From: Nostocales cyanobacterium HT-58-2
GTDB taxonomy: Bacteria; Cyanobacteriota; Cyanobacteriia; Cyanobacteriales; Nostocaceae
Direction of reading: 5' to 3'
Length of the DNA stretch: 64,000 bases
Assembly: GCA_002163975.1 (NCBI GenBank)
Contig: CP019636.1
Location: 1,897,001-1,961,000, forward strand
Under the pieces are notes generated by a model. The model had not been told where the DNA came from and searched no databases. It saw only the letters and a program-made list of their open reading frames with translations. The position numbers were made by a program, and so were the translations under genes. This document shows, in pieces, positions 1-64,000 of the stretch. How positions within the stretch are numbered: position 1 is the stretch's first letter; every line of letters begins with the position of its first letter.

Positions 1-1793
1 TAGTTGAAAATTTAGAGCAAGTGCGCTCCGAATTGACATCACAACTGTTTGAATTACAGTCAGATGTTCAACAGCAAAAGGATATCGCCCTAGAAAATTT
101 AGAAAAATCTCAATCGGAGTTTACATCGCAACTTTCAGGATTAGAATCTGACACTAAGCAGCAAAAAGAGAAAATTATTGAAAATTTAGAGCAAGTGCGT
201 TCCGAATTGACATCGCAACTGTCGGAATTACACTCAGATGTTCAACAGCAAAAGGATATTGCCCTAGAAAATTTAGAAAAATCCCAATCAGAGTTTACCT
301 CTCAACTTTCGGGATTAGAATCTGATGCGAAGCAGCAAAAAGAGAAAATAGTTGAAAGTTTAGAGCAAGTGCGTTCCGAATTGACATCGCAACTGTCGGA
401 ATTACACTCAGATGTTCAACAGCAAAAGGATATTGCCCTAGAAAATTTAGAAAAATCTCAATCGGAGTTTACATCTCAACTTTCGGGATTAGAATCTGAT
501 GCGAAGCAGCAAAAAGAGAAAATAGTTGAAAGTTTAGAGCAAGTGCGTTCCGAATTGACATCGCAACTGTCGGAATTACACTCAGATGTTCAACAGCAAA
601 AGGATATTGCCCTAGAAAATTTAGAAAAATCCCAATCGGAGTTTACATCTCAACTTTCGGGATTAGAATTTGATACTGAGCAGCAAAAAGATAAAGTTAT
701 TGAAAATTTAGAGCAAGTGCGCTCAGACTTTCAATCTCTGCTCTCTAAATTACAGCTTGATGCTGAGAAACGGAAAGAACTCATTATAGAAAATTTAGAG
801 AAATCGGGAGATGAGTTTACATCTAAATTTTCACAACTGCAGACGGATGTTCAACAACAAAAGGTTTTCATTCTTGAGAAGTTAGGAAGATTAGAATCAG
901 AATTTGTCTCTCAACTTTCTCAATTTCAGAAGGATATTCAACATAGAAAAAATATCATTCTTCAGCAACTATCTGAGGTAACACCTCCTTCCTCTCCCTC
1001 TATTCCAGAGTCTGCTCCCCCTAAAATTGAGAAGAAAATACATATAGTACCGAACCAACCCGAAGTCAAAGAGTCTACACAGACTCAGGAAGAGTCCAAA
1101 GTTGATAATTACCTCCAACAGGCAGATGTTCTTTTCTCCCAAAAGCGCTATGAAGATGCACTCACTGCTTATAACCAAGCAGTAAAAATCCAGCCAAAAG
1201 ACGCTGTTGCCTGGTTGAACCGAGGCATGGTTTTAGCAAGGATGAAACAGTACAAAGAGGCGATCGCCTCCTACGAACAAGCTTTGAAAATTAAGCCAGA
1301 TTACCATCAAGCTTGGGTTGATCGGGGTGTCGCACTGGGATACTTGCGAAGACACAAAGAAGCCTTTGCTTCTTTTAAGAAAGCGACACAAATTAAGCCT
1401 GACGACGCTGTCGCCTGGTTTAACCGGGGTTTGACTTTGCAAGAGTTGGAACGCTTCGAGGAGGCGATCGCCTGTTTTGACAAAGCCATTAAATTAAAGC
1501 CTGACTTCTTCAAAGCTTGGAATAACCGAGGTTACGCCCTAGTGAGTTTAGGACGCGATGACGAAGCTATTGTCAGCTTCGACAAAGCGCTGGAAATAAA
1601 ACCGGACTATGCTGGTGCTTACTATAACAAAGCTGCCTGTTATGCACTGCAAAGACAGGTTGATTTAGCCCTAGAAAATCTGGAACGGGCAGTTGCAATT
1701 AATCCTAGCTATAAAGAAGAAGCTGCAGCTGATATAGATTTTGATGAAATTGCCAAGGATAAGCGCTTCCGACAATATGTTATGGCAGCATAA
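1..1793 (+). CDS. Coiled-coil / TPR protein, 5' end outside the window
   Basis: The frame is open from base 3, so the start codon lies upstream of the window; the GTG at 21 is only an internal repeat codon. The N-terminal half visible here (to about base 970) is a charged, Gln/Glu/Lys-rich coiled coil built from near-identical 58-residue repeats, each made of two 29-residue halves such as ELTSQLSELHSDVQQQKD and EFTSQLSGLESDAKQQKE. A Pro/Ser-rich linker follows (about 980-1080). Six consecutive TPRs follow at about 1110-1700, with the usual W-L-N-R-G / A-I-A-S-Y-x-x-A-L-x-I-K-P pattern. The end (DIDFDEIAKDKRFRQYV) is a tail often seen on cyanobacterial TPR proteins. It is probably a scaffold; no catalytic domain is visible. 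The cut 5' end may hide a further domain. Confidence 0.85.
   Translation, partial: VENLEQVRSELTSQLFELQSDVQQQKDIALENLEKSQSEFTSQLSGLESDTKQQKEKIIENLEQVRSELTSQLSELHSDVQQQKDIALENLEKSQSEFTSQLSGLESDAKQQKEKIVESLEQVRSELTSQLSELHSDVQQQKDIALENLEKSQSEFTSQLSGLESDAKQQKEKIVESLEQVRSELTSQLSELHSDVQQQKDIALENLEKSQSEFTSQLSGLEFDTEQQKDKVIENLEQVRSDFQSLLSKLQLDAEKRKELIIENLEKSGDEFTSKFSQLQTDVQQQKVFILEKLGRLESEFVSQLSQFQKDIQHRKNIILQQLSEVTPPSSPSIPESAPPKIEKKIHIVPNQPEVKESTQTQEESKVDNYLQQADVLFSQKRYEDALTAYNQAVKIQPKDAVAWLNRGMVLARMKQYKEAIASYEQALKIKPDYHQAWVDRGVALGYLRRHKEAFASFKKATQIKPDDAVAWFNRGLTLQELERFEEAIACFDKAIKLKPDFFKAWNNRGYALVSLGRDDEAIVSFDKALEIKPDYAGAYYNKAACYALQRQVDLALENLERAVAINPSYKEEAAADIDFDEIAKDKRFRQYVMAA
21..716 (+). repeat. 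Four tandem 174-bp coding repeats
   Basis: Units begin at 21, 195, 369 and 543, each opening with GTGCG(C/T)TCCGAATTGACATC. A diverged fifth unit begins at 717. Adjacent units differ by only a few bases, which points to recent tandem duplication. The array probably continues to the left of the window. Confidence 0.9.
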
Positions 1794-1807
1794 CTCCTAC
1801 ATTGATA

Positions 1808-1827
1808 CAATATTGATATCAATATTG
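1808..1827. promoter_or_regulatory. Perfect 20-bp AT-rich palindrome
   Basis: CAATATTGATATCAATATTG equals its own reverse complement. It lies 15 bp after the stop codon of the TPR gene. It has no GC-rich stem or T-run, so a dimeric regulator site is as likely as a terminator. No partner is identifiable. Confidence 0.4.
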
Positions 1828-2192
1828 CAGGTCAATTTTTCCTTGTTTATAATTGAGGAGAAAGGTGTAAAACAAAAGCACCAAAATCTCAAGAAAACTC
1901 TAAATAACCAAGTTAAAGAAATCTAAAAAAAATCGGGTTTCAAGAATTTACATAATTTATTACATAATTTCACTGTGCCCGATTAGCATTAACAATTTAA
2001 GCCCTCTGCTAGGAAGTATTGCGTAAAAATTAAGAGTTTTTTTACGTTCAGAAGATTTTTGACTGGCAGTAGAATTGTTTGGATTGTCACTGAAAATTTT
2101 CGTTTTGGGTTCAACTATGTAGTGAAATAGCTAACCCTATTGTTTAACGTGTCAACATGGCTAGATAAAGTTAACCCTAGGAGGTTAATAAA
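1828..2192. other. Intergenic region before the dioxygenase gene
   Basis: AT-rich spacer with no convincing gene. The downstream part holds a possible promoter (TTGTTT at 2140-2145, 16-bp spacer, TAGATA at 2162-2167). It also has two copies of TAACCCTA (2132-2139 and 2172-2179), the second next to the ribosome binding site. Confidence 0.4.
2171..2188 (+). promoter_or_regulatory. Shine-Dalgarno inside a small inverted repeat
   Basis: TTAACC (2171-2176) and GGTTAA (2183-2188) are complementary and enclose CTAGGA, so part of the strong AGGAGG (2179-2184) before the ATG at 2193 would be paired. The stem is only 6 bp and AT-rich, so any translational effect would be weak. Regulation is inferred. 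Confidence 0.3.
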
Positions 2193-2882
2193 ATGTTGAA
2201 GTTACAGAAAAAAGACTTTAATTGTCTGACCAGCTATGCTTTGGAACGCATATCTGCTGTAAATGTAGATGCTCTTAAGCCTTTCTTTATCAATCTACCT
2301 GCAGATCCATATTTAGCAGGCAACTATCGTTTTCGGCGACTATCTCATTTTCAAATTTCTGATGAAAAGATAGTCCATCTACCACATAGTCCTTTATTTC
2401 AAAGCAAACAATATAATCCTTTACTTGGTGATGTCGTCAGAGAGTATCAAGAACTCGATGAGAAACTGATAGAATCGCAGGAATTACAGAGTCTGATTCT
2501 AGAATTTTTCGAGTTTTGTAAACTCTGCTCAACCTTCACAGAAATTGCGGTTCATCAGATTAGAACCACTGCTTCTCCATGGCAAATAGGCAAACCAGCC
2601 CCTGAAGGAATCCACAGGGATGGAGTAGATTTAGTTGGGATATTTTCAGTGAACAGAGAAAATATTGAAGGTGGAGAAACTCATTTATACAAATCTAAGA
2701 AAGGCAACCCCGTTTTTAACAAAATTCTCTATCCTGGTGAGATGTTAGTATTTAGCGACAAGGAATTTTTCCATTTTACAGATACTATCAATGCCAAAGA
2801 TGTAGAGGGCGGAATTAGAGATGTATTTGTGTTCACGTGTCCAGGATTAATAGCATCGAAAAATAAGCAAGAAACAAATTGA
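2193..2882 (+). CDS. 2OG-Fe(II) dioxygenase family protein (PF10014 type)
   Basis: 229 residues, matching the family of free-amino-acid hydroxylases that includes Bacillus L-isoleucine 4-hydroxylase (about 240 residues). The iron-binding triad can be read as H141-x-D143 (EGIHRDGVDLVG) and H194 (EFFHFTD). R209 (GGIRDVFVF) is in the usual place for binding the 2-oxoglutarate carboxylate. The N-terminal half carries the family's FRRLS-type segment. The start is fixed by AGGAGG 8 bp upstream of the ATG. It probably heads a short operon with the PLP enzyme 44 bp downstream. The family suggests hydroxylation of a small amino acid or related substrate; the actual substrate cannot be read from sequence. 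Confidence 0.85.
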   Translation: MLKLQKKDFNCLTSYALERISAVNVDALKPFFINLPADPYLAGNYRFRRLSHFQISDEKIVHLPHSPLFQSKQYNPLLGDVVREYQELDEKLIESQELQSLILEFFEFCKLCSTFTEIAVHQIRTTASPWQIGKPAPEGIHRDGVDLVGIFSVNRENIEGGETHLYKSKKGNPVFNKILYPGEMLVFSDKEFFHFTDTINAKDVEGGIRDVFVFTCPGLIASKNKQETN

Positions 2883-2926
2883 ATATTTAGACATTGACCT
2901 CTACCTAAAGAATGAAGGAGTTTTTT

Positions 2927-4168
2927 ATGGTTGACCTTGACTTGGGGTGGATACGCAATCAGTTTCCTGCACTTTCACAAGAAATCAACGGTCAACCTGT
3001 GATTTTCCTTGATGGACCTGGTGGAACTCAGGTGCCAAAATCAGTGATAGATGCGATCGCCGAATACTTGATAAAGTCAAACGCCAATGCTCACGGGGCT
3101 TTTGCAACAAGTGAACGAACAGATGCACTCATAACTGCAGCTCGTGCAGCCATGGGTGATTTATTGGGGTGCAATTCTGATGAAGTGGTCTTTGGTTCCA
3201 ACATGACTACGCTCACCTATACATTCAGTCGAGCCATTGGTCAGGAACTCCAACCTGGTGATGAAATCATTGTCACCAAGCTAGACCATTATGCCAATGT
3301 TTCACCTTGGTATGCTCTCTCTGAACGGGGTGTGGTCATTCGTGAGGTTGAGATCAATCCAGAAGACTGCACACTAGACATGAACCATCTCCAGCAGCAA
3401 ATCAATGAGCGGACGCGGTTAATAGCAGTGGGGTACGCGTCCAATGCTGTTGGTACAATTAACGATGTGGCAACAGTTGTCAAATTGGCTCATGCTGTTG
3501 GAGCAATGGTTTTTGTTGATGCAGTTCACTACGTTGCTCATAGTCCAATTGATGTGCGTGTGCTTGACTGCGACTTTCTCGCTTGTTCCGCTTATAAATT
3601 CTTTGGACCCCATGTGGGGATAATGTATGCAAAACGCGAGCATCTTGCTCGACTGTATCCTTATAAAGTGAAGCCAGCGCCAGACGAAATTCCATATCGT
3701 TGGGAAACTGGAACTCAAAACTACGAGGGATTAGCGGGGTTGGTGGCGACTATTCACTACTTGGCTGAACTAGGTCAGCGAGTTTTGCCAGGTGTCAAGA
3801 ACCGTCGAGAAGCCCTAGTTGCGGCGATGATCGTCATTAAGCAATACGAAAAAGACTTGTCTCAAAAATTGGTTACAGATCTGTTACAAATTCCAGGTCT
3901 AACTTTATACGGCATCACCGATCCCACTCGGTTTGACTGGCGTACACCAACCTTTGGCGTTCGACTCGCTGGACAAACACCTCACGCTGTCGCAAAAGCA
4001 TTAGGTCAGGAGGGCATCTTCACCTGGAATGGTAACTTTTATGCACTTGGTTTGACCGAAAAATTAGGAGTTGAGTCAAGTGGGGGATTGCTACGGATTG
4101 GGCTTGTACACTATAACACGGTTGAAGAGATTCACCATTTATTAAAAGTGCTCTCAAAGAAGTTGTAA
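2927..4168 (+). CDS. Class-V aminotransferase / SufS-like PLP enzyme lacking the catalytic Cys
   Basis: 413 residues. The ATG at 2927 is preferred over the one at 2912 because AAGGAG lies at 2915-2920, six bases before it. The fold-type I class-V signature is clear: H121, the D198 and H201 pair (VFVDAVHY) and the PLP lysine K224 (SAYKFFGPH). It resembles the 'cysteine desulfurase-like, SufS subfamily' group. The C-terminal region, where SufS carries its persulfide cysteine, reads SSGGLLRIGLVHYNT with no Cys. It is therefore unlikely to be a classical cysteine desulfurase; a lyase, racemase or transferase acting on an amino-acid derivative is possible. It lies 44 bp after the dioxygenase, probably in the same transcript. 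Function in the cluster is inferred. Confidence 0.8.
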   Translation: MVDLDLGWIRNQFPALSQEINGQPVIFLDGPGGTQVPKSVIDAIAEYLIKSNANAHGAFATSERTDALITAARAAMGDLLGCNSDEVVFGSNMTTLTYTFSRAIGQELQPGDEIIVTKLDHYANVSPWYALSERGVVIREVEINPEDCTLDMNHLQQQINERTRLIAVGYASNAVGTINDVATVVKLAHAVGAMVFVDAVHYVAHSPIDVRVLDCDFLACSAYKFFGPHVGIMYAKREHLARLYPYKVKPAPDEIPYRWETGTQNYEGLAGLVATIHYLAELGQRVLPGVKNRREALVAAMIVIKQYEKDLSQKLVTDLLQIPGLTLYGITDPTRFDWRTPTFGVRLAGQTPHAVAKALGQEGIFTWNGNFYALGLTEKLGVESSGGLLRIGLVHYNTVEEIHHLLKVLSKKL

Positions 4169-4267
4169 AGCAATACCCAGGAGTTTAGTTATGGCTACTT
4201 GTGTTAGTCGTTTCTTGGTAACTAAGTAGAGCAAATCATACAATTCATCTGTTGCTGATGTGGACAT
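4154..4267 (-). CDS. Candidate 37-residue small protein, antisense to the 3' end of the PLP gene
   Basis: On the minus strand an ATG at 4267-4265 is preceded by AGGAGAG (plus-strand 4276-4282) at suitable distance. The frame runs 37 codons to TGA at 4156-4154, overlapping the end of the PLP-enzyme gene by 15 bp. The peptide starts MSTSATDELYDLLY, continues with basic residues (TKKRLTQ) and ends in a hydrophobic stretch (LLGIALQLL). No family was recognised. Support is only the ribosome binding site and the protein-like composition. It could be chance. Confidence 0.3.
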   Translation of the reverse strand: MSTSATDELYDLLYLVTKKRLTQVAITKLLGIALQLL

Positions 4268-4397
4268 AGAAAAATCTCTCCTGCAAAAATATTGCTTGTT
4301 TGTATTTTTGAAAAAATAATTTGCAAAAAGGAAACATCTTTCCTTTAAATTATTAGGAATGTCTGAACTTTTTTAGGAACTTGATTTGGAGGAAAAA

Positions 4398-4745
4398 ATG
4401 TCAGATTTCCACGACTTCTTGAAACATCAATTTGCCTACGTTGCGATCGGAGAATTCAAACCAGGCAAGTTTGAAGAAGCCAAAAGACTTTATGAACAAG
4501 CTGTCTCTACTTATACTCAAGGTTTTAAAGGAGCATACCTACTACAAGAACCAGGAACTGACAAAGGTATTGCAGTCATTTTTTGGGAAAATGTAGGAGA
4601 TATGGAAGCAAATCACAGCGAAGCTTATGATAACATCTTGAAAAAGATGACACCTTTGTTTGTGAAAACACCGACGACTTCTTTTTATGAGGTTGTCTGT
4701 GAAATTGACCCAGCAGAGACTCAGGCTTCTAGCACAGACAGATAG
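4398..4745 (+). CDS. Small ABM-like (dimeric alpha/beta barrel) protein
   Basis: 115 residues from the ATG at 4398, which follows GGAGG (4388-4392); an in-frame TTG at 4386 is less likely. The order FAYVAIGEFKPGKFEEA, GFKGAYLLQ, KGIAVIFWENVGDMEAN and a Phe/Tyr-rich last strand is typical of antibiotic-biosynthesis-monooxygenase / stress-responsive dimeric alpha-beta barrel proteins. These either oxidise small aromatic substrates without a cofactor or act as accessory folds. It follows the dioxygenase and PLP genes on the same strand, but a 229-bp gap suggests its own promoter. No specific substrate can be named. Confidence 0.65.
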   Translation: MSDFHDFLKHQFAYVAIGEFKPGKFEEAKRLYEQAVSTYTQGFKGAYLLQEPGTDKGIAVIFWENVGDMEANHSEAYDNILKKMTPLFVKTPTTSFYEVVCEIDPAETQASSTDR

Positions 4746-4834
4746 TATGACAATGGCGGTTGTCAAGAAGGAGTATCATCTCAAGTAAAGTGGAAGGACA
4801 CATCTGTGACGTGATTTAATTTTTCTTCTTCATG

Positions 4835-7765
4835 CTATTTACTAGCGTTGGCACCGCCTACAGCAATTTTATAGTCTGGACTAATTGCATCAGCAGCAGC
4901 AGCAACCTTTTTGACTACGTTTTCAGGTAAGGGAACATAGCCTAGTTGTGGAGCAACCTTTTGACCTTCCGTTAAACCATACTCAATCATTGCTTCCATT
5001 GCTTTGGCTTTTGCAGCATCGGGATATTTCTTGTAAGCCAAAATCCAAGTGTAAGTGACGATAGGATAAGAGCTTTGCCCTTCTGGGTCTGTAATGAAGA
5101 CGCGAAGGTTTTCTGGCAACTGTACTGATTCCAGAGTTTTAGATGCCGATCGCTCACTGGGTGTGACAAATTGACCTGCTTTATTTTGCAAAGCAGCACA
5201 GTTCAGTTTATTTTGTTGAGCGTATCCGTACTCAACGTAACCAATTGAGCCTTGAGTTTGTTGTATTTGGGCGGTAACACCTTCATTGCCCTTAGCGCCA
5301 ATTCCTGCGGGCCAGTTGACAGTTTTGCCATCACCTACTTTGGATTTCCACTCTGGACTAATGGCACTGAGATGTCGCGTGAACACACCTGTAGTACCAC
5401 TACCATCAGCGCGATGTACAATTGTGATTGGTTGGTTGGGCAATTTCACACCAGGGTTAGCCACAGCAATTTTTGGGTCGTTCCAAGACTTAATCGTACC
5501 TAGGAAGATGCCGATATAGACATCTCTTGGAAGTTTGAGTTCCTGTACCCCTGGTAGGTTGTAAGCTAGCACAAGACTAGTTGCAGTCATAGGTAGCAAA
5601 AGGACGCCCCTTTCCACTTTCTTAATTTCTTCATCCGTCATGGCAACATCGCTAGCACCAAAGTCTACAACACCTTTGATAAACTGCTCCACCCCAGCAC
5701 CACTACCAATTGATTGATAATTGACTTGAAGGTTGGGATATTTCCGGTTTAATAAAGCTTGGAACCAAGTTTGGTAGAGAGGTGCTGGGAAAGAGGCTCC
5801 AGCGCCAGTTAACGATACATTGCCACCTAAGTCTGGTATGTTTTTGTTGACGGCACTTGATGATGTTGTGGAAGAAGATGAGTTAGATTCTTGTGGTGTT
5901 GAGAACAGATTGACAACAATCCCAGTAGCAATGACTCCTACTACCCCAGTAGCAATGACTCCTCCTACAGCCAACCCTGCGGTAATCTTAGGAATGTGTT
6001 TTGCAGGTGTCCAGTAGTTTTCAGAAGCATCTGATGATTTGGGAACTGACAAAGGCACAGGTGTAGGTGTAACACCATGAACACTTTGAATTGTTTCCGC
6101 TTGAACTGGCTGCTGTTGCTTGGAAGGCAAAGTGGGACTAAGAGACAAGTTATTGGCTATTGATTGAATAACTTCTCGGTTTCTCAATACTCGTTCTTCA
6201 ATATGAGAAACTTCTGAATCACTCAGTTCCAAAGCTTGCTGAAACCGTCGCAACTCTTCACGAGTTTCATGGCTAATTGGGTACTCACGTCGAATTAATT
6301 CGTGGACTACTTGCTCATACCGTTGCAACTTTTGCTGATACTCCTCTATCTGAGCAGTAATACGAGCTTTAATGGGAGTGACATCTTCATCAGTCAATTC
6401 TAAACGTCGCTGTTGTTGCTGAAGTTCCTGACGTGTTGCTTCGCTAAGTGGATACTCTTTCTGAGTAGCACTTAAAAAGAAATTTTCATACTGCTGTAAT
6501 TTTTGTCTATGTGTTTCTAATTCAGCAAGAACACGGTTTTGAATCAAAACAATATCGCCATCAGCAAGTTGCCATTGTTGCTGTATCTGCTGTAGTTTGA
6601 TACTTGTTGATTCACTTAGAGGATAGTTTTGCCTCACAGCTTTGAAAAATTCTAGTTCATACTGCTGCAAGTTTTTTCCGTAATTCTCAAGTGTTGCAGT
6701 CACTCGTTCCTCTATAGGAACAGTATCCTCATACCCTAGTTGCAGAATTTGTTGAAGATTTCGCAATTCTTGGCGGTCATTTTCACTAACAGTTGATTGT
6801 CTTTTCATCAATTGAGTAAAGACTTGTTCATACTGCTTAAGTTTTTCCCGAAATTCTTGTCTGTAGGGTTCTAAAATCTCGTCTTCAATTGCAGTGGCTT
6901 CTGCAACAGAAAGCCCCAAACGATTTCTTAAAACATCTAAAATATTACGACCGACAAAAGAAACTTCTCCACGATTGATGTACCGTTTGACTTCCTTACG
7001 GTATCTTTCTTTTGGATTCACTGGAGGAACTTTTGTGAGTCGAATTTTGAAGCCTTCTCTAATGGCATAAATCTCTGGCTTCATAGATGGTTGAGTTTCT
7101 CGTACCTTCTTTTTGGCATATTCATGCAACTCATCTATGGATATGAACCCATCTTCATCTAAGTCTGCTGTTCCAGTTTTAATACCCTCAACCAGATAAC
7201 GAGTGTAAATCGATAATTGTGAACCCTCTTGCTCAAAGGAATACTGCGTTGATGAGGATGATGTGAGGATTGCTCTTCCCTCACCACCTAACTGCTCCTG
7301 AATATTAACACTGCCATCATCTCTAACTAATAACCCCTCAGCAAAAGCACCACTAAAACAACAATCTAAAATCACAACTTGTCGCCTACAACGGCTTCTG
7401 TTCATACTTTCTTGAACAAAGCTGGCTGAAACTGCACTTGAACGGATTAATTCTCCTTGGAGATTTTTGCGAGTTTTGTGAGTTGCCAGGTAAAGCCTGC
7501 CTGTATCATCTTTTATCCCATGACCTGAGAAGAAGAACAACACTAAGTCATCTTTGTTACGACCTGCAAATAGATTCTCAATCGCTTCCTCCATTTGCTG
7601 TCGAGCAGGATTGCTGAGTAGGGTGACATCTGCTTGTGCAAAACCACCTATATCTGGATGTAACAAAACTTGTTGTATGGCTTTAACATCCTCAACAGCT
7701 GCAGGCAAAGGGTTCAAACCCGGCTCGTACTCACTCACCCCCACCAGCAATGCTACTTTCGCCAT
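4835..7765 (-). CDS. Membrane-spanning caspase-like protease fused to a PstS-type phosphate-binding domain
   Basis: 976 residues, ATG preceded by GGGAG. Residues 1-245 form a peptidase C14 (caspase/orthocaspase) domain with catalytic His82 (FFFSGHG) and Cys136 (ILDCCFSGA). Residues 201-212 (DLDEDGFISIDE) match an EF-hand loop, D-x-D-x-D-G-x-I-x-x-x-E. Residues 250-530 contain four or five helical repeats of about 60 residues (YPLSEATRQELQQ type). A Pro-rich linker leads to one membrane segment at about 592-620 (Gly/Val/Ile-rich), followed by a Ser/Thr linker. Residues 648-960 form a complete PstS-like domain: GAGASFPAPLY, the FGASD motif (D706) and the phosphate loop R785-x-D-G-S-G-T-T. There is no N-terminal signal peptide, so the likely topology is protease in the cytoplasm and phosphate domain in the periplasm. 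Phosphate-controlled proteolysis is inferred. No pst transporter genes are nearby. Confidence 0.9.
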   Translation of the reverse strand: MAKVALLVGVSEYEPGLNPLPAAVEDVKAIQQVLLHPDIGGFAQADVTLLSNPARQQMEEAIENLFAGRNKDDLVLFFFSGHGIKDDTGRLYLATHKTRKNLQGELIRSSAVSASFVQESMNRSRCRRQVVILDCCFSGAFAEGLLVRDDGSVNIQEQLGGEGRAILTSSSSTQYSFEQEGSQLSIYTRYLVEGIKTGTADLDEDGFISIDELHEYAKKKVRETQPSMKPEIYAIREGFKIRLTKVPPVNPKERYRKEVKRYINRGEVSFVGRNILDVLRNRLGLSVAEATAIEDEILEPYRQEFREKLKQYEQVFTQLMKRQSTVSENDRQELRNLQQILQLGYEDTVPIEERVTATLENYGKNLQQYELEFFKAVRQNYPLSESTSIKLQQIQQQWQLADGDIVLIQNRVLAELETHRQKLQQYENFFLSATQKEYPLSEATRQELQQQQRRLELTDEDVTPIKARITAQIEEYQQKLQRYEQVVHELIRREYPISHETREELRRFQQALELSDSEVSHIEERVLRNREVIQSIANNLSLSPTLPSKQQQPVQAETIQSVHGVTPTPVPLSVPKSSDASENYWTPAKHIPKITAGLAVGGVIATGVVGVIATGIVVNLFSTPQESNSSSSTTSSSAVNKNIPDLGGNVSLTGAGASFPAPLYQTWFQALLNRKYPNLQVNYQSIGSGAGVEQFIKGVVDFGASDVAMTDEEIKKVERGVLLLPMTATSLVLAYNLPGVQELKLPRDVYIGIFLGTIKSWNDPKIAVANPGVKLPNQPITIVHRADGSGTTGVFTRHLSAISPEWKSKVGDGKTVNWPAGIGAKGNEGVTAQIQQTQGSIGYVEYGYAQQNKLNCAALQNKAGQFVTPSERSASKTLESVQLPENLRVFITDPEGQSSYPIVTYTWILAYKKYPDAAKAKAMEAMIEYGLTEGQKVAPQLGYVPLPENVVKKVAAAADAISPDYKIAVGGANASK

Positions 7766-8158
7766 TGTTTACTCCCTATGCTGCTACATATGCTTGCGCT
7801 GCTTATATGGATGCTATTAATTTCGCCTGACTATTTATCCACTTATCTACAACCTGAAGTCTCTATTTTCCGAACAGAAATGGCTTTTTATTCGATCGCA
7901 CTAAATAATATAGCGCTTTTGAAGTGGCTAAAACAGTTTATACTAATAAGAAAAACGCTAACTGCTATGGTATCAGCAATTAGCGATCGCTAGGAGCATA
8001 TGTAAACGATCAAATTCTCAGTAAGCGACTTATACGCTTACTCCTTATGTTTTCATATTTACGACTTGAGTCAGTTCATTTATATAGTACAAAAATACTA
8101 TATAAATGCTCATTAATCAAGATTGACACTGAAAAATTATGAGTCATTTTTACAAGCC
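7766..8158. other. Intergenic region with two inverted repeats
   Basis: 393 bp without a credible gene, upstream of the caspase-PstS gene and downstream of leuA (both minus). Two inverted repeats are visible: GTAAGCG-N7-CGCTTAC (8021-8041) and TTTATATAGTA-N6-TACTATATAAA (8079-8106). A HIP1 octamer lies at 7984-7991. The repeats could be operators for the caspase gene or part of leuA 3' processing; neither looks like a standard GC-rich terminator. Confidence 0.45.
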
Positions 8159-9784
8159 CTACCGGTGAGGGACTGAGACAGAATCCGAAGCAAGAGATTT
8201 CTCTGTGAGCCTTTGTAAGAATCGATAGAGGCGATTGAGTGCGTTCATATGGGCGTAGGCTGCTGCTACCACAATATCAGTATCAGAAGCCTGTCCAGAG
8301 AAAATCCGCTCCTGATGCTTTAAGCGGATTGTGACTGTTCCCAAAGCATCAATTCCTCCAGTCACAGACTGGACGGAAAACTCAATCAGTTGATTAGGAA
8401 TCTGCACGAGTCGATTAATTGCTTTATAAACAGCATCTACTGGTCCAGTTCCGACTGCTGCATCAGTAAGAATTTCTCCGTTGGGAGTGACAATTGTGAT
8501 GGTTGCAGTCGGACAGGTGCAATCACCACACGTCACTTGCACGTGTTCGAGTTGAAAGCCTTTGTCTACTTGCATTTGTGTTTCATCCCGGACGATCGCC
8601 TCTAAATCCCAATCTGACATTTCCTTTTTCTTGTCGGCGATTTCCTTAAACCGCATGAAGGCTTTGTTCAAATCTGCCTCACTCAACTCAAACCCCAATT
8701 CCTCAAGCCTGGTTCTAAACGCATTCCGTCCGGAGTGCTTGCCCAAAATAATCCGATTTTCCAATAGACCAATGTCAGCAGCTTCCATTATTTCGTAAGT
8801 CTGCCGATGTTTGATGATGCCATCTTGGTGAATTCCAGATTCATGGGCAAAAGCATTTGCGCCGACAATGGCTTTATTAGGTTGCACTACAATTCCTGTG
8901 AATTGCGAAACCAAGCTAGAAGTTTTGTAAATCTCCTGGGTATTGATGTTTGTCAAGGGTGCATCTGAGTCAACCGGACGACCAAAGTAGGAATTGAAAT
9001 GGGGTTTGCGAACCTGCAATGCCATGACAATTTCTTCCAATGCTGCATTCCCTGCTCGTTCACCAATTCCATTGACTGTACACTCCACCTGGCGCACACC
9101 ATTTTCAATTGCTGTCAAGGCATTTGCTGTTGCCAAACCCAAATCATTTTGGGTGTGAACAGAAAGAATAACTTGATTTATATTGGGGACATTTTTTTGA
9201 ACACCCTGTATAAGTGCTGCCATATCTTTGGGTGTGCAGTAACCAACAGTATCAGGAATGTTGATTGTGGTTGCACCCGCAGCAATCACTCGTTCCAACA
9301 CCTGATAGAGGAACTCTGGATCTGTTCGGCTGGCATCCATTGGTGAGAATTCTACATCATCTACAAAAGACTTGGCATAGGCAACCATCTCTTCGGCGAT
9401 CGCCAAAACCTCACTCTGAGACTTTTTCAACTGGTACTTCAGGTGAATATCTGAGGTCGAAATGAAAGTATGAATTCTTTTATGAGCCGCAGGCTGTAAT
9501 GCTTCAGCTGCAGCTTGAATATCTTGTCGAATAGCTCTTGCCAAACTGCAAATAATTGGTCCACCCAGTACGCCGACTTCTTGAGCTATTGTTCTGACAG
9601 CTTCAAAGTCCCCGGGACTCGACACTGCAAATCCGGCTTCAATCACATCAACCCCCAGAAGAGCTAGTTGATGAGCGATCGCCAGTTTCTCTTCCACCAG
9701 AAGCGTTGCGCCTGGTGACTGTTCACCATCTCGTAGCGTTGTGTCAAAGATAATGACCCGATCTGGTTGAGGTCGAATGCTCAT
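8159..9784 (-). CDS. leuA: 2-isopropylmalate synthase
   Basis: 541 residues from the ATG at 9784, which has GGGAG upstream. A longer in-frame start (9868) would put coding sequence across the operator and is rejected. The protein condenses acetyl-CoA with 2-oxoisovalerate, the first committed step of leucine synthesis. The DRE-TIM metallolyase barrel shows [13 protein letters not shown] near the start, the metal-binding SVHTQNDLG, and [10 protein letters not shown]. The C-terminal part (about 390-520) is the LeuA dimerisation/regulatory domain that binds leucine, including [13 protein letters not shown]. It is divergently oriented to a GntR-family regulator 92 bp away, with a tandem operator between them, so transcriptional control by that regulator is likely (inference). 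Confidence 0.95.
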
Positions 9785-9842
9785 AACTATCTCCCGTGAT
9801 GTTGATATTGATAGAAGGGATTCTTGGACAAGTACTTTTGAA

Positions 9843-9870
9843 TATTGTATACAAAAAATCGTATACAATA
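9843..9870. promoter_or_regulatory. Two-site GTATAC operator between leuA and the GntR gene
   Basis: TATTGTATAC (9843-9852) and GTATACAATA (9861-9870) form a perfect 10-bp inverted repeat with an 8-bp spacer. Each arm also contains GTATAC; the left one sits in the self-palindrome TTGTATACAA (9845-9854). This is the known type of half-site for FCD-class GntR regulators. The operator ends 6 bp before the GntR ATG and lies about 60 bp upstream of the leuA ATG, a position suited to autoregulation and control of leuA. Confidence 0.75.
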
Positions 9871-9876
9871 TACATT

Positions 9877-10554
9877 ATGAACTTAAATGACTTAGCAGCC
9901 AATGTGCTGCAGCAACAACGTAGTACCCCAGATTTGATTGCAGACGCTTTGCGAGAAGCAATTCTGCAAGGCATCTTTGAGGAAGGACAATCCCTAAGAC
10001 AAGATGAAATCGCCACTCAGTTTGGAGTGAGCCGCATTCCTGTCAGGGAAGCTTTGCGGCAACTTGAGGCAGAAGGATTGGTGAAGATTCATCTCAATCG
10101 GGGAGCCACGGTGTCGGCACTTTCTCCAGCAGAAGCGCAGGAAATCTTCGAGATTCGCAGCGCCTTGGAAGTGAAAGCGATTCAACTGGCAATTCCCTTG
10201 CTGAGTGTTTCAGCTTTAGAAAAAGCATCTGAGATTTTGGCACAAACAGACCAGACAACTGACCCAGGTTTGCTCGCGAAGCTGAACTGGGAATTTCATG
10301 AAACGCTGTATGTTGCTGCCGAACGTCCTCGGCTACTGATGATGATTAAAAGCTTGCACCTGAATGTTGACCGTTATGTCCGCCTGCAATTGAGTCAGAT
10401 GGATTACCAAGAGCGCTCCCAAAAGGAACACTATCAACTACTAGAAGCTTGTCAACAGCATGATACAAAAGTTGCTGTCAGGTTGCTAAAAAGACACATT
10501 GACACCGCAGGAGAGAAATTAGTTGCATACTTGCAACATAACGTTCATGGTTAA
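9877..10554 (+). CDS. GntR-family transcriptional regulator, FadR/FCD subfamily
   Basis: 225 residues from the ATG at 9877. An upstream in-frame start at 9796 would run through the operator and is unlikely. There is no clear Shine-Dalgarno, so translation may be leaderless or weak. Residues about 10-75 form the winged helix-turn-helix (SLRQDEIATQFGVSRIPVREALRQLEAEGLV). Residues about 85-215 form the helical FCD ligand domain, with the E-x-R-x-x-L-E motif (FEIRSALEVKA) and downstream His residues (NWEFHETLY, KRHIDTA) typical of its metal/carboxylate site. It is divergent from leuA over a two-site GTATAC operator, so its likely targets are itself and leuA. The effector is unknown; a branched-chain or organic acid would fit. 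Confidence 0.9.
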   Translation: MNLNDLAANVLQQQRSTPDLIADALREAILQGIFEEGQSLRQDEIATQFGVSRIPVREALRQLEAEGLVKIHLNRGATVSALSPAEAQEIFEIRSALEVKAIQLAIPLLSVSALEKASEILAQTDQTTDPGLLAKLNWEFHETLYVAAERPRLLMMIKSLHLNVDRYVRLQLSQMDYQERSQKEHYQLLEACQQHDTKVAVRLLKRHIDTAGEKLVAYLQHNVHG

Positions 10555-10561
10555 TTTGTGA

Positions 10562-10585
10562 CATCCTCCCACAAATATGCAACGC
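10562..10585. repeat. Solitary MITE end-like sequence
   Basis: CATCCTCCCACAAATATGCAACGC closely matches the right terminal inverted repeat of the MITE at 46021-46153 (sharing AAATATGCAACGC and a CATCC core). No matching left end or target duplication was found here, so this is probably a decayed copy downstream of the GntR gene. I give only the outer motif; the full span is 24 bp. Confidence 0.5.
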
Positions 10586-10619
10586 GAAATTAAAGTTATG
10601 GGTAAAAGCAACGGAATGG

Positions 10620-11183
10620 TCAGCCTCTTTTCGCTACACCTATGACGCGCTCAACTTGGACGGATACATCAGGAAACGCTAGAGGGGCAATAGTGCCTGT
10701 GGTTAGTGTTAGTTCGGTTTTGTATTGCCCATTTTTGAGGTCACGAAATACTTGTAACTGCGGAGTCTTTAGATTGACAACCCAATATTCAGTAATGCCT
10801 GCCTCAGCGTAAATTTCTTTTTTTTCACCTAAATCTTTATTTAAAGTGGCGTTGGAGAATTCGATCATCCAGAAAATATCTTCAGGGTAGGGATGGTGTT
10901 CTAAGTAGACCTCGCCTAAAGGTTTGACAATGGCAACATCGGGGGCAGGTTCGGAATTGTTTGGCAGAGTTACAGGTTTAGCATCGCGGATTTTTGCCCG
11001 TTCACCGAGTAGTGTGCGGAGATAATCGGCGGCTTCTGTGTTGTAGTAAGCGTGGGATTCTCGTTCTAGAGGCATAACAATGAGGTCGCCGCGCCATAAT
11101 TCTATGGGCTGGTCATCAAAAATGCCTGCCTCTGTTGCTCGGTGATATTGTTCAATTGTCCACTTATAGGTAGTTACAGTCAT
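10620..11183 (-). CDS. Uma2 family (DUF820) putative endonuclease-fold protein
   Basis: 187 residues, the normal length for Uma2. Motifs in order: YHRATEAGIF...IELWRGDLIVM, ESHAYYN, the PD-(D/E)xK core with EPAPDVAIVK, then WMIEFSNATLNKDLGEKK and the signature YAEAGITEYWVVNL. Uma2 proteins are greatly expanded in cyanobacteria and have a restriction-endonuclease-like fold, but their biological role is not established. The gene stands alone on the minus strand. A second, broken Uma2 copy is at 31170-31477. Confidence 0.9.
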   Translation of the reverse strand: MTVTTYKWTIEQYHRATEAGIFDDQPIELWRGDLIVMPLERESHAYYNTEAADYLRTLLGERAKIRDAKPVTLPNNSEPAPDVAIVKPLGEVYLEHHPYPEDIFWMIEFSNATLNKDLGEKKEIYAEAGITEYWVVNLKTPQLQVFRDLKNGQYKTELTLTTGTIAPLAFPDVSVQVERVIGVAKRG

Positions 11184-11329
11184 GACACTTTATTTAAGCA
11201 TTTAAGCTTTTTCTACCGTTTAGACAAGAGGGTTAGTTTGATTTTAGTCTAGTGGACAAGTTTAAGGTACTACACTCTGCACAATCAGCGTGAGTCAACA
11301 TTGCTCATTTGGTGATATAATAGTCACTC

Positions 11330-12292
11330 ATGCCTGAAGAAAAACTCACTGCACAAAACGAAATTCTGCTGCAACCAGGCACGTTATGGGAACGTGCCAA
11401 AGAGCAGACTGAGTATGCTCTACAGTCCGGCGCATTGCTGAGAATACCAACAGAATTTGAGTTCATAGAGCAAGAGGGCATTCGCTTCTTAGTACGAGTT
11501 TTATCTAACCTTGCTCGTAAAGATGCAGCTAAGCAAAAACAGCAGAAACAACCCTCATCTGGTCAAGACTTTAATCCTTTTCTTCCCTACGAGCCGGATT
11601 TATTTGTCGCTGATATTTCTGATACTCACGTCTGCATCTTAAATAAATACAACGTTGTTGACTATCACCTGCTGCTCATCACGCGTGCGTTTGAGGCACA
11701 AGAAAGCCTACTCACTTTGCAAGATTTTGCAGCTATGTGGGCTTGTCTTGCTGAGTTTGACGGCTTAGCATTTTACAATGGTGGCAAGATTGCAGGCGCC
11801 AGCCAGCGACACAAACATTTACAACTTGTGCCACTTCCACTCACACCCAATGGGTTGCAACTACCTGTTGAACCTCTGCTGCCATCCGCTCAATTTCATA
11901 GCTCAGTTGCTATCATACCGCAACTTCCTTTTGTACACGCCTTCACAAAACTAGACCCCGATTTGGCACAATCTCCATCGAAAGCGGCGGAAGCAACGCT
12001 AGAGCGCTACCAAACTCTGTTACGTGCAGTGGGTTTAGAAAATAGTGGCGAAGCAAGTGATAACAAGCAATCTGGTGCTTACAATCTTCTGGCGACAAGA
12101 GAATGGATGTTAATTGTACCGCGATCGCAGGAAAGTTTCGAGTCAATTCCTGTCAACTCACTAGGATTTGCAGGTAGCCTATTCGTGAAAGACGAGCAAC
12201 AAATGCAGATTCTCAAAGTCTACGGACCCATGACTATTTTAGAGAAGGTCGCCGTAGCAACAAAACAGGAAGAGACAAATGATGTCGTGTAG
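11330..12292 (+). CDS. ATP adenylyltransferase / Ap4A phosphorylase
   Basis: 320 residues. The HIT-superfamily active site reads H161-K-H163-L-Q165, preceded by Asn150-Gly-Gly and S158 (FYNGGKIAGASQRHKHLQLVPLPL region). It also has DTHVCILNKYNVVDYHLLL, the strand-and-loop region binding the nucleotide. Such enzymes cleave diadenosine tetraphosphate with phosphate to ATP and ADP, controlling Ap4A levels. A Gln/Lys-rich insertion occurs near residues 68-80. TATAAT lies at 11316-11321, only 8 bp before the ATG, so the transcript leader may be very short. The last codons overlap the start of the exoprotein gene by 14 bp, implying co-transcription, although the functions seem unrelated. Confidence 0.9.
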   Translation: MPEEKLTAQNEILLQPGTLWERAKEQTEYALQSGALLRIPTEFEFIEQEGIRFLVRVLSNLARKDAAKQKQQKQPSSGQDFNPFLPYEPDLFVADISDTHVCILNKYNVVDYHLLLITRAFEAQESLLTLQDFAAMWACLAEFDGLAFYNGGKIAGASQRHKHLQLVPLPLTPNGLQLPVEPLLPSAQFHSSVAIIPQLPFVHAFTKLDPDLAQSPSKAAEATLERYQTLLRAVGLENSGEASDNKQSGAYNLLATREWMLIVPRSQESFESIPVNSLGFAGSLFVKDEQQMQILKVYGPMTILEKVAVATKQEETNDVV

Positions 12293-15164
12293 GAGCTTTT
12301 GGTTAACCCTAGGAACTTGTTTGGTCATTGGTGAAGTTCTTGCTTTGTCTGGAAAATCTACATTAGCTCAAAGCAATATTGCAGCTGATAATACCTTGGG
12401 TACCGAGACAACTGTCGTCACACCCAATGTCAATATTAAAAATATTCCTAGTGAGAGCATTTCAGGTGGAGCAACTCGAGGCGTGAATCTGTTGCACAGC
12501 TTTCGGGAATTCAATGTTGATTCAGGGCGAGGAGTCTATTTCATCAATCCTGCCGGCATTGAGAATATTTTGACTCGAGTCACCGGCACAAATCCCTCGA
12601 AAATTCTTGGCACCTTGGGTGTATTGGGTAATGCTAATCTGTTTCTGATGAATCCCAATGGGATTATTTTTGGACAAAATGCTCGTCTGGATATTGGGGG
12701 TTCGTTTGTAGGAACGACAGCAAATAGTATTGGATTAACCAATGGTGACATTTTCAATGCAAATCCACTCGATCCTTTGCCATCTCAATTGCTAAATGTT
12801 AATCCTAATGCCTTCCTCTTCAATCAAATTGCCAATCAACAAAGTCATTCCATTCAAGTTAATAAAGCCACGTTATCAGTTCCTCAGACTCAGAGTTTAT
12901 TATTATTGGGTGGCAATGTCAGTTTAGATAATGGAAAATTACAAGCTCCCAATGGTGCGGTCGAGTTAGGGGGAGTCGCAGGTTCAGGAAGGGTAGGTTT
13001 TGAGATAAAAAGCAACCCCTCCTTCAAATTTCCCTCAAATCTCCAGAAAGCAGATCTATCCTTGACGAACGAAGCTTCTATTGATGTGACCGATAAAGGT
13101 GCAGGGAGAGTCAACCTCACTGCTCGTAACATAGATATGTCGGCAGGAAGTAGGATTTTAGCTGGTATAGGAAAAGGGTTAACAGCAGTTAACTCACCGG
13201 GGGGTGATGTCACGCTCAATGCGACTGGAACAGTGAACATCAATCAGCAGAGTCGAATTGTAAATGTTGTGAATTCTGGTGGCACTGGTAATGCTGGAAA
13301 TATTAACATTCGGGCTGGAGATATTTTCATAAATAATGTGGCTAGAAAGCCTAATTCAAAAGTTGACCCAGCACTTAGTACTGAGCCTTACATTGATCGA
13401 CCAACTGGGAAGGGAGCTGCCGGCAATGTATCACTAGAAGCAACTGGTTCAATTTCGTTAACTGGGCAGGATGTCAGTCCAGAAGATAAAGTTATTTCGA
13501 CTTTCAGTATCAGAGACGGACTAGGAGGCGGAGATATATCACTCAAAGCCAATGGTTCCATCTCTTTATTCAATGCTTTTCTTGTCAGCAGCAGTTTTTC
13601 TGATGTCAGGGGTGCAGGAAACATATCCCTGCAAGGCAATGAATCAGTGTCCTTATCTTCCAACAGCCAACTCGCTGCCATTAGTTTTAATAGAGGCGAT
13701 TCTGGAAACATTACAATACAATCAAATGGTCCAGTGTCTTTGCGCAATAGCTTTCTACTCACCGAAATTGGCAGTGAAGACCCACGGTTCCTTTCTGCAC
13801 GCGGTAATGCTGGTGATATCACTATTGATGGACGCTCTGTTTCTATCCTTGCTGGCTCGCTTGTATCATCACGGGCAAATAGTGGTGAGAGATCTGGTAG
13901 TATTCAAATCAATGCTCAAGAATTGCTAGAAATCTCTGGTAAAAGACCATTTCCTGGTCCATTGAATCCTCGTCGAAAACCTGAAGCGAGTGAGTTGAGA
14001 ACGCGGAATGAGCGAAGAGCCAGAGGTGCAGCAGGTAACATCAGTATCAATGTGAGTGATGGGACTTTCCGTATATCCGATGGAGGAAGTTTAACCGCAG
14101 ACACTTTGAGTGCTTATCGGGGAGGTAATATCACTATTCGTGGTCGAGAAATAGAGTTAACTCATGGTGGGCAATTTCTGACCAGTACCTCAAGTAGCGG
14201 TGATGCTGGTGATATAGATATTCAAGCTAATAAGATTTCCATTACTCATCAGACAAACGATCCTAAAGCAATTACTGGCATATTTGCCAATACATCAAGA
14301 AACGCCACAGGTAAAGGCGGAAATGTGAAAATGACTAGTGGGCAGTTAACTGTCGATGGCTCGCAAGTGACCGTAAGCAGTCAAGGAAGAGGAAGTGCAG
14401 GCTCATTATTTGTTAGAGCTAACTCTATCCAGCTAAACAACGGCAAACTACAAGCCTCTACCACATCTGGAGAAGGTGGCAATATTGATTTGCAGGTGCA
14501 AGATTTCATGTTGATGCGTCGCAATAGCTTGATTTCTGCTGAAGCTCTCAATAGTGCTAATGGTGGCGATATCACTATCAATGCTGCCAATGGCTTTATC
14601 GTCTCAGGACGTGATGAAAATAGCGACATTATTGCCAACGCTGATCAAGGGAAGGGCGGTAGAATTGCAATTACCTCTTTGGGAGTTTATGGGCTTGAAA
14701 CACGCCCTCAACTCACGAACTTGAGTGATATTAATGCCAGTTCTCAGGCAGGATTAAATGGTACGGTGGAAATCAACGACCCTAGTATTGACCCCAGTCA
14801 GGGATTAGTCAACCTGCCAGTGGACATAGTTGAACCAAAAGTCTCCCAAGTGTGTCAAGCAGGTAGAGGGCAAAAAGACAACAGATTCGCCATCACTGGA
14901 CGTGGTGGTTTGCCTGCTAATCCCACAGAACCGCTTATGAGTGATGCTGTCATAGCCAATTGGATTATTCTTGATTCTGAAAATGAAACCCGCTCTACAC
15001 AAGGTGTGAGCAAGAATCTCAATGCCCCTACATCACAACAGATTGTAGAAGCCAGTGGCTGGGTGATCAACGCTCAAGGTGAGGTATTTCTCACAGCTGA
15101 TGCATCCACTGTCACGCCTCATAGTTCTTGGCATCCAGCAACTCACTGCACTGCCGCACAATAA
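12279..15164 (+). CDS. Filamentous haemagglutinin-type exoprotein (two-partner secretion)
   Basis: 961 residues. A signal peptide ends near LAQS (about residues 30-32). Residues about 33-160 form the secretion (TPS/haemagglutination activity) domain, with GVNLLHSFREFNVDSGRGVYF, the NPNGIIFGQNA motif and SFVGTTANSI. The rest is a long right-handed beta-helix of Gly/Asn/Ser-rich rungs such as GNAGNINIRAGDIFINN and GGNITIRGREIEL. The C-terminal region has two Cys (CQAGRG; HCTAAQ) and a WV-rich segment typical of cyanobacterial members. No TpsB outer-membrane transporter is in the window. The start is ATG at 12279 (or 12282), overlapping the Ap4A phosphorylase gene, which suggests translational coupling. 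Confidence 0.92.
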   Translation: MMSCRSFWLTLGTCLVIGEVLALSGKSTLAQSNIAADNTLGTETTVVTPNVNIKNIPSESISGGATRGVNLLHSFREFNVDSGRGVYFINPAGIENILTRVTGTNPSKILGTLGVLGNANLFLMNPNGIIFGQNARLDIGGSFVGTTANSIGLTNGDIFNANPLDPLPSQLLNVNPNAFLFNQIANQQSHSIQVNKATLSVPQTQSLLLLGGNVSLDNGKLQAPNGAVELGGVAGSGRVGFEIKSNPSFKFPSNLQKADLSLTNEASIDVTDKGAGRVNLTARNIDMSAGSRILAGIGKGLTAVNSPGGDVTLNATGTVNINQQSRIVNVVNSGGTGNAGNINIRAGDIFINNVARKPNSKVDPALSTEPYIDRPTGKGAAGNVSLEATGSISLTGQDVSPEDKVISTFSIRDGLGGGDISLKANGSISLFNAFLVSSSFSDVRGAGNISLQGNESVSLSSNSQLAAISFNRGDSGNITIQSNGPVSLRNSFLLTEIGSEDPRFLSARGNAGDITIDGRSVSILAGSLVSSRANSGERSGSIQINAQELLEISGKRPFPGPLNPRRKPEASELRTRNERRARGAAGNISINVSDGTFRISDGGSLTADTLSAYRGGNITIRGREIELTHGGQFLTSTSSSGDAGDIDIQANKISITHQTNDPKAITGIFANTSRNATGKGGNVKMTSGQLTVDGSQVTVSSQGRGSAGSLFVRANSIQLNNGKLQASTTSGEGGNIDLQVQDFMLMRRNSLISAEALNSANGGDITINAANGFIVSGRDENSDIIANADQGKGGRIAITSLGVYGLETRPQLTNLSDINASSQAGLNGTVEINDPSIDPSQGLVNLPVDIVEPKVSQVCQAGRGQKDNRFAITGRGGLPANPTEPLMSDAVIANWIILDSENETRSTQGVSKNLNAPTSQQIVEASGWVINAQGEVFLTADASTVTPHSSWHPATHCTAAQ

Positions 15165-15194
15165 TTTTTACACAAGAATTTGCACAATTAAGTT

Positions 15195-16937
15195 TCAACG
15201 TTTTCGACGGTGGTTGGCTGCTTGCGTCAGCAAAGACTCAGCAAAGGCGATCGCCTCTTGCGCTGACTTTCCACCAGCCAATTGTGCCAATTCTTCTCGA
15301 CGCTTATTCAAATTGTCTAAGGATGTCACCCGCACAACCGTACGCTGTTCGGAATGTCCATTGTTTGCTTTGTCACCTTTACCCGCAGTGACCACTTGCT
15401 TATCGACCCGAAAATGGCGATCTGCCATCGCTGCCACTAAGGGTTGGTGTGTCACACATAATACCTGGCTCCTATCACCCAACTGATGCAACTTTTCCGC
15501 AATGGCTTGGGCGACGCGTCCGGACACCCCAACATCAATTTCGTCAAACACCAGTGTCGTACTATCATCAGCTTGAGAAAAACAAGCTTTCAACGCCAAT
15601 AAAAAGCGGCTCATCTCACCACCGGAAGCTATTTGTGTCAAAGGTTGCAGCGGTTCTCCGGGGTTAGGACTAAACAAAAAGGTAATTTTGTCTGCTCCTG
15701 CTGCGGTTGGAGAAGTTGGTACAATCTCAACTTGAAACTGTACCTTTTCCATTGCTAAGGGTTTAAGCTCCTTGATCAGTTCTGCTTCCAAAGCAGCAGC
15801 GGTGGTTTGGCGCAACTGAGTTAACTTTTGACAAGCTTGAGTCAGCTTTTCCCAACATTCTTTTTCTTGTTGTTCTAAACTTTCAATGGATTGTTCACTA
15901 TTTTGGAGTTCAGCCAATTCTCCTTGGATGCGTTGGTAGTAAGCTATTGCTTCTGTCAGCGTTGCACCGTATTTGCGACAAATTTGCTTTAATTCCTGAA
16001 TCCGCTCTTCGACTTCCTCTAAACGCTGTGGATCTGCTTCCAAACTTTCGCCGTAGGTATTAATCTGCCGCGCCACTTCCGCTAAAGTTGCTTGAGCATC
16101 CCTGACCATATCCAACAACGGTTGTAGTTGGGCGTCATACTCTACCATATCAGTCAACGTCGCCTCACTGTCTCCCACTAAATCTGCTGCTGCTGGAGTT
16201 TCACCATCATTTTGGTACAAAGCCTGATAAATGCTGTAACTCATCTGTTGCAGTTCGACGACATGATTGAGGCGTTCCCGTTCTTGCAACAACTTTTCCA
16301 ATTCATCAGGTTCGCTGAGATTTGCTGCTTTGAGTTCCTTGACTTGATATGTTAGCAAGTCGAGTTGTTGCAGGCGATCGCGTTCTGATGTCCGGCGTTT
16401 TTCCAGTATGCTATGGGCTTGTTGGTAAGCAGAAAATGTGGAGCTGACAAGCTGACGCTGCTGCATGAGGGAGTCGCCACCATAAATATCTAACCAGTCG
16501 CGAACTTGAGCAGATTGTCCCACTTGTACAGTTTGCCCTTGGGCGGTGATTTCTACCAAGCATTCCCTCAGCCCTGACATCACCTGTTTATTGACTAACA
16601 CTCCATTAACGCGCGATCGACTGCGAATATGACTTGCGGTAGCTGCAATTTCTCTGCTTATAATTATGGAGTTATCTTCTATTAAATCTATTTCTTGTTC
16701 ACTCAACCAAGCAGCTAATGCTGAGTTAGAGTTAAACGTTGCTTCTACCATCGCCCGAGTTGTACCAGTGCGAATGACACGACTGGAGACTTTACCGCCC
16801 AAGACAGCATCAATCGCATCTAAAATAATCGACTTTCCCGCGCCGGTTTCTCCTGTCAAAACGTTGAGTCCAGCGCCAAATTCTAGTTCTAATTGGTCAA
16901 TCAGGGCAAAGTTTTCTATTCGCAATAGAGACAACAT
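15195..16937 (-). CDS. recN: DNA repair protein RecN
   Basis: 580 residues from the ATG at 16937, with GGAGAA upstream. It is an SMC-like ATPase in double-strand-break repair. Walker A is G29-E-T-G-A-G-K-S near the N-terminus (LNVLTGETGAGKS). A central coiled coil (about 160-370) is interrupted by the short RecN hinge. The C-terminal half has the ABC signature (IASGGEMSRFLLALK), Walker B (TTLVFDEIDVGVSGR) and the D/H loop (VLCVTHQPLVAAMADRHF). Length fits the family. It converges on the exoprotein gene, whose stop is only 30 bp away. Confidence 0.96.
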   Translation of the reverse strand: MLSLLRIENFALIDQLELEFGAGLNVLTGETGAGKSIILDAIDAVLGGKVSSRVIRTGTTRAMVEATFNSNSALAAWLSEQEIDLIEDNSIIISREIAATASHIRSRSRVNGVLVNKQVMSGLRECLVEITAQGQTVQVGQSAQVRDWLDIYGGDSLMQQRQLVSSTFSAYQQAHSILEKRRTSERDRLQQLDLLTYQVKELKAANLSEPDELEKLLQERERLNHVVELQQMSYSIYQALYQNDGETPAAADLVGDSEATLTDMVEYDAQLQPLLDMVRDAQATLAEVARQINTYGESLEADPQRLEEVEERIQELKQICRKYGATLTEAIAYYQRIQGELAELQNSEQSIESLEQQEKECWEKLTQACQKLTQLRQTTAAALEAELIKELKPLAMEKVQFQVEIVPTSPTAAGADKITFLFSPNPGEPLQPLTQIASGGEMSRFLLALKACFSQADDSTTLVFDEIDVGVSGRVAQAIAEKLHQLGDRSQVLCVTHQPLVAAMADRHFRVDKQVVTAGKGDKANNGHSEQRTVVRVTSLDNLNKRREELAQLAGGKSAQEAIAFAESLLTQAANHRRKR

Positions 16938-17250
16938 CAAGCCAAATTCTCCGTGAGGACAGACGCCGGATTCTTTTCATTTGTGAGACACTAATTCATG
17001 CTCTTTAAGAAATTTAGCGATACCTAATGCCATTGGACTAGCAAGACCCCTTGAGTGTACCAAATTTAGTTAATTTTGACTTTAATAGAGTTGGTGCTAA
17101 CGATAGAGTTTTTTTAACTAGGGAATAGGTAATAGGTCACAGGTTCTGAATTTCTCCTGATCTGCTGTCCTCTCCTCTAAAATTTCCGGCTTTGCATAAC
17201 AAATTGTTACAATACTTAACAGAACAACTCTGATGCAGTGGTAGAGCTAC
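16938..17250. other. Intergenic spacer between recN and the ABC1 kinase gene
   Basis: 313 bp, AT-rich, no credible gene. It must contain promoters for both divergent genes. A TACAAT box at 17208-17213 is the best -10 candidate for the kinase gene, but no good -35 at normal distance was found. Confidence 0.35.
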
Positions 17251-19371
17251 ATGAATGCTAAGACAGTTCCCCCGACTTCCCAACCAATGAAGGAGGACAG
17301 TCACGTGGACGGATCTCCAAACTCACGCAAACTGTCTATTGAGGACAGTCGCAAAGATTTTCGTCACAACGAACTATCCAATACTGAACGAGTGTCTGAA
17401 AATGGTGCGCTAGTCAAAGTTGTTAGCTTACCAACCTCAGAGGAAACCCCAAAACATAAGGTGCTAAGAACGACAAACGCTGAACCTGATGCAATACGCT
17501 ACAATCCCCAGGAGATTGCGAAGTATTATCGAAAAAGACCTCTGCAGGTTTTCCGGCGCATTGTCACAGTTTTGACAGCAACTCTCACCTTTGCTTTGGG
17601 TTTGTACTGGGATAGCAAGCGAGGAATTGTCGTCAAAAATGACCGACGGCGAGCAGTTCAACTGCGAGAACTACTGACAAAGTTGGGACCAGCTTACATC
17701 AAAATTGGACAAGCTTTGTCCACCCGACCAGATCTCGTTCCGCCTCTTTATCTGGAGGAACTGACGCAACTGCAAGATAAATTACCACCTTTTCCCAACG
17801 AAATTGCTTACAGGTTTATTCAAGAAGAACTCGGTGCTTCTCCAGAAGAAATTTACGCTGAACTCTCTAGTGAACCAATTGCTGCTGCTTCCTTGGGTCA
17901 AGTTTATAAAGGTAAGCTGAAATCCGGTGAAGAAGTCGCTGTGAAAGTTCAACGTCCGGACTTAAGAGAGCGCATCACCATTGATTTGTATATCCTGCGC
18001 CGATTAGCTGCATGGGTGAAGCAAAACAACAAACGAGTGCGCAGTGATCTTGTGGGTATCCTCGATGAATTGGGCGATCGCATCTTTGAAGAGATGGACT
18101 ATATTCATGAGGGAGAAAATGCTGAGCGGTTTTTCCAGCTTTATGGTCATCTCAAAGATGTTTATGTGCCAAAAATCTACTGGGAATACACCAATCGTCG
18201 CGTCTTGACGATGGAGTGGATCAATGGCGTGAAATTAACCCAGCCAGAAGAACTCCGCGCTTTAGGCATAAATGCTCGTTATTTAATAGAAGTGGGTGTG
18301 CAGTGTTCGCTGCGTCAGTTACTGGAACATGGATTTTTCCACGCCGATCCCCACCCAGGTAATTTGTTAGCCACACTGGATGGGAAATTGGCATATCTCG
18401 ACTTTGGGATGATGAGTGAGGTTAAGCCGCAGCAGCGCTATGGTTTAATTGAAGCGATCGTCCATGTTGTCAACCGCGACTTTGACGCCTTGGCAAGAGA
18501 CTACGTCAAATTAGATTTCTTATCTCCCGAGACAGATTTAACACCCATTATTCCGGCTTTTGCCAACGTGTTTGCTGATGCTCAAGGAGCCAGTGTTGCT
18601 GAATTGAACATCAAAAGCATCACCGATGACCTTTCGGCGTTGATGTATGAATATCCTTTCCGCGTACCACCCTACTACGCCTTAATTATTCGTTCTTTGG
18701 TGACTTTAGAAGGAATTGCTATCTATATTGATCCCAACTTTAAAGTTCTCAGCGAAGCTTATCCATATGTTGCTAAACGCCTATTAACCGATCCATCACC
18801 CGAATTAAGAGCATCCTTACGGGATTTGCTATTTAAAGAAGGTCGATTTCGCTGGAATCGTTTAGAAAACTTGTTACGTAATGCTCGTAACAGTCAAGAC
18901 TATGACTTTAACTTAGTACTGAATCAGGGGGTAGACTTCCTGTCTTCTGATCGCGGTGCTTTCATTCGAGACAAACTTGTGGATGAAGCTGTCAAAGGAC
19001 TCGATGCTGTCAGTAGAAATGTTTTACATAACTTTACATACCTGCTTCGGGAAAGAGTTGGCATAACAGCAGTCAATGAAACTCCTGCTGCTAGCATCGA
19101 ACAACAACAAACCTTGGAGCACATCAAACGTATTACAACTATTCTCCGAGAAACTCGTGGTTTTGATCCAGCTCGACTCGCACCTCAAATTGCTCAATTG
19201 TTGTTCAATCCTGGGGTACAGCGTTTGGGTCAACAAATCACCAACCAGTTGGTCCAAAAAGCTGTAGCCAGGTTAATTCGGCAACTGTTGACATCAGAAG
19301 AAGTGCCTCGTACTGAAGATGATCAGGTAAACCAGGATACAACGTTAGCTTTGCCTCCTGCAAGAGTGTAG
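17251..19371 (+). CDS. ABC1/UbiB (AarF) family atypical protein kinase
   Basis: 706 residues, long for the family because of a polar N-terminal extension of about 80 residues; the ATG at codon 13 is an alternative start. The ABC1 core runs from about residue 85: KxGQ motif K151-I-G-Q154 (IKIGQALSTRPDLVPP), the Ala-rich loop (AAASLGQVYKG), the lysine motif VAVKVQRP, the HADPHPGN loop and the DFGMM metal motif. A hydrophobic stretch at about 105-120 may anchor it to membranes. Family members support quinone or prenyl-lipid biosynthesis; plant and cyanobacterial relatives act at plastoglobules and thylakoids. The C-terminal 200 residues are helical and less conserved. Confidence 0.93.
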   Translation: MNAKTVPPTSQPMKEDSHVDGSPNSRKLSIEDSRKDFRHNELSNTERVSENGALVKVVSLPTSEETPKHKVLRTTNAEPDAIRYNPQEIAKYYRKRPLQVFRRIVTVLTATLTFALGLYWDSKRGIVVKNDRRRAVQLRELLTKLGPAYIKIGQALSTRPDLVPPLYLEELTQLQDKLPPFPNEIAYRFIQEELGASPEEIYAELSSEPIAAASLGQVYKGKLKSGEEVAVKVQRPDLRERITIDLYILRRLAAWVKQNNKRVRSDLVGILDELGDRIFEEMDYIHEGENAERFFQLYGHLKDVYVPKIYWEYTNRRVLTMEWINGVKLTQPEELRALGINARYLIEVGVQCSLRQLLEHGFFHADPHPGNLLATLDGKLAYLDFGMMSEVKPQQRYGLIEAIVHVVNRDFDALARDYVKLDFLSPETDLTPIIPAFANVFADAQGASVAELNIKSITDDLSALMYEYPFRVPPYYALIIRSLVTLEGIAIYIDPNFKVLSEAYPYVAKRLLTDPSPELRASLRDLLFKEGRFRWNRLENLLRNARNSQDYDFNLVLNQGVDFLSSDRGAFIRDKLVDEAVKGLDAVSRNVLHNFTYLLRERVGITAVNETPAASIEQQQTLEHIKRITTILRETRGFDPARLAPQIAQLLFNPGVQRLGQQITNQLVQKAVARLIRQLLTSEEVPRTEDDQVNQDTTLALPPARV

Positions 19372-19423
19372 CCGAGAAACCCAGAAATGCCCACAGACTG
19401 GAAGTCTAGGGCTATGCGTACAA

Positions 19424-19470
19424 AGCCCACCTTCGTGGGCTGAAAGCCTTACAGGCTGCAGAGGCAGCCT
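19424..19470. repeat. Cyanobacterial REP-like palindrome cluster
   Basis: Hairpin AGCCCAC-cttc-GTGGGCT (19424-19441) is followed by AGCCT/AGGCT (19445-19457) and AGGCTGC/GCAGCCT (19453-19470), the last two being mutually exclusive. The surrounding text (GTACAAAGCCC...CAGCCTTTGTTTGTGTAG) is the style of dispersed intergenic repeat found in Nostocales. It could also act as a 3' structure for the kinase mRNA. Confidence 0.65.
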
Positions 19471-19618
19471 TTGTTTGTGTAGCCCAACTCTTCTAGAGTA
19501 AGGGCATTTTGACTGGCTTTCTTGCAGCATTCCAACAAACAAAAAAATAAGTAACCCAAACTGGAAATGAAGATTAGTATAAGAAATGTAACTTCCTCAC
19601 AGTAAGCACGAGTTACTC

Positions 19619-20368
19619 ATGAATTTCTTGACTTACGTCATGCACTTAGTTGGTTCTGGTGCTATGGCTTACTACTCTGCTTTGCAAATCCGTGACATCA
19701 AAACTCGTCCTAATGTCCTCGCGGGTTTCCAGTTAGCAGAGTCTGGTTCAGTTCCATTTCTGACGAAATTGGGCGATCGCGCAGCAGCAGAAGGTGACAC
19801 ATGGCTTGCAGAAAAACTGGCAAAACACGCATCCGATGAAACCAGGCACGGTCAAATTTTTGCCCATGCCTTAAAACAACTTAATAAAAGAGTTATAGAT
19901 TTTAAAAGTTTACCTAAGAATCCCGAGGAAAATAAAACTCAAGAACGGCGCAGCCCCTTCTTTGCCGCATATTTTGAGGGTTACTCTCAAGAACAGATCA
20001 AACCTGAGAGCATTGATTGGGATGTGTTTATGGCTAGTACTTACATCCTGGAGTTGGATGCTAGCAAAGACTTTACCAGAATGGCGAACGTGCTACCTGA
20101 AGATGACCCAATTGCTCGTAACCTAAAAATAGGGATGTTGAGCATTGCTAAGGATGAGACTGGTCATGCTGCCTATCTCTATGAAGCCATGACGCGCCGG
20201 ATGTCTGCAATCCAAGTGCAGAAACTTGTAGATGAGTGGCGTACCCGCAAGGTTAACGCTTTGTTAGCATTTGCAGGTAATATGCTGCAACGCGACAATA
20301 ACAGACCTTCCTTGGTGCAAGATGGTGTACCAACAGAAAGTGAGTCTGAGTTAATGGTTGCGCGATAA
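19619..20368 (+). CDS. Ferritin-like di-iron protein
   Basis: 249 residues. The six ligands of a four-helix di-iron carboxylate site can be placed: E41 (LAESGSVPF), E74 and H77 (SDETRHGQ), E145 (ILELDASKDF), E180 and H183 (KDETGHAAY). Two ExxH motifs on helices 2 and 4 with single Glu on helices 1 and 3 is the rubrerythrin/ferritin-like arrangement. The extra length and absence of a rubredoxin domain make an oxidoreductase or hydroxylase role as likely as iron storage; relatives include tRNA hydroxylase MiaE-type proteins. It stands alone, with its own upstream spacer. Confidence 0.75.
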   Translation: MNFLTYVMHLVGSGAMAYYSALQIRDIKTRPNVLAGFQLAESGSVPFLTKLGDRAAAEGDTWLAEKLAKHASDETRHGQIFAHALKQLNKRVIDFKSLPKNPEENKTQERRSPFFAAYFEGYSQEQIKPESIDWDVFMASTYILELDASKDFTRMANVLPEDDPIARNLKIGMLSIAKDETGHAAYLYEAMTRRMSAIQVQKLVDEWRTRKVNALLAFAGNMLQRDNNRPSLVQDGVPTESESELMVAR

Positions 20369-20582
20369 CTTTCGCCAAACCACAAATCGTAGTGGTGTGG
20401 CAAGGCTAAAGTAGTAGATTACAATTCTCTGAAATATTGAGATTCTAGAAACCCAATTTTTCTATTACACCAATTTAGACGTGTCACGCCACTACTGCCT
20501 ACTGGCTGGGAGAGAATCTCTACCATATACTTCTCTGTTTCTTCATCTCAGCTCACATTCAACATATAAATTCCTTGCTCTT

Positions 20583-20708
20583 ATACCAATTTAAACAAAG
20601 AATGCAACACATCGGTTGAACCCCTCCCCAACCCTCCCCTTGGTAAGGGGAGGGTGCCCGATAGGGCGGGTGGGGTTTATCTGTCGCAAACATTTTTTTA
20701 TTTGGTAT
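20583..20708. repeat. 126-bp nested palindromic element (MITE-like)
   Basis: Ends are ATACCAA (20583-20589) and TTGGTAT (20702-20708). Inside is the strong stem CCCTCCCCTT (20632-20641) with AAGGGGAGGG (20645-20654), followed by a GCCCGATAGGGCGGG segment. The same inner architecture recurs at 36151-36242. No transposase is encoded. It lies between two genes on opposite strands. Confidence 0.7.
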
Positions 20709-20765
20709 TAGTTAGGACAAAATTAAGCTGGCAATTGCCCAATTTTTTATATACAGTTTCTATAA

Positions 20766-22613
20766 CTACAGATTTTGCTTGTACTCTTCTAACAGTTGAG
20801 GAATGTAATCATACCCATCCACACCAATCACGGGAATGATTCTTGAACGATTTTGCTGCAATAAATTCCTGAACGCTTCTTCCCCTATTTGTGCCTGCAA
20901 CATGATGAGTAATCCTGCGGCTTTGTGCCATTCATTTGAAGCAATTTGGTTTAACAAATACATTCCCAAACAACCTGTGTAAATTGCTTTTTCTTGGTCT
21001 TGTAGAAGATAATAAGCTTCTGCTAAATTCGCTAAATTCAAACCTTGAAGATACAAGTCGCCCGAAATTTGTGCTGTTTGCAAGCCATCTTCTAAATATT
21101 TAAGAGCTGTTTGAGGTTGTTCAATCACTAAATAGGCTATGCCTAAACTGCTGAAACACAAAGCTTTACTTTGAAGATCACCCAATCGTTCTGATAGTGT
21201 TAAACCCTGTTGCAAGTAGTGAATTGCCATTTCATAAGTCTCTGGTTCTGTGTGTTCTAGCTGCTGTGCTTGCATCACTTCGCTGTAGCCCAAGTTGACT
21301 AGAGCATTTGCTTCTCCAGTGCGATCGCCTGTTTGCCGACTAAGTATTAATGCTCGTTGGCTACAGTCAATTGCTTCAGCATACATTTTTTGGGCAACGT
21401 AGGTACGGCTCAAGTGGTTGAGATTGGCAATTTCACAAGGGCGATCGCCTGCATTACGTGCGATGTTCAGTGCGTGCTGATGAAACTCCACAGAACGCTG
21501 ATATTGTCCGAAAGCTCGCTGAGAATAGCCTAACAGCGTCAAAATTCGTGCTTTTTCTTGAGTTCCTTCTACTGCGCGCAGTGGTTCATCTAAGTAATTC
21601 AGTGCATCGCGCAAGTAACTGCCTGAAAAAGAGGCAAAAATTCCTCCATATAAAGGAAAGTAAGGACGTTGTGCGAAGGTTCGCAGAATTTGTAGCATAA
21701 CTTGAGAACAACCAGCACTGTATGTTGGTGCACCGCTTCCAAAACCATTTGCCAATTGACTCCAAATGACTGCAAACGTCAAGAAAGTAGAAATTGACAA
21801 ATTTGAGCCAGCTTTGACATTGTAAGGCTGTTGGTCGAACCAGTTGACTAACCCCCGTTGCAAGGACTGCAAAATCATTGCCATCTCCACCCAGTCACGG
21901 AGGTTGATACTGTTATGCTGTTGAGCAAATTCAATTGCAGATTGCTCCATTGCTAACTTGCGAAACAGTGCTTGGGGAAACTCACTATTGACTTGCTTTG
22001 CCCAAGTTGCCCAAGGACCACGTTCTCCCGGTACGCCTCCAAATCCTATCGACTCCCTGCTTTGCTCGTACATCCAACTCACTAAGTGGTCTTGCAGTCG
22101 TTGCCAACTAACCACGCCACGGTTTATACCTTCTGATATTTGTTGAAAATCAGAATCTGCCTGGGCAAATTGCTGTAAAGATTTTGAGACTTGCTGGACT
22201 TGCTGGAAGTTTAGAGCATTCTTCCGGTTGGGATCAGTGACACGTAAGAATGCTGCAAGACGACTCCCTGTTTCAGCAGTGGTAATCTCTTTTACCGCAT
22301 AGACAATGGCTTCTGTCGCTTTATTTTGTTGTTGAGCGCGTTGCCATTGACTTTGAATTGTCTTAATCGCCCTGAGACTACGGGTTGCTTTTGCTTGCTT
22401 GAGTTCATCTTTTTCGGTGTCCACTTGTTGCTGGGTGGAATTGAGGCGATCGCTCAAAGCGAGCTCAAAAACTTCCCCCGTACCAACAACCACACCTTTA
22501 ACCAACATTTGATACACTAGCTCTTGAGAGCTAATCTTACCCTTAAGCGTATTTTGGACAATTTCATCAATTAAGGCGAGATACTTTTCGCGTAATGGCA
22601 GAGAGTCAGACAC
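20766..22613 (-). CDS. Tetratricopeptide repeat protein
   Basis: 615 residues. The N-terminal half (about 1-330) is helical without recognised repeats and includes a conserved-looking segment, GFGGVPGERGPWATWAKQ. The C-terminal half has about six TPR/Sel1-like units of the 42-residue kind that carry a GD(R/L) turn (KARILTLLGYSQRAFGQY, ANLNHLSRTYVAQKMY, ANALVNLGYSEVM, ALCFSSLGIAYLVIEQ, NLANLAEAYYLLQ). The end is PVIGVDGYDYIPQLLEEYKQNL. Such proteins are common cyanobacterial scaffolds; no enzyme domain is visible. It is transcribed in the same direction as the hybrid kinase upstream (80-bp gap), so they may be co-expressed. Confidence 0.8.
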   Translation of the reverse strand: MSDSLPLREKYLALIDEIVQNTLKGKISSQELVYQMLVKGVVVGTGEVFELALSDRLNSTQQQVDTEKDELKQAKATRSLRAIKTIQSQWQRAQQQNKATEAIVYAVKEITTAETGSRLAAFLRVTDPNRKNALNFQQVQQVSKSLQQFAQADSDFQQISEGINRGVVSWQRLQDHLVSWMYEQSRESIGFGGVPGERGPWATWAKQVNSEFPQALFRKLAMEQSAIEFAQQHNSINLRDWVEMAMILQSLQRGLVNWFDQQPYNVKAGSNLSISTFLTFAVIWSQLANGFGSGAPTYSAGCSQVMLQILRTFAQRPYFPLYGGIFASFSGSYLRDALNYLDEPLRAVEGTQEKARILTLLGYSQRAFGQYQRSVEFHQHALNIARNAGDRPCEIANLNHLSRTYVAQKMYAEAIDCSQRALILSRQTGDRTGEANALVNLGYSEVMQAQQLEHTEPETYEMAIHYLQQGLTLSERLGDLQSKALCFSSLGIAYLVIEQPQTALKYLEDGLQTAQISGDLYLQGLNLANLAEAYYLLQDQEKAIYTGCLGMYLLNQIASNEWHKAAGLLIMLQAQIGEEAFRNLLQQNRSRIIPVIGVDGYDYIPQLLEEYKQNL

Positions 22614-22693
22614 TATTAGCTACCAGAAAGGGATACGTCAATTCTAATTCCAGAGGCTGGTCAAGTCGCTTCGCTCCAATTCAAAATTCAAAA

Positions 22694-25600
22694 TTATAAA
22701 TTCAAAAATTTTCCTTGCTCGTTGGGATGAAGCAATTGGACAATTGCTTGCACTAATTTTTCGGGTTCAACAGGCTTGGAGATATGCATCTGAAATCCAG
22801 CGGCTAGTGCTTGTTGTTGGTTGATTTCTCCCGCATAAGCAGTGAGCGCGATTGCTGGAACGGTTCCTCCCTGCTGGGGTAAGCTTTTTCTGATTTGTCG
22901 AATCAGAGAATAGCCATCCATTTCTGGCATACCAATGTCACACAGTAGCAAATCGGGAATAAACTGATTCAAGATGGCTAATGCCTGTGCTGCGGAAGCG
23001 GCTGTTGTCACTTGTGCGCCAGATTGCGTCAGAATGAATTCTGCTAATTCCCGCATATCCGCATCATCATCCACAACCAATATCTGAATACCTGTTAGGT
23101 GTGTTACACCTTCGGAATGGCTATCATCAGAAGATAGCTTTTGCTCCACGATATTTAATGGTAGCAGAACCGTGAATGTTGCCCCTAAGTTTTGTCCCAG
23201 ACTATTTGCCTGAACGGTTCCTCCATGCAATTCAGTTAAATGACGGACGATCGCCAGCCCCAATCCCAACCCACCGAATTTTCGTGTCATTGTGCCATCT
23301 TCTTGCCGGAAGTATTCAAACACATGAGGCAAAAACTCTGGGCTGATGCCAATTCCTGTGTCTTTGACTTGGAGCTGAGCATACGTGCCAACTTGCTCCA
23401 GTCGTACCTCGACTCGTCCTCCACTGGAAGTAAACTTTACTGCATTGGACAGGAGATTCCAGACAACTTGTTGTAGGCGGTTCGCATCACCTAAAACAGT
23501 TCCGCAAACTGAGTTGAATATGGTCTGAATTTGAATATTCTTGGTTTCTGCTGCTAGTCGCACCGTTTCTAGGGCTGCTTCAATTGTTGCAGCTAAATTC
23601 ACTGGAGCGACATTTAATTTCATTTTTCCTTGCAGGATGCGGGAGACATCCAACAGATCCTCAATCAGTTGCGCTTGCAACTTGGCGTTGCGCTCAATCG
23701 TTTCCAGGGCTTGCTCGGCTTTTGTGGAATCGAGCCGCTTACTTCGCAGGATTTTGGTCCAGCCCAGGATAGGATTGAGGGGTGATCGCAATTCGTGAGA
23801 CAGTACCGCGAGAAATTCGTCTTTGACTCGGTTAGCGGCTTCTGCTTTGGCGCGATCGCGTTGAGCCAGTTGATACAGTTGTGCATTTTCTACGGCTAAC
23901 GCTGCCCGTCGTCCGAGTTCTTCTGCCAGGGCTAAATCAGCTTGGTCATAGCGCCGTCCTGACTCAGCTGCAATAAAGGAGATAGCGCCAAGCGTTCTGT
24001 CTTGCACTCGTAATGGCACAATCATCACTGAACTAAAGCCAACCTCACGCAAGAGTTGCAGATGGTCCGCATCACGAGCAGATTCAACCAACAGCGCATC
24101 TGAAATATCTTGATAGATCTCTGATTGACCTGTTCGGATCACTTGAGCTACACCTCTAGGTGCATTTGAGTCGTGAGGATAGCGCTGTTCTAACTCATCC
24201 GCCCAGGCAACTTTTTCAGGGTTGACATGGGTAACGGCTAAGCGTCGAGTGGTGAGCGTCTCATCCACAATATGCACGGTACACCAATCTGCTAATTGTG
24301 GCACAACCAACCTAGCAATGTTTGTTAATGTCGTTTGATAGTCCAAGGAAGAGGCTAAAACACGACCTGCCTTTGCTAAGAAGTGTTGGGCTTGTTCCAG
24401 ACGGCAGCGAACGGTGACGTCTACCACATACACTAAAACGCTTTCTACCTGACCATTTTGGTTGGTTGTCGGAAGATAGTAAACGTTGTAGTAACCGGGA
24501 CGGCGATCGCTACGTCCTGGAACATTCACCGCAAAGTTTGGTGAAATAAAGGGATTCCCTGTGGTGTAAATATCGTGAAAAACTTCGACTAATTTTGGAT
24601 CGGATTGACCAAAAAGTTCTGGAATTGAATGCCCTAAGTGTTGTTCGCGGGTGAGCCCGTTGATTTCGGCTAATGCTTCATTAATGGCAATAAATCGCTG
24701 CTGTGAATCTAATAACCCAATTCCCATGGGAGAGGTTTCAAAAATGGTTGCCAGTTGACGCTGTGCAGCTTCCACTTGAGCATGGGCAATTCGTTCGCGT
24801 TCTAGCAATTGTTCTCGTTCTTGTTCAGCCTGCTTGCGTTCTGTAATGTCAATGAGAACGCCAATCATGCGCGTAGGTTGTCCCTGTAGATTGTAAGTAA
24901 ATTTTCCTCTTGCTTCTGTCCAATGAATGGAGCCATCCGCCCAAAGTGTGCGATATTCGTTGTAATACTCCATTCTCTTGAGCATGGCTTGTTGAAGTGC
25001 TTGCTCTGTTTGAGCTAAGTCATCTGGATGAACGCTCTTAAGCCAGATTTCATAGCTTGGTTGGCACTCGTTTGGTTGCAGTCCCATTATGGTGAACTGA
25101 CCATCTGACCAGGTTACCGTATCCATCAGCATATCCCAGTCCCAGGTTCCCATGCGTCCAACCTTCAGCGCCAATTGCAGCCGAGCTTTGCTTTCTCGCA
25201 ATTCCTCTTCTGAGCGCGATCGCTCCACGGCTAACCAGGTTTGTTCGGCAATTTGCTCCATCAGCGCCACATCCTCTGGTGTCCAGTGGCGAGGGGAAAC
25301 ATGATGCAATACAAACAATGCGACAAACCGCCCTTCTTTCACTAAGGGAACGCACAGCAGAGACTTCGTCTGAATGGCATCAAAAGCAGCAGCCCCAGAT
25401 CCAGCTGTACGAGGATCAACATCAACATCATCCACAACTATTGTTTTGCCCTGCTTCAACTCGCCAATGATTTCAGGACCAAAAGAATCCATGTGATGTC
25501 TACCGACAACGCTTATGACACCATTGCAATAGTCGCGATCAACAATGACGTATTCCTGCGTCGGATCAATGTCACCGTAGGTACAGCGAGTCACTTGCAA

Positions 25601-27919
25601 GTGTTGGCCTGTCGCACGAACAACCTGCCACATGATTTCTTTGGGGTCTTGAATGGCACGAATCGCGTCATTTAGTTCGATCAGGAATTGCTGCTGTTCT
25701 TCTTTTTGCTGCAGGTTCTTGAGCAATTGCTCAATTTGTTGCCACGCCCGTACCTGGGCTGTCACTTCAATACTATGCATTAAAACGCCCTGAATCCTGC
25801 CCTTGGCATCCCGCCAAGCTGTAAAGACAGAATTAAAGAATCCTTCTTCCAAAACACCATCACCATTTCGATCCCAGTAGACAGGTGACTCATCTCGAAT
25901 GAACGGTTCTCCAGTCTGGTAAACCTGATCAAGCGCATCAAAGTAAATCTGCCCCTCTGTCTCTGGAAAAACCTCTCGAATCGATTTGCCAATAATATCT
26001 GGATTGCGCCCAGCCAGTTGCAGATAGGTTGGATTGGCAAATTCAAATATATGCTCAGAACCAGTCACAATCCCAATCATGGCAGGCAACTGCATCAGGA
26101 TGTCATGCAGCCGCTTGCGTTCGGTTTCTGCTTCTAATCTGGCAGTTTGTTCTCGTTTGAAAAGGCGATCGCGCTCTGCTTCAATTTGTTTACGTTCTGT
26201 AATATCGACCGAAACGCCAATCATGCGAACTGCCCGTCCAGTCGCATTGAGATAAACTCGTCCCTGGCTGTTGAGCCAGCGGACACCACCATTGGGAGCA
26301 ATCAATCGGTACTCCTGCACGTAGGACTGTTCTCCAGCAATCGCCCGTTGAGCCGATTGCATTACTCGCAACCGATCATCTGGATGAACAACAGCAAAAA
26401 AGTCTTGTCCTGTCCCCTCTTGAACGCCCCAAAGCTCTTGAGCATTGGGAGAACACACCACTTGATTTGCGAGCAAATCCATGTCCCAAGCGACCATTTG
26501 AGCAGACGACAGGGCAAGCTGTAAGCGTTCTTCCGTCTGCCGCAAGTTTTCCTCAATCTGCTTGAGCCGAGTCACATCCTGAAACATACCAATGCCAATG
26601 GCAGGATGCCCATACATGGCAGGCAAGATTTCTCCCCAGCAAAGCGTTGAGCGAATACCACCCAGCGTATGCCAGTTTAGCTCATAGTTTTGCACCCGTT
26701 CTCCTCGTGCTATGAGCACCGCTGGCATTCTTTCTGTGGGAATGCGTTCACCGTCTGCATCGGTGCAGTAGTAGGCATCGGGATATTCGTCAAGAGATTT
26801 GTTTTTCGGAAAGTCACCCCCTGCCAACTCATTGGCGATTCGATTAGAAAAGGTGACTTTTGCGGATTCTGGTTCAATAAAGACCATTGGCGTTGGCATC
26901 AAATCCAGCACGGCTTCTAACCATTTCTGCTGGTTTTCTAATGCCTCGGCTTGCTGTCGCAGGGCAGTTTCAACCTGCTTGTGCTCAGTGATATCCTGGA
27001 GGACGACAACGGCAGCAACAATTTGCTCTTGGCTATTTAAAATTGGTGCTGAGTTCACACTGATGAAAGTGCGGCTACCATCTTCTCGGTGTAGCTCAAT
27101 TTCTTCGTTAGAAACAACTTCACCTGCCAAGAGCGATCGCATTAGTGGATACTCGTTAGCGGCATAAAGCTGTCCATTACAGCGAAAGGCTTCAAATGGA
27201 GTCATAGCTTGATATTCCTCAAGCTCAAGCGATTGTTCATAGCCATACCCAACAATTTGTTTGGCTTGTTCATTCGCAAGAACCAGCTTACCAGAAGCCG
27301 CATCGGCAATCATGACACCTGCTGGCATCTGTCGTAAAACGGCTTCAAACCGCGCGCGTTCGGTTTCCAGTTCGTGCAGCAACCGTTCCCGTTCTGCCTC
27401 AGCCTGCTTGCGCTCAGTAATGTCACGAAAATAAACCGCTAACCCCTCAGCAGACGGGTAGGCATTTGCCTCTAACCAACGCTGAACAGGTTGTCCAAAT
27501 TCTTCCCAAGTTACTGGTACTTGTTCAGCTATTGCTCGATGCATTTCCCGGTATGCTATCCCACCCACCAAATCAGGAAACACTTCATTCCAAACGTGTT
27601 TTCCAATAAGTTCTTCTGGCGTTTTGTGCAGAATTCGCGCTGCTGCTTGATTGACGTAGGTGTAGCACCAATTGTGATCAAAGGCAACAAAGGCATCCGT
27701 AATGGTTTCAAGAATTGTTGCCACCTGGCGCTCCGTTTCTTGGGCAGTAATTTCAAGACTGCGGGCAAAGTGTTCAATCACTTCAGAACGAGAAATTCCT
27801 TGGTTTTGAGCTGCCTTATCAAGCGATCGCCACGCTGTACTGGTAAGAGATAAGCTCACTCGTTGTTTTGTTTCTGACTCCCAATTGCTAACAAATTTAC
27901 CAGTGGCATCGCGCTTCAT
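22694..27919 (-). CDS. Giant hybrid histidine kinase: RHH-like, 7 PAS, 2 GAF, HisKA, HATPase, REC
   Basis: 1741 residues. Residues 19-56 (VSLSLTSTAWRSLDKAAQ then SRSEVIEHFARSLE) look like a ribbon-helix-helix DNA-binding fold. Then come PAS-type domains at about 62-170, 185-315, 330-450, 465-575 and 600-720, a GAF at 740-895, PAS at 905-1027 and 1050-1170, and a second GAF at 1180-1340. Many PAS/PAC units end in DITERKQ. HisKA has H1375 (FLAVLSHELRSPLNP), with HATPase at about 1475-1590. A C-terminal receiver at 1610-1730 has the phospho-Asp in LLCDIGMPEMDG. No membrane segment is visible, so it is a soluble multi-input sensor. The second GAF is of the type found in phytochrome-like and redox sensors, but no bilin Cys was identified. 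No dedicated output regulator is adjacent. Confidence 0.93.
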   Translation of the reverse strand: MKRDATGKFVSNWESETKQRVSLSLTSTAWRSLDKAAQNQGISRSEVIEHFARSLEITAQETERQVATILETITDAFVAFDHNWCYTYVNQAAARILHKTPEELIGKHVWNEVFPDLVGGIAYREMHRAIAEQVPVTWEEFGQPVQRWLEANAYPSAEGLAVYFRDITERKQAEAERERLLHELETERARFEAVLRQMPAGVMIADAASGKLVLANEQAKQIVGYGYEQSLELEEYQAMTPFEAFRCNGQLYAANEYPLMRSLLAGEVVSNEEIELHREDGSRTFISVNSAPILNSQEQIVAAVVVLQDITEHKQVETALRQQAEALENQQKWLEAVLDLMPTPMVFIEPESAKVTFSNRIANELAGGDFPKNKSLDEYPDAYYCTDADGERIPTERMPAVLIARGERVQNYELNWHTLGGIRSTLCWGEILPAMYGHPAIGIGMFQDVTRLKQIEENLRQTEERLQLALSSAQMVAWDMDLLANQVVCSPNAQELWGVQEGTGQDFFAVVHPDDRLRVMQSAQRAIAGEQSYVQEYRLIAPNGGVRWLNSQGRVYLNATGRAVRMIGVSVDITERKQIEAERDRLFKREQTARLEAETERKRLHDILMQLPAMIGIVTGSEHIFEFANPTYLQLAGRNPDIIGKSIREVFPETEGQIYFDALDQVYQTGEPFIRDESPVYWDRNGDGVLEEGFFNSVFTAWRDAKGRIQGVLMHSIEVTAQVRAWQQIEQLLKNLQQKEEQQQFLIELNDAIRAIQDPKEIMWQVVRATGQHLQVTRCTYGDIDPTQEYVIVDRDYCNGVISVVGRHHMDSFGPEIIGELKQGKTIVVDDVDVDPRTAGSGAAAFDAIQTKSLLCVPLVKEGRFVALFVLHHVSPRHWTPEDVALMEQIAEQTWLAVERSRSEEELRESKARLQLALKVGRMGTWDWDMLMDTVTWSDGQFTIMGLQPNECQPSYEIWLKSVHPDDLAQTEQALQQAMLKRMEYYNEYRTLWADGSIHWTEARGKFTYNLQGQPTRMIGVLIDITERKQAEQEREQLLERERIAHAQVEAAQRQLATIFETSPMGIGLLDSQQRFIAINEALAEINGLTREQHLGHSIPELFGQSDPKLVEVFHDIYTTGNPFISPNFAVNVPGRSDRRPGYYNVYYLPTTNQNGQVESVLVYVVDVTVRCRLEQAQHFLAKAGRVLASSLDYQTTLTNIARLVVPQLADWCTVHIVDETLTTRRLAVTHVNPEKVAWADELEQRYPHDSNAPRGVAQVIRTGQSEIYQDISDALLVESARDADHLQLLREVGFSSVMIVPLRVQDRTLGAISFIAAESGRRYDQADLALAEELGRRAALAVENAQLYQLAQRDRAKAEAANRVKDEFLAVLSHELRSPLNPILGWTKILRSKRLDSTKAEQALETIERNAKLQAQLIEDLLDVSRILQGKMKLNVAPVNLAATIEAALETVRLAAETKNIQIQTIFNSVCGTVLGDANRLQQVVWNLLSNAVKFTSSGGRVEVRLEQVGTYAQLQVKDTGIGISPEFLPHVFEYFRQEDGTMTRKFGGLGLGLAIVRHLTELHGGTVQANSLGQNLGATFTVLLPLNIVEQKLSSDDSHSEGVTHLTGIQILVVDDDADMRELAEFILTQSGAQVTTAASAAQALAILNQFIPDLLLCDIGMPEMDGYSLIRQIRKSLPQQGGTVPAIALTAYAGEINQQQALAAGFQMHISKPVEPEKLVQAIVQLLHPNEQGKFLNL

Positions 27920-28237
27920 GAAGATTCATCCGTATGCATACACGGTTTTTTCTATTCAATCTGAGTTACGCCCTAATAAGGATCTCCCTTGAGACTGAAG
28001 TTTTAGTACAAGGAAAGAGCGTGAAGAGCGATCGCTCGAACTCATTCCATTTCACAAAATGCCTGATACAAATGATTAATCTCTAATTATTTTCCCCTGC
28101 TCGGGTGCTCCCTTGCTGAGGTGCTTTTTCTTTAGGCAAAACTTTCGCTATTGCTACAGTTGTGGGAGCATTTGCGATATTAATAGTTAAATGTGACACA
28201 CTTCTTGCATTGTACAAAAGCACAGAAAAAGCAAAAA
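27920..28237. other. Divergent spacer between hybrid kinase and XPB genes
   Basis: 318 bp holding the promoters of both genes; contains one HIP1 octamer (about 28029). No credible coding sequence or strong inverted repeat was seen. Confidence 0.35.
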
Positions 28238-29773
28238 ATGGCTCGCACCCCCACATTAACGTTTGATCGTGGCACATTAATTTTGCATCCACCACCACGC
28301 AGCAAAGCTTGGATGGATTTTGCGACATGGGATGATAGAGTGGAAAAATTCCGTATTCCGGCAATTGCATACCGTGCTTTGGTGGAAGCAATGCAAGCGG
28401 AAGAGACTCAATTTATTGATGAGGCGAAAGGGTTTTATCCGATAGACTTGGTTCCGAGTTTAGAAATGGAACCTTACCCCCACCAAAGTGAAGCGTTAGC
28501 AGCTTGGAAACTTGCGGGAAGACAAGGGGTGGTGGTGCTTCCCACAGCAGCGGGTAAGACATATCTAGCGCAAATGGCGATGCAATCGACACCACGCACA
28601 ACACTGATTGTCGTGCCAACGCTCGATTTAATGCATCAGTGGTATGCACATTTAAAGGCGGCGTTTCCCGATGCTGAGGTTGGGTTACTCGGAGGTGGTT
28701 CGCGAGATAGAACACCAGTGCTTGTTGCGACTTACGATAGTGCAGCTATCCACGCCGAAAGTTTGGGGAATCTGTATGCTTTACTCATTTTTGATGAATG
28801 TCATCATTTGCCAACAGATTTTAATCGGGTGATTGCGGATTATGCGATCGCACCCTATCGTTTGGGACTGTCTGCGACACCCGAACGCACAGATGGCAAA
28901 CACGCTGACTTAGATATTTTAATAGGTAAAGAAGTCTATCGTAAAAGGGCTGAAGACTTAGCAGGCAAGGCATTAGCAGAACATGAAATTGTACAAATTA
29001 AGGTCAAGTTATCACAACATGAACGGGAAAAGTACAATCAATTGATTCAAGTTCGCAACGATTTTTTAAAGGAATCAAAGATATCTTTAGGAAGTATTCA
29101 AGGCTGGCAAAGGTTTGTGCAGATGAGTGCGCGATCGCAAGCTGGACGTAGAGCGATGTTAGCGCACCGTGAAGCGAAAGAAATTGCTTTGGGAACTGAT
29201 GGAAAAATAAGAGTTCTTGCTGATATATTAGCGGAGCATTATCCAGAAAGAATTTTGATTTTTACTGCTGATAATGCGACAGTTTATCGCATTTCTGGTG
29301 AGTTTCTTGTTCCAGCTATTACGCATCAAACTCCTGTGAAAGAACGGCATGAGATATTAACAAAATTTCGGGAAGGGGAGTACAAAAGTCTGGTTGCTTC
29401 TCATGTGTTAAATGAGGGAGTTGATGTGCCAGCAGCTTCTGTTGCCATCATTTTATCTGGTACTGGTTCGACACGGGAGTATATTCAACGGTTGGGAAGG
29501 GTTTTAAGAAAGGGGAAGGATAATAATAAGCAAGCAATTTTATATGAGGTGGTGGCGGAGGATACGAGTGAGGAATCGACTTCGGCAAGGAGAAGAGGGG
29601 TGGAGAGAAATGAACAAGAGAAGCGCAGAGAACATAGAGGAAAAGAGGATAAAAAAGGAAAATTACAGGTTCTTTATGGAAGTGAAAAGGAAAAGAATCT
29701 TAAGGCGGCTGAACAGTTAGAAATAAATTATTCCGTGCAAAAGAAACCACCTATAAAGACGGATGAAACTTGA
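28238..29773 (+). CDS. XPB/Rad25-type superfamily 2 DNA helicase
   Basis: 511 residues from the ATG at 28238 (MARTPTLTFDRGTLIL); an upstream in-frame start at 28193 is less likely. The N-terminal 70 residues (RSKAWMDFATWDDRVEKFR...IPAIAYRAL) match the damage-recognition-like domain of archaeal XPB. Motif I is T103-A-A-G-K-T (VVLPTAAGKT), motif II is D186-E-C-H (IFDECHH), motif III is LGLSATPERTDG, then VLNEGVDVP and motif VI YIQRLGRVLRKG. Between motifs III and IV, residues about 230-300 fit the thumb region. The last 50 residues are very charged and probably disordered. A Bax1-like gene follows 179 bp downstream, as in archaea, suggesting a helicase-nuclease pair for DNA repair. Confidence 0.9.
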   Translation: MARTPTLTFDRGTLILHPPPRSKAWMDFATWDDRVEKFRIPAIAYRALVEAMQAEETQFIDEAKGFYPIDLVPSLEMEPYPHQSEALAAWKLAGRQGVVVLPTAAGKTYLAQMAMQSTPRTTLIVVPTLDLMHQWYAHLKAAFPDAEVGLLGGGSRDRTPVLVATYDSAAIHAESLGNLYALLIFDECHHLPTDFNRVIADYAIAPYRLGLSATPERTDGKHADLDILIGKEVYRKRAEDLAGKALAEHEIVQIKVKLSQHEREKYNQLIQVRNDFLKESKISLGSIQGWQRFVQMSARSQAGRRAMLAHREAKEIALGTDGKIRVLADILAEHYPERILIFTADNATVYRISGEFLVPAITHQTPVKERHEILTKFREGEYKSLVASHVLNEGVDVPAASVAIILSGTGSTREYIQRLGRVLRKGKDNNKQAILYEVVAEDTSEESTSARRRGVERNEQEKRREHRGKEDKKGKLQVLYGSEKEKNLKAAEQLEINYSVQKKPPIKTDET

Positions 29774-29810
29774 TAAATCACTCTATGTCAATAAATGAAT
29801 GTAGGATGTG

Positions 29811-29864
29811 TAGCCTTTGAGTACCCATGCTGTTCTTTGCAATTGATGCTTTGCTCAAAGGCTA
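29811..29864. repeat. Inverted repeat between XPB and Bax1 genes
   Basis: TAGCCTTTGAG (29811-29821) pairs perfectly with CTCAAAGGCTA (29854-29864) over a 32-base loop. A further partial copy (AAAGGCTAC) follows. It may reduce read-through from the helicase gene or be a dispersed repeat; no T-run follows directly. Confidence 0.45.
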
Positions 29865-29952
29865 ACAAAGGCTACAAAAAATTCTGTCTGCCTGCTTAAT
29901 GTTGCAATAATTATTTGTATTCGTCTGCATTTCTTTACGGTTAAAAATTCTA

Positions 29953-31167
29953 ATGTTACCAACAGAGTTACTGAGTCACAGGCAAAATGGGGAGGAGATT
30001 ATCCCGAAGAGGTTGAAGATTGATGAGCAAAATTTGGCATTGGCGACGGAGTTAATGACTTGTTTTGAGAAGGCGGTAGGTGATACTCAGGGTGCGCTTG
30101 AGCGTCAGTTGTCGGAGTTGGAGGGGGATACTCCAGATTATAGGGTGAAGCGGGGTTTAGCTTATATCCTCAAAAGTAGTTTTTGCACATTTGAGATAGT
30201 GAGTCCTTTGGAACCTCAAATGTTACGAGAAAGGGTTTTTGCTTTGGCGGCGAAATCTCCTCCAAGTCGGGAATTGACAGAAGTCACTTTAACAAAAATT
30301 GCTGATGAATTGAGTCATGAACTTGAGCGTGAAGTTTTGCCGAGGCAAGTTCGTGAGGGGTTATATGCTGATTTATCTGAGAATAAGATTTTAATTACTT
30401 TTGATACACCAAAACCTGAGGAATTGTTGCATCGATATAATTTATCTCAGGTGCAAGGGGTGTTTTATAAGGCGAGTCAATTGGTGATAAATGCTCATCG
30501 AAATGTTCCAGGGCAATATAAGCTTTTGTTTCGCTATCTCAAGCTATTTCAATTAATGTCTTATATTGAGGGAGATGCTGACCACGGATTTACAATTACA
30601 GTAGATGGTCCTACGAGTTTGTTTACTCCAAGTACACGGTATGGTCTGGCGATCGCTAAGTTAATTCCGGCTTTACTTCATGTCACAAAATGGAGTCTCT
30701 CTACCATACTTCAAACTCGTGATCCATACACAAATACATGGAAAACTGGACGTTTTACTCTCAATTCTGATTGCGGTTTGGTGTCTCATTACTCGGCAGG
30801 CAAGCCATACGATAGTATGTTGGAAGAGTCTTTTGCTGATAAGTGGGAGTCGATGAAAACGGATTGGGTGTTAGAGCGAGAAGTTGACTTAATTCCCATT
30901 CCAGGAAGTGTAATGATTCCCGACTTTAGATTAGTTCATCCTGATGGGCGTTCATTTTTATTAGAAATAGTTGGTTATTGGCGACCAGAATATTTACAAA
31001 AGAAGTTTTCACAGGTGCGGCGTGCAGGACGTCATGATTTAATTCTAGCAATTTCTGAGCGCTTGAATTTAGATAAAGCAGGGGTGAAATTAAATGATGT
31101 CCCTGCGAGAATTGTTTGGTTTAAAGATAAATTATTGCCGAAATCAGTGTTGGCGGTGATGGAATAA
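29953..31167 (+). CDS. Bax1-like (DUF790) nuclease, partner of XPB helicase
   Basis: 404 residues, matching the DUF790/Bax1 family. The N-terminal region includes LPTELLSHRQNGEEIIPKR, and the middle contains the conserved ADLSENKILITF and LSQVQGVFYKAS segments. The C-terminal third carries a PD-(D/E)xK-type nuclease core: IPDFRLVHPDG then FLLEIVGYWRPEYLQKK, with Asp, Glu and Lys at about residues 322, 336 and 346. In archaea Bax1 binds XPB and cuts DNA near the unwound junction. Its position directly after the XPB gene supports the same complex here. The 179-bp gap with a hairpin leaves co-transcription unproven. Confidence 0.88.
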   Translation: MLPTELLSHRQNGEEIIPKRLKIDEQNLALATELMTCFEKAVGDTQGALERQLSELEGDTPDYRVKRGLAYILKSSFCTFEIVSPLEPQMLRERVFALAAKSPPSRELTEVTLTKIADELSHELEREVLPRQVREGLYADLSENKILITFDTPKPEELLHRYNLSQVQGVFYKASQLVINAHRNVPGQYKLLFRYLKLFQLMSYIEGDADHGFTITVDGPTSLFTPSTRYGLAIAKLIPALLHVTKWSLSTILQTRDPYTNTWKTGRFTLNSDCGLVSHYSAGKPYDSMLEESFADKWESMKTDWVLEREVDLIPIPGSVMIPDFRLVHPDGRSFLLEIVGYWRPEYLQKKFSQVRRAGRHDLILAISERLNLDKAGVKLNDVPARIVWFKDKLLPKSVLAVME

Positions 31168-31169
31168 AT

Positions 31170-31477
31170 ATTGTTTTTATTTTCAAAATGAAGCTTTAAT
31201 CCGAGGTAAGCTAAAGTTTGATTTAAATCAAGACCCACCTCCAGATTTAGCTTTAGAAATTGATGTTACCAGTAAATCACTAGATCGCTTTCCTATTTAT
31301 GCACGGTTAGGTGTGCCTGAAATCTGGTCTTATGATGCTGAGGAAATTAAAATTTACCAGCTGCAAGGTGAGGAATATCTTCAAAGAGAAACAAGTCTAG
31401 TGTTTCCTAATTTAAAAATTCAAGAAATTCCGTCATTAATAGAAACATACCGCATGGTAGGAAGACGGGTTTTCTGA
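31170..31477 (+). pseudogene. Uma2 family remnant, N-terminus missing
   Basis: Just after the Bax1 stop codon an open frame without a start codon reads YFQNEALIRGKLKFDLNQ, then PPPDLALEIDVTSKS, FPIYARLGVPEIWSYD and finally a normal-looking C-terminus ending at TGA 31475-31477. These are the core and C-terminal motifs of Uma2, including the PD...E-x-D core. The first half of the gene is absent, so this is a truncated fossil or the acceptor site of a deletion. Confidence 0.75.
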
Positions 31478-31722
31478 CAAAAAATCAGGGAATGTGTAAA
31501 GGGACAGATGAGTTAGATAGGACATTTTTGTTATATGGGTAAAGGAGCTAAAGGGAGCGCGATCGCTTTTAAGATTTTGGTTTTGGTGGTCTAGCATGAG
31601 TAGCAGAATTATCTCCTTCAGAGTTTTCCTTTGCCTTTTGTTGAGATTGCTGGCTTTTTTTGATGGGCTTACCTACATCATTACCTTTAGGTTTGGGTTT
31701 AGGTTTTGGAGTGTTAGTAGGA

Positions 31723-34107
31723 TTACCATGACCAGTCTTTCTCAGAGAGAAGAAAAACATAAGCTTCCCTCCTTTCCCACCAAAACCCATCTATACCCCA
31801 ACTCAACCCACCCAACCTCACAGCAACAGCAGGTAAATGTCCAGTCGGAGCTGAGGGATTGAAAGTGAGTTCATTAACTTGTAACCAATTTTGATGCACG
31901 CGCCATTCCACACAATCACCAAAAGCTTGGTAAATCTTATCGTCAGCTTTGAGATTTCCTCCTACGCTTTGCCAAATGCGCTGTTGAACACTAAACCCAA
32001 AGCGACCATTAGAGTATTTGACCCAAAGTTGGTCGATCGCGCGGAGGTCTTCGGGTGCGAAGTTATGGATGGATGCTACATTTAGCCAACCTTCTTGTTC
32101 TCGACCTGTCACCTTAAGCATAATCCTGAGTGTTTCTTGGTCAGCTTCTTTCCATTTTCCAGATTCTAGGAGATCGCGCAGTGTTGTGGTTAACTCTGGT
32201 ATCTTTTGTGAGGTTGACTGCTGTTGACCCAAGTCTTTAAGCTTTGTTGTTTGTTGATGCTGCTGTTTTTCTTGTTCAAGTTGAGCGAGTAAGCGATGCT
32301 CTGTTTGTTGATGCTGTTGTTTTTCTTGTTCAAGTTGAGCAAGTAAGCGATGCTCTGTTTGTTGATGCTGTTGTTTTTCTTGTTCAAGTTGAGTGAGTAG
32401 GCTATCCTCTGTTTGTTGTCGCTGTTGTTTTTCTTGTTCAAGTTGAGCGAGTAAGCGATGCTCTGTTTGTTGTCGCTGCTGTTTTTCTTGTTCAAGCTGA
32501 GTGAGTAGGCTATCCTCTGTTTGTTGTCGCTGCTGTTTTTCTTGTTCAAGCTGAGTGAGTAGGCTATCCTCTGTTTGTTGATGCTGCTGTTTTTCTTGTT
32601 CAAGTTGAGCAAGTAAGCGATGCTCTGTTTCTAGTTGCTGTTGTTTTTCTTGTTCAAGTTGAGTGAGTAGGCTATCCTCTGTTTGTTGTCGCTGTTGTTT
32701 TTCTTGTTCAAGTTGAGTGAGTAGGCTATCCTCTGTTTGTTGTCGCTGTTGTTTTTCTTGTTCAAGCTGAGCAAGTAAGCGATGCTCTGTTTGTTGATGC
32801 TGCTGTTTTTCTTGTTCAAGTTGAGCGAGTAAGCGATGCTCTGTTTGTTGTCGCTGCTGTTTTTCTTGTTCAAGTTGAGTGAGTAGGCTATCCTCTGTTT
32901 GTTGTCGCTGTTGTTTTTCTTGTTCCAGTTGAGTGAGTAGGCTATCCTCTGTTTGTTGTCGCTGTTGTTTTTCTTGTTCAAGCTGAGCGAGTAAGCGATG
33001 CTCTGTTTGTTGTCGCTGCTGTTTTTCTTGTTCAAGCTGAGTGAGTAGGCTATCCTCTGTTTGTTGTCGCTGCTGTTTTTCTTGTTCAAGCTGAGTGAGT
33101 AGGCTATCCTCTGTTTGTTGATGCTGCTGTTTTTCTTGTTCAAGTTGAGCAAGTAAGCGATGCTCTGTTTCTAGTTGCTGTTGTTTTTCTTGTTCAAGCT
33201 GAGCGAGTAAGCGATGCTCTGTTTGTTGTCGCTGCTGTTTTTCTTGTTCAAGCTGAGTGAGTAGGCTATCCTCTGTTTGTTGTCGCTGCTGTTTTTCTTG
33301 TTCAAGCTGAGTGAGTAGGCTATCCTCTGTTTGTTGATGCTGCTGTTTTTCTTGTTCAAGTTGAGCAAGTAAGCGATGCTCTGTTTCTAGTTGCTGTTGT
33401 TTTTCTTGTTCAAGTTGAGTGAGCAGGCTATCCTCTGTTTGTTGTCGCTGTTGTTTTTCTTGTTCAAGCTGAGTGAGTAGGCTATCCTCTGTTTGTTGTC
33501 GCTGTTGTTTTTCTTGTTCAAGTTGAGCAAGTAAGCGATGCTCTGTTTCTAGTTGCTGCTGTTTTTCTTGTTCAAGCTGAGTGAGTAGGCTATCCTCTGT
33601 TTGTTGATGCTGCTGTTTTTCTTGTTCAAGTTGAGCAAGTAAGCGATGCTCTGTTTCTAGTTGCTGTTGTTTTTCTTGTTCAAGTTGAGTGAGTAGGCTA
33701 TCCTCTGTTTGTTGTCGCTGTTGTTTTTCTTGTTCAAGCTGAGTGAGTAGGCTATCCTCTGTTTGTTGTCGCTGTTGTTTTTCTTGTTCAAGCTGAGTGA
33801 GTAGGCTATCCTCTGTTTGTTGATGCTGCTGTTTTTCTTGTTCAAGCTGAGCGAGTAAGTGATGCTCTGTTTGTTGATGCTGCTGTTTTTCTTGTTCAAG
33901 CTGAGCGAGTAAGTGATGCTCTGTTTGTTGTCGCTGTTGTTTTTCTTGTTCAAGCTGAGCGAGTAAGTGATGCTCTGTTTGTTGTCGCTGCTGTTTTTCT
34001 TGCTTAAGTTGAGCTAAGAGGCGATCACACTCTTTCGATTTAGACCACAATAAGACTCCTGTTACTACTGTCACAACTACTGCAGCGCTTATGCTAAGCC
34101 AATTCAT
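31723..34107 (-). CDS. Membrane-anchored coiled-coil protein with C-terminal GUN4 domain
   Basis: 794 residues from the ATG at 34107 (MNWLSISAAVVV); an upstream in-frame ATG at 34170 is possible. A single membrane segment lies at about residues 3-22. It is followed by 594 residues made of 33 tandem 18-residue units (LLAQLEQEKQQRQQTEHR type), a very long Gln/Glu coiled coil. The C-terminal 150 residues form a GUN4 domain: LRDLLESGKWKEADQETLRIML, NFAPEDLRAIDQLWVKYSNGRFG and FGFSVQQRIWQSVGG. GUN4 binds protoporphyrins and stimulates Mg-chelatase. In cyanobacteria many extra GUN4 proteins with other domains exist and their roles are unknown. The coil may hold the GUN4 head far from the membrane (inference). 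Confidence 0.88.
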   Translation of the reverse strand: MNWLSISAAVVVTVVTGVLLWSKSKECDRLLAQLKQEKQQRQQTEHHLLAQLEQEKQQRQQTEHHLLAQLEQEKQQHQQTEHHLLAQLEQEKQQHQQTEDSLLTQLEQEKQQRQQTEDSLLTQLEQEKQQRQQTEDSLLTQLEQEKQQQLETEHRLLAQLEQEKQQHQQTEDSLLTQLEQEKQQQLETEHRLLAQLEQEKQQRQQTEDSLLTQLEQEKQQRQQTEDSLLTQLEQEKQQQLETEHRLLAQLEQEKQQHQQTEDSLLTQLEQEKQQRQQTEDSLLTQLEQEKQQRQQTEHRLLAQLEQEKQQQLETEHRLLAQLEQEKQQHQQTEDSLLTQLEQEKQQRQQTEDSLLTQLEQEKQQRQQTEHRLLAQLEQEKQQRQQTEDSLLTQLEQEKQQRQQTEDSLLTQLEQEKQQRQQTEHRLLAQLEQEKQQHQQTEHRLLAQLEQEKQQRQQTEDSLLTQLEQEKQQRQQTEDSLLTQLEQEKQQQLETEHRLLAQLEQEKQQHQQTEDSLLTQLEQEKQQRQQTEDSLLTQLEQEKQQRQQTEHRLLAQLEQEKQQRQQTEDSLLTQLEQEKQQHQQTEHRLLAQLEQEKQQHQQTEHRLLAQLEQEKQQHQQTTKLKDLGQQQSTSQKIPELTTTLRDLLESGKWKEADQETLRIMLKVTGREQEGWLNVASIHNFAPEDLRAIDQLWVKYSNGRFGFSVQQRIWQSVGGNLKADDKIYQAFGDCVEWRVHQNWLQVNELTFNPSAPTGHLPAVAVRLGGLSWGIDGFWWERREAYVFLLSEKDWSW
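32239..34020 (-). repeat. 33 tandem copies of a 54-bp coding repeat
   Basis: The block is exactly 1782 bp, 33 x 54, inside the GUN4 gene. Unit variants differ mainly at three places: A/T in LLAQ or LLTQ, R/H/Q before QQTE or QLETE, and HR/HH/DS at the end. A block of about four units recurs near-identically with offsets of 540 bp (10 units) and 216 bp (4 units), showing higher-order duplication. The regularity also keeps other frames open, which produces spurious reading frames. Confidence 0.95.
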
Positions 34108-34427
34108 AACCTTTGCCTCTATAATCTCACGCTGATTTGTGTTGTCAAAGCTTGAAAACAAAGTTTCCAAGTACTTGACAAATACTCAGTGCCATCATCC
34201 AATGGGCGGATGCGCGATCGCTCACTGTTGGCTAGTCATTTTTACTGCAATTGTCGTCACATTCCGGACAGTTTGTATAATTATTTACATAATATTGAAT
34301 ATCTTCCCTTCTATGTCCACATGAAAGAGCCGTAAATGTGCATGAATGGGATTGTCCTAACTCTGGTGCTCATCATAACCGTGATGAAAATGCTACATTG
34401 GTAAGTCGCAGGCGCATAATTTAAAGA

Positions 34428-34456
34428 GGGCTGGGAGTGTACACTCAAACCAGCCC
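34428..34456 (-). terminator. Hairpin after the DJ-1-like gene
   Basis: GGGCTGG (34428-34434) pairs with CCAGCCC (34450-34456). The loop holds GAGTGTACACTC, itself palindromic. It lies 25 bp past the stop codon of the minus-strand gene and is followed on that strand by TCTTTAAATT, a weak T-rich tail. A terminator is likely. Confidence 0.6.
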
Positions 34457-34480
34457 ATAAGAATAACTGACTACACCCAA

Positions 34481-35221
34481 TTATTTACGAGATTTTACTA
34501 CAGCACTAGTCACAGCACTCAAAAACTGAGGGAGATCCAGAGGAGCACGACTGGTGATGATATTGCCGTCAACAATCACAGGTTCATCAATAACTGTGGC
34601 ACCTGCATTTGCTAAGTCAAGATGGACATTCCAATAACTAGTTGCTTTTTTGCCTTTGAGCAGACCAGCATTGATAAGCACTTGAGGTCCATGACAGATG
34701 GCGCTCACAATCTTGTCGGCAGCAGCAGCTTCTTGTACAAATTTGACAGCGTCTGGCGTATTACGGAGAATATCAGGGTTCCAGGCACCGCCAGGAACAA
34801 TAATTGCATCATAATCTGCGGTCTTTGCCTGATCCAAAAAGCGATCAATCTTAAACCAGCCAGCGGTTTCAATGAAGTAAACTGTCATGATGTGTGTTTT
34901 TCGTATTTCCGGATACTGTACGCCGAATTTCTCCGGAAAAGGTGCATAGGCTGGGGAAACTAATTCTACCTTGCCACCTCGACTTTTAAGATATTGGTAC
35001 GGTAGTGTGAGTTCGATTTCTTCAACACCGTCAGTTGCCAGAATTGCAAAGGATTTGCCTTTCAATTCGTTCGGATCTTGAGGTGGCTCAAGCATCATTT
35101 TTTTGAGCGCTTCGTTTTCTGGCTCTCCAGCAAACATCAGCTGCTGGGTACTTAAACGAGGTGCTTGTGGTGAAGCTTCATAACGCTGAATGAAATTTTG
35201 CGCGGTTGCTGGTGTTGCCAT
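34481..35221 (-). CDS. DJ-1/PfpI family protein
   Basis: 246 residues with a 50-residue N-terminal extension before the fold. The nucleophile is C176 followed by H177 (SAICHGPQVL). The conserved Glu is in ATDGVEEIEL, and VPGGAWNPD forms the usual loop. The family includes glyoxalases, deglycase-like proteins and stress chaperones; sequence alone does not separate them. It lies 26 bp downstream of a second DJ-1 superfamily gene in the same direction, and a hairpin follows it, so the two form a likely stress-related operon. Confidence 0.88.
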   Translation of the reverse strand: MATPATAQNFIQRYEASPQAPRLSTQQLMFAGEPENEALKKMMLEPPQDPNELKGKSFAILATDGVEEIELTLPYQYLKSRGGKVELVSPAYAPFPEKFGVQYPEIRKTHIMTVYFIETAGWFKIDRFLDQAKTADYDAIIVPGGAWNPDILRNTPDAVKFVQEAAAADKIVSAICHGPQVLINAGLLKGKKATSYWNVHLDLANAGATVIDEPVIVDGNIITSRAPLDLPQFLSAVTSAVVKSRK

Positions 35222-35247
35222 AAGTCACGCTCCTATGATTTGTTCTG

Positions 35248-35946
35248 TTATGCAGTTGTTGCTATTAGGGACACTCGGTCCAGTAGCTTTACCATTTCTT
35301 CAGCAACGCCAGTTGCGGATGCAGGATTTTGTCCAGTCACCAAGCGATCGCTCACGATGACATGTTTTTGAAAATTCGCGACTTTAGTGTGGGTTGCACC
35401 CCGTTCAATTAATGTTGAAGCCAGTAAAAATGGCACGACTTCAGATAACCCAACCGCCGCTTCCTCTTCATTGGTGAAGCAAGCAACATTTTTACCTGTT
35501 ACCAAATACTTTCCGTCTGACAACTTGAGGTTGACTAAACCTGCTGGTCCATGACAGACAGCACCCACAACACCTCCTTGCTCATAAATGGCAGCCGCAA
35601 TGGTAGCAATCTCTGCATTGTTTGGAAAATCCCACATTGTACCGTGTCCACCCGCATAAAAAATAGCGTTGAATTGGGTGGGGTCAATCTGATCTGGACG
35701 AAGCGTATTTTCAACTTGAGCTACATTCTCTGGATTGTCCAGAAAGGCTTGATTGAGCGGATCGCTCAAATCCACGCCGGTCATTGGGGCTTTGCCACCT
35801 TTAGGACTCATGTAATGAACTGTCAGCCCTGAACGATGAAATACCGCAACTGGATGACTCACTTCAGACAAGTAAAATCCAGTTGCTTTGTCGGTACTGC
35901 CAAGTTTGTCATGACTGGTTAAAACAATTAAAACCTTTGCAGACAT
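35248..35946 (-). CDS. Type-1 glutamine-amidotransferase-like (HchA/Hsp31 type) protein
   Basis: 232 residues. Catalytic C131-H132 lie in GAVCHGPAGLVN, with the YAGGHGTMWDFP loop upstream and the conserved Glu in GFYLSEVSHP. The long middle insert (SDPLNQAFLDNPENV) is typical of Hsp31/YhbO-like glyoxalase III relatives. The probable role is detoxification of reactive aldehydes or protein repair under stress. It is the first gene of a two-gene unit with the DJ-1/PfpI gene downstream. Confidence 0.88.
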   Translation of the reverse strand: MSAKVLIVLTSHDKLGSTDKATGFYLSEVSHPVAVFHRSGLTVHYMSPKGGKAPMTGVDLSDPLNQAFLDNPENVAQVENTLRPDQIDPTQFNAIFYAGGHGTMWDFPNNAEIATIAAAIYEQGGVVGAVCHGPAGLVNLKLSDGKYLVTGKNVACFTNEEEAAVGLSEVVPFLLASTLIERGATHTKVANFQKHVIVSDRLVTGQNPASATGVAEEMVKLLDRVSLIATTA

Positions 35947-36150
35947 GAAATTTTCTCCAAATTGAGATGATCTACAAGCTTTGAGTGTTGCCGAACTGAC
36001 TTAATCCCATACTAAAAACAACTTGTCTAAAATACAAATTATAAAAATTTCGTTTTGCTATAAATAAATTTATGCTTTGTTTCGAGTGGTATTCCAACCT
36101 CATTGAGATTTATCCGAACCGTATTGGTGTAGGGGAAGATGATTATATCG

Positions 36151-36242
36151 AGTTGCGTTCATAGGTGTCACCTCACCCCCGCCCCTCTCCTTAGCAAGGA
36201 GAGGGGTGCCCGGAGGGCGGGGTAAGGTTTTTGAACGCAACT
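36151..36242. repeat. 92-bp nested palindromic element (MITE-like)
   Basis: Perfect outer repeats AGTTGCGTTCA (36151-36161) and TGAACGCAACT (36232-36242) enclose a second pair, CACCCCCGCCC with GGGCGGGGT. They also enclose an inner hairpin, CCCCTCTCCTT (36182-36192) with AAGGAGAGGGG (36196-36206). Almost the whole element can fold into one stem. It is related in design to the element at 20583-20708. Confidence 0.75.
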
Positions 36243-36442
36243 TAGTATTAGATCTTTTTTAATATTTTGTCTCAGCAAATTATGACAGCATATAGTTAGT
36301 TGCATAACTATTTCAACAAAACCGCAATTTGTTAAGTATTACAGTATACATGAATACTTTTTTTCTTTATATCTGAAGAGGTATTTTTCAAGGCTACTTC
36401 TTTGGATAGGTTTATACTTGTATCTGCCTTGCATCAAGCTAA

Positions 36443-36612
36443 GCGCGAATAGAATTCGCACGGCAGTCGCCACAAGGGGGAATATCCAATACCCTTGCAG
36501 GTGTGTCCTGAGCCTGGGGCAAGGCTACGCTGTTAGCGGACAGAGCCTCTGTACTCCAGAGAGGAAGCCGTCAGCGTGTCTGGTGACAGAAAAAGGGCTT
36601 CCTACAGAGTAA
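36443..36612. repeat. Dispersed intergenic repeat
   Basis: Starts with GCGAAT-AGA-ATTCGC and continues through CGGCAGTCGCC, GCTACGCTGTTAGCGGAC and TCTGGTGACAG. These phrases have counterparts in the repeat at 48215-48340 (GGCAGTTGC, TACGCTACGCGAG, TCCTGTCACCAG). An open frame across it has no ribosome binding site and is rejected as a gene. Confidence 0.5.
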
Positions 36613-36701
36613 CTTGCGAATAAAATAACCGATACTCATGTTGCTAGACCAAAAACTGTTGCACCTTAAGGTTGTAAAAAGGTTTTAAAGTTCTTACTTG
36701 A

Positions 36702-37106
36702 ATGAATCTAAATTCTTGTGCCCCCATCCCAATGAAGCGCGTCTTGGTTATTGATGATGAAAGAAACTTGTGTCTGATTGTTAAAGCTTGTTTAGAATGT
36801 CTAGCAAACTGGGAAGTACTAACATCTCAATCTGGTTCAGAAGGACTGTTGTTAGCTCAAACGAAAACTCCCAATGCTATTTTACTTGATGTGCTCATGC
36901 CAGAAATGGATGGACTATCACTGTTGGGAAAGTTGCAAAGTCACCCGATTACCCAAGAAATTCCAGTGATTCTGTTAACTGCTCGAGTGCATAAATTTGA
37001 GTTAGATGAATATGCACAGTTAAATATTGCAGGAATAGTGACTAAACCTTTTGACCCTTTAAACTTAGCAAAGCAGGTGGCTCAATTGTTGGGATGGCTT
37101 ACGTGA
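36702..37106 (+). CDS. Single-domain response regulator (receiver only)
   Basis: 134 residues, or 124 if the second ATG (36732, MKRVLVIDDE) is used. Receiver motifs: acidic pair IDDE, phospho-Asp in AILLDVLMPEMDG, Thr in VILLTA and Lys in IVTKPFDP. No output domain is present, so it probably relays phosphate or acts by protein contact. It stands alone upstream of the TamB-like gene; the nearest kinases are the two hybrid kinases in this window, each with its own receiver. Confidence 0.9.
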   Translation: MNLNSCAPIPMKRVLVIDDERNLCLIVKACLECLANWEVLTSQSGSEGLLLAQTKTPNAILLDVLMPEMDGLSLLGKLQSHPITQEIPVILLTARVHKFELDEYAQLNIAGIVTKPFDPLNLAKQVAQLLGWLT

Positions 37107-37507
37107 TATTGACAATATTCCTTATGTTCCTAACACTCTTTAAGAGAACAAGAATCTTAAGCTATGCATGATATAATGTTAAACTTCATAATTTGATATT
37201 ATTTCTTTTCGTACTATTGGATTACTTCTAAAGTCATATTTTTGTCTACAATCTGAATTTCTCTACAAGATTTACATTATTTGAGCCTATCTTCCCGCTA
37301 TAGTCATTGTCAGTATTGATGCAATTACAGTCGAGCAGTCACGTTCTTCAAAACTTATAAGTGGAGTTTCATAAACACGACACTTTCCAGTAACATAATT
37401 CTGTGTTGTTTTGGAGCCAGAATATGCAGCCCTAGCTTTTGACTTGCTCATCAAACTGTAACTGCTCATCTCACTGCTCACTTCAGATAACAATACTGGT
37501 AACGGCT
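37107..37507. other. Intergenic region before the TamB-like gene
   Basis: About 400 bp, AT-rich. A minus-strand open frame (37287-37493) runs through it but has no convincing ribosome binding site or recognisable motif. The extended plus-strand start at 37439 for TamB is also considered unlikely. Nothing else stands out. Confidence 0.35.
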
Positions 37508-40500
37508 ATGAAGCGCCCTCCAAATTCAGGAAATGAACAGGAGCCTATCTCACGTCGTCTATGGCTCATTCTGTTAGGACGTACCAGTCTTGTTATCGGC
37601 GTGGTTTTGCTGGCAGGACTGGCAGGTGGTGTTTTGTGGGTGAGAAACTTTGTTTATAAAGAATTAGCACCCTTGGTCGAAAGCAATCTTGAGCAATTAC
37701 TAGGAAGAGATGTCAAAGTAGGGGCTGTTGAGCGATTTTCACTGTTTAGTCTGAGGTTTGGCTCTCTGTCTATACCAGCAACTCCTACTGATCCAGATCG
37801 AGTTGCAGCAAAAGCTGTGGATGTACAGTTCTCCCCTTTACGGCTCTTGTTTAACAGAACATTGGCATTAAATGTTACTTTGGTTCAACCCGATGTTTAT
37901 ATAGAACAGGATAAGCAAGGGCGCTGGGTGAGTACTCAAATAAAGACTGGAGAGGGAAAAGGCGTTATTCAAACTGAGTTGCAGACACTTAGGCTTCAAA
38001 ATGGAGATGTGGTGTTGGTGCCAAATCCTACACCAAACAAACCCAAAGGCTCAGTCGCGTTGGATCAAGTCAGTGGAACTGCCCGATTTTTGCCTCAGAA
38101 TCAAGGAATTAGCTATGAACTCGGTGCTGAACTCAGCAGGGGAGGCAAAGTCAAAATAGTCGGAGAAACAAAACCGTCTACACTACAAACAAACCTCAAA
38201 CTGCAAACGCAAAATCTACAAGCATCAGATGTTAGTCGATTAATTGAGCTACCAATTGTTTTGGAAGCAGGTCGTGTAGATGGTGACTTAGCAGTTCAAT
38301 TGCAGCCAGATCAGCAACAACCCAATCAGCAAGACATTGCTATTAACGGAACAGCGATCGCCAATCAAGTCACTGCCCAAATTCAAAACGTTCCCCAAAA
38401 GTTTATCAATTCTAATGGCAAATTAACCTTCCAAGGTCAGACAGTGGCTCTGGAAAATCTCAGTACGAACTATGGTAAAGTTCCTGTTCTGGCAAATGGT
38501 TCTCTTAATACTCAAACAGGTTACAACATTTCTGCTCAGGTCAAGGCAGCCAGTGCCAAAAATGTTCTGGATACGCTAAAGGTAAATTTGCCAGTTCCAG
38601 TTGCTGGAGATGTACAAGCAAATATTCAGTTACAAGGACCAATCAAACAGCCAATTTTGAGCGGAACGGCAAGCAACATACAAGCTGTTCAAGTTGACCG
38701 TGTTCTCTTCAAGACAATTAGTACAGGTTTCCGCCTCAGTGTCTCTCAAGCCGCATCTCAAGTTGCTGTCTCAAACTTGCGGTTAATCCCAGCAGCAGGT
38801 GGAGAAATCACAGGTGGTGGTCAAATTCAACTGGGTGCTAAACCCCAACAGGGTGGGGTGAAGTTTAATCTGCAAGCTGAAGGTGTCTCAGCAGATGCAC
38901 TAGCAAAAGCCTACGGCTTTACTCCTCCCACCAGTATTGGTCCCATATCAGCAAAAGCCGACATTTCTGGTTCACCAGGAGACAGCAAACAACCTTTGGC
39001 TATTAATATTGCCAGCGTTCAGGCAACACCACAAGCAGGAGGACAAATCACTGCAAACGGTCAAATTCAACTTGTCCCTCAAGGTAATGTGGCGTTAAAT
39101 ATTCAAGCGCAAGGTTTACCAGCAAATGCGATCGCCCAAGGTTATGGTTTATCAGTACCCATCAATATTGGTGGTATCTCCGCAAACGCCACTGTCTCCG
39201 GTTCACTGGGGCAACAGCCTTTGGTCGTCAATGTTGCCAGCGTTAAGGCAACCCCAGAAGTCGGAGGACAAATCACCGCAAACGGTCAAGTTCAACTCGC
39301 CCCCCGAGGTCGAGTTGCGTTGAACGTCCAAGCTGAAAATTTACCAGGGGATGCGATCGCCAAGGCATACAATACCTCACCCAATTTCACCATAGGCAAT
39401 GTATCGGCAAACGCCAAGATTTTTGGCTCACTTGGCAACATACAAACAGTCGCGCAGTTGTCAGCACCCACAGCCACTTACCCCACCTCTGGACAAGTTG
39501 CTGTGAATCAACAGGGGAATGGTCTTGCGTTCCGAGATGCTGTTTTCAAAGTGGCAGGTAGTACAATCCGGGGGAGAGGTCAAATTGCACAAGGTCGCTG
39601 GCAGGCGTTTGTTGATGCCCAGCAAATTCAGTTAAGCCGTTTTGCACAGATACCACCCCAGGTTCAAGGGGGAGTTTTAAGCAGTCAGTTGAATTTGTCG
39701 GGAAGTACTGCTTCCTTCCAACCCTCAACCATTCAAGCTTCAGGACAAGCAAGCCTCCGCAATGTAGCAGGAGGTACGGTTAACCTGAGAAACATTAGTC
39801 TTGATAATGGTCGCTGGCAAACGCTTGCTAATGTTTCTCAAGTTCAACTCAATCGTTTCTCTCCACAACTGCAAGGACGACTCAATAGCAACTTACAGAT
39901 AGCAGGAACGACTGAATCTTTTAACCTGTCAAATATTCGAGCCGCAGGACAAGTCCGCCTGCCACAAGGATTAGCGCTGCTTGCACAACCAATCACAGCA
40001 CAAGTTCAGTGGAACGGACAGCAAATTATTCTTCAACGCGCCACATCCCCCGGACTGAGTGCTAACGGTGTTGTTGCTGTTCAGGTGCCGGAAACGGGCG
40101 CACCTCAAGTCACTGGGTTGAATTTGAATGTCCTGGCGCGTGATTACAACCTAGAAAAAGCAAGTTCTAATCTTCCTGGAAACGTAAGGCTAGCAGGGCA
40201 ACTTGATTTTACCGGACAAGTCACAGGCACCCCGACAGCACCCAATGCTGTTGGCAACATCAGGCTAGAAAATTTGAATATCAACGGTTTGGGCTTTGAC
40301 CCTGTTTTAGCAGGGAATGTCAAATATCAAGGGGGACAAGGGGGACAACTACAACTTGCAGGTCAGCAAGACCGAGTTGCAGTGAACCTAGGTCCGAATA
40401 ACCGCCCGACTTCATTTTTATTCCGACGTGATCAGGCGATCGCCACTGGCAGAACCCAAGGAGATAACTTGCTCGTCAACGTGCGAGATTTTCCCTTGGC

Positions 40501-43120
40501 TATTGTTGAGGGCTTTATCCCTAACGATACGTTAAGACCTATTGCTGGGCAAGCATCTGGAGATTTAGTTGTTAATCTCAATAACTACACAGCTAATGGA
40601 GAGGTGGCGATCGCCAAACCTCGCCTTGGTAGAGTCACAGCAGATGAATTTCGGGGTAACATTAGTTATGCCGATGGGACTGGCAGCTTAACCAACGGTG
40701 TCTTGCAAATAGGAGATAGCCGCATCTCCCTCAATGGAAATGTGCAATCAGGAGACAACCCGCAATTTCAATTGCAAGCCAATTTAGACCAAACCAGAAT
40801 TGAGACACTCTTAAAAGCATTCAACATCTTTGATTTTGGTGATGTTGGTGGAGGGTTGCAGCAGCCAGAATTTGCCAAAGCAGAGGTTCTTCAAACTCAG
40901 CCTCGCAGTTTGCCGAATGCAGATTTACAAACCCAGTTAGAATATTTCTCCAAAATTGCAAATCGGGTTGCACAACAACAGGCACAGCAAAAAGACCCAA
41001 CAACTCTGCCCACACTTGCAGAATTACAGGGTGCCATTAACGGAGCAATTGAAGTCGCTGGTTCTTTAAAGTCAGGGTTGAATGCCAAGTTTGATTTTCA
41101 GGGTAACAATTGGCAATGGGGTGAGTACTCCATTAATAATGTCATTGCCAGAGGCACTTTTGCAGACGGTGTTGTGACACTGTTGCCATTGCGTGCAGAT
41201 TTGAATCCAGGGCTTTTGGCGTTTACAGGACAGTTGGGAACTGAACAACTCTCCGGACAGTTGCGTGTGGCGAATTTACCTTTATCACTTGTCCAGCCTT
41301 TCTTACAAAGATTCCCAGTTGATGTTACAGGTCAGGTGAATGCTGTTGCTACCCTAGGTGGTGATTTAAAAGACCCCAGCGCTTTGGGTGAACTGACACT
41401 GGTTGACGGTACTGTAAACAAACAGCCAGTGCAGACAGGGCAACTAAGTTTCAACTATAACGATGCTCGTTTTAATTTTGGTAGTAGTTTGTTGTTCACT
41501 GGGACACAGCCTGTAGAAATTACAGGAAGTGTACCTTTTGCATTGCCTTTTGCTTCCGTTCAACCACAGAGTAATCAAATCAGCATCAATGCTAAAGTGC
41601 AGGATGAAGGCTTGGCGCTGTTAAACTTGTTTACCGATAAAGTCACTTGGGTCAATGGTCAAGGACAAGTCAATGTAGATATCCAAGGGACTTTAAAGCA
41701 ACCCATTATCAATGGAGTCGCCACAGTCAATAATGCGACTTTTCAGGCTCAAGCGTTGACTGATCCCTTGACAAATGTGACAGGTACGCTGCAATTTAAC
41801 GGTGATACAGCGACTGTGGAAGGCATTCAGGGGCAATACAATCAGGGTAGCCTACGTGCTGCGGGAGTCCTGCCGATTTTTGCACGTCAGGCAGCACAGC
41901 AGCAAGCCGCAACAAACCCCCTGACAGTATCGGTCAATAATCTAGATTTAAATGTTCAAGGGCTGTATCAAGGAGAGGTGAGTGGTAATGTCGTCATTGG
42001 TGGATCAGCGCTCTCCCCAGATATTGGCGGGAAGATAGAGCTGAGTGATGGTCAGGTCTTCATTGGACAATCTAACACAGCTACTGCAAAATCATCAGGT
42101 ACACCAGATGGGAAAACCGATGAAGCAACAACAACTTTCAGCGCACAACCAACAGGTACACAAGCAGATAGCGCAACAGATGGACAACAAGCAGCTACAC
42201 AAGCTAGCACAGCTGCTCGTGCGACTGCACCTAATTTACCTATAGAGTTTGATAATTTACAGCTTATTCTAGGTAATGGTGTTCGTGTTTCCACTCAACC
42301 TATTCTCGGCGGCTTTGTACCGGGAGGCGATCTAAGTCCGTCCTTGCTTAGCTTTGGCGCCAAAGGTAGCCTGACTATTGATGGTACATTAGCAAAGCCT
42401 CGTCCCCAAGGGGTTATTCGTCTCACAGGAGGACAAGTCAACTTATTTACGACTCAGTTTACCCTAGAACGAGGCTATGAACAAACTGCGGAATTTACTC
42501 CAAGTCGCGGACTCGACCCCATCTTAGATGTCCGGCTTGTCGCACTTGTACCGGAGGCGACAGGTAGTCGCACTTTGAGCTCTCCTTTTTCGAGCGAAAT
42601 CAGTGATGTTTCTGCAATTGACTTTGGGACTTTACGAACTGTTCGCGTTCGGGCTAGAGCAACAGGACCAGCTAGTCGGTTAGCTGATAATCTAGAACTA
42701 ACTAGCGAACCCAGCCGTGATGAAGCAGAGATTATTTCCCTGTTGGGTGGTTCTATCATTAATACTTTGGGTCAAACAGATGCTACCGCTGGAATTGCTA
42801 CCCTAGCTGGTTCTACCATATTTGGTAGTTTGCAAGGAAGCATTAGTTCGCTTGGACAAGCTATTGGCTTTAGTGAATTTCGCATCTATCCTAGTCCGAT
42901 TTCCAATCAAGCATCAAGGGCTTCAGTTCTCGGCTTAGCAGCAGAAGGTGTGTTTGATATAAGTAAGAATTTCTCTGTCTCCCTATCGCGGGTTTTCTTG
43001 ACTAATGAGCCTTTCCGTTACAACCTCATCTATCGAGTCAATGATGATGTTCTTGTGCGAGGTTCAACCAATTTAGCAGATGAAAGTCGAGTCCTGGTAC
43101 AATATGAGACAAGATTTTAG
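37508..43120 (+). CDS. TamB-like translocation/assembly module protein (DUF490 C-terminus)
   Basis: 1870 residues from the ATG at 37508 (MKRPPNSGNEQE). One N-terminal membrane anchor (LILLGRTSLVIGVVLLAGLAG, split here as residues about 19-40). Next is an AsmA-like start (LGRDVKVGAVERFSLFSLRFG) and then about 1300 residues of repetitive beta strands. These contain tandem units such as ASVQATPQAGGQITANGQIQL with ISANATVSGSLG. The C-terminal 300 residues form the TamB/DUF490 domain (IEFDNLQLILGNGVRV, SLTIDGTLAKPRPQGVIRLTGG, LGRVFLTNEPF-like end). TamB proteins span the periplasm and move phospholipids or outer-membrane proteins between membranes. No Omp85 partner gene lies in the window. Confidence 0.92.
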   Translation: MKRPPNSGNEQEPISRRLWLILLGRTSLVIGVVLLAGLAGGVLWVRNFVYKELAPLVESNLEQLLGRDVKVGAVERFSLFSLRFGSLSIPATPTDPDRVAAKAVDVQFSPLRLLFNRTLALNVTLVQPDVYIEQDKQGRWVSTQIKTGEGKGVIQTELQTLRLQNGDVVLVPNPTPNKPKGSVALDQVSGTARFLPQNQGISYELGAELSRGGKVKIVGETKPSTLQTNLKLQTQNLQASDVSRLIELPIVLEAGRVDGDLAVQLQPDQQQPNQQDIAINGTAIANQVTAQIQNVPQKFINSNGKLTFQGQTVALENLSTNYGKVPVLANGSLNTQTGYNISAQVKAASAKNVLDTLKVNLPVPVAGDVQANIQLQGPIKQPILSGTASNIQAVQVDRVLFKTISTGFRLSVSQAASQVAVSNLRLIPAAGGEITGGGQIQLGAKPQQGGVKFNLQAEGVSADALAKAYGFTPPTSIGPISAKADISGSPGDSKQPLAINIASVQATPQAGGQITANGQIQLVPQGNVALNIQAQGLPANAIAQGYGLSVPINIGGISANATVSGSLGQQPLVVNVASVKATPEVGGQITANGQVQLAPRGRVALNVQAENLPGDAIAKAYNTSPNFTIGNVSANAKIFGSLGNIQTVAQLSAPTATYPTSGQVAVNQQGNGLAFRDAVFKVAGSTIRGRGQIAQGRWQAFVDAQQIQLSRFAQIPPQVQGGVLSSQLNLSGSTASFQPSTIQASGQASLRNVAGGTVNLRNISLDNGRWQTLANVSQVQLNRFSPQLQGRLNSNLQIAGTTESFNLSNIRAAGQVRLPQGLALLAQPITAQVQWNGQQIILQRATSPGLSANGVVAVQVPETGAPQVTGLNLNVLARDYNLEKASSNLPGNVRLAGQLDFTGQVTGTPTAPNAVGNIRLENLNINGLGFDPVLAGNVKYQGGQGGQLQLAGQQDRVAVNLGPNNRPTSFLFRRDQAIATGRTQGDNLLVNVRDFPLAIVEGFIPNDTLRPIAGQASGDLVVNLNNYTANGEVAIAKPRLGRVTADEFRGNISYADGTGSLTNGVLQIGDSRISLNGNVQSGDNPQFQLQANLDQTRIETLLKAFNIFDFGDVGGGLQQPEFAKAEVLQTQPRSLPNADLQTQLEYFSKIANRVAQQQAQQKDPTTLPTLAELQGAINGAIEVAGSLKSGLNAKFDFQGNNWQWGEYSINNVIARGTFADGVVTLLPLRADLNPGLLAFTGQLGTEQLSGQLRVANLPLSLVQPFLQRFPVDVTGQVNAVATLGGDLKDPSALGELTLVDGTVNKQPVQTGQLSFNYNDARFNFGSSLLFTGTQPVEITGSVPFALPFASVQPQSNQISINAKVQDEGLALLNLFTDKVTWVNGQGQVNVDIQGTLKQPIINGVATVNNATFQAQALTDPLTNVTGTLQFNGDTATVEGIQGQYNQGSLRAAGVLPIFARQAAQQQAATNPLTVSVNNLDLNVQGLYQGEVSGNVVIGGSALSPDIGGKIELSDGQVFIGQSNTATAKSSGTPDGKTDEATTTFSAQPTGTQADSATDGQQAATQASTAARATAPNLPIEFDNLQLILGNGVRVSTQPILGGFVPGGDLSPSLLSFGAKGSLTIDGTLAKPRPQGVIRLTGGQVNLFTTQFTLERGYEQTAEFTPSRGLDPILDVRLVALVPEATGSRTLSSPFSSEISDVSAIDFGTLRTVRVRARATGPASRLADNLELTSEPSRDEAEIISLLGGSIINTLGQTDATAGIATLAGSTIFGSLQGSISSLGQAIGFSEFRIYPSPISNQASRASVLGLAAEGVFDISKNFSVSLSRVFLTNEPFRYNLIYRVNDDVLVRGSTNLADESRVLVQYETRF

Positions 43121-43157
43121 GTAAGTTACCCCTTCGCTTAATTCAAAATTCACGCTT

Positions 43158-43206
43158 TATAAATTTAAAAAAAAAATCTTTTTTTTTGAATTTTGTATTT
43201 TGAATC
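43158..43206. terminator. Possible bidirectional terminator between convergent genes
   Basis: A run of ten A, TC, then nine or ten T, flanked by AAATT and GAATTT, can fold into an AT-only stem between TamB (plus) and the hybrid kinase (minus). Both orientations end in T-runs. The lack of GC pairs makes efficient termination uncertain. Confidence 0.35.
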
Positions 43207-43255
43207 TTGAATTTGAGCGTAGCGAGAGTCATGGCAGACCTATCAAGTGAGTTTT

Positions 43256-45229
43256 CTACTTGCTGCTGAGAACGAACTGTAATTTTTTCAACAATTCATC
43301 TGATGTGTAGGGCTTTGGCAAAAAGGTTTTGACGCTATTACCAAATATTTTAACCATCTTAGAAGTCAAGACAAGTCCACTAACACCGATAATTTTCACC
43401 TCTGGGTTAATTGTTTTTAAGACTCTGACCGTAGTTGAACCATCCATTGATGGCATCATCATATCAATGATGACAACATGAATTTTTTCCTGATGTTGCT
43501 CGTACAGGGCGATCGCCTCAGTTCCATCCTTAGCAACTAATACGTTATATCCATAGTTTTCTAACAAACTTTTAGTCATCTCACAAATAAAATCTTCGTC
43601 ATCAACAACAAGGATGAATTCTCCATGCCCGACAATGGGTAATTCATGGTGCTCTCTTTGGAAACTATCTACCTCTGTTGTCAGCATTGCAGGTAAATAG
43701 ACTTTAAACTTTGTTCCTTTTTCTACTTCGCTATAGACCTTGATAAAACCACCATAACTTCTAACGATACCAATCACTGTCGAAAGACCAAGCCCAGTAC
43801 CTTTGCCCACCTCTTTGGTTGTAAAAAATGGCTCAAAAACTTGATCAATAATTTCTCTTCTAATCCCAACTCCTGTATCAGATACCGTAATGACAACGTA
43901 CGGACCCATCTTAGCCTCAATATTCATCCGGGCATAGTGAGTATCAATCCAAAAATTCTTGGCAGAAATTTCAATAATACCGCCATAAGGCATAGCATCA
44001 CGAGCATTAACGCAGAGATTCATCAGGACTTGGTGCAGTTGGGTGGCATTGGCATAAATAGCCCAGAGGTTTTGCGTTGTTGCATGAGTGCGGATCTCAA
44101 TTGCCTTGGGAAATGTTTGTTTGGTAATATGCTCAATCTCTGATATTATTTTATTTACTTGTACAGTTGTACGATCGCCCTCAACTCCGCGCGCGAACGA
44201 CAACACTTGTTTTATTAAATTTGCCCCACGTTTGATATTTGTTTTAAGTATCGAAAGCCACTCTTGACTCTGCTGATCCAAGAGTTTCTTCTCTAAAAGT
44301 TGAACACACAGTAGCATTGGTGTGAGCGCATTATTGAGATCATGAGCGATACCACTGGCTAGGGTGCCAATACTCTCTAAGCGCTGGACCCTAAGAAACT
44401 GGGCTTCGAGTAGTTTTTTCTCTGTGATGTCAGTGTTAACTATTAGAATGGATTTTGGTTGCCCATCTTCATCACGCATCAAAGTCCACCGACTAGCGAC
44501 GATAATTGCCTTGCCTTCTTTAGTGATTTGATGTAATTCACCCTGCCAAGAGCTCTTCTCCACCAAACTTATCTGAATGTTGGCGAGTTGAGATAAGGTT
44601 TCCTGTCGATACAGTAGCTCATTAGCATTTTTCCCCAGTGCTTCTTGGATCTTCCATCCATACAAATGTTCAGCCCCCAAATTCCAAAACTGAATTTGGT
44701 TGTCCAAGTTTTGCACGAGAATCGCATCTGTCGTGATATCCAGCAAAGCAGCTTGTTCGCGGATTTTCTGTTCTGCTTGCTTGCGCTCAGAAATTTCCAC
44801 CTCTAGACGCTGATTTTGTTGTATGAGTCTCTTGGTTAGGTTTCGCAGGTGCAGGTGAATATTTACCCGAGCTAAAACTTCTTCATGTTCTAGAGGTTTG
44901 GTAATGTAGTCAACTGCCCCAAGTTTCAATCCTTTGACTTTATCCACCTTCTCGCTTGAGGCGGTTAAGAAAATTACAGGAATATCTTGAGTAGTTTGAT
45001 TGGTTTTCAAGCGATGGCAAGTTTCAAAACCATCCATTTTCGGCATGAACACATCTAACAAAATCAAGTCGGGTGGGGCATATTGTGCCATTTCAATGGC
45101 ACTTTCTCCATCTTCAGCTACCAAAACTTTAAAGCCGGCATCTTCTAAAAAATCGAACAGCATCTGTAAATTGCTGAGAGTGTCATCGACAATTAAAATG
45201 ACATCTTTTTCAGTATTATCAATACTCAT
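43256..45229 (-). CDS. Hybrid sensor kinase: REC-PAS-HisKA-HATPase-REC
   Basis: 657 residues; GAGGTTAG precedes the ATG. Receiver 1 (about 9-125) has its phospho-Asp D59 in LILLDVFMPKMDG. A coiled linker (ISERKQAEQKI) leads to a PAS domain (about 165-285). HisKA has the His in LASGIAHDLNNALTP. HATPase follows with NARDAMP, DTGVGI and GTGLGLSTV (about 395-515). Receiver 2 (535-650) has MMMPSMDG. No membrane segment is present. The N-terminal receiver suggests that it is itself a target of another kinase, so it sits mid-pathway. Partners are not evident from neighbours. Confidence 0.93.
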   Translation of the reverse strand: MSIDNTEKDVILIVDDTLSNLQMLFDFLEDAGFKVLVAEDGESAIEMAQYAPPDLILLDVFMPKMDGFETCHRLKTNQTTQDIPVIFLTASSEKVDKVKGLKLGAVDYITKPLEHEEVLARVNIHLHLRNLTKRLIQQNQRLEVEISERKQAEQKIREQAALLDITTDAILVQNLDNQIQFWNLGAEHLYGWKIQEALGKNANELLYRQETLSQLANIQISLVEKSSWQGELHQITKEGKAIIVASRWTLMRDEDGQPKSILIVNTDITEKKLLEAQFLRVQRLESIGTLASGIAHDLNNALTPMLLCVQLLEKKLLDQQSQEWLSILKTNIKRGANLIKQVLSFARGVEGDRTTVQVNKIISEIEHITKQTFPKAIEIRTHATTQNLWAIYANATQLHQVLMNLCVNARDAMPYGGIIEISAKNFWIDTHYARMNIEAKMGPYVVITVSDTGVGIRREIIDQVFEPFFTTKEVGKGTGLGLSTVIGIVRSYGGFIKVYSEVEKGTKFKVYLPAMLTTEVDSFQREHHELPIVGHGEFILVVDDEDFICEMTKSLLENYGYNVLVAKDGTEAIALYEQHQEKIHVVIIDMMMPSMDGSTTVRVLKTINPEVKIIGVSGLVLTSKMVKIFGNSVKTFLPKPYTSDELLKKLQFVLSSK

Positions 45230-45779
45230 TCTAACCTCTTCTTTAAAGCTTTTAATCTTTTTTAAAAATTCTCAATTTTGTTTTCATTTAAAATTTTTAG
45301 CAAGTTGCTCTAGATGCTTAGCCAAAGGATATGCAAGCTGGTATAGAGCCTCTGTTGCTCATTGTTATTTTACTTAATCCAAATTAAATTACGTAATTTA
45401 ATTTGACCTAACCTAACTTAAATGTTCATGGTTAATAATTGGTATTTTTGAAAACATAATAGCTTATAAGCAAAATAATCTTTGTGAGTGTTAGTACTAG
45501 CATACAAAATGATAAAAATTGACAAAATAGTCAGAAGCCTCTTTCCTATCCATCTTTTATCAACTTACTGACATCAGGAACTTGATAAGCAGAAAGTGAA
45601 TTTTCATATAGTTTTGAAGGAAATAGAAAGAGTCATTCTCACTTTTCACTACTTTAGCCCTTCCGTCAGGCTGAAAAAGTTAAGGGCGAAAATTCTTAAT
45701 ATGCAAGATTGTTAAAATTGCATTATGTCTATGCTACAAGCGCAAGGTGTTCCTTTGGGCTGATGCTCTCACTTACCAT
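45230..45779. other. AT-rich intergenic region
   Basis: About 550 bp between the hybrid kinase start and the WD40 remnant. No credible gene or strong structure; a weak GCCCTT/AAGGGC pair occurs at about 45657-45690. Confidence 0.35.
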
Positions 45780-46020
45780 TTATGAAGCGTAGGGTATCCA
45801 AACTCCTTTGCATAGAGAGCGATCACTTTCCTCCACCTCTGCATTCGTCCACAGATAATCTCGCACTTAACTGCAAGTATACGCCAGTTCATCTAGATTA
45901 AGAACCCGCTGTAAATCCCAGAGGAGGCTAAGAAAGCAAGACCCTTTGTATTCTTGCAGCTTTTTGCTTCTGAGCTAGTCTTTTCTGTTCCTCTATGAGT
46001 CTTGCTTCAATTTCTTTTGC
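45780..46020 (-). pseudogene. Displaced 3' part of the AAA/WD40-type gene
   Basis: Reading the minus strand from the MITE edge, the frame continues AKEIEARLIEEQKRLAQKQK and then IQRVLLS, ending at TAG (45930-45928). This is the normal linker that follows the AAA domain in cyanobacterial AAA/WD40 proteins. A short way on, 45911-45780 reads QRVLNLDELAYTCS, stop, VRDYLWTNAEVEESDRSLC. This matches the usual C-terminus of those proteins (W-x-R-D-Y-L-x-T-N-...-S-D-R-x-L-C), with a TGG-to-TAA change at 45869-45867. The WD40 repeats between the two segments have been lost. Confidence 0.7.
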
Positions 46021-46153
46021 GGCGTTGCATAAAATGGGGATGAAGAATGAACCTCCTTCGCGCGGTGTCTCGCAGAGAAGACGCTAAGAACGCCAAAAAT
46101 TAAGTTTTTCAATTGACAGAGAAAATCAAATCATCCCGCAAATATGCAACGCC
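46021..46153. mobile_element. 133-bp MITE with 8-bp target duplication
   Basis: The ends are imperfect inverted repeats of about 23 bp: GGCGTTGCATA...GGGATGA on the left and TCATCCC...TATGCAACGCC on the right. The element is flanked directly by TCTTTTGC on both sides (46013-46020 and 46154-46161), an 8-bp target-site duplication. It encodes no transposase. Insertion is inside the AAA-like gene, whose last residues (ALHICGMI and stop) are now supplied by the right end of the element. Confidence 0.88.
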
Positions 46154-47481
46154 TCTTTTGCTCGTTCCACCTCCAATGCTGGTTGCACTTCTTTTCTATT
46201 TAATTTTTTGCTATTAGCTAAAAATCGATAGTTCAAATCGCTCAAACTATTACCGCGCAACCAGATTTGAGCCTCTATAGCTTGTCCTCCCAACAGGCAT
46301 GATTCATCTATTGGCTTTGATGTTATCCAAGTATCGAAAGCTTGAAAGTAAGGAGGCAAGGCATCAAGTTGTTTTTTTACCCATTCAAGGTTAAAAACTT
46401 CTTGATAAATCCTGTTTTTTACCTTGAGAACACCTTGCTGTTTTACGACTAAACCAGAAAGCAACAGTTCTACCTGTTCTCGGCTATTATCTGCCGATAC
46501 TTCTACCCCCTGCAATATTTGCTCATAAACGCCCAATATTCTCCCAGTATATTGTTTTTGGTGAAAAATGCGAGATTGGATGGTCCTGAGATGCTCTGGT
46601 TCATCCTTTGATTCCCAGTTATGAAGCAAGCTTGACTTGACAACACTTTCCACCCAAAAAGCCTCTTTACCTAGAGAAATAAAAAGAACCTTACTGTCTA
46701 AATCTTGACTATAATTACTAATTAAATAACACAGCTTTTGAGTCAGAAATGGTTGCCCATCGGTCCAAACTAATATCTCTTTTAAAAGGACGTCGGGATT
46801 GCCTACTTTTCCAGCAAATCCTTTTGTCAAAGCAATAGCTTCGTGTAGTTTAAAGCCTTCAAGTGCTATCGACTTACCAATATTAAGTTGTGTGCATTTT
46901 TTATTTCGAATCAAGTCAGACAGTGTTGCTACTCCAAAAATAGCAAAGGTAATCCGTTTATATTCAGGATTAATTGAACGCTGATTGTAACAAAACTGAA
47001 TAAATGCAAAAAAATCATCAACTGAAAAATCTAGACTGAGAATACTATCGATTTCATCAATAAAAATTATCAATTCTTGTTGAGGAAAGTAAATGTGCAA
47101 TAATTCTTCAATGAAACACCTTAATTTTTCTAGTAAAGATAGATTTTCTTGCTCACGCCACCAAACTTTTAAGTCTATTTTATTTAATAAATTAAAGTTC
47201 AAGCATAAATTACCAAGGACACTCTTATACCACTGAAGCGGAGTAATATGTGAAGTACCAATCATCGACATATCAATGGTACTGCATTTAAATCCTTCTC
47301 TCTCTAAGCGAGATTTCGTACTTGCGAGCAGAGAGGATTTACCCATTTGTCGAGAGTTAAGTACATAGCAAAACTCTCCATGCTTTAGAGCCTTATAAAG
47401 CTGAGAGTCTGCTGGTCTTTTTACGTAATTAGGTGCACTAACTGTCAGACTGCCACCTACTTGGTATTTATAGTCCCCCAT
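46126..47481 (-). CDS. AAA-like (AAA_35) ATPase, C-terminally truncated by a MITE
   Basis: 451 residues. The start MGDYKYQVGGSLTVSAPNYV is typical for the AAA_35 family. The Walker A-like loop is at 42-50 (LNSRQMGKSS) and Walker B at 138-145 (IIFIDEID). The DGQPFLTQKLCYL segment is a family signature, followed by a winged-helix-like region (EQVELLLSGLVVKQQ) and FDTWITSKPIDESCLLGGQAIEAQIW. In most relatives WD40 repeats follow. Here the protein ends VERAKEALHICGMI, where the last eight residues come from the MITE. The AAA part may still be expressed, but the original protein is broken. Confidence 0.85.
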   Translation of the reverse strand: MGDYKYQVGGSLTVSAPNYVKRPADSQLYKALKHGEFCYVLNSRQMGKSSLLASTKSRLEREGFKCSTIDMSMIGTSHITPLQWYKSVLGNLCLNFNLLNKIDLKVWWREQENLSLLEKLRCFIEELLHIYFPQQELIIFIDEIDSILSLDFSVDDFFAFIQFCYNQRSINPEYKRITFAIFGVATLSDLIRNKKCTQLNIGKSIALEGFKLHEAIALTKGFAGKVGNPDVLLKEILVWTDGQPFLTQKLCYLISNYSQDLDSKVLFISLGKEAFWVESVVKSSLLHNWESKDEPEHLRTIQSRIFHQKQYTGRILGVYEQILQGVEVSADNSREQVELLLSGLVVKQQGVLKVKNRIYQEVFNLEWVKKQLDALPPYFQAFDTWITSKPIDESCLLGGQAIEAQIWLRGNSLSDLNYRFLANSKKLNRKEVQPALEVERAKEALHICGMI

Positions 47482-47671
47482 ACTGCACTAATTGAACTAT
47501 AGGTGAAAGACTTTTCCAATTTGTATTAGAAGCCCATGAATGCCCTACAATACCAAGAATGGCATCATGCCAATAACTCTTTGAAATACTGCAAGACCAT
47601 TTTACTTCTAATGTTTGTTTTAGCTTTCGAGCTAATAGAAATTCACAAACACTTGGAGTTTTTGTCTGAAA
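47468..47671 (-). pseudogene. Open frame without a start, upstream of the AAA-like gene
   Basis: Sixty-eight codons open after a TGA (47674-47672), reading FQTKTPSVCEFLLARKLKQT and later SYWHDAILGIVGHSWASNTN, ending GGL-stop at 47470-47468. There is no ATG or suitable GTG/TTG near its beginning. The last codons overlap the ATG of the AAA-like gene, as in a coupled operon. The same frame is open again above the TGA (RLRSQKAKNKQ). It may be the 3' end of a decayed upstream gene. No family was recognised. Confidence 0.35.
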
Positions 47672-48450
47672 TCAAATATGCTTAAACAAAGTTTTTAAAA
47701 GTTGGATCTGTTTATTTTTAGCTTTTTGAGATCTTAACCTATTTGTTTTCTTAACCTATATTTCAACTACTTACAGCATATTGAGGGTGCGTAAAGTATA
47801 ATGCTGAGGTCTAAAACCCAAATAGACATCCCTTTTTACTTCTGACTCATTGAATTTTGCTGTATAAGATATTTCCTATTATTTTTATTTTATTTCTGTC
47901 GTTAACTTACAGCATATAAACATCATAGTAAATAGTTTATGTCAAATTACTTACTTTTCCTACTTTTCCTACTTCTTTTAATAAACTATACGATCTTAGA
48001 TTCCACAACACTGACTTTTTGCACGAATCTTTGCTCTCATATCAATTTTCTAAATGAAAGCTACATATTGTTTGTAGTAGCGCTTAAGCGCAATTACGAA
48101 CCTTCTTTCATCTGTAGCTAGATTTTCGGGGGTATCACCGTAAAGTTCCTCTCCAAGCTTGGGAGAGGGACTTTAAAATTGTTTCTCTTTCTCCCAATTT
48201 TAAGAGAAGGGGTTGGGGGACGGCAGTTGCTACAACAGGGGAACCCCCTTCAGGTGAATCCTGCGGATACGCTACGCGAGCATCCTTCTCCTGTCACCAG
48301 ACGCACTTGCGTTCGCTAACGCCAGTTGCCAGGGTGTGGGAAACCCTCCAAAGAGCACTGGTTCACCGCAATGCACTGCCTCATGAGGACAGGTTTTGCA
48401 TTCGTGAAAGAAATCTATTGCACTCAAGTAAAACGCTATAGTAGAAAGAA
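47672..48450. other. Intergenic region with dispersed repeats
   Basis: About 780 bp. The left part is AT-rich with two CTTAACCT copies (47733-47740 and 47750-47757). From 48142 there is a hairpin around CCTCTCC-aagctt-GGGAGAGG, then a second stem-rich stretch, and at about 48215-48340 a repeat with GGCAGTTGC, GGGGAACCCCC, ACGCTACGCGAG and AACGCCAGTTGCC, of a kind scattered in Nostocales genomes. No credible gene. Confidence 0.5.
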
Positions 48451-51400
48451 TTAGACAATACAGTAACGAAGGGTAAGATATTCACTGTTGTCGTCGTAAA
48501 AACCTGGCTCATCATTGTTAATAAAATAAACCGTTTCGTGTGGTTCGAGCTCCAATTGTTGATTTTTCCCATGACTTAGGTATTGGAACTCAAATTTGTC
48601 AGGCTCGAATTCACCTAGTTGATTTTTATCTTGAATTTTAAACGCAATCAATGCCGCAGGTGGTATGTTATTTTCCTCTAATCCTCTCACCCCATGAAAG
48701 AGCATATCACTCTCCTGATTTTCAAGTTGAATCATATCTTGATTACCATCGCCGTCTACGAATCTGTCAATATTTGGGTCTTTTTGTGTTTCTCCTTTGT
48801 GATAGCTTGTTCCATAATTCCATTGACCTTCAGCTTCAATGTTAACCTTAACTCTTCTACCCCATGTATTAGAAATTTTAGGCAGCTTTTCATGCTTCCA
48901 AAGGGTATAGATAAATTCTTTTTTTAAGACTTGATTCAAGTTGTTCTTGTCTTGAAGGATGCGATTTTTAATGCCTTCCATAACATCCTTGATTTCATCA
49001 TCGTTACAGCGTGCGTCTGCCCAAACTTTGAGTTCATACACTGCAACTTCACTCAAGTCTAGATTTTTTCTTTGCCTGACAATGCTACTACCATTATCAA
49101 CAATGGTAGTCACATGACTGTTAACTCTGTTAACAGTCATAGAATTTTCCAAAATTGACTCAATTGTTAGATAAATTTTGCCTTGATTATCTTCTTTATA
49201 AGTATCAAAAAAGAACCCAGAAAGCGTTGTTTCCTCTTTAACCTCTAAAACTACTTCGTCTTTAAAACCATTCAAAGAACACCAAGTTTGTTCAACTTCA
49301 ATACCAGTCATCTTGGTAATAAACTTTCCGCCTTTTATCCTAATTAATGCCCATGCTTCTATGTCAAACTTTTGGTTGTCTGACCAATAACTGGCATAGC
49401 TGTTATGTTGAATTTTTAGGCGATATTTGCCAGGACCTAATGGTATGAAGTTACTACCCCATTGCTGCAAACTTGACAGATAATTCTCATCTAGAATATA
49501 GCAATTAGATTTACTATCTACTATTAATTCTTGTGGAGTAAAATATGAGCTATTACTAGTAATTGACAGATGAACTCTTCCACTGTTATCTGTATTATTC
49601 ACGTCAAAGAACAAGGCACATAAAACTGTTTGATCTTGGACTTCTAGTTGCAAACTATTATCATATCCGTTTAAAGTTGTCCAAGTTGCACCTATTTCAA
49701 ATCCTGTGTTTTTATTGATAAATCTACTGTTATTAACTCCGTATATCCAAAGTAAGACAAATGGTTCTCCTGCTGTCTTACTTTGGGCATAATTGTAGTT
49801 ACCACTAGTAATTCTAATATCAAAAGTTCCTTTATATAAAGTAAAGAAATTCGCAACATTGTGTTGCAGATTGTTCATTTCGCCGGGGTTGATAACGTAA
49901 CAATTGTCTTTGGTATCAATTGTTAATACTCTAATAACTTGAGCAATTGCTTCTGATGTGGCTGGAGAAGTTTCTTCCTCTTTTACTTTTTGAGATTGTG
50001 CTTCCAAATTAATATTTGGTGTGATTGTTGTCGTTACTTCCTGAATTGGTTCATAAACACAGATTCCTGACCAACGACCGATGGGATCAGTGATGGTCAT
50101 TAAAGTTCCTTGACCAGTGGTTATGTCAATGCGGATGAGTTGACCATCTTCGCCTAAGTTGAAAAAGTTACCTGTCACGCCATAGAGCACATCTCCTACA
50201 AATTCCATACTGGCAATATTAGCAAAGCCAATATTGCCGATAACGTTGACTTCTCCTGTGTTGAGGTTGCAACTGGCTAGTAATTTTTTCTTATCGTTGT
50301 CAATTAGGGTAATATAAGCTTTGCCATCACCATCAAAGGCGATTTCACCACAGTTATAGTCTTGATTGGCTAGTGTCAGTACTGGAGTGCCTTGACCTGT
50401 TTCTAAATTGATGGCTATGAGTTGTTTAGCAGTTGTGGTAAACAGAGTGTGATCCTGACGATTGTAGGCTAAACCAAGGACAGCAAAACCAATGTTACCG
50501 ATGACTGTGGTGTAACCTGTGTTGATATCTATTTCGATTAATTGAGTGCTGTTGCTTATTTGGTTGAGTCCATAAAGTTGAGTACCAACAAAAGCGATAT
50601 CAGTTAACTTTGTTGCAATCTCCGCGATGAAAGTTGCTTTCCCTGTTGTTAAGTGCAGGGTATAAAGTTTACTCAATTCATCAGAAAGGCAATCTTGAAT
50701 ATATATTCTTCCGGGCTTGAGCTTATAGTAAGCTGCATACTCAAGAGTGCTATAAATCACCTGTTCCAATGCTACTGTAAAACCATTGATCGCATCTTCC
50801 TGTATGAAAACTTGTCCGGTTACGATACTTTCTCGATGCTTGCACGCAGGAACATTAACCTTTGCTACCTGAGCTGTGGCGATCGCGCGATCATAATTTT
50901 CTAGTGCATCCTCAATATTATCTAGGTTAACTAGAGCAGTCCCTTTGCCAACCCAGGCGTATGGAGTCACTACCTTAATGCTAGGGGCAACAATAGTCAG
51001 TATCAGTTCTACAGATCTCATGTCCGTCTGCGTTGAGGAAAGTTCCAGCGCGCGTTCAAAACTGATGATTGCTTCGTCGAACTGATGTAGCGCCAGTAGA
51101 GTATATGCCTTGCCTAACCAGGCTTGGGGTAGATCTGGTTGACGTTCGATAACCTGCTCAAAATTAGTGAGTGTATCGGTAAGTATAGATAATCCTAACC
51201 AGGCATATCCTTTTCCTAGCCAAGCTAAAGTAGAGTCTGGGTTCAATTCATGAACCTGCTCAAAGCAGAAGATGGCATCTTCATATTCTCCCAGAAAGTT
51301 AAATGCACTGCCACGACCTATCCAAGCTAGGTGATTGTCTTCAAATATTTCAATGGCTTGATCAAAACAAACCAATGCCTCATTGGCGTCTCCCAACTGA

Positions 51401-54400
51401 ATCAGGTTAATTCCTTTACCAATCCAGGCATCAAGGAGATTAGGTTCTAGTGTTATAGCTTGTTCGTAACTATCTAACGCTGCATCAATTTGTTGTTGAC
51501 GGCTGAGTTCATCACCTCGCTGAACCCAAATCTGCGCTGGATCGAGTTGGACAGTGGCAGTTTCATCAGATGTGGGCTGTTCTACCTCGGTTTGCCTGAG
51601 ACGAGATAATACGTCTTCTTTTGTGGTTTGGATATTGGCTAGTAGCTCTGTGCGCTCCAGTAAAATAATACCTGAAGTTGTCGTTACCCAGATTAAGGGT
51701 GATTCTGGAACACGGCTCTCAAGAGCGCGATCTAAATCGCTGATTGCATCTTGGAATCGATTCAGGATAATTAAGACATTAGCTCGATTCAGCCAAACGC
51801 TAGCGTTGTTGGGATCTAGCTCAATAGCTTGCTCGAAACTGCTTAAAGCTTCTTGTGCCTTTCCAGAAACAACCAGGGCAGAGCCTTTGCCAACCCAGCT
51901 TTGAACATCACGAGGATTAATAGCGATCGCCCGCTCAAAGCTAGATTGAGCCGCTTGTGACTGTCCCAAACTGACTAATACATACCCCTGTCCTTTCCAG
52001 CCTTCCTGAGATTGAGGGTTCAGCTCAACAACCCGCTCAAAACAAGGTAAAGCTTCCTCAACCTGACCTAAGTTGATCAGGGCATTGCCTTTACCAATCC
52101 AGCTATCAGGAGCATCATGATTGAGTGTGATCGCGCTGTTGAAGCACGGTAGAGCTTCTTCAGAATGATTCAGATTCAGTAGGGCTTGCCCTTTTCCTAA
52201 CCAGCCTTCCATCAACTGTGGGTTCAGAACAATGACCTGATCAAAGCACAATAAGGCTTGCTGAGTTTGATTGAGTTGAGCGAGCGCCTTGCCTCGACTC
52301 ATCCATAATTGAGCATCATTGGGATTAACTTCTGTAGCACGCTCAAAGCTGGCAATTGCTGCCTCAGAACGCTCTAAGCGCAGTAGGGCATGACCTCTCT
52401 CAGCCCAGGCTTTTGCCAGTAGCACTGCCCCACCAAATAAGATACCACCCGTTGCAGTCATGGTAGTCAGTTCAATAGTGCGTTCAAAACTGCTCACAGC
52501 TTCTGCTGGACGCCCCAAGCTTAGCAGTGCATTTCCTTTTCCTAACCAACTTTGAGGATGATCAGATTTCAGGTTGATTGATTGCTCAAAACTGGCAAGC
52601 GCTTCTTCGTGTCGTTTCAATTTGATGAGGGCATTTCCCCTATCAATCCAGATGACTGGATTGTTGGAATTACGGTTAAGCGCGTGGTTCAAACAAGCTA
52701 TTCCTTCATCTACTCGTCCCAGGTTAACTAAGACATTTCCTTTTGCCGTTAAGATATCGGGTGCATCCGGCTGTAGTATCAATGCCCGCTCAAAACTGGC
52801 AAGTGCATCATTTAGACGATTTAGTTTGACCAAAGCCTTTCCCCGCCCAACCCAGGCATTGGTTAAGTCAGGTTGGATGTTAAGTGCTTGCTCAAATTGA
52901 GCAACAGCTTGCTCAAAGCGACCCAAGCTAGCTAGGGTATTCCCTTGACTCACCCAACCTGGCAGATAATTGGGGGCTAATTGTGTGACACGCTTAAAAA
53001 TAGCTAAAGCTGCCTCTGGTTGCTGGAGATGGAGTAGTGTTTCTGCCTTAAGCATCCAAGCACTGGGATCGTCAGGTGTGACATCAGTTGCCTGATCAAA
53101 GTTAGCTAATGCTTCCTGTGTTCTTCCCAATTGCTGCAGCGCCTTTCCTTTACCGAGCAAAGCTTTGGTAGCAAGAGCTGCTCCTGCCAAGAATATGCCG
53201 CCACCTACAATGTTAGAGGCGATCGCCTGTTCAAAGTCGGTTAGCGCTTCTTGAGGTCGATCTAAAGCTACCAATGCCTCACCACGACCCAACCAGGCTG
53301 CGACTGGAACGATTGAGCTTAAGTGAATTGCCTGGCTAAAGCTAGCCAGGGCGTCTTCAAAATTTTGCAGATTGAGTAAAGTTTGTCCCTGACCAATCCA
53401 ACCATCTACTCGTTCGGGATAAGTTGAGGTTAAGGTTCTAAAACGAGCCAGGGCTGCCTCATGTTCTCCTAGGTTGACTAATCTGTAGGCGTCTTCCATC
53501 TCAGCATCACTCGATACTGCTTGAGCAGATGACACTACAGGTGCAGATATATTATTTTCAATGTCTTCAGTTTGAGACTGAGCGTTCGTCGTAAATGATG
53601 GAGATAATTCATCTGCTCCAGTATCAATCGATACTGGTTCAGACTCTGACTCAAGCTCAGGTGAAACCAGACCTTGTTCTACTTCGTTATTGGGTGAGAT
53701 GACATCAGGCGAGACAAGAGGGTTCGGTGTTAATGGGATTTGCGGTGTGGAATCTACAAAGTTTGGCGACTCAGGTCTGTCTTGTTGTTGTGCAGATGAT
53801 GACGGACGGCGCCTCCAGAACCACCACAAAAGCAAACCAAGTATTGCGAGGGGGAGCAACCACAACAACCAAAGCCCAAATGGACTTTTGAAAAAGGAGT
53901 TCAAGCTATTTGAGGAACCGTTACTGTTAACGACAGCAGGGACATTTTTCCGGTTTTCTTGAGGCTCATTGGAACTGGGGATCTGGTCATCTTTTATTTT
54001 GTCTACAGACGAGGGAGTCAGCTCCCCTGAGTCACTTTTTTTTACAAGAGGCGCATTGTTGTCGCCAGCGATGGACGGGAGTTGAGTGATCTGTCCTGTT
54101 CCAGAAGATACACCAGATTTATTAGGTGAACCGTTTTGAGTTGCACCACTCAAGACCCCAGATGATGGGTTGTTTTTTCCTTCACTTGCTTTGTACTCTT
54201 GGACAGACGGTTTACTGAGTTGTCCTGTTTCAGAAGATACACCAGATTTATTAGGTGAACCGTTTTGAGTTTCACTACTCAAGACCCCAGATGATGGGTT
54301 GTTTTTTCCCTCACTTGCTTGGCGTTCTTGGACAGACGGTTTACTGAATTGTCCTGTTCCAGAAGATACACCAGATTTATTAGGTGAACCGTTTTGAGTT

Positions 54401-55095
54401 TCACTACTCAAGACCCCAGATGATGGGTTGTTTTTTCCCTCACTTGCTTGGCGTTCTTGGACAGACGGTTTACTGAATTGTCCTGTTCCAGAAGATACAC
54501 CAGATTTATTAGGTGAACCGTTTTGAGTTTCATTACTCAAGACCCGAGATGATGGATTGTTTTTTCCCTCACTTGCTTGGCGTTCTTGGACAAACGGTTT
54601 ACTGAGTTGTCCTGTTCCAGAAGATACACCAGATTTATTAGGTGAACCGTTTTGAGTTTCATTACTCAAGACCCGAGATGATGGATTGTTTTTTCCCTCA
54701 CTTGCTTGGCGTTCTTGGACAAACGGTTTACTGAGTTGTCCTGTTCCAGAAGATACACCAGATTTATTAGGTGAACCGTTTTGAGTTTCACTACTCAAGA
54801 CCCCAGATGATGGGTTGTTTTTTCCTGCTGGTGTTGACCCTCGTTCTCTAGTATCTCCATATCGAGTACCATTCTTTTTAGAAGAGGCATCATAGTTCCC
54901 CTGCACTCTATCAGGTTTTTTCTCAGAGGATACCTGGGACTTTCCTCCTATTTCCTCTGTGAAGTTTTTGTCCCGCTCCAAACTCCTTAACTGCTGTTCG
55001 ATGATATGAGGTGGTGCATCAGAAAAAACGGGGGTTGGGCTTAAGAGGGTCAATAGAACTGATGCCCCAATATACGAATATCTTTTTCTCGCCAT
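48451..55095 (-). CDS. Giant signal-peptide/TPR protein with propeller and beta-sandwich-like modules
   Basis: 2214 residues from the ATG at 55095, with GGAG upstream; the signal peptide ends near SPTPVFSDA. A Ser/Asn/Gly-rich region with six 43-residue repeats is encoded at 54828-54073. One membrane segment (LWLLWLLPLAILGLLLWW) is at about 53880-53810. About 23 TPRs are encoded at 53500-50850, most starting AW(I/L/V)GKG. A propeller-like region (50720-50050) has repeated 'L-x-x-I-D-x-x-T-G-x-x-x-x-I-G' strands. Two copies of a module containing CYV(I/L) and GFE(I/V)xxTWxxLNG follow (about 49920-49130). A unique C-terminal domain is encoded at 49060-48451 (ELKVWADARCNDDEIKDVME). The propeller plus modules recur in the protein encoded at 59720-64000. 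It is probably an envelope-bound scaffold. Confidence 0.85.
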   Translation of the reverse strand: MARKRYSYIGASVLLTLLSPTPVFSDAPPHIIEQQLRSLERDKNFTEEIGGKSQVSSEKKPDRVQGNYDASSKKNGTRYGDTRERGSTPAGKNNPSSGVLSSETQNGSPNKSGVSSGTGQLSKPFVQERQASEGKNNPSSRVLSNETQNGSPNKSGVSSGTGQLSKPFVQERQASEGKNNPSSRVLSNETQNGSPNKSGVSSGTGQFSKPSVQERQASEGKNNPSSGVLSSETQNGSPNKSGVSSGTGQFSKPSVQERQASEGKNNPSSGVLSSETQNGSPNKSGVSSETGQLSKPSVQEYKASEGKNNPSSGVLSGATQNGSPNKSGVSSGTGQITQLPSIAGDNNAPLVKKSDSGELTPSSVDKIKDDQIPSSNEPQENRKNVPAVVNSNGSSNSLNSFFKSPFGLWLLWLLPLAILGLLLWWFWRRRPSSSAQQQDRPESPNFVDSTPQIPLTPNPLVSPDVISPNNEVEQGLVSPELESESEPVSIDTGADELSPSFTTNAQSQTEDIENNISAPVVSSAQAVSSDAEMEDAYRLVNLGEHEAALARFRTLTSTYPERVDGWIGQGQTLLNLQNFEDALASFSQAIHLSSIVPVAAWLGRGEALVALDRPQEALTDFEQAIASNIVGGGIFLAGAALATKALLGKGKALQQLGRTQEALANFDQATDVTPDDPSAWMLKAETLLHLQQPEAALAIFKRVTQLAPNYLPGWVSQGNTLASLGRFEQAVAQFEQALNIQPDLTNAWVGRGKALVKLNRLNDALASFERALILQPDAPDILTAKGNVLVNLGRVDEGIACLNHALNRNSNNPVIWIDRGNALIKLKRHEEALASFEQSINLKSDHPQSWLGKGNALLSLGRPAEAVSSFERTIELTTMTATGGILFGGAVLLAKAWAERGHALLRLERSEAAIASFERATEVNPNDAQLWMSRGKALAQLNQTQQALLCFDQVIVLNPQLMEGWLGKGQALLNLNHSEEALPCFNSAITLNHDAPDSWIGKGNALINLGQVEEALPCFERVVELNPQSQEGWKGQGYVLVSLGQSQAAQSSFERAIAINPRDVQSWVGKGSALVVSGKAQEALSSFEQAIELDPNNASVWLNRANVLIILNRFQDAISDLDRALESRVPESPLIWVTTTSGIILLERTELLANIQTTKEDVLSRLRQTEVEQPTSDETATVQLDPAQIWVQRGDELSRQQQIDAALDSYEQAITLEPNLLDAWIGKGINLIQLGDANEALVCFDQAIEIFEDNHLAWIGRGSAFNFLGEYEDAIFCFEQVHELNPDSTLAWLGKGYAWLGLSILTDTLTNFEQVIERQPDLPQAWLGKAYTLLALHQFDEAIISFERALELSSTQTDMRSVELILTIVAPSIKVVTPYAWVGKGTALVNLDNIEDALENYDRAIATAQVAKVNVPACKHRESIVTGQVFIQEDAINGFTVALEQVIYSTLEYAAYYKLKPGRIYIQDCLSDELSKLYTLHLTTGKATFIAEIATKLTDIAFVGTQLYGLNQISNSTQLIEIDINTGYTTVIGNIGFAVLGLAYNRQDHTLFTTTAKQLIAINLETGQGTPVLTLANQDYNCGEIAFDGDGKAYITLIDNDKKKLLASCNLNTGEVNVIGNIGFANIASMEFVGDVLYGVTGNFFNLGEDGQLIRIDITTGQGTLMTITDPIGRWSGICVYEPIQEVTTTITPNINLEAQSQKVKEEETSPATSEAIAQVIRVLTIDTKDNCYVINPGEMNNLQHNVANFFTLYKGTFDIRITSGNYNYAQSKTAGEPFVLLWIYGVNNSRFINKNTGFEIGATWTTLNGYDNSLQLEVQDQTVLCALFFDVNNTDNSGRVHLSITSNSSYFTPQELIVDSKSNCYILDENYLSSLQQWGSNFIPLGPGKYRLKIQHNSYASYWSDNQKFDIEAWALIRIKGGKFITKMTGIEVEQTWCSLNGFKDEVVLEVKEETTLSGFFFDTYKEDNQGKIYLTIESILENSMTVNRVNSHVTTIVDNGSSIVRQRKNLDLSEVAVYELKVWADARCNDDEIKDVMEGIKNRILQDKNNLNQVLKKEFIYTLWKHEKLPKISNTWGRRVKVNIEAEGQWNYGTSYHKGETQKDPNIDRFVDGDGNQDMIQLENQESDMLFHGVRGLEENNIPPAALIAFKIQDKNQLGEFEPDKFEFQYLSHGKNQQLELEPHETVYFINNDEPGFYDDNSEYLTLRYCIV
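54073..54828 (-). repeat. Six 129-bp coding repeats
   Basis: Five full units and a shortened sixth, each encoding a 43-residue segment beginning (E/A)GKNNPSS and containing ETQNGSPNKSGVSS. Units begin at 54828 and every 129 bp down to 54183. They are nearly identical at the base level. The encoded stretch is low-complexity and probably a flexible spacer between signal peptide and membrane segment. Confidence 0.92.
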
Positions 55096-55192
55096 AACCA
55101 GTATCTCCGATGCAAGCAAAGTCGTTTTTTATTGAGCAGAAGTGCAGGTAGAAATATATTTATAGAATTTTTGGCTAAAATTCTTTAAAAAA

Positions 55193-56374
55193 TTAGACAG
55201 TTGGTTCCTGATATTTGACTCCTCGTCTTTTGTGACGGTAATCAGCAACAATAGGATAAACAATGCTGCGTAACCGATTAATTGCACCGATAGGACGATG
55301 CACAGCTAGACCATTTCCTGGAGCAAAACTGAGATTTTCCCCAAAGTCATTTTCTAGGGGAGAATCAACTTTCTGATGCTTAACTGTCAGGCGACCAACT
55401 GTAAAGAAAGGCGATTCCTCTTCATTCCAAACAATGGTGGTATCATCGATGGACATCTCTGGGCTAGTTTGAAATTGGATTTGAAAGTCCCACCAGTATT
55501 CAGCACCAGGCTTTGCTAAAGATTGAATGATATCTTCTCTGTAGTGGTTGTCCTTTGAACCGGAGGCTTTAGCACGCTCAAGATCACTTTCTGATCTGCG
55601 CTCGAAAGGAATCTGTTGATGAGGTGGTTGACTGGAAACTGGATTAAATCCATATTTAATGACAGCCGGATATTCCACAGGAACTCGACCTGGTTGGGAT
55701 GGGTCAAAATCGGGTTTGAGTCCCAGAGAATACGCTGAAGCACTCCAATAGCGTTCTGTGAGCAAACTCTTGGGAAACCGTTTGAAACTGGTTTTAAGAA
55801 GTTTGGTTTCGTAGGGATGCAACAGTAGCCATAAAACCGGGGACAGCTTCAGAAGTGAAGAGAGATTTGCTCTATAAATCGCCGTAAAAAAGCCGTGGAA
55901 GTCTTTGATGGTTTTAATAAAAAAGAGTTCCGTGTTGTGCACAATAATATCTTGGGTTTGGAACTCGTGGCTTTGCGATAGTCGTTCTCCTTCTACCCCT
56001 ATCACTTTTACTGCCATAGAGCGCGTATCTCCTTCATAATCATTCTTGACGGAAAAGGCACCACTAGCAAATCGTAGCCACACCGGATATTGTTTCGGTT
56101 TTGCAAATAAACCTTGTTTGAGGGAAATGGCTCTAAGTTGAGCTTCAGTTAATGAAGTGCGTTTACTCAATTCCTGCTTAATTGCTGCTTCATCAAAGTC
56201 AAAGATTTCTAGAGTCCCTTGTACAGCTGCGTGGGTTTTAGAGTGGGTATCTCTCTTTGCAGGTTCTTTGTCCTCACCCCCGTAAAGAACTTCCATGTTC
56301 TTTTTGACTAGCTTGCTCATGAGAGCGCAATATTTGGTTTCGTCTTTTTCTGGGTATTCCGTAAATAGTTTCAT
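55193..56374 (-). CDS. Catalase-related haemoprotein, probable fatty-acid hydroperoxide lyase
   Basis: 393 residues, shorter than true catalases (about 480 or more). The distal site reads T47-H48 (DTHSKTHAAVQG), the Thr-His pair of coral allene oxide synthase-type proteins rather than catalase. The proximal haem ligand motif is R369-x-x-x-Y373 (RSIVYPI), with the same spacing as that family. The body shows YPVWLRFASG and MAVKVIGVEGE. In Nostoc punctiforme a homologous catalase-related protein next to a COX-like dioxygenase cleaves linoleate 10S-hydroperoxide to 10-oxo-8E-decenoic acid and C8 alcohols. The same gene order here (dioxygenase upstream, same strand) supports that role. A terminator in the 466-bp gap suggests a separate promoter. 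Confidence 0.85.
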   Translation of the reverse strand: MKLFTEYPEKDETKYCALMSKLVKKNMEVLYGGEDKEPAKRDTHSKTHAAVQGTLEIFDFDEAAIKQELSKRTSLTEAQLRAISLKQGLFAKPKQYPVWLRFASGAFSVKNDYEGDTRSMAVKVIGVEGERLSQSHEFQTQDIIVHNTELFFIKTIKDFHGFFTAIYRANLSSLLKLSPVLWLLLHPYETKLLKTSFKRFPKSLLTERYWSASAYSLGLKPDFDPSQPGRVPVEYPAVIKYGFNPVSSQPPHQQIPFERRSESDLERAKASGSKDNHYREDIIQSLAKPGAEYWWDFQIQFQTSPEMSIDDTTIVWNEEESPFFTVGRLTVKHQKVDSPLENDFGENLSFAPGNGLAVHRPIGAINRLRSIVYPIVADYRHKRRGVKYQEPTV

Positions 56375-56536
56375 TTTTCAAAATTGCTTTGTATTTACAA
56401 GAGAACAGGGAACAGGTGAGACAGCACTGCAGGAGCGTCACCCGAAGGGGAACAGACTGGTTATGTAAGGGGATTTAGACCCCGTCCAAAACGTTCGTCC
56501 TTAGAGAACGGGGCTTCTGACGAGGTCTTCCACGTG

Positions 56537-56614
56537 AGAAATAGAGCCAGCCTTATTACTTTGAGTACGCGTCTTGTTCCACATATCAATAAAACCAAGG
56601 CTGGCTCTATTTCT
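56537..56614. repeat. 18-bp perfect inverted repeat, 42 bp apart
   Basis: AGAAATAGAGCCAGCCTT (56537-56554) and its exact complement (56597-56614). Just to the left are GGGG-attta-gaCCCC and CCCCGT/ACGGGG pairs. No open reading frame or target duplication was identified. It may be a non-autonomous element or a remnant of an IS200/IS605-like end, within the dioxygenase-lyase gap. Confidence 0.6.
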
Positions 56615-56692
56615 AGGGGACAAATGCGTGACCCATTGGCTGTTCGGGGTAGAGGGAACGAGCAAATCAACTGTTTTCTGGTCTTGTCTTGA

Positions 56693-56727
56693 ACTGTTGC
56701 CTGTTGCCCGTTGCCTGTTCCCTACCC
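56693..56727. repeat. Short tandem heptamer-type repeat (STRR-like)
   Basis: Successive CTGTTGC, CTGTTGC, CCGTTGC, CTGTTCC units. A related GAACAGGGAACAGG stretch is at 56403-56416. Such short tandem repeats are widespread in Nostocales intergenic DNA. Confidence 0.6.
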
Positions 56728-56754
56728 CGAAGGGATTGGTGAAACAAAGAATGT

Positions 56755-56792
56755 AAAAAATCCCCTCTGTTTTGGCGACAGAGTCAGAGGGG
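56755..56792 (-). terminator. Rho-independent terminator of the dioxygenase gene
   Basis: On the minus strand the stem CCCCTCTG / CAGAGGGG (plus 56785-56792 and 56762-56769) is followed by A and six T (plus-strand AAAAAA at 56755-56760). It lies about 50 bp after the dioxygenase stop codon and before the catalase-related gene. Confidence 0.8.
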
Positions 56793-56840
56793 TCTTGTTA
56801 AGAGTTATCGCACTAAAAGCCGATGTGGAATCTTGTAAAT

Positions 56841-58472
56841 CTATTCAAGGTCAAAAGTCACTTTGTACTTCTTGCCTGATGCCGGAACGTTGCGATTCAC
56901 TAAATCTGAGACAGTCTTGGTATTTTGAATAATTTCCCAACCCACAGGAGAAAAAGTCTCTTTATTAAAGAGATTGGGTGATAGCAAAGGATTAGTCAAC
57001 GCCTGAGAAAAAGCATCAATCCCAATTAAGCGTGCTACAAGGGGAGGGATAGTTGAATTTTTCCGCACCTCCTCAGCGTAAAGTCCCACATAAAACTCAA
57101 TATTGTCAACATGACCATATAATTCTTTGAGTTTTTGTTGAGCAAATTCATCGCCAGTAATTTGCTCAAACCTGGTCACTCTGGGAAAGCCACACATTTC
57201 TCGATAATCGTTGTAGCTTGCCAATTGTAGCTGGCGTCCTAATCTGATTGAGGGTAATTCAGTTAACTCAACCAATATATCAGGAGTGTTGAATAAACCA
57301 ATTCTTGTACCTGGTTGGGAACAAGTTTCTTCCATCAATGCCCCCAAACCTTGATCAATCAACATCTTGTTGTTCCACAAAGATGCAGCAATATGAGTTG
57401 GTTGACCGTTATAGATAAATGTTTCTGGAATTGCACTATGCCAGCGATAAACAAAGTCAAACTCAATTGCCATCCAATTAGGACGATGCCAACTTTCCTT
57501 AGTAAAAGCTTCAGGATCAGCAAACAACTTAAAGTGATAGGGAGTAATATGGTTAATGTACTCTTCCATAATGATTTTTAAAATAATCGCCATGAGAATA
57601 TTTCTCGCGGTTTGGAAGAGGCGTTCATCATCCCAATCTGGATAACTACGTGCTAACTCATCACAAAGACGGTTATGTTCCCTCAAACACAAAGTATTGA
57701 GCATGACATAGCCAATTTGCACATTTGCTCGTTCTACTCCCATCGCAAACAGATATTGTTTTCTCTCTGGAGGCAGTCTTTTTTCATCATTAATAGGTTC
57801 ATAAAGACCGTTAAATTGAGGGTCAACTATACCCTGCGCTGGATCAGCATAGTAAAACAAGGGATATTCTTCTTCTACACCATCTTGGCGTTTGAGTTTT
57901 TGAGTTTTGAATTTACCTCCTTTAAAAGTTCTTAAAAGATGTGTCTGTTTTCTGGTTAAACCATAAACATTACACAAATCAATTTCATGGTTTGAGGTGT
58001 TTTTTAATTTATTGTAATGATTAATCCGGAGAAAACTATCGGTAAACCACTGCACCCAATAGGGAAACAGCATAGTAGATTTGGTAGAATAAATCGTCTT
58101 ACCATCTCTTTTTTGGTATAAAACGGCCAAGTCCTCAACTTTTGGGAGATTCTTCTCAGAGTTTAACTTTGGATCGGGTGGGAGATGTCGTCCGGTGTAT
58201 GTGCGATCGTTGAGTGATTCCCAGGAAGTATAAGTATCAGTTTTCTTAGGAATTTTAGTATCAGGAATATACTCATCCAGAGTCATCATACTGTAGGCAT
58301 TAGGACGAGTAGGAATTTTATAGATGAGACTGTTAAGCAGAGCTTTGTTAACTTTGCGTGCAATAGATTGGTTGCTTTGAAGAAATTGCCAAATCCCTTT
58401 AAAGTTTGTTAAAACAAATGTCTGCAATTTGTTATCAAATCCGTCTTTAGATGTGTCTCTTTTTGCAATCAT
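56841..58472 (-). CDS. COX-like (animal haem peroxidase) fatty-acid dioxygenase
   Basis: 543 residues. The haem-peroxidase/cyclooxygenase signature is Y342-R-W-H345 (FVYRWHSAIPETF), corresponding to COX Tyr385-H-W-His388, so both the radical Tyr and the proximal His are present. In the distal region, Q141-W-F-T144-D145 aligns with COX Q-H-F-T-His207, with Asp where the distal His is expected. NTLCLREHNRLCDEL is the other conserved motif. The Nostoc punctiforme relative is a linoleate/oleate 10S-dioxygenase acting in tandem with the neighbouring catalase-related protein. No signal peptide or EGF/membrane-binding domain is present. A lipase gene lies 166 bp upstream on the same strand, possibly supplying free fatty acids. 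Confidence 0.88.
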   Translation of the reverse strand: MIAKRDTSKDGFDNKLQTFVLTNFKGIWQFLQSNQSIARKVNKALLNSLIYKIPTRPNAYSMMTLDEYIPDTKIPKKTDTYTSWESLNDRTYTGRHLPPDPKLNSEKNLPKVEDLAVLYQKRDGKTIYSTKSTMLFPYWVQWFTDSFLRINHYNKLKNTSNHEIDLCNVYGLTRKQTHLLRTFKGGKFKTQKLKRQDGVEEEYPLFYYADPAQGIVDPQFNGLYEPINDEKRLPPERKQYLFAMGVERANVQIGYVMLNTLCLREHNRLCDELARSYPDWDDERLFQTARNILMAIILKIIMEEYINHITPYHFKLFADPEAFTKESWHRPNWMAIEFDFVYRWHSAIPETFIYNGQPTHIAASLWNNKMLIDQGLGALMEETCSQPGTRIGLFNTPDILVELTELPSIRLGRQLQLASYNDYREMCGFPRVTRFEQITGDEFAQQKLKELYGHVDNIEFYVGLYAEEVRKNSTIPPLVARLIGIDAFSQALTNPLLSPNLFNKETFSPVGWEIIQNTKTVSDLVNRNVPASGKKYKVTFDLE

Positions 58473-58638
58473 TATTGTTTTTTACCTTCGGTTTTTTGAA
58501 TTTTGTATTCAATTGACTCTAAATTTCTCTTTTTCTGTTGCTCAATTTATTCAAAATTTGAGTAATTATTGTACTACAAGCAGCAGTAAAATGTACAAAA
58601 ATCAAGATTAATTTATCTTGTTACTTCTAGGAAGAAGA

Positions 58639-59586
58639 CTATGAAGCAAGGGCATCTGCCTCTGAAATTACCCTAAGTAATGGCGGAATGTAACCCGTTG
58701 ACATATTATGATCGGTGATACTGTTTATTCCTTGTTCGCGCAAATCTTTGATTACATCAATAAAGATTTCTTGCCACTTTTGCCACCAGTTTAACTTTTC
58801 AAAATCTAGAATTTCGCCATCTTGTGTTAAGTATTTAATTTGTCCGACATGATAAAAGAAGAATAGTGGTGCCCAAGTCGGAATTTTGGTGACGACATCA
58901 TTATTATTAACAAATCGAAATGTCTTAGATTTGAGTTGAGAATTGTATAACTTCGCAAATCTTAAATCCCCAACTCGGGGTTGTCCATAAGTATAAATTC
59001 CACTGATTTCAAATGGTAATTCATCAAAGAAGATAGAAGTAGCTGCGGCTAATACTGCTACAGCACCACCTAAACTGTGCCCTGTAAACCACAATGATTT
59101 AGCGTTAGGAGAATTCTGCATTTCTTCTTGAAGGATGGCTTTAATACCTTTAGCTTCTGTCTTTCCTTGAGGGTCTTTATAAGGTTTCCAAATATTATTT
59201 AAATAGTTACAAAAACCCGTGTGCAAGCAAAGATTGTACTTGTTGCAAAAATCTTGATTCTTCAGTCGATTTAAGTTCACCTCCCAGTCAGATAGTTCTT
59301 CACTTCCTCGAAAAGCAACGATAACTTTCTCTGCATCAGATAATAGAATTGCCTGGGCACCTAAGTTGTTGAAACAGTAAACGCGATCGCTAGCAAATCC
59401 CCAAGCTGATGCTTCTTGCTTGACTCGCTTTCGCCAGTCATCATTGTTTTCATCTTTGCCTCCCAATTTTTCTACTTGTTTTCTTCTGTAAGATTGTACA
59501 CAGATTTGAGCTAGTAGGTAAGCATTGTTAGCATCATATGTTGATGCTTGGGAATTAAATGATGCAAAAGAAATAGGAGTATTCAT
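58639..59586 (-). CDS. Class-3 lipase
   Basis: 315 residues. The nucleophile elbow is G169-H-S171-L-G-G (LWFTGHSLGGAVAVLAA). The Asp is in VNNNDVVTKIP (about 232) and the His in ITDHNMSTGYIPP (about 297). The oxyanion region IVAFRGSE and TYGQPRVGD are class-3 lipase signatures. No signal peptide is visible, so it probably acts on internal membrane lipids. It is directly upstream of the fatty-acid dioxygenase on the same strand (166-bp gap), which suggests that it releases linoleate or oleate for that enzyme. Substrate class (galactolipid, phospholipid or triacylglycerol) is not determinable here. Confidence 0.88.
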   Translation of the reverse strand: MNTPISFASFNSQASTYDANNAYLLAQICVQSYRRKQVEKLGGKDENNDDWRKRVKQEASAWGFASDRVYCFNNLGAQAILLSDAEKVIVAFRGSEELSDWEVNLNRLKNQDFCNKYNLCLHTGFCNYLNNIWKPYKDPQGKTEAKGIKAILQEEMQNSPNAKSLWFTGHSLGGAVAVLAAATSIFFDELPFEISGIYTYGQPRVGDLRFAKLYNSQLKSKTFRFVNNNDVVTKIPTWAPLFFFYHVGQIKYLTQDGEILDFEKLNWWQKWQEIFIDVIKDLREQGINSITDHNMSTGYIPPLLRVISEADALAS

Positions 59587-59719
59587 GTCATTTGTGAAAA
59601 AGAAGAATGAGGGAGATTTTCAAATGTTTTCTTGCAGTAGAGTGCGTTATTGCATTGCTTTAACGCAATCTCTACGCCATCAAATTTCACTTAACTTAGC
59701 CCTAAAGGCTAAAGTTTAG

Positions 59720-62700
59720 TTATTGCTTTCCTGGCAACTGCTGCGGTTGCACGGGTGATAGTTGTGCAGGATTTACTGAGATAGGCTTGAACGGCTTGAA
59801 TGTGTTGATATCCACGCAGGTAGTATTATCTAGCTTGACTCTGAGTTCAGAACTAAAAGTGATTAGCTGCTCGACAAGAGCCTGGCGATCGGTTAAGCAG
59901 CCTTTGATTGCCATGAGTTCTCCTAAAGTCCACTCATAGAGATGTCTGTCTGCATTGTTAATAATCACAGTCAGTTCGTTTCTGATTCTCAAGATTTGGT
60001 TGAGAAGCTCGTCTACCTTGACGTTGATTACATTCGCGATCCGGAGGTTGAATGTTTCTCTGTCGCCTATTATGTTGATTAGTTCATCAACATACTGTCT
60101 AACCAAAGTAATGAATGTCTGATTCCACTCGTTGCGGACGTTCTCAATCTTGATGTCAATATCTCTGTAGACGTTATTAATCTTGTTGTTAATTTCAGTA
60201 CTGTTGACAACGAAGTTCAGAATTCTGTTGTTAATTTCAGTACTATTGATAACGACATTCTCAATCTTCTGGTGAATTTGAGAATTATCGATGAGGATAT
60301 TCTCAATCTTCCGCGTTATTTGGTCGTTATCAAAAATTTGGTTGATCACCACGTTGTTGTTAGTTACATTGTGCTGTACACGCCGATCAACATATTGGTT
60401 GAAAACCTCATTGTTATTGACAATGTTCTGAGTAATTAAGTTGATATAATTTTGTACCTTTTGCTCGTATGTGTTGTCTATTTGCTGGCTGACATACTGG
60501 TTAATTTCAGTATTATTATTCACGACATTCTGAGTAATTAATCTGATGAATGCCTCTCTGCCACCGATTATGTTAATCACTTCATCAACTTGCTGTGTAA
60601 CGAGGCTTATGAATGTCTGGTTCCACTCATTGCGGACGTTTTCAATCTTATTGTTAATTTCAGTACTATTGGCAACGATGTTCACAATGTTGTTGTTAAC
60701 TTCACTGTTGTTAGTGATACTGTGCTGTAAGCGTTGGTCAAGGTACTGGTTAAATACATCATTATCATTGATAATGTTCTGGGTAATTGCTTGGATGTGA
60801 TTTTGTATTTTTTGCTCGAAGCTGTTGTCAATTTCCTGACTAACGTACTGGTTAAGCTCAGTATTGTTGACTATATTCTGAGTTATTAAGCTGATGTTGT
60901 TGCGTATCTTTTGCTCAAAAGAGTTGTCGATTTGCTGATCAACGTGCTGGTCGATGTACTGGTTGAGTTCTTGCCGATTTAGGATGTTGTTGATGATTAA
61001 TTCAACATTATTACGTATGTTTTGCTCGAAGGAATCGTTGATTTCCTGGCTAACGAACTGGTTAAACTCACTATTATTATTGACAAGGTTTTGTGTAATT
61101 AAGCTGGTATTGTTGCGTATGTTTTGCTCAAAGCTTTGGTCTACTTGCTGATTAACATGCTGGTCAATGTACTGGTTGAGTTCTTGCCGATTTAGGATGT
61201 TGTTGATGATTAATTCAACGTTGTTACGTACTTTTTGCTCAAAGCTTTGGTCTACTTGCTGATTAACATGCTGGTCAATATACTGGTTGAGTTCTTGCCG
61301 ATTTAGGATGTTGTTGATAATTAACTCAACGTTGTTGCGTACTTTTTGCTCAAAGCTTTGGTCTACTTGCTGATTAACGTGCCTATCAATGTATTGGTTG
61401 AGTTCCTGCTTATTAACAATATTGTTAATAATTAACCCGATGTTGTTACGTACCTTTTGCTCGAAGGTTTGGTCTATTTGCTGATTGATATGCCGATCAA
61501 TGTATTGGTTGAGTTCCTGTTTATTGACAATATTGTTGATAATTAACCCAATGTTATTACGTATCCTTTGTTCAAAAGTTTGGTCAACGTATTGGTTGAT
61601 CTGCTGGTTAATTTTCCTCGATATTTCAACGCTGATCTTATCTTCCACAAGCCTATCTAAGTATCCAGACCAGCTTTGCAAGTGCTGGTTGAGACTAAAC
61701 TCCATCTGTTGTATGTAGGCATCCATTGAAAACCTGATCTTCGCTACTTCGACAGCTAGGTTTTTGAAGTGCTTCTCATAGTTCTTCAGGAGCCAATTTT
61801 CGAGCTGATCCCAATACTTAGCTTCTAGGGTTACATCAGCTTCATCTCTCACGTTGATAGATGCATTAATTTGCTGTAACTGCTCTTCCCACTTCTTCTT
61901 GAACTCCTCTTCGTTAAAACGGAAGGTGAACTCTATCGAACTGTTCACACCTACTGCTTCACGATTTCCAGATCCACTTGTACTTTCAATATTGGTAACA
62001 GTTACAGTTTCGGTTGTAATAGTCTTTTCTTGCTTCTGTTCTTTGACCTTATAGTTCTCAGTCCATTCAGTCACACTGATTGACTCTATTGCCAGAATAA
62101 TTTGTCCTTCATTATCTTCTTTATAAGTGTCAACAAATAAACCTGTTAATGTGGTTTTTTCTTTGACCTCTAAAACGACTTCATCTTTGAGACCATTTAA
62201 TGAAACCCAAGTTTCTTCAACTTCAACTCCAGTCAACTTGGTAATAAATTTTCCACCTGTGACCCAAATCAAAGCCCAAGGTTCTATATTGAATTTCTTA
62301 TTATCTGACCAATAGCTGGCATTACCCTCACGAATTTTAATTCGATAGTTTCCAGGGTTTAATTCAACTGAGTTGGAACCAGCTTGTTTCACAGTAGACA
62401 GGTATTTTTCATCCAGCACATAACAATTACGCTTACTATCTACTGTTATGGTCTGAGGATTAAAAAATGGCTTATTACTGGTAATTAAAAGGTCAATTAA
62501 ACCGCTGTTATCGTTATTGTTCACATCAAAGAATAAGGCGTTGAGAACCGCCCTTTCTTTAACTTCTAACTTCAAAGTATCATTGTATCCATTTAAAGTT
62601 GTCCAAGTTGCGCCTACCTCAAAACCTGTGTTTTTATTGATAAATGTACTACCATCAATTCCATATATCCAAAGTAAAACGAAAGGTTCACCTTGTGTTT

Positions 62701-64000
62701 GAGTCTTTGCATAACTGTAACGACCACCAGTAATTCTGATATCAAAAGTGCCTTTTTCAAAGGTAAAGGAAGTTGCAACATTTTGTTGCAAGTTGTTCAT
62801 TTGATCAGCGTTGATAACGTAACAATTGTTTTTGGTATCGATGGTTAAAATACTCACGCTTTCCTCCTTAATAGCTTTTGTTTCGTGCAATTTTTCGTCT
62901 GACTTGACTTCTGATGTGATTTCAGTTGTGACTACCGTAGCTGGTTCATAAACAGAAATACCTGCCCAACGACCGATAGGATCAGTTGTAGCAACTAAAG
63001 TTCCTTTTCCAGTAGTAGTATCAATACGGATTAATTGACCGTCTTTACCTAAGTTAAAGAAGTTGCCAGTCACACCATAGAGGACATCACCAACAAATTC
63101 CATGCTCGCAAGATCGGCAAAGCCAATATCGCCGATAGTTGTGACTTCACCTGTATCGAGGTTGCAGCTTGCTAATAACTTCTTCTTGTCGTAACCGATC
63201 AAGGTAATATAAGTTTTGCTATCAGGAGCAAAAGCAACTTCACCACAGTTGTAATCTTTATTTGCTACCGTTACTATTGGCGTCCCTTTACCTGTTTTAA
63301 GATTGATAGCAATCAGTTGTTTAGCAGTTGTGGCGTAAAGGGTATAACGCTGACGATTATATGCTAAGCCTGCTGCACCAAAGCCAAGATCACCGATTAC
63401 GGTAGCATCACCTGAATTTACATCAATTTTAACGAGTCGAGTTTTGTCACCCTCTCGATCAAGTCCATAGAGTTGTGAACCGACAAAAGCAATGTCAGAA
63501 ACTTCTGTAACTATCTCGCCAATAAAAGTCGCTTTACCTGTGACTAAATCCAGAGTATAAAGTTTGCTTAATTCATTGGAGACACAATCTTGGATATAGA
63601 CTGCTCCTGGTTGGAGCTTAATAGTTTTAACTGTGCGACTACCACAGATAACTTTTTCTAAAACTGTGCTAAAACCGTTAATCGTGTCTCTCTTTGTAAA
63701 AGATTGCCCACCTGTTGAAGTTGCAAGTCTAGCGTATTCGGCTTTGATACTTTCTTGATGCTTGCTCTTAGAAGTTCCAAAATAGGTGTGAATGGTCACT
63801 CCTGCTGTTTGGGATTTTTGGATGGCTAAATTAGCAGCTTTAATATCTTCTTGTTCTGTTTTATCTCCACCTCCTTCAAGTGCTTCATCACCAAGATAAA
63901 AGATAGCTCGTGCTGCACCTTGGCGCCAATCAAAATAATCTGAGATGTCTTCAATAGCGCGAGCTGCATCTTCTTGCGCGCCTGCAGACTTTAGTTCTCC
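59720..64000 (-). CDS. Giant vWA / propeller / coiled-coil protein, 5' end outside the window
   Basis: The frame is open to base 64000 on the minus strand, so the start lies beyond the window; the GTG at 63799 is internal. The visible N-terminal part reads AIFYLGDEALEGGGD, NLAIQKSQTAGVTIHTYFGT and EYARLATSTGGQSF, the end of a von Willebrand A domain. A propeller-like region (about 63650-62940) and two CYV(I/L).../TWxxLNG modules (about 62860-62070) follow, closely similar to those at 48451-55095. After a Thr/Glu-rich linker comes a coiled coil of about 600 residues rich in Asn/Gln/Ile (QELNQYIDQHVNQQVDQSFE type). The end is proline-rich (PVQPQQLPGKQ). Function is unknown; a filament-like or surface scaffold is possible. 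Confidence 0.85.
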   Translation of the reverse strand, partial: GELKSAGAQEDAARAIEDISDYFDWRQGAARAIFYLGDEALEGGGDKTEQEDIKAANLAIQKSQTAGVTIHTYFGTSKSKHQESIKAEYARLATSTGGQSFTKRDTINGFSTVLEKVICGSRTVKTIKLQPGAVYIQDCVSNELSKLYTLDLVTGKATFIGEIVTEVSDIAFVGSQLYGLDREGDKTRLVKIDVNSGDATVIGDLGFGAAGLAYNRQRYTLYATTAKQLIAINLKTGKGTPIVTVANKDYNCGEVAFAPDSKTYITLIGYDKKKLLASCNLDTGEVTTIGDIGFADLASMEFVGDVLYGVTGNFFNLGKDGQLIRIDTTTGKGTLVATTDPIGRWAGISVYEPATVVTTEITSEVKSDEKLHETKAIKEESVSILTIDTKNNCYVINADQMNNLQQNVATSFTFEKGTFDIRITGGRYSYAKTQTQGEPFVLLWIYGIDGSTFINKNTGFEVGATWTTLNGYNDTLKLEVKERAVLNALFFDVNNNDNSGLIDLLITSNKPFFNPQTITVDSKRNCYVLDEKYLSTVKQAGSNSVELNPGNYRIKIREGNASYWSDNKKFNIEPWALIWVTGGKFITKLTGVEVEETWVSLNGLKDEVVLEVKEKTTLTGLFVDTYKEDNEGQIILAIESISVTEWTENYKVKEQKQEKTITTETVTVTNIESTSGSGNREAVGVNSSIEFTFRFNEEEFKKKWEEQLQQINASINVRDEADVTLEAKYWDQLENWLLKNYEKHFKNLAVEVAKIRFSMDAYIQQMEFSLNQHLQSWSGYLDRLVEDKISVEISRKINQQINQYVDQTFEQRIRNNIGLIINNIVNKQELNQYIDRHINQQIDQTFEQKVRNNIGLIINNIVNKQELNQYIDRHVNQQVDQSFEQKVRNNVELIINNILNRQELNQYIDQHVNQQVDQSFEQKVRNNVELIINNILNRQELNQYIDQHVNQQVDQSFEQNIRNNTSLITQNLVNNNSEFNQFVSQEINDSFEQNIRNNVELIINNILNRQELNQYIDQHVDQQIDNSFEQKIRNNISLITQNIVNNTELNQYVSQEIDNSFEQKIQNHIQAITQNIINDNDVFNQYLDQRLQHSITNNSEVNNNIVNIVANSTEINNKIENVRNEWNQTFISLVTQQVDEVINIIGGREAFIRLITQNVVNNNTEINQYVSQQIDNTYEQKVQNYINLITQNIVNNNEVFNQYVDRRVQHNVTNNNVVINQIFDNDQITRKIENILIDNSQIHQKIENVVINSTEINNRILNFVVNSTEINNKINNVYRDIDIKIENVRNEWNQTFITLVRQYVDELINIIGDRETFNLRIANVINVKVDELLNQILRIRNELTVIINNADRHLYEWTLGELMAIKGCLTDRQALVEQLITFSSELRVKLDNTTCVDINTFKPFKPISVNPAQLSPVQPQQLPGKQ
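61164..61607 (-). repeat. Four tandem 111-bp coding repeats in the coiled coil
   Basis: Units spaced by exactly 111 bp (marker TCAAT(G/A)TA(C/T)TGGTTGAG at 61164, 61275, 61386 and 61497) encode 37-residue segments with QELNQYIDxHxNQQxDQ and FEQKVRNN. Related but interrupted units extend down to about 60200. Confidence 0.85.

Follow-up and report, generated by a model that had tools for sequence, protein, structure and literature searches.

What does a cell gain from a protein that carries a caspase at one end and a phosphate-binding protein of the PstS type at the other? The question is raised by a gene in a 64,000-nucleotide stretch of Nostocales cyanobacterium HT-58-2 (contig CP019636.1, positions 1,897,001 to 1,961,000; hereafter the window), which an initial annotation had described as a single-pass caspase-PstS fusion, a possible phosphate-gated protease and a candidate for an undescribed system. 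The gene is one open frame on the minus strand, starts with ATG and has no internal stop. Its parts are as follows:

4835..7765, minus strand: whole gene, caspase-repeats-membrane helix-PstS, 976 aa (single open frame; colinear full-length relatives in genomes G494 and G485)
7064..7759, minus strand: caspase domain, residues 3-234
7520..7522, minus strand: His82 of the SGHG motif, predicted catalytic (from sequence)
7358..7360, minus strand: Cys136 of the LDCCFSG motif, predicted catalytic (from sequence)
7130..7165, minus strand: EF-hand-type loop DLDEDGFISIDE, residues 201-212 (pattern; Pfam EF-hand below cut-off)
6149..6907, minus strand: helical repeats, residues 287-539, period 57 (predicted helices; 15-26 identities per 57 between copies)
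5987..6148, minus strand: juxtamembrane stretch, residues 540-593, predicted disordered (pLDDT under 50 over 540-640)
5906..5986, minus strand: predicted membrane helix within residues 594-620 (hydropathy 2.27 at 600-618; K/R 2 before, 0 after)
5825..5905, minus strand: Ser-rich linker, residues 621-647 (sequence; low pLDDT to 640)
4883..5824, minus strand: PstS domain, residues 648-961
5390..5413, minus strand: phosphate loop RADGSGTT, residues 785-792 (aligned to E. coli R135-T141)

The HMM domain search that the initial annotation had proposed recognized both ends of the protein. Peptidase_C14 (PF00656) was found at residues 3-234 (75.9 bits, Pfam cut-off 21.4) and a PstS-type PBP at the other end, as Pfam PBP_like_2 at 648-920 (139.1 bits, cut-off 27) and as NCBIfam TIGR00975 PstS at 652-961 (399.1 bits, cut-off 205); a second PstS model, NF008171, scored below its cut-off (283, cut-off 339). 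The caspase also belongs to NCBIfam NF047832, "caspase, EACC1-associated type" (residues 4-223, 179.9 bits, cut-off 140). The His82/Cys136 pair named by the initial annotation is intact in its SGHG and DCC motifs, the second Cys of DCC being residue 136 because the motif starts at 134. The caspase thus exceeds its domain cut-offs and keeps the His-Cys pair, from which peptidase activity is predicted. The EF-hand-like loop has the canonical spacing at 201-212, but its Pfam EF-hand score lies below the cut-off (14.2 against 25.4 bits).

The helical repeats and the single membrane helix were also as first described. There are about four repeats with a 57-aa period, each made of a long and a short helix, and the four copies compared share 15 to 26 of 57 residues; a slight fold search for them returned no fold name. 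The one clear hydrophobic stretch has its top 19-residue window at 600-618 (Kyte-Doolittle 2.27), and another window, at 129-147, scores no more than 1.61 and falls inside the caspase core. The two K/R just before the helix and none just after it fit the predicted N-in/C-out topology. A structure model of the whole chain (pTM 0.45) has predicted folds at both ends, with residues 540-640 disordered. The gene's neighbours are a 119-aa frame without a Pfam match and a LeuA-type gene, and no pstC, pstA or pstB is among them. Elsewhere in the window, 21-1793 on the plus strand encodes a protein with long, highly similar coiled-coil-like repeats followed by TPR repeats.

The layout is not an assembly artefact, because two other genomes carry it in one frame. 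Matches that start in the caspase and extend through the whole PstS half were found in 3 of 217 family genomes, those of the window, G494 and G485 (67 and 68% identity for the latter two), a lower bound since up to three candidates were scored per genome. G494 and G485 belong to another genus than the window genome and encode the layout end to end, as 951-aa proteins (L103 and L104, respectively) with the parts in the window order and both domain assignments over the cut-off; BLASTP aligns L103 with the window protein at 64% identity across 969 residues. These colinear one-frame proteins rule out a sequencing error, a hidden stop between the halves or a chance junction, and the claim of a single uninterrupted gene therefore stands. 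Other relatives are less complete: P0074 breaks off after 23 residues of the PstS region and P0098 starts within the repeats, as fragments of different records; two further caspase-PstS proteins are P0002, which is shorter, and P0151, which is more distant. In a 388-genome sample of the class (up to five candidates scored per genome, matches listed down to near 2e-108), only the window's own match, among those listed, sits in a frame longer than 435 aa. A scan of genome contigs (22 loci) yielded no full-length relatives. Among the best 120 of 254 long PstS proteins, 15 were examined, and two, P0147 and P0148, each appear to be a normal PstS with a mispredicted leader ahead of it. The caspase-PstS protein is real, intact and rare.

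Is the PstS half still a phosphate-binding domain? Alignment to the E. coli chain gave S F S D R D G S G T at the ten positions that we take to be the phosphate contacts of E. coli PstS, and the R-x-D-G-S-G-T-T loop of the initial annotation was recovered in a domain that scores as PstS. With these residues kept, the domain is predicted to bind phosphate, and a degenerate PstS half is ruled out. A free PstS of the same genome, L002, has E in place of D137. The site comparison covered nine other PstS fusions (with caspase, repeats, kinase, TIR or other leaders) and the Calothrix kinase L070: the site is kept in L070, P0135, P0151 and P0152, the phosphate loop is altered in P0002, P0138, P0140, P0144 and P0150, and in P0098 Y replaces F11.

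These data bear on the possibility that the fusion is an accident and its PstS functionless. Such an accident would suit a rare and patchy layout (at least 3 of 217 family genomes). It would also suit the caspase side, where the sister of the window protein, from Brasilonema sp. UFV-L1 (and G411), is 90% identical over residues 1-300, as is the closest caspase relative, P0001/L052, and the C-terminus there is unlike that of the window protein. However, dN/dS on the PstS half is 0.05-0.15, well under 1 (one pair with a saturated dS of 2.1), and L103 and L104 are two further intact copies, so that we regard this explanation as improbable.

The PstS half has close kin at home. In the window genome, a pstC-like gene (so called on its sequence) comes after each of two PstS genes, the two being 51% alike, and a further PstS is an orphan; the fused PstS is 84% identical to the first of these, L002. 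In the PstS tree, the window protein groups with the free PstS of Brasilonema and Scytonema and with its own L002 (support 96), L104 and P0098 group with the free PstS of G375 and G334 (96), and L103 can be placed only in a broader open group (25 rows, 94). A single caspase-PstS clade was rejected on the PstS half (p-AU 4.5e-7 for window, P0098, L103 and L104, in a tree from which nine rows, long or distant, had been omitted) and on the caspase half (p-AU 5.3e-5 for window, P0074, L103 and L104), as were PstS-half clades of the window with P0098 (p-AU 0.0012) and with P0002 added (0.0004), all of these constrained clades having been chosen after the trees were seen. Joining the window with P0002 gave p-AU 0.77 on the PstS side, where the joined tree scores higher, and 0.09 on the caspase side; the four PstS kinases described below were not rejected as a single clade (p-AU 0.063).

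The junction between the halves gives a different picture. We scored the likeness of the membrane helix and linker to those of the window protein against 1,000 half-wise shuffles, and the number of shuffles reaching the score was 0 for L103, 2 for P0002, 5 for P0074, 31 for L104 and 51 for P0098. The controls gave 189, 220, 391, 433 and 870 for five free PstS leaders, 290, 507 and 975 for three caspase-Peripla_BP_6 proteins, 318 for P0151, and 103, 139, 338 and 6 for the kinases P0136, P0138, P0140 and P0135, respectively. No likeness beyond composition was detected for P0001 or the five free leaders. The measure is not specific to caspases, because the kinase P0135 also scores high. The junction of the caspase-PstS proteins thus looks partly shared, which counts against separate origins. 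As the trees reject one clade and yet the junctions look partly alike, either fusion occurred repeatedly or an old junction had its PstS renewed from the resident gene.

Does the fused PstS serve transport or sensing? The fusion is the only PstS of G485 above the TIGR00975 cut-off, and the only other PstS of G494 resembles L008, the second PstS gene of the window genome (50% to the query). No permease like that beside L002 was found in G485 or G494 (best identities 37 and 53%), and such a permease is present at 77% in G375, of the same genus. Across that genus (g7), a strong PstS match is present in 40 of 53 genomes, the two fusions among them, and the other 13, several nearly complete genomes among them, have none at E 1e-135 or better, so that absence of PstS is not unusual there; two cases of a fusion with no such permease found are too few for an association. 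That the fused PstS persists in genomes in which its kin's permease was not detected is nevertheless easier to reconcile with sensing than with delivery. The same observation weakens the idea that the fused PstS docks on the Pst permease as free PstS does and so recruits the caspase to the transporter, which would report phosphate flux. That idea draws on the 84% identity to a PstS beside a pstC-like gene and on the closeness of fused PstS domains to local free ones, but with the L002-type permease not found in two of the three fusion genomes we judge it distinctly unlikely.

The closeness to local free PstS could also mean that a copy of the resident protein was joined to a death protease to serve as a decoy for phages or competitors that act on phosphate uptake. 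Fused PstS does track local free PstS rather than forming its own clade, and the top Foldseek match was a cyanophage PstS. This match is not special, however, because the phage protein ranks only 15th by VIA-align; moreover, no phage target is known, and G485 has no free PstS over the cut-off left to imitate. We consider a decoy very improbable. Control of the gene by the phosphate regulon was rejected as well. In a scan with what we take to be the tandem Pho-box pattern, the region upstream of the window gene scored at background (17 of 24), and those upstream of the two PstS genes beside pstC-like genes scored 20 and 22 of 24.

Related architectures are in print, and one of them is read differently. 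PMC7159879 (2020), as far as its accessible text goes, describes EACC1-caspase pairs (System 4) in which an NF047832-type N-terminal caspase, as in the window protein, is followed by a slot for up to 50 alternative C-terminal domains, including transmembrane helices with an extracellular PBP, a layout also predicted for the window protein. It reads the slot as holding effectors deployed through self-cleavage, not sensors, which counts against a receptor. Applied here, the caspase would be switched on inside the cell and cut its own linker, the C-terminal domain would be an exchangeable passenger or effector, and PstS a tether or scavenger. Membership of the window caspase in NF047832 favours this, as does a sister caspase of the window genome, L005 (G000:C1:2974099-2975211), which bears DnaJ central and C-terminal domains. 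Against it, the PstS keeps its ligand site, and we know of no toxic or enzymatic activity of PstS. In addition, unlike in the published pairs, the window gene has no EACC1-like gene ahead: two EACC1-like queries found no match within 1.2 kb upstream, where the next gene is of the LeuA type. A PF19953 search of the window genome found no match, the controls being equally unmatched. Overall, the effector explanation appears rather unlikely.

The position of EACC1 is occupied in some relatives. A gene of about 125 codons directly precedes the caspase at L104 (1314-1697) and at 13 of the 29 caspase loci L074-L102; in 11 loci its alignment covers 119-127 of 127 residues (individual frames not checked), only a remnant of it is left in L079, and it is split over two frames in G494 (L103:7587-7984; L074 is the same locus as L103), the G485 copy being open. 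The window genome has a copy before another caspase, L006 (L006:1108-1482), and none before the window gene. The family has 461 relatives, and of the 120 matches listed, none carries a Pfam domain and nearly all lack a name or are labelled hypothetical. A single-sequence model of the protein is alpha+beta (pLDDT 80.8). Two of 37 aligned sequences show some match to the EACC1 profile PF19953 (best E 0.0012), and the L104 copy shows none. The gene is possibly a distant EACC1.

What else fills the slot, and what else carries PstS? The sister caspase L003 of the window genome (G000:C1:4394680-4395744) has a predicted membrane helix and Peripla_BP_6 there, a layout shared by P0103 according to Pfam and by P0108 and P0120 according to precomputed domains. 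The K/R counts before and after the helix are 0/2 in L003, 2/2 in P0074 and 3/5 in P0152, which does not favour N-in. Four Ser/Thr kinases, P0135, P0136 (L070:5005-7104, Calothrix parasitica NIES-267), P0138 and P0140, have a predicted membrane helix and then a C-terminal PstS, and P0152 combines a TIR domain, a predicted membrane helix and PstS on a single chain. The kinases resemble the window protein in joining a predicted cytoplasmic signalling domain to PstS through a predicted membrane helix; they differ in that a kinase replaces the caspase and in the altered loops of P0138 and P0140. In contrast to free transporter PstS, which is a lipoprotein, the window PstS lacks its own signal peptide and is tethered to the caspase by the predicted helix. 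P0144 has a trypsin-like domain followed by PstS, with its sole predicted membrane helix near the N-terminus. Among the best 120 homologues, 119 of which were counted as P0098 lacks the caspase half, 77 have one or more predicted membrane stretches after residue 240 and 91 have the EF-like loop by a relaxed pattern. The initial annotation had suggested calcium as a second input, which is weak as a special input because the loop is a family trait and is altered in L103, L104, P0002 and L003.

The reading that we tentatively favour, at somewhat short of an even chance, is that the window protein is a membrane receptor protease in which outside phosphate restrains or releases the inner caspase. 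It draws on anatomy, constraint and comparison, namely the fusion itself, both kept sites, the kinship of the PstS to PstS genes adjoining pstC-like genes and the low dN/dS. With the caspase joined through a predicted membrane helix to PstS, outside phosphate would likely influence protein cutting inside. The outer PstS domain would capture phosphate outside the cell, and binding may act by altering how the protein self-associates or docks, not by pushing rigidly on the helix, because both helix flanks are predicted to be disordered. The model shows no visible coupling path, given its disordered 540-640 region and pTM of 0.45. Activation may belong to the phosphate-free state, since in Trichodesmium cell death is reportedly set off by phosphorus starvation (cited in the accessible part of PMC7475262), and the output would be proteolysis towards dormancy or death. 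Against a receptor stand the altered loops of some fused PstS, a Pho-box score no higher than background and the helix charges of several relatives.

The term "undescribed" was too strong. Survey tallies from 2016 and 2021 record caspase with PBP_like_2, in the same order as in the window protein and as a tally line only in the portions available: PMC4933709 lists a Metacaspase, PBP_like_2 architecture once, from a cyanobacterium, and PMC8283722 counts PBP-like_2 in 1 of 473 and Peripla BP_6 in 8 of 473 cyanobacterial orthocaspases. Together with the transmembrane-PBP layout of PMC7159879 and the proposal in PMC7475262 that membrane orthocaspases receive outside death signals, these already cover related architecture or the idea, again judging from partial texts. 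The accessible part of PMC9415839 contains nothing on phosphate sensing, and searches of the open-access literature that combined caspase with PstS listed no paper on the fusion. Relative to that literature, we did not find in print that the PBP domain is a transporter-type PstS, that the caspase-PstS proteins are not one clade on either half and partly share a junction, that in two of three fusion genomes neither a free PstS of that type nor its permease was detected, or that PstS also occurs on kinase and TIR proteins.

The occurrence of PstS on caspase, kinase and TIR proteins suggests that it may serve as an outer sensor beyond transport. A broader proposal, possible but doubtful, is that cyanobacteria own nutrient "death receptors", single-pass caspases with an exchangeable outer domain (PstS or Peripla_BP_6), the PstS being taken or renewed from a resident transporter gene, in which phosphate would decide directly, with no kinase cascade, whether the protease fires. 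A single chain joining a transporter-type phosphate-binding domain to a caspase would allow the link from nutrient stress to regulated cell death in cyanobacteria to be tested with a single purified molecule and a single deletion strain.
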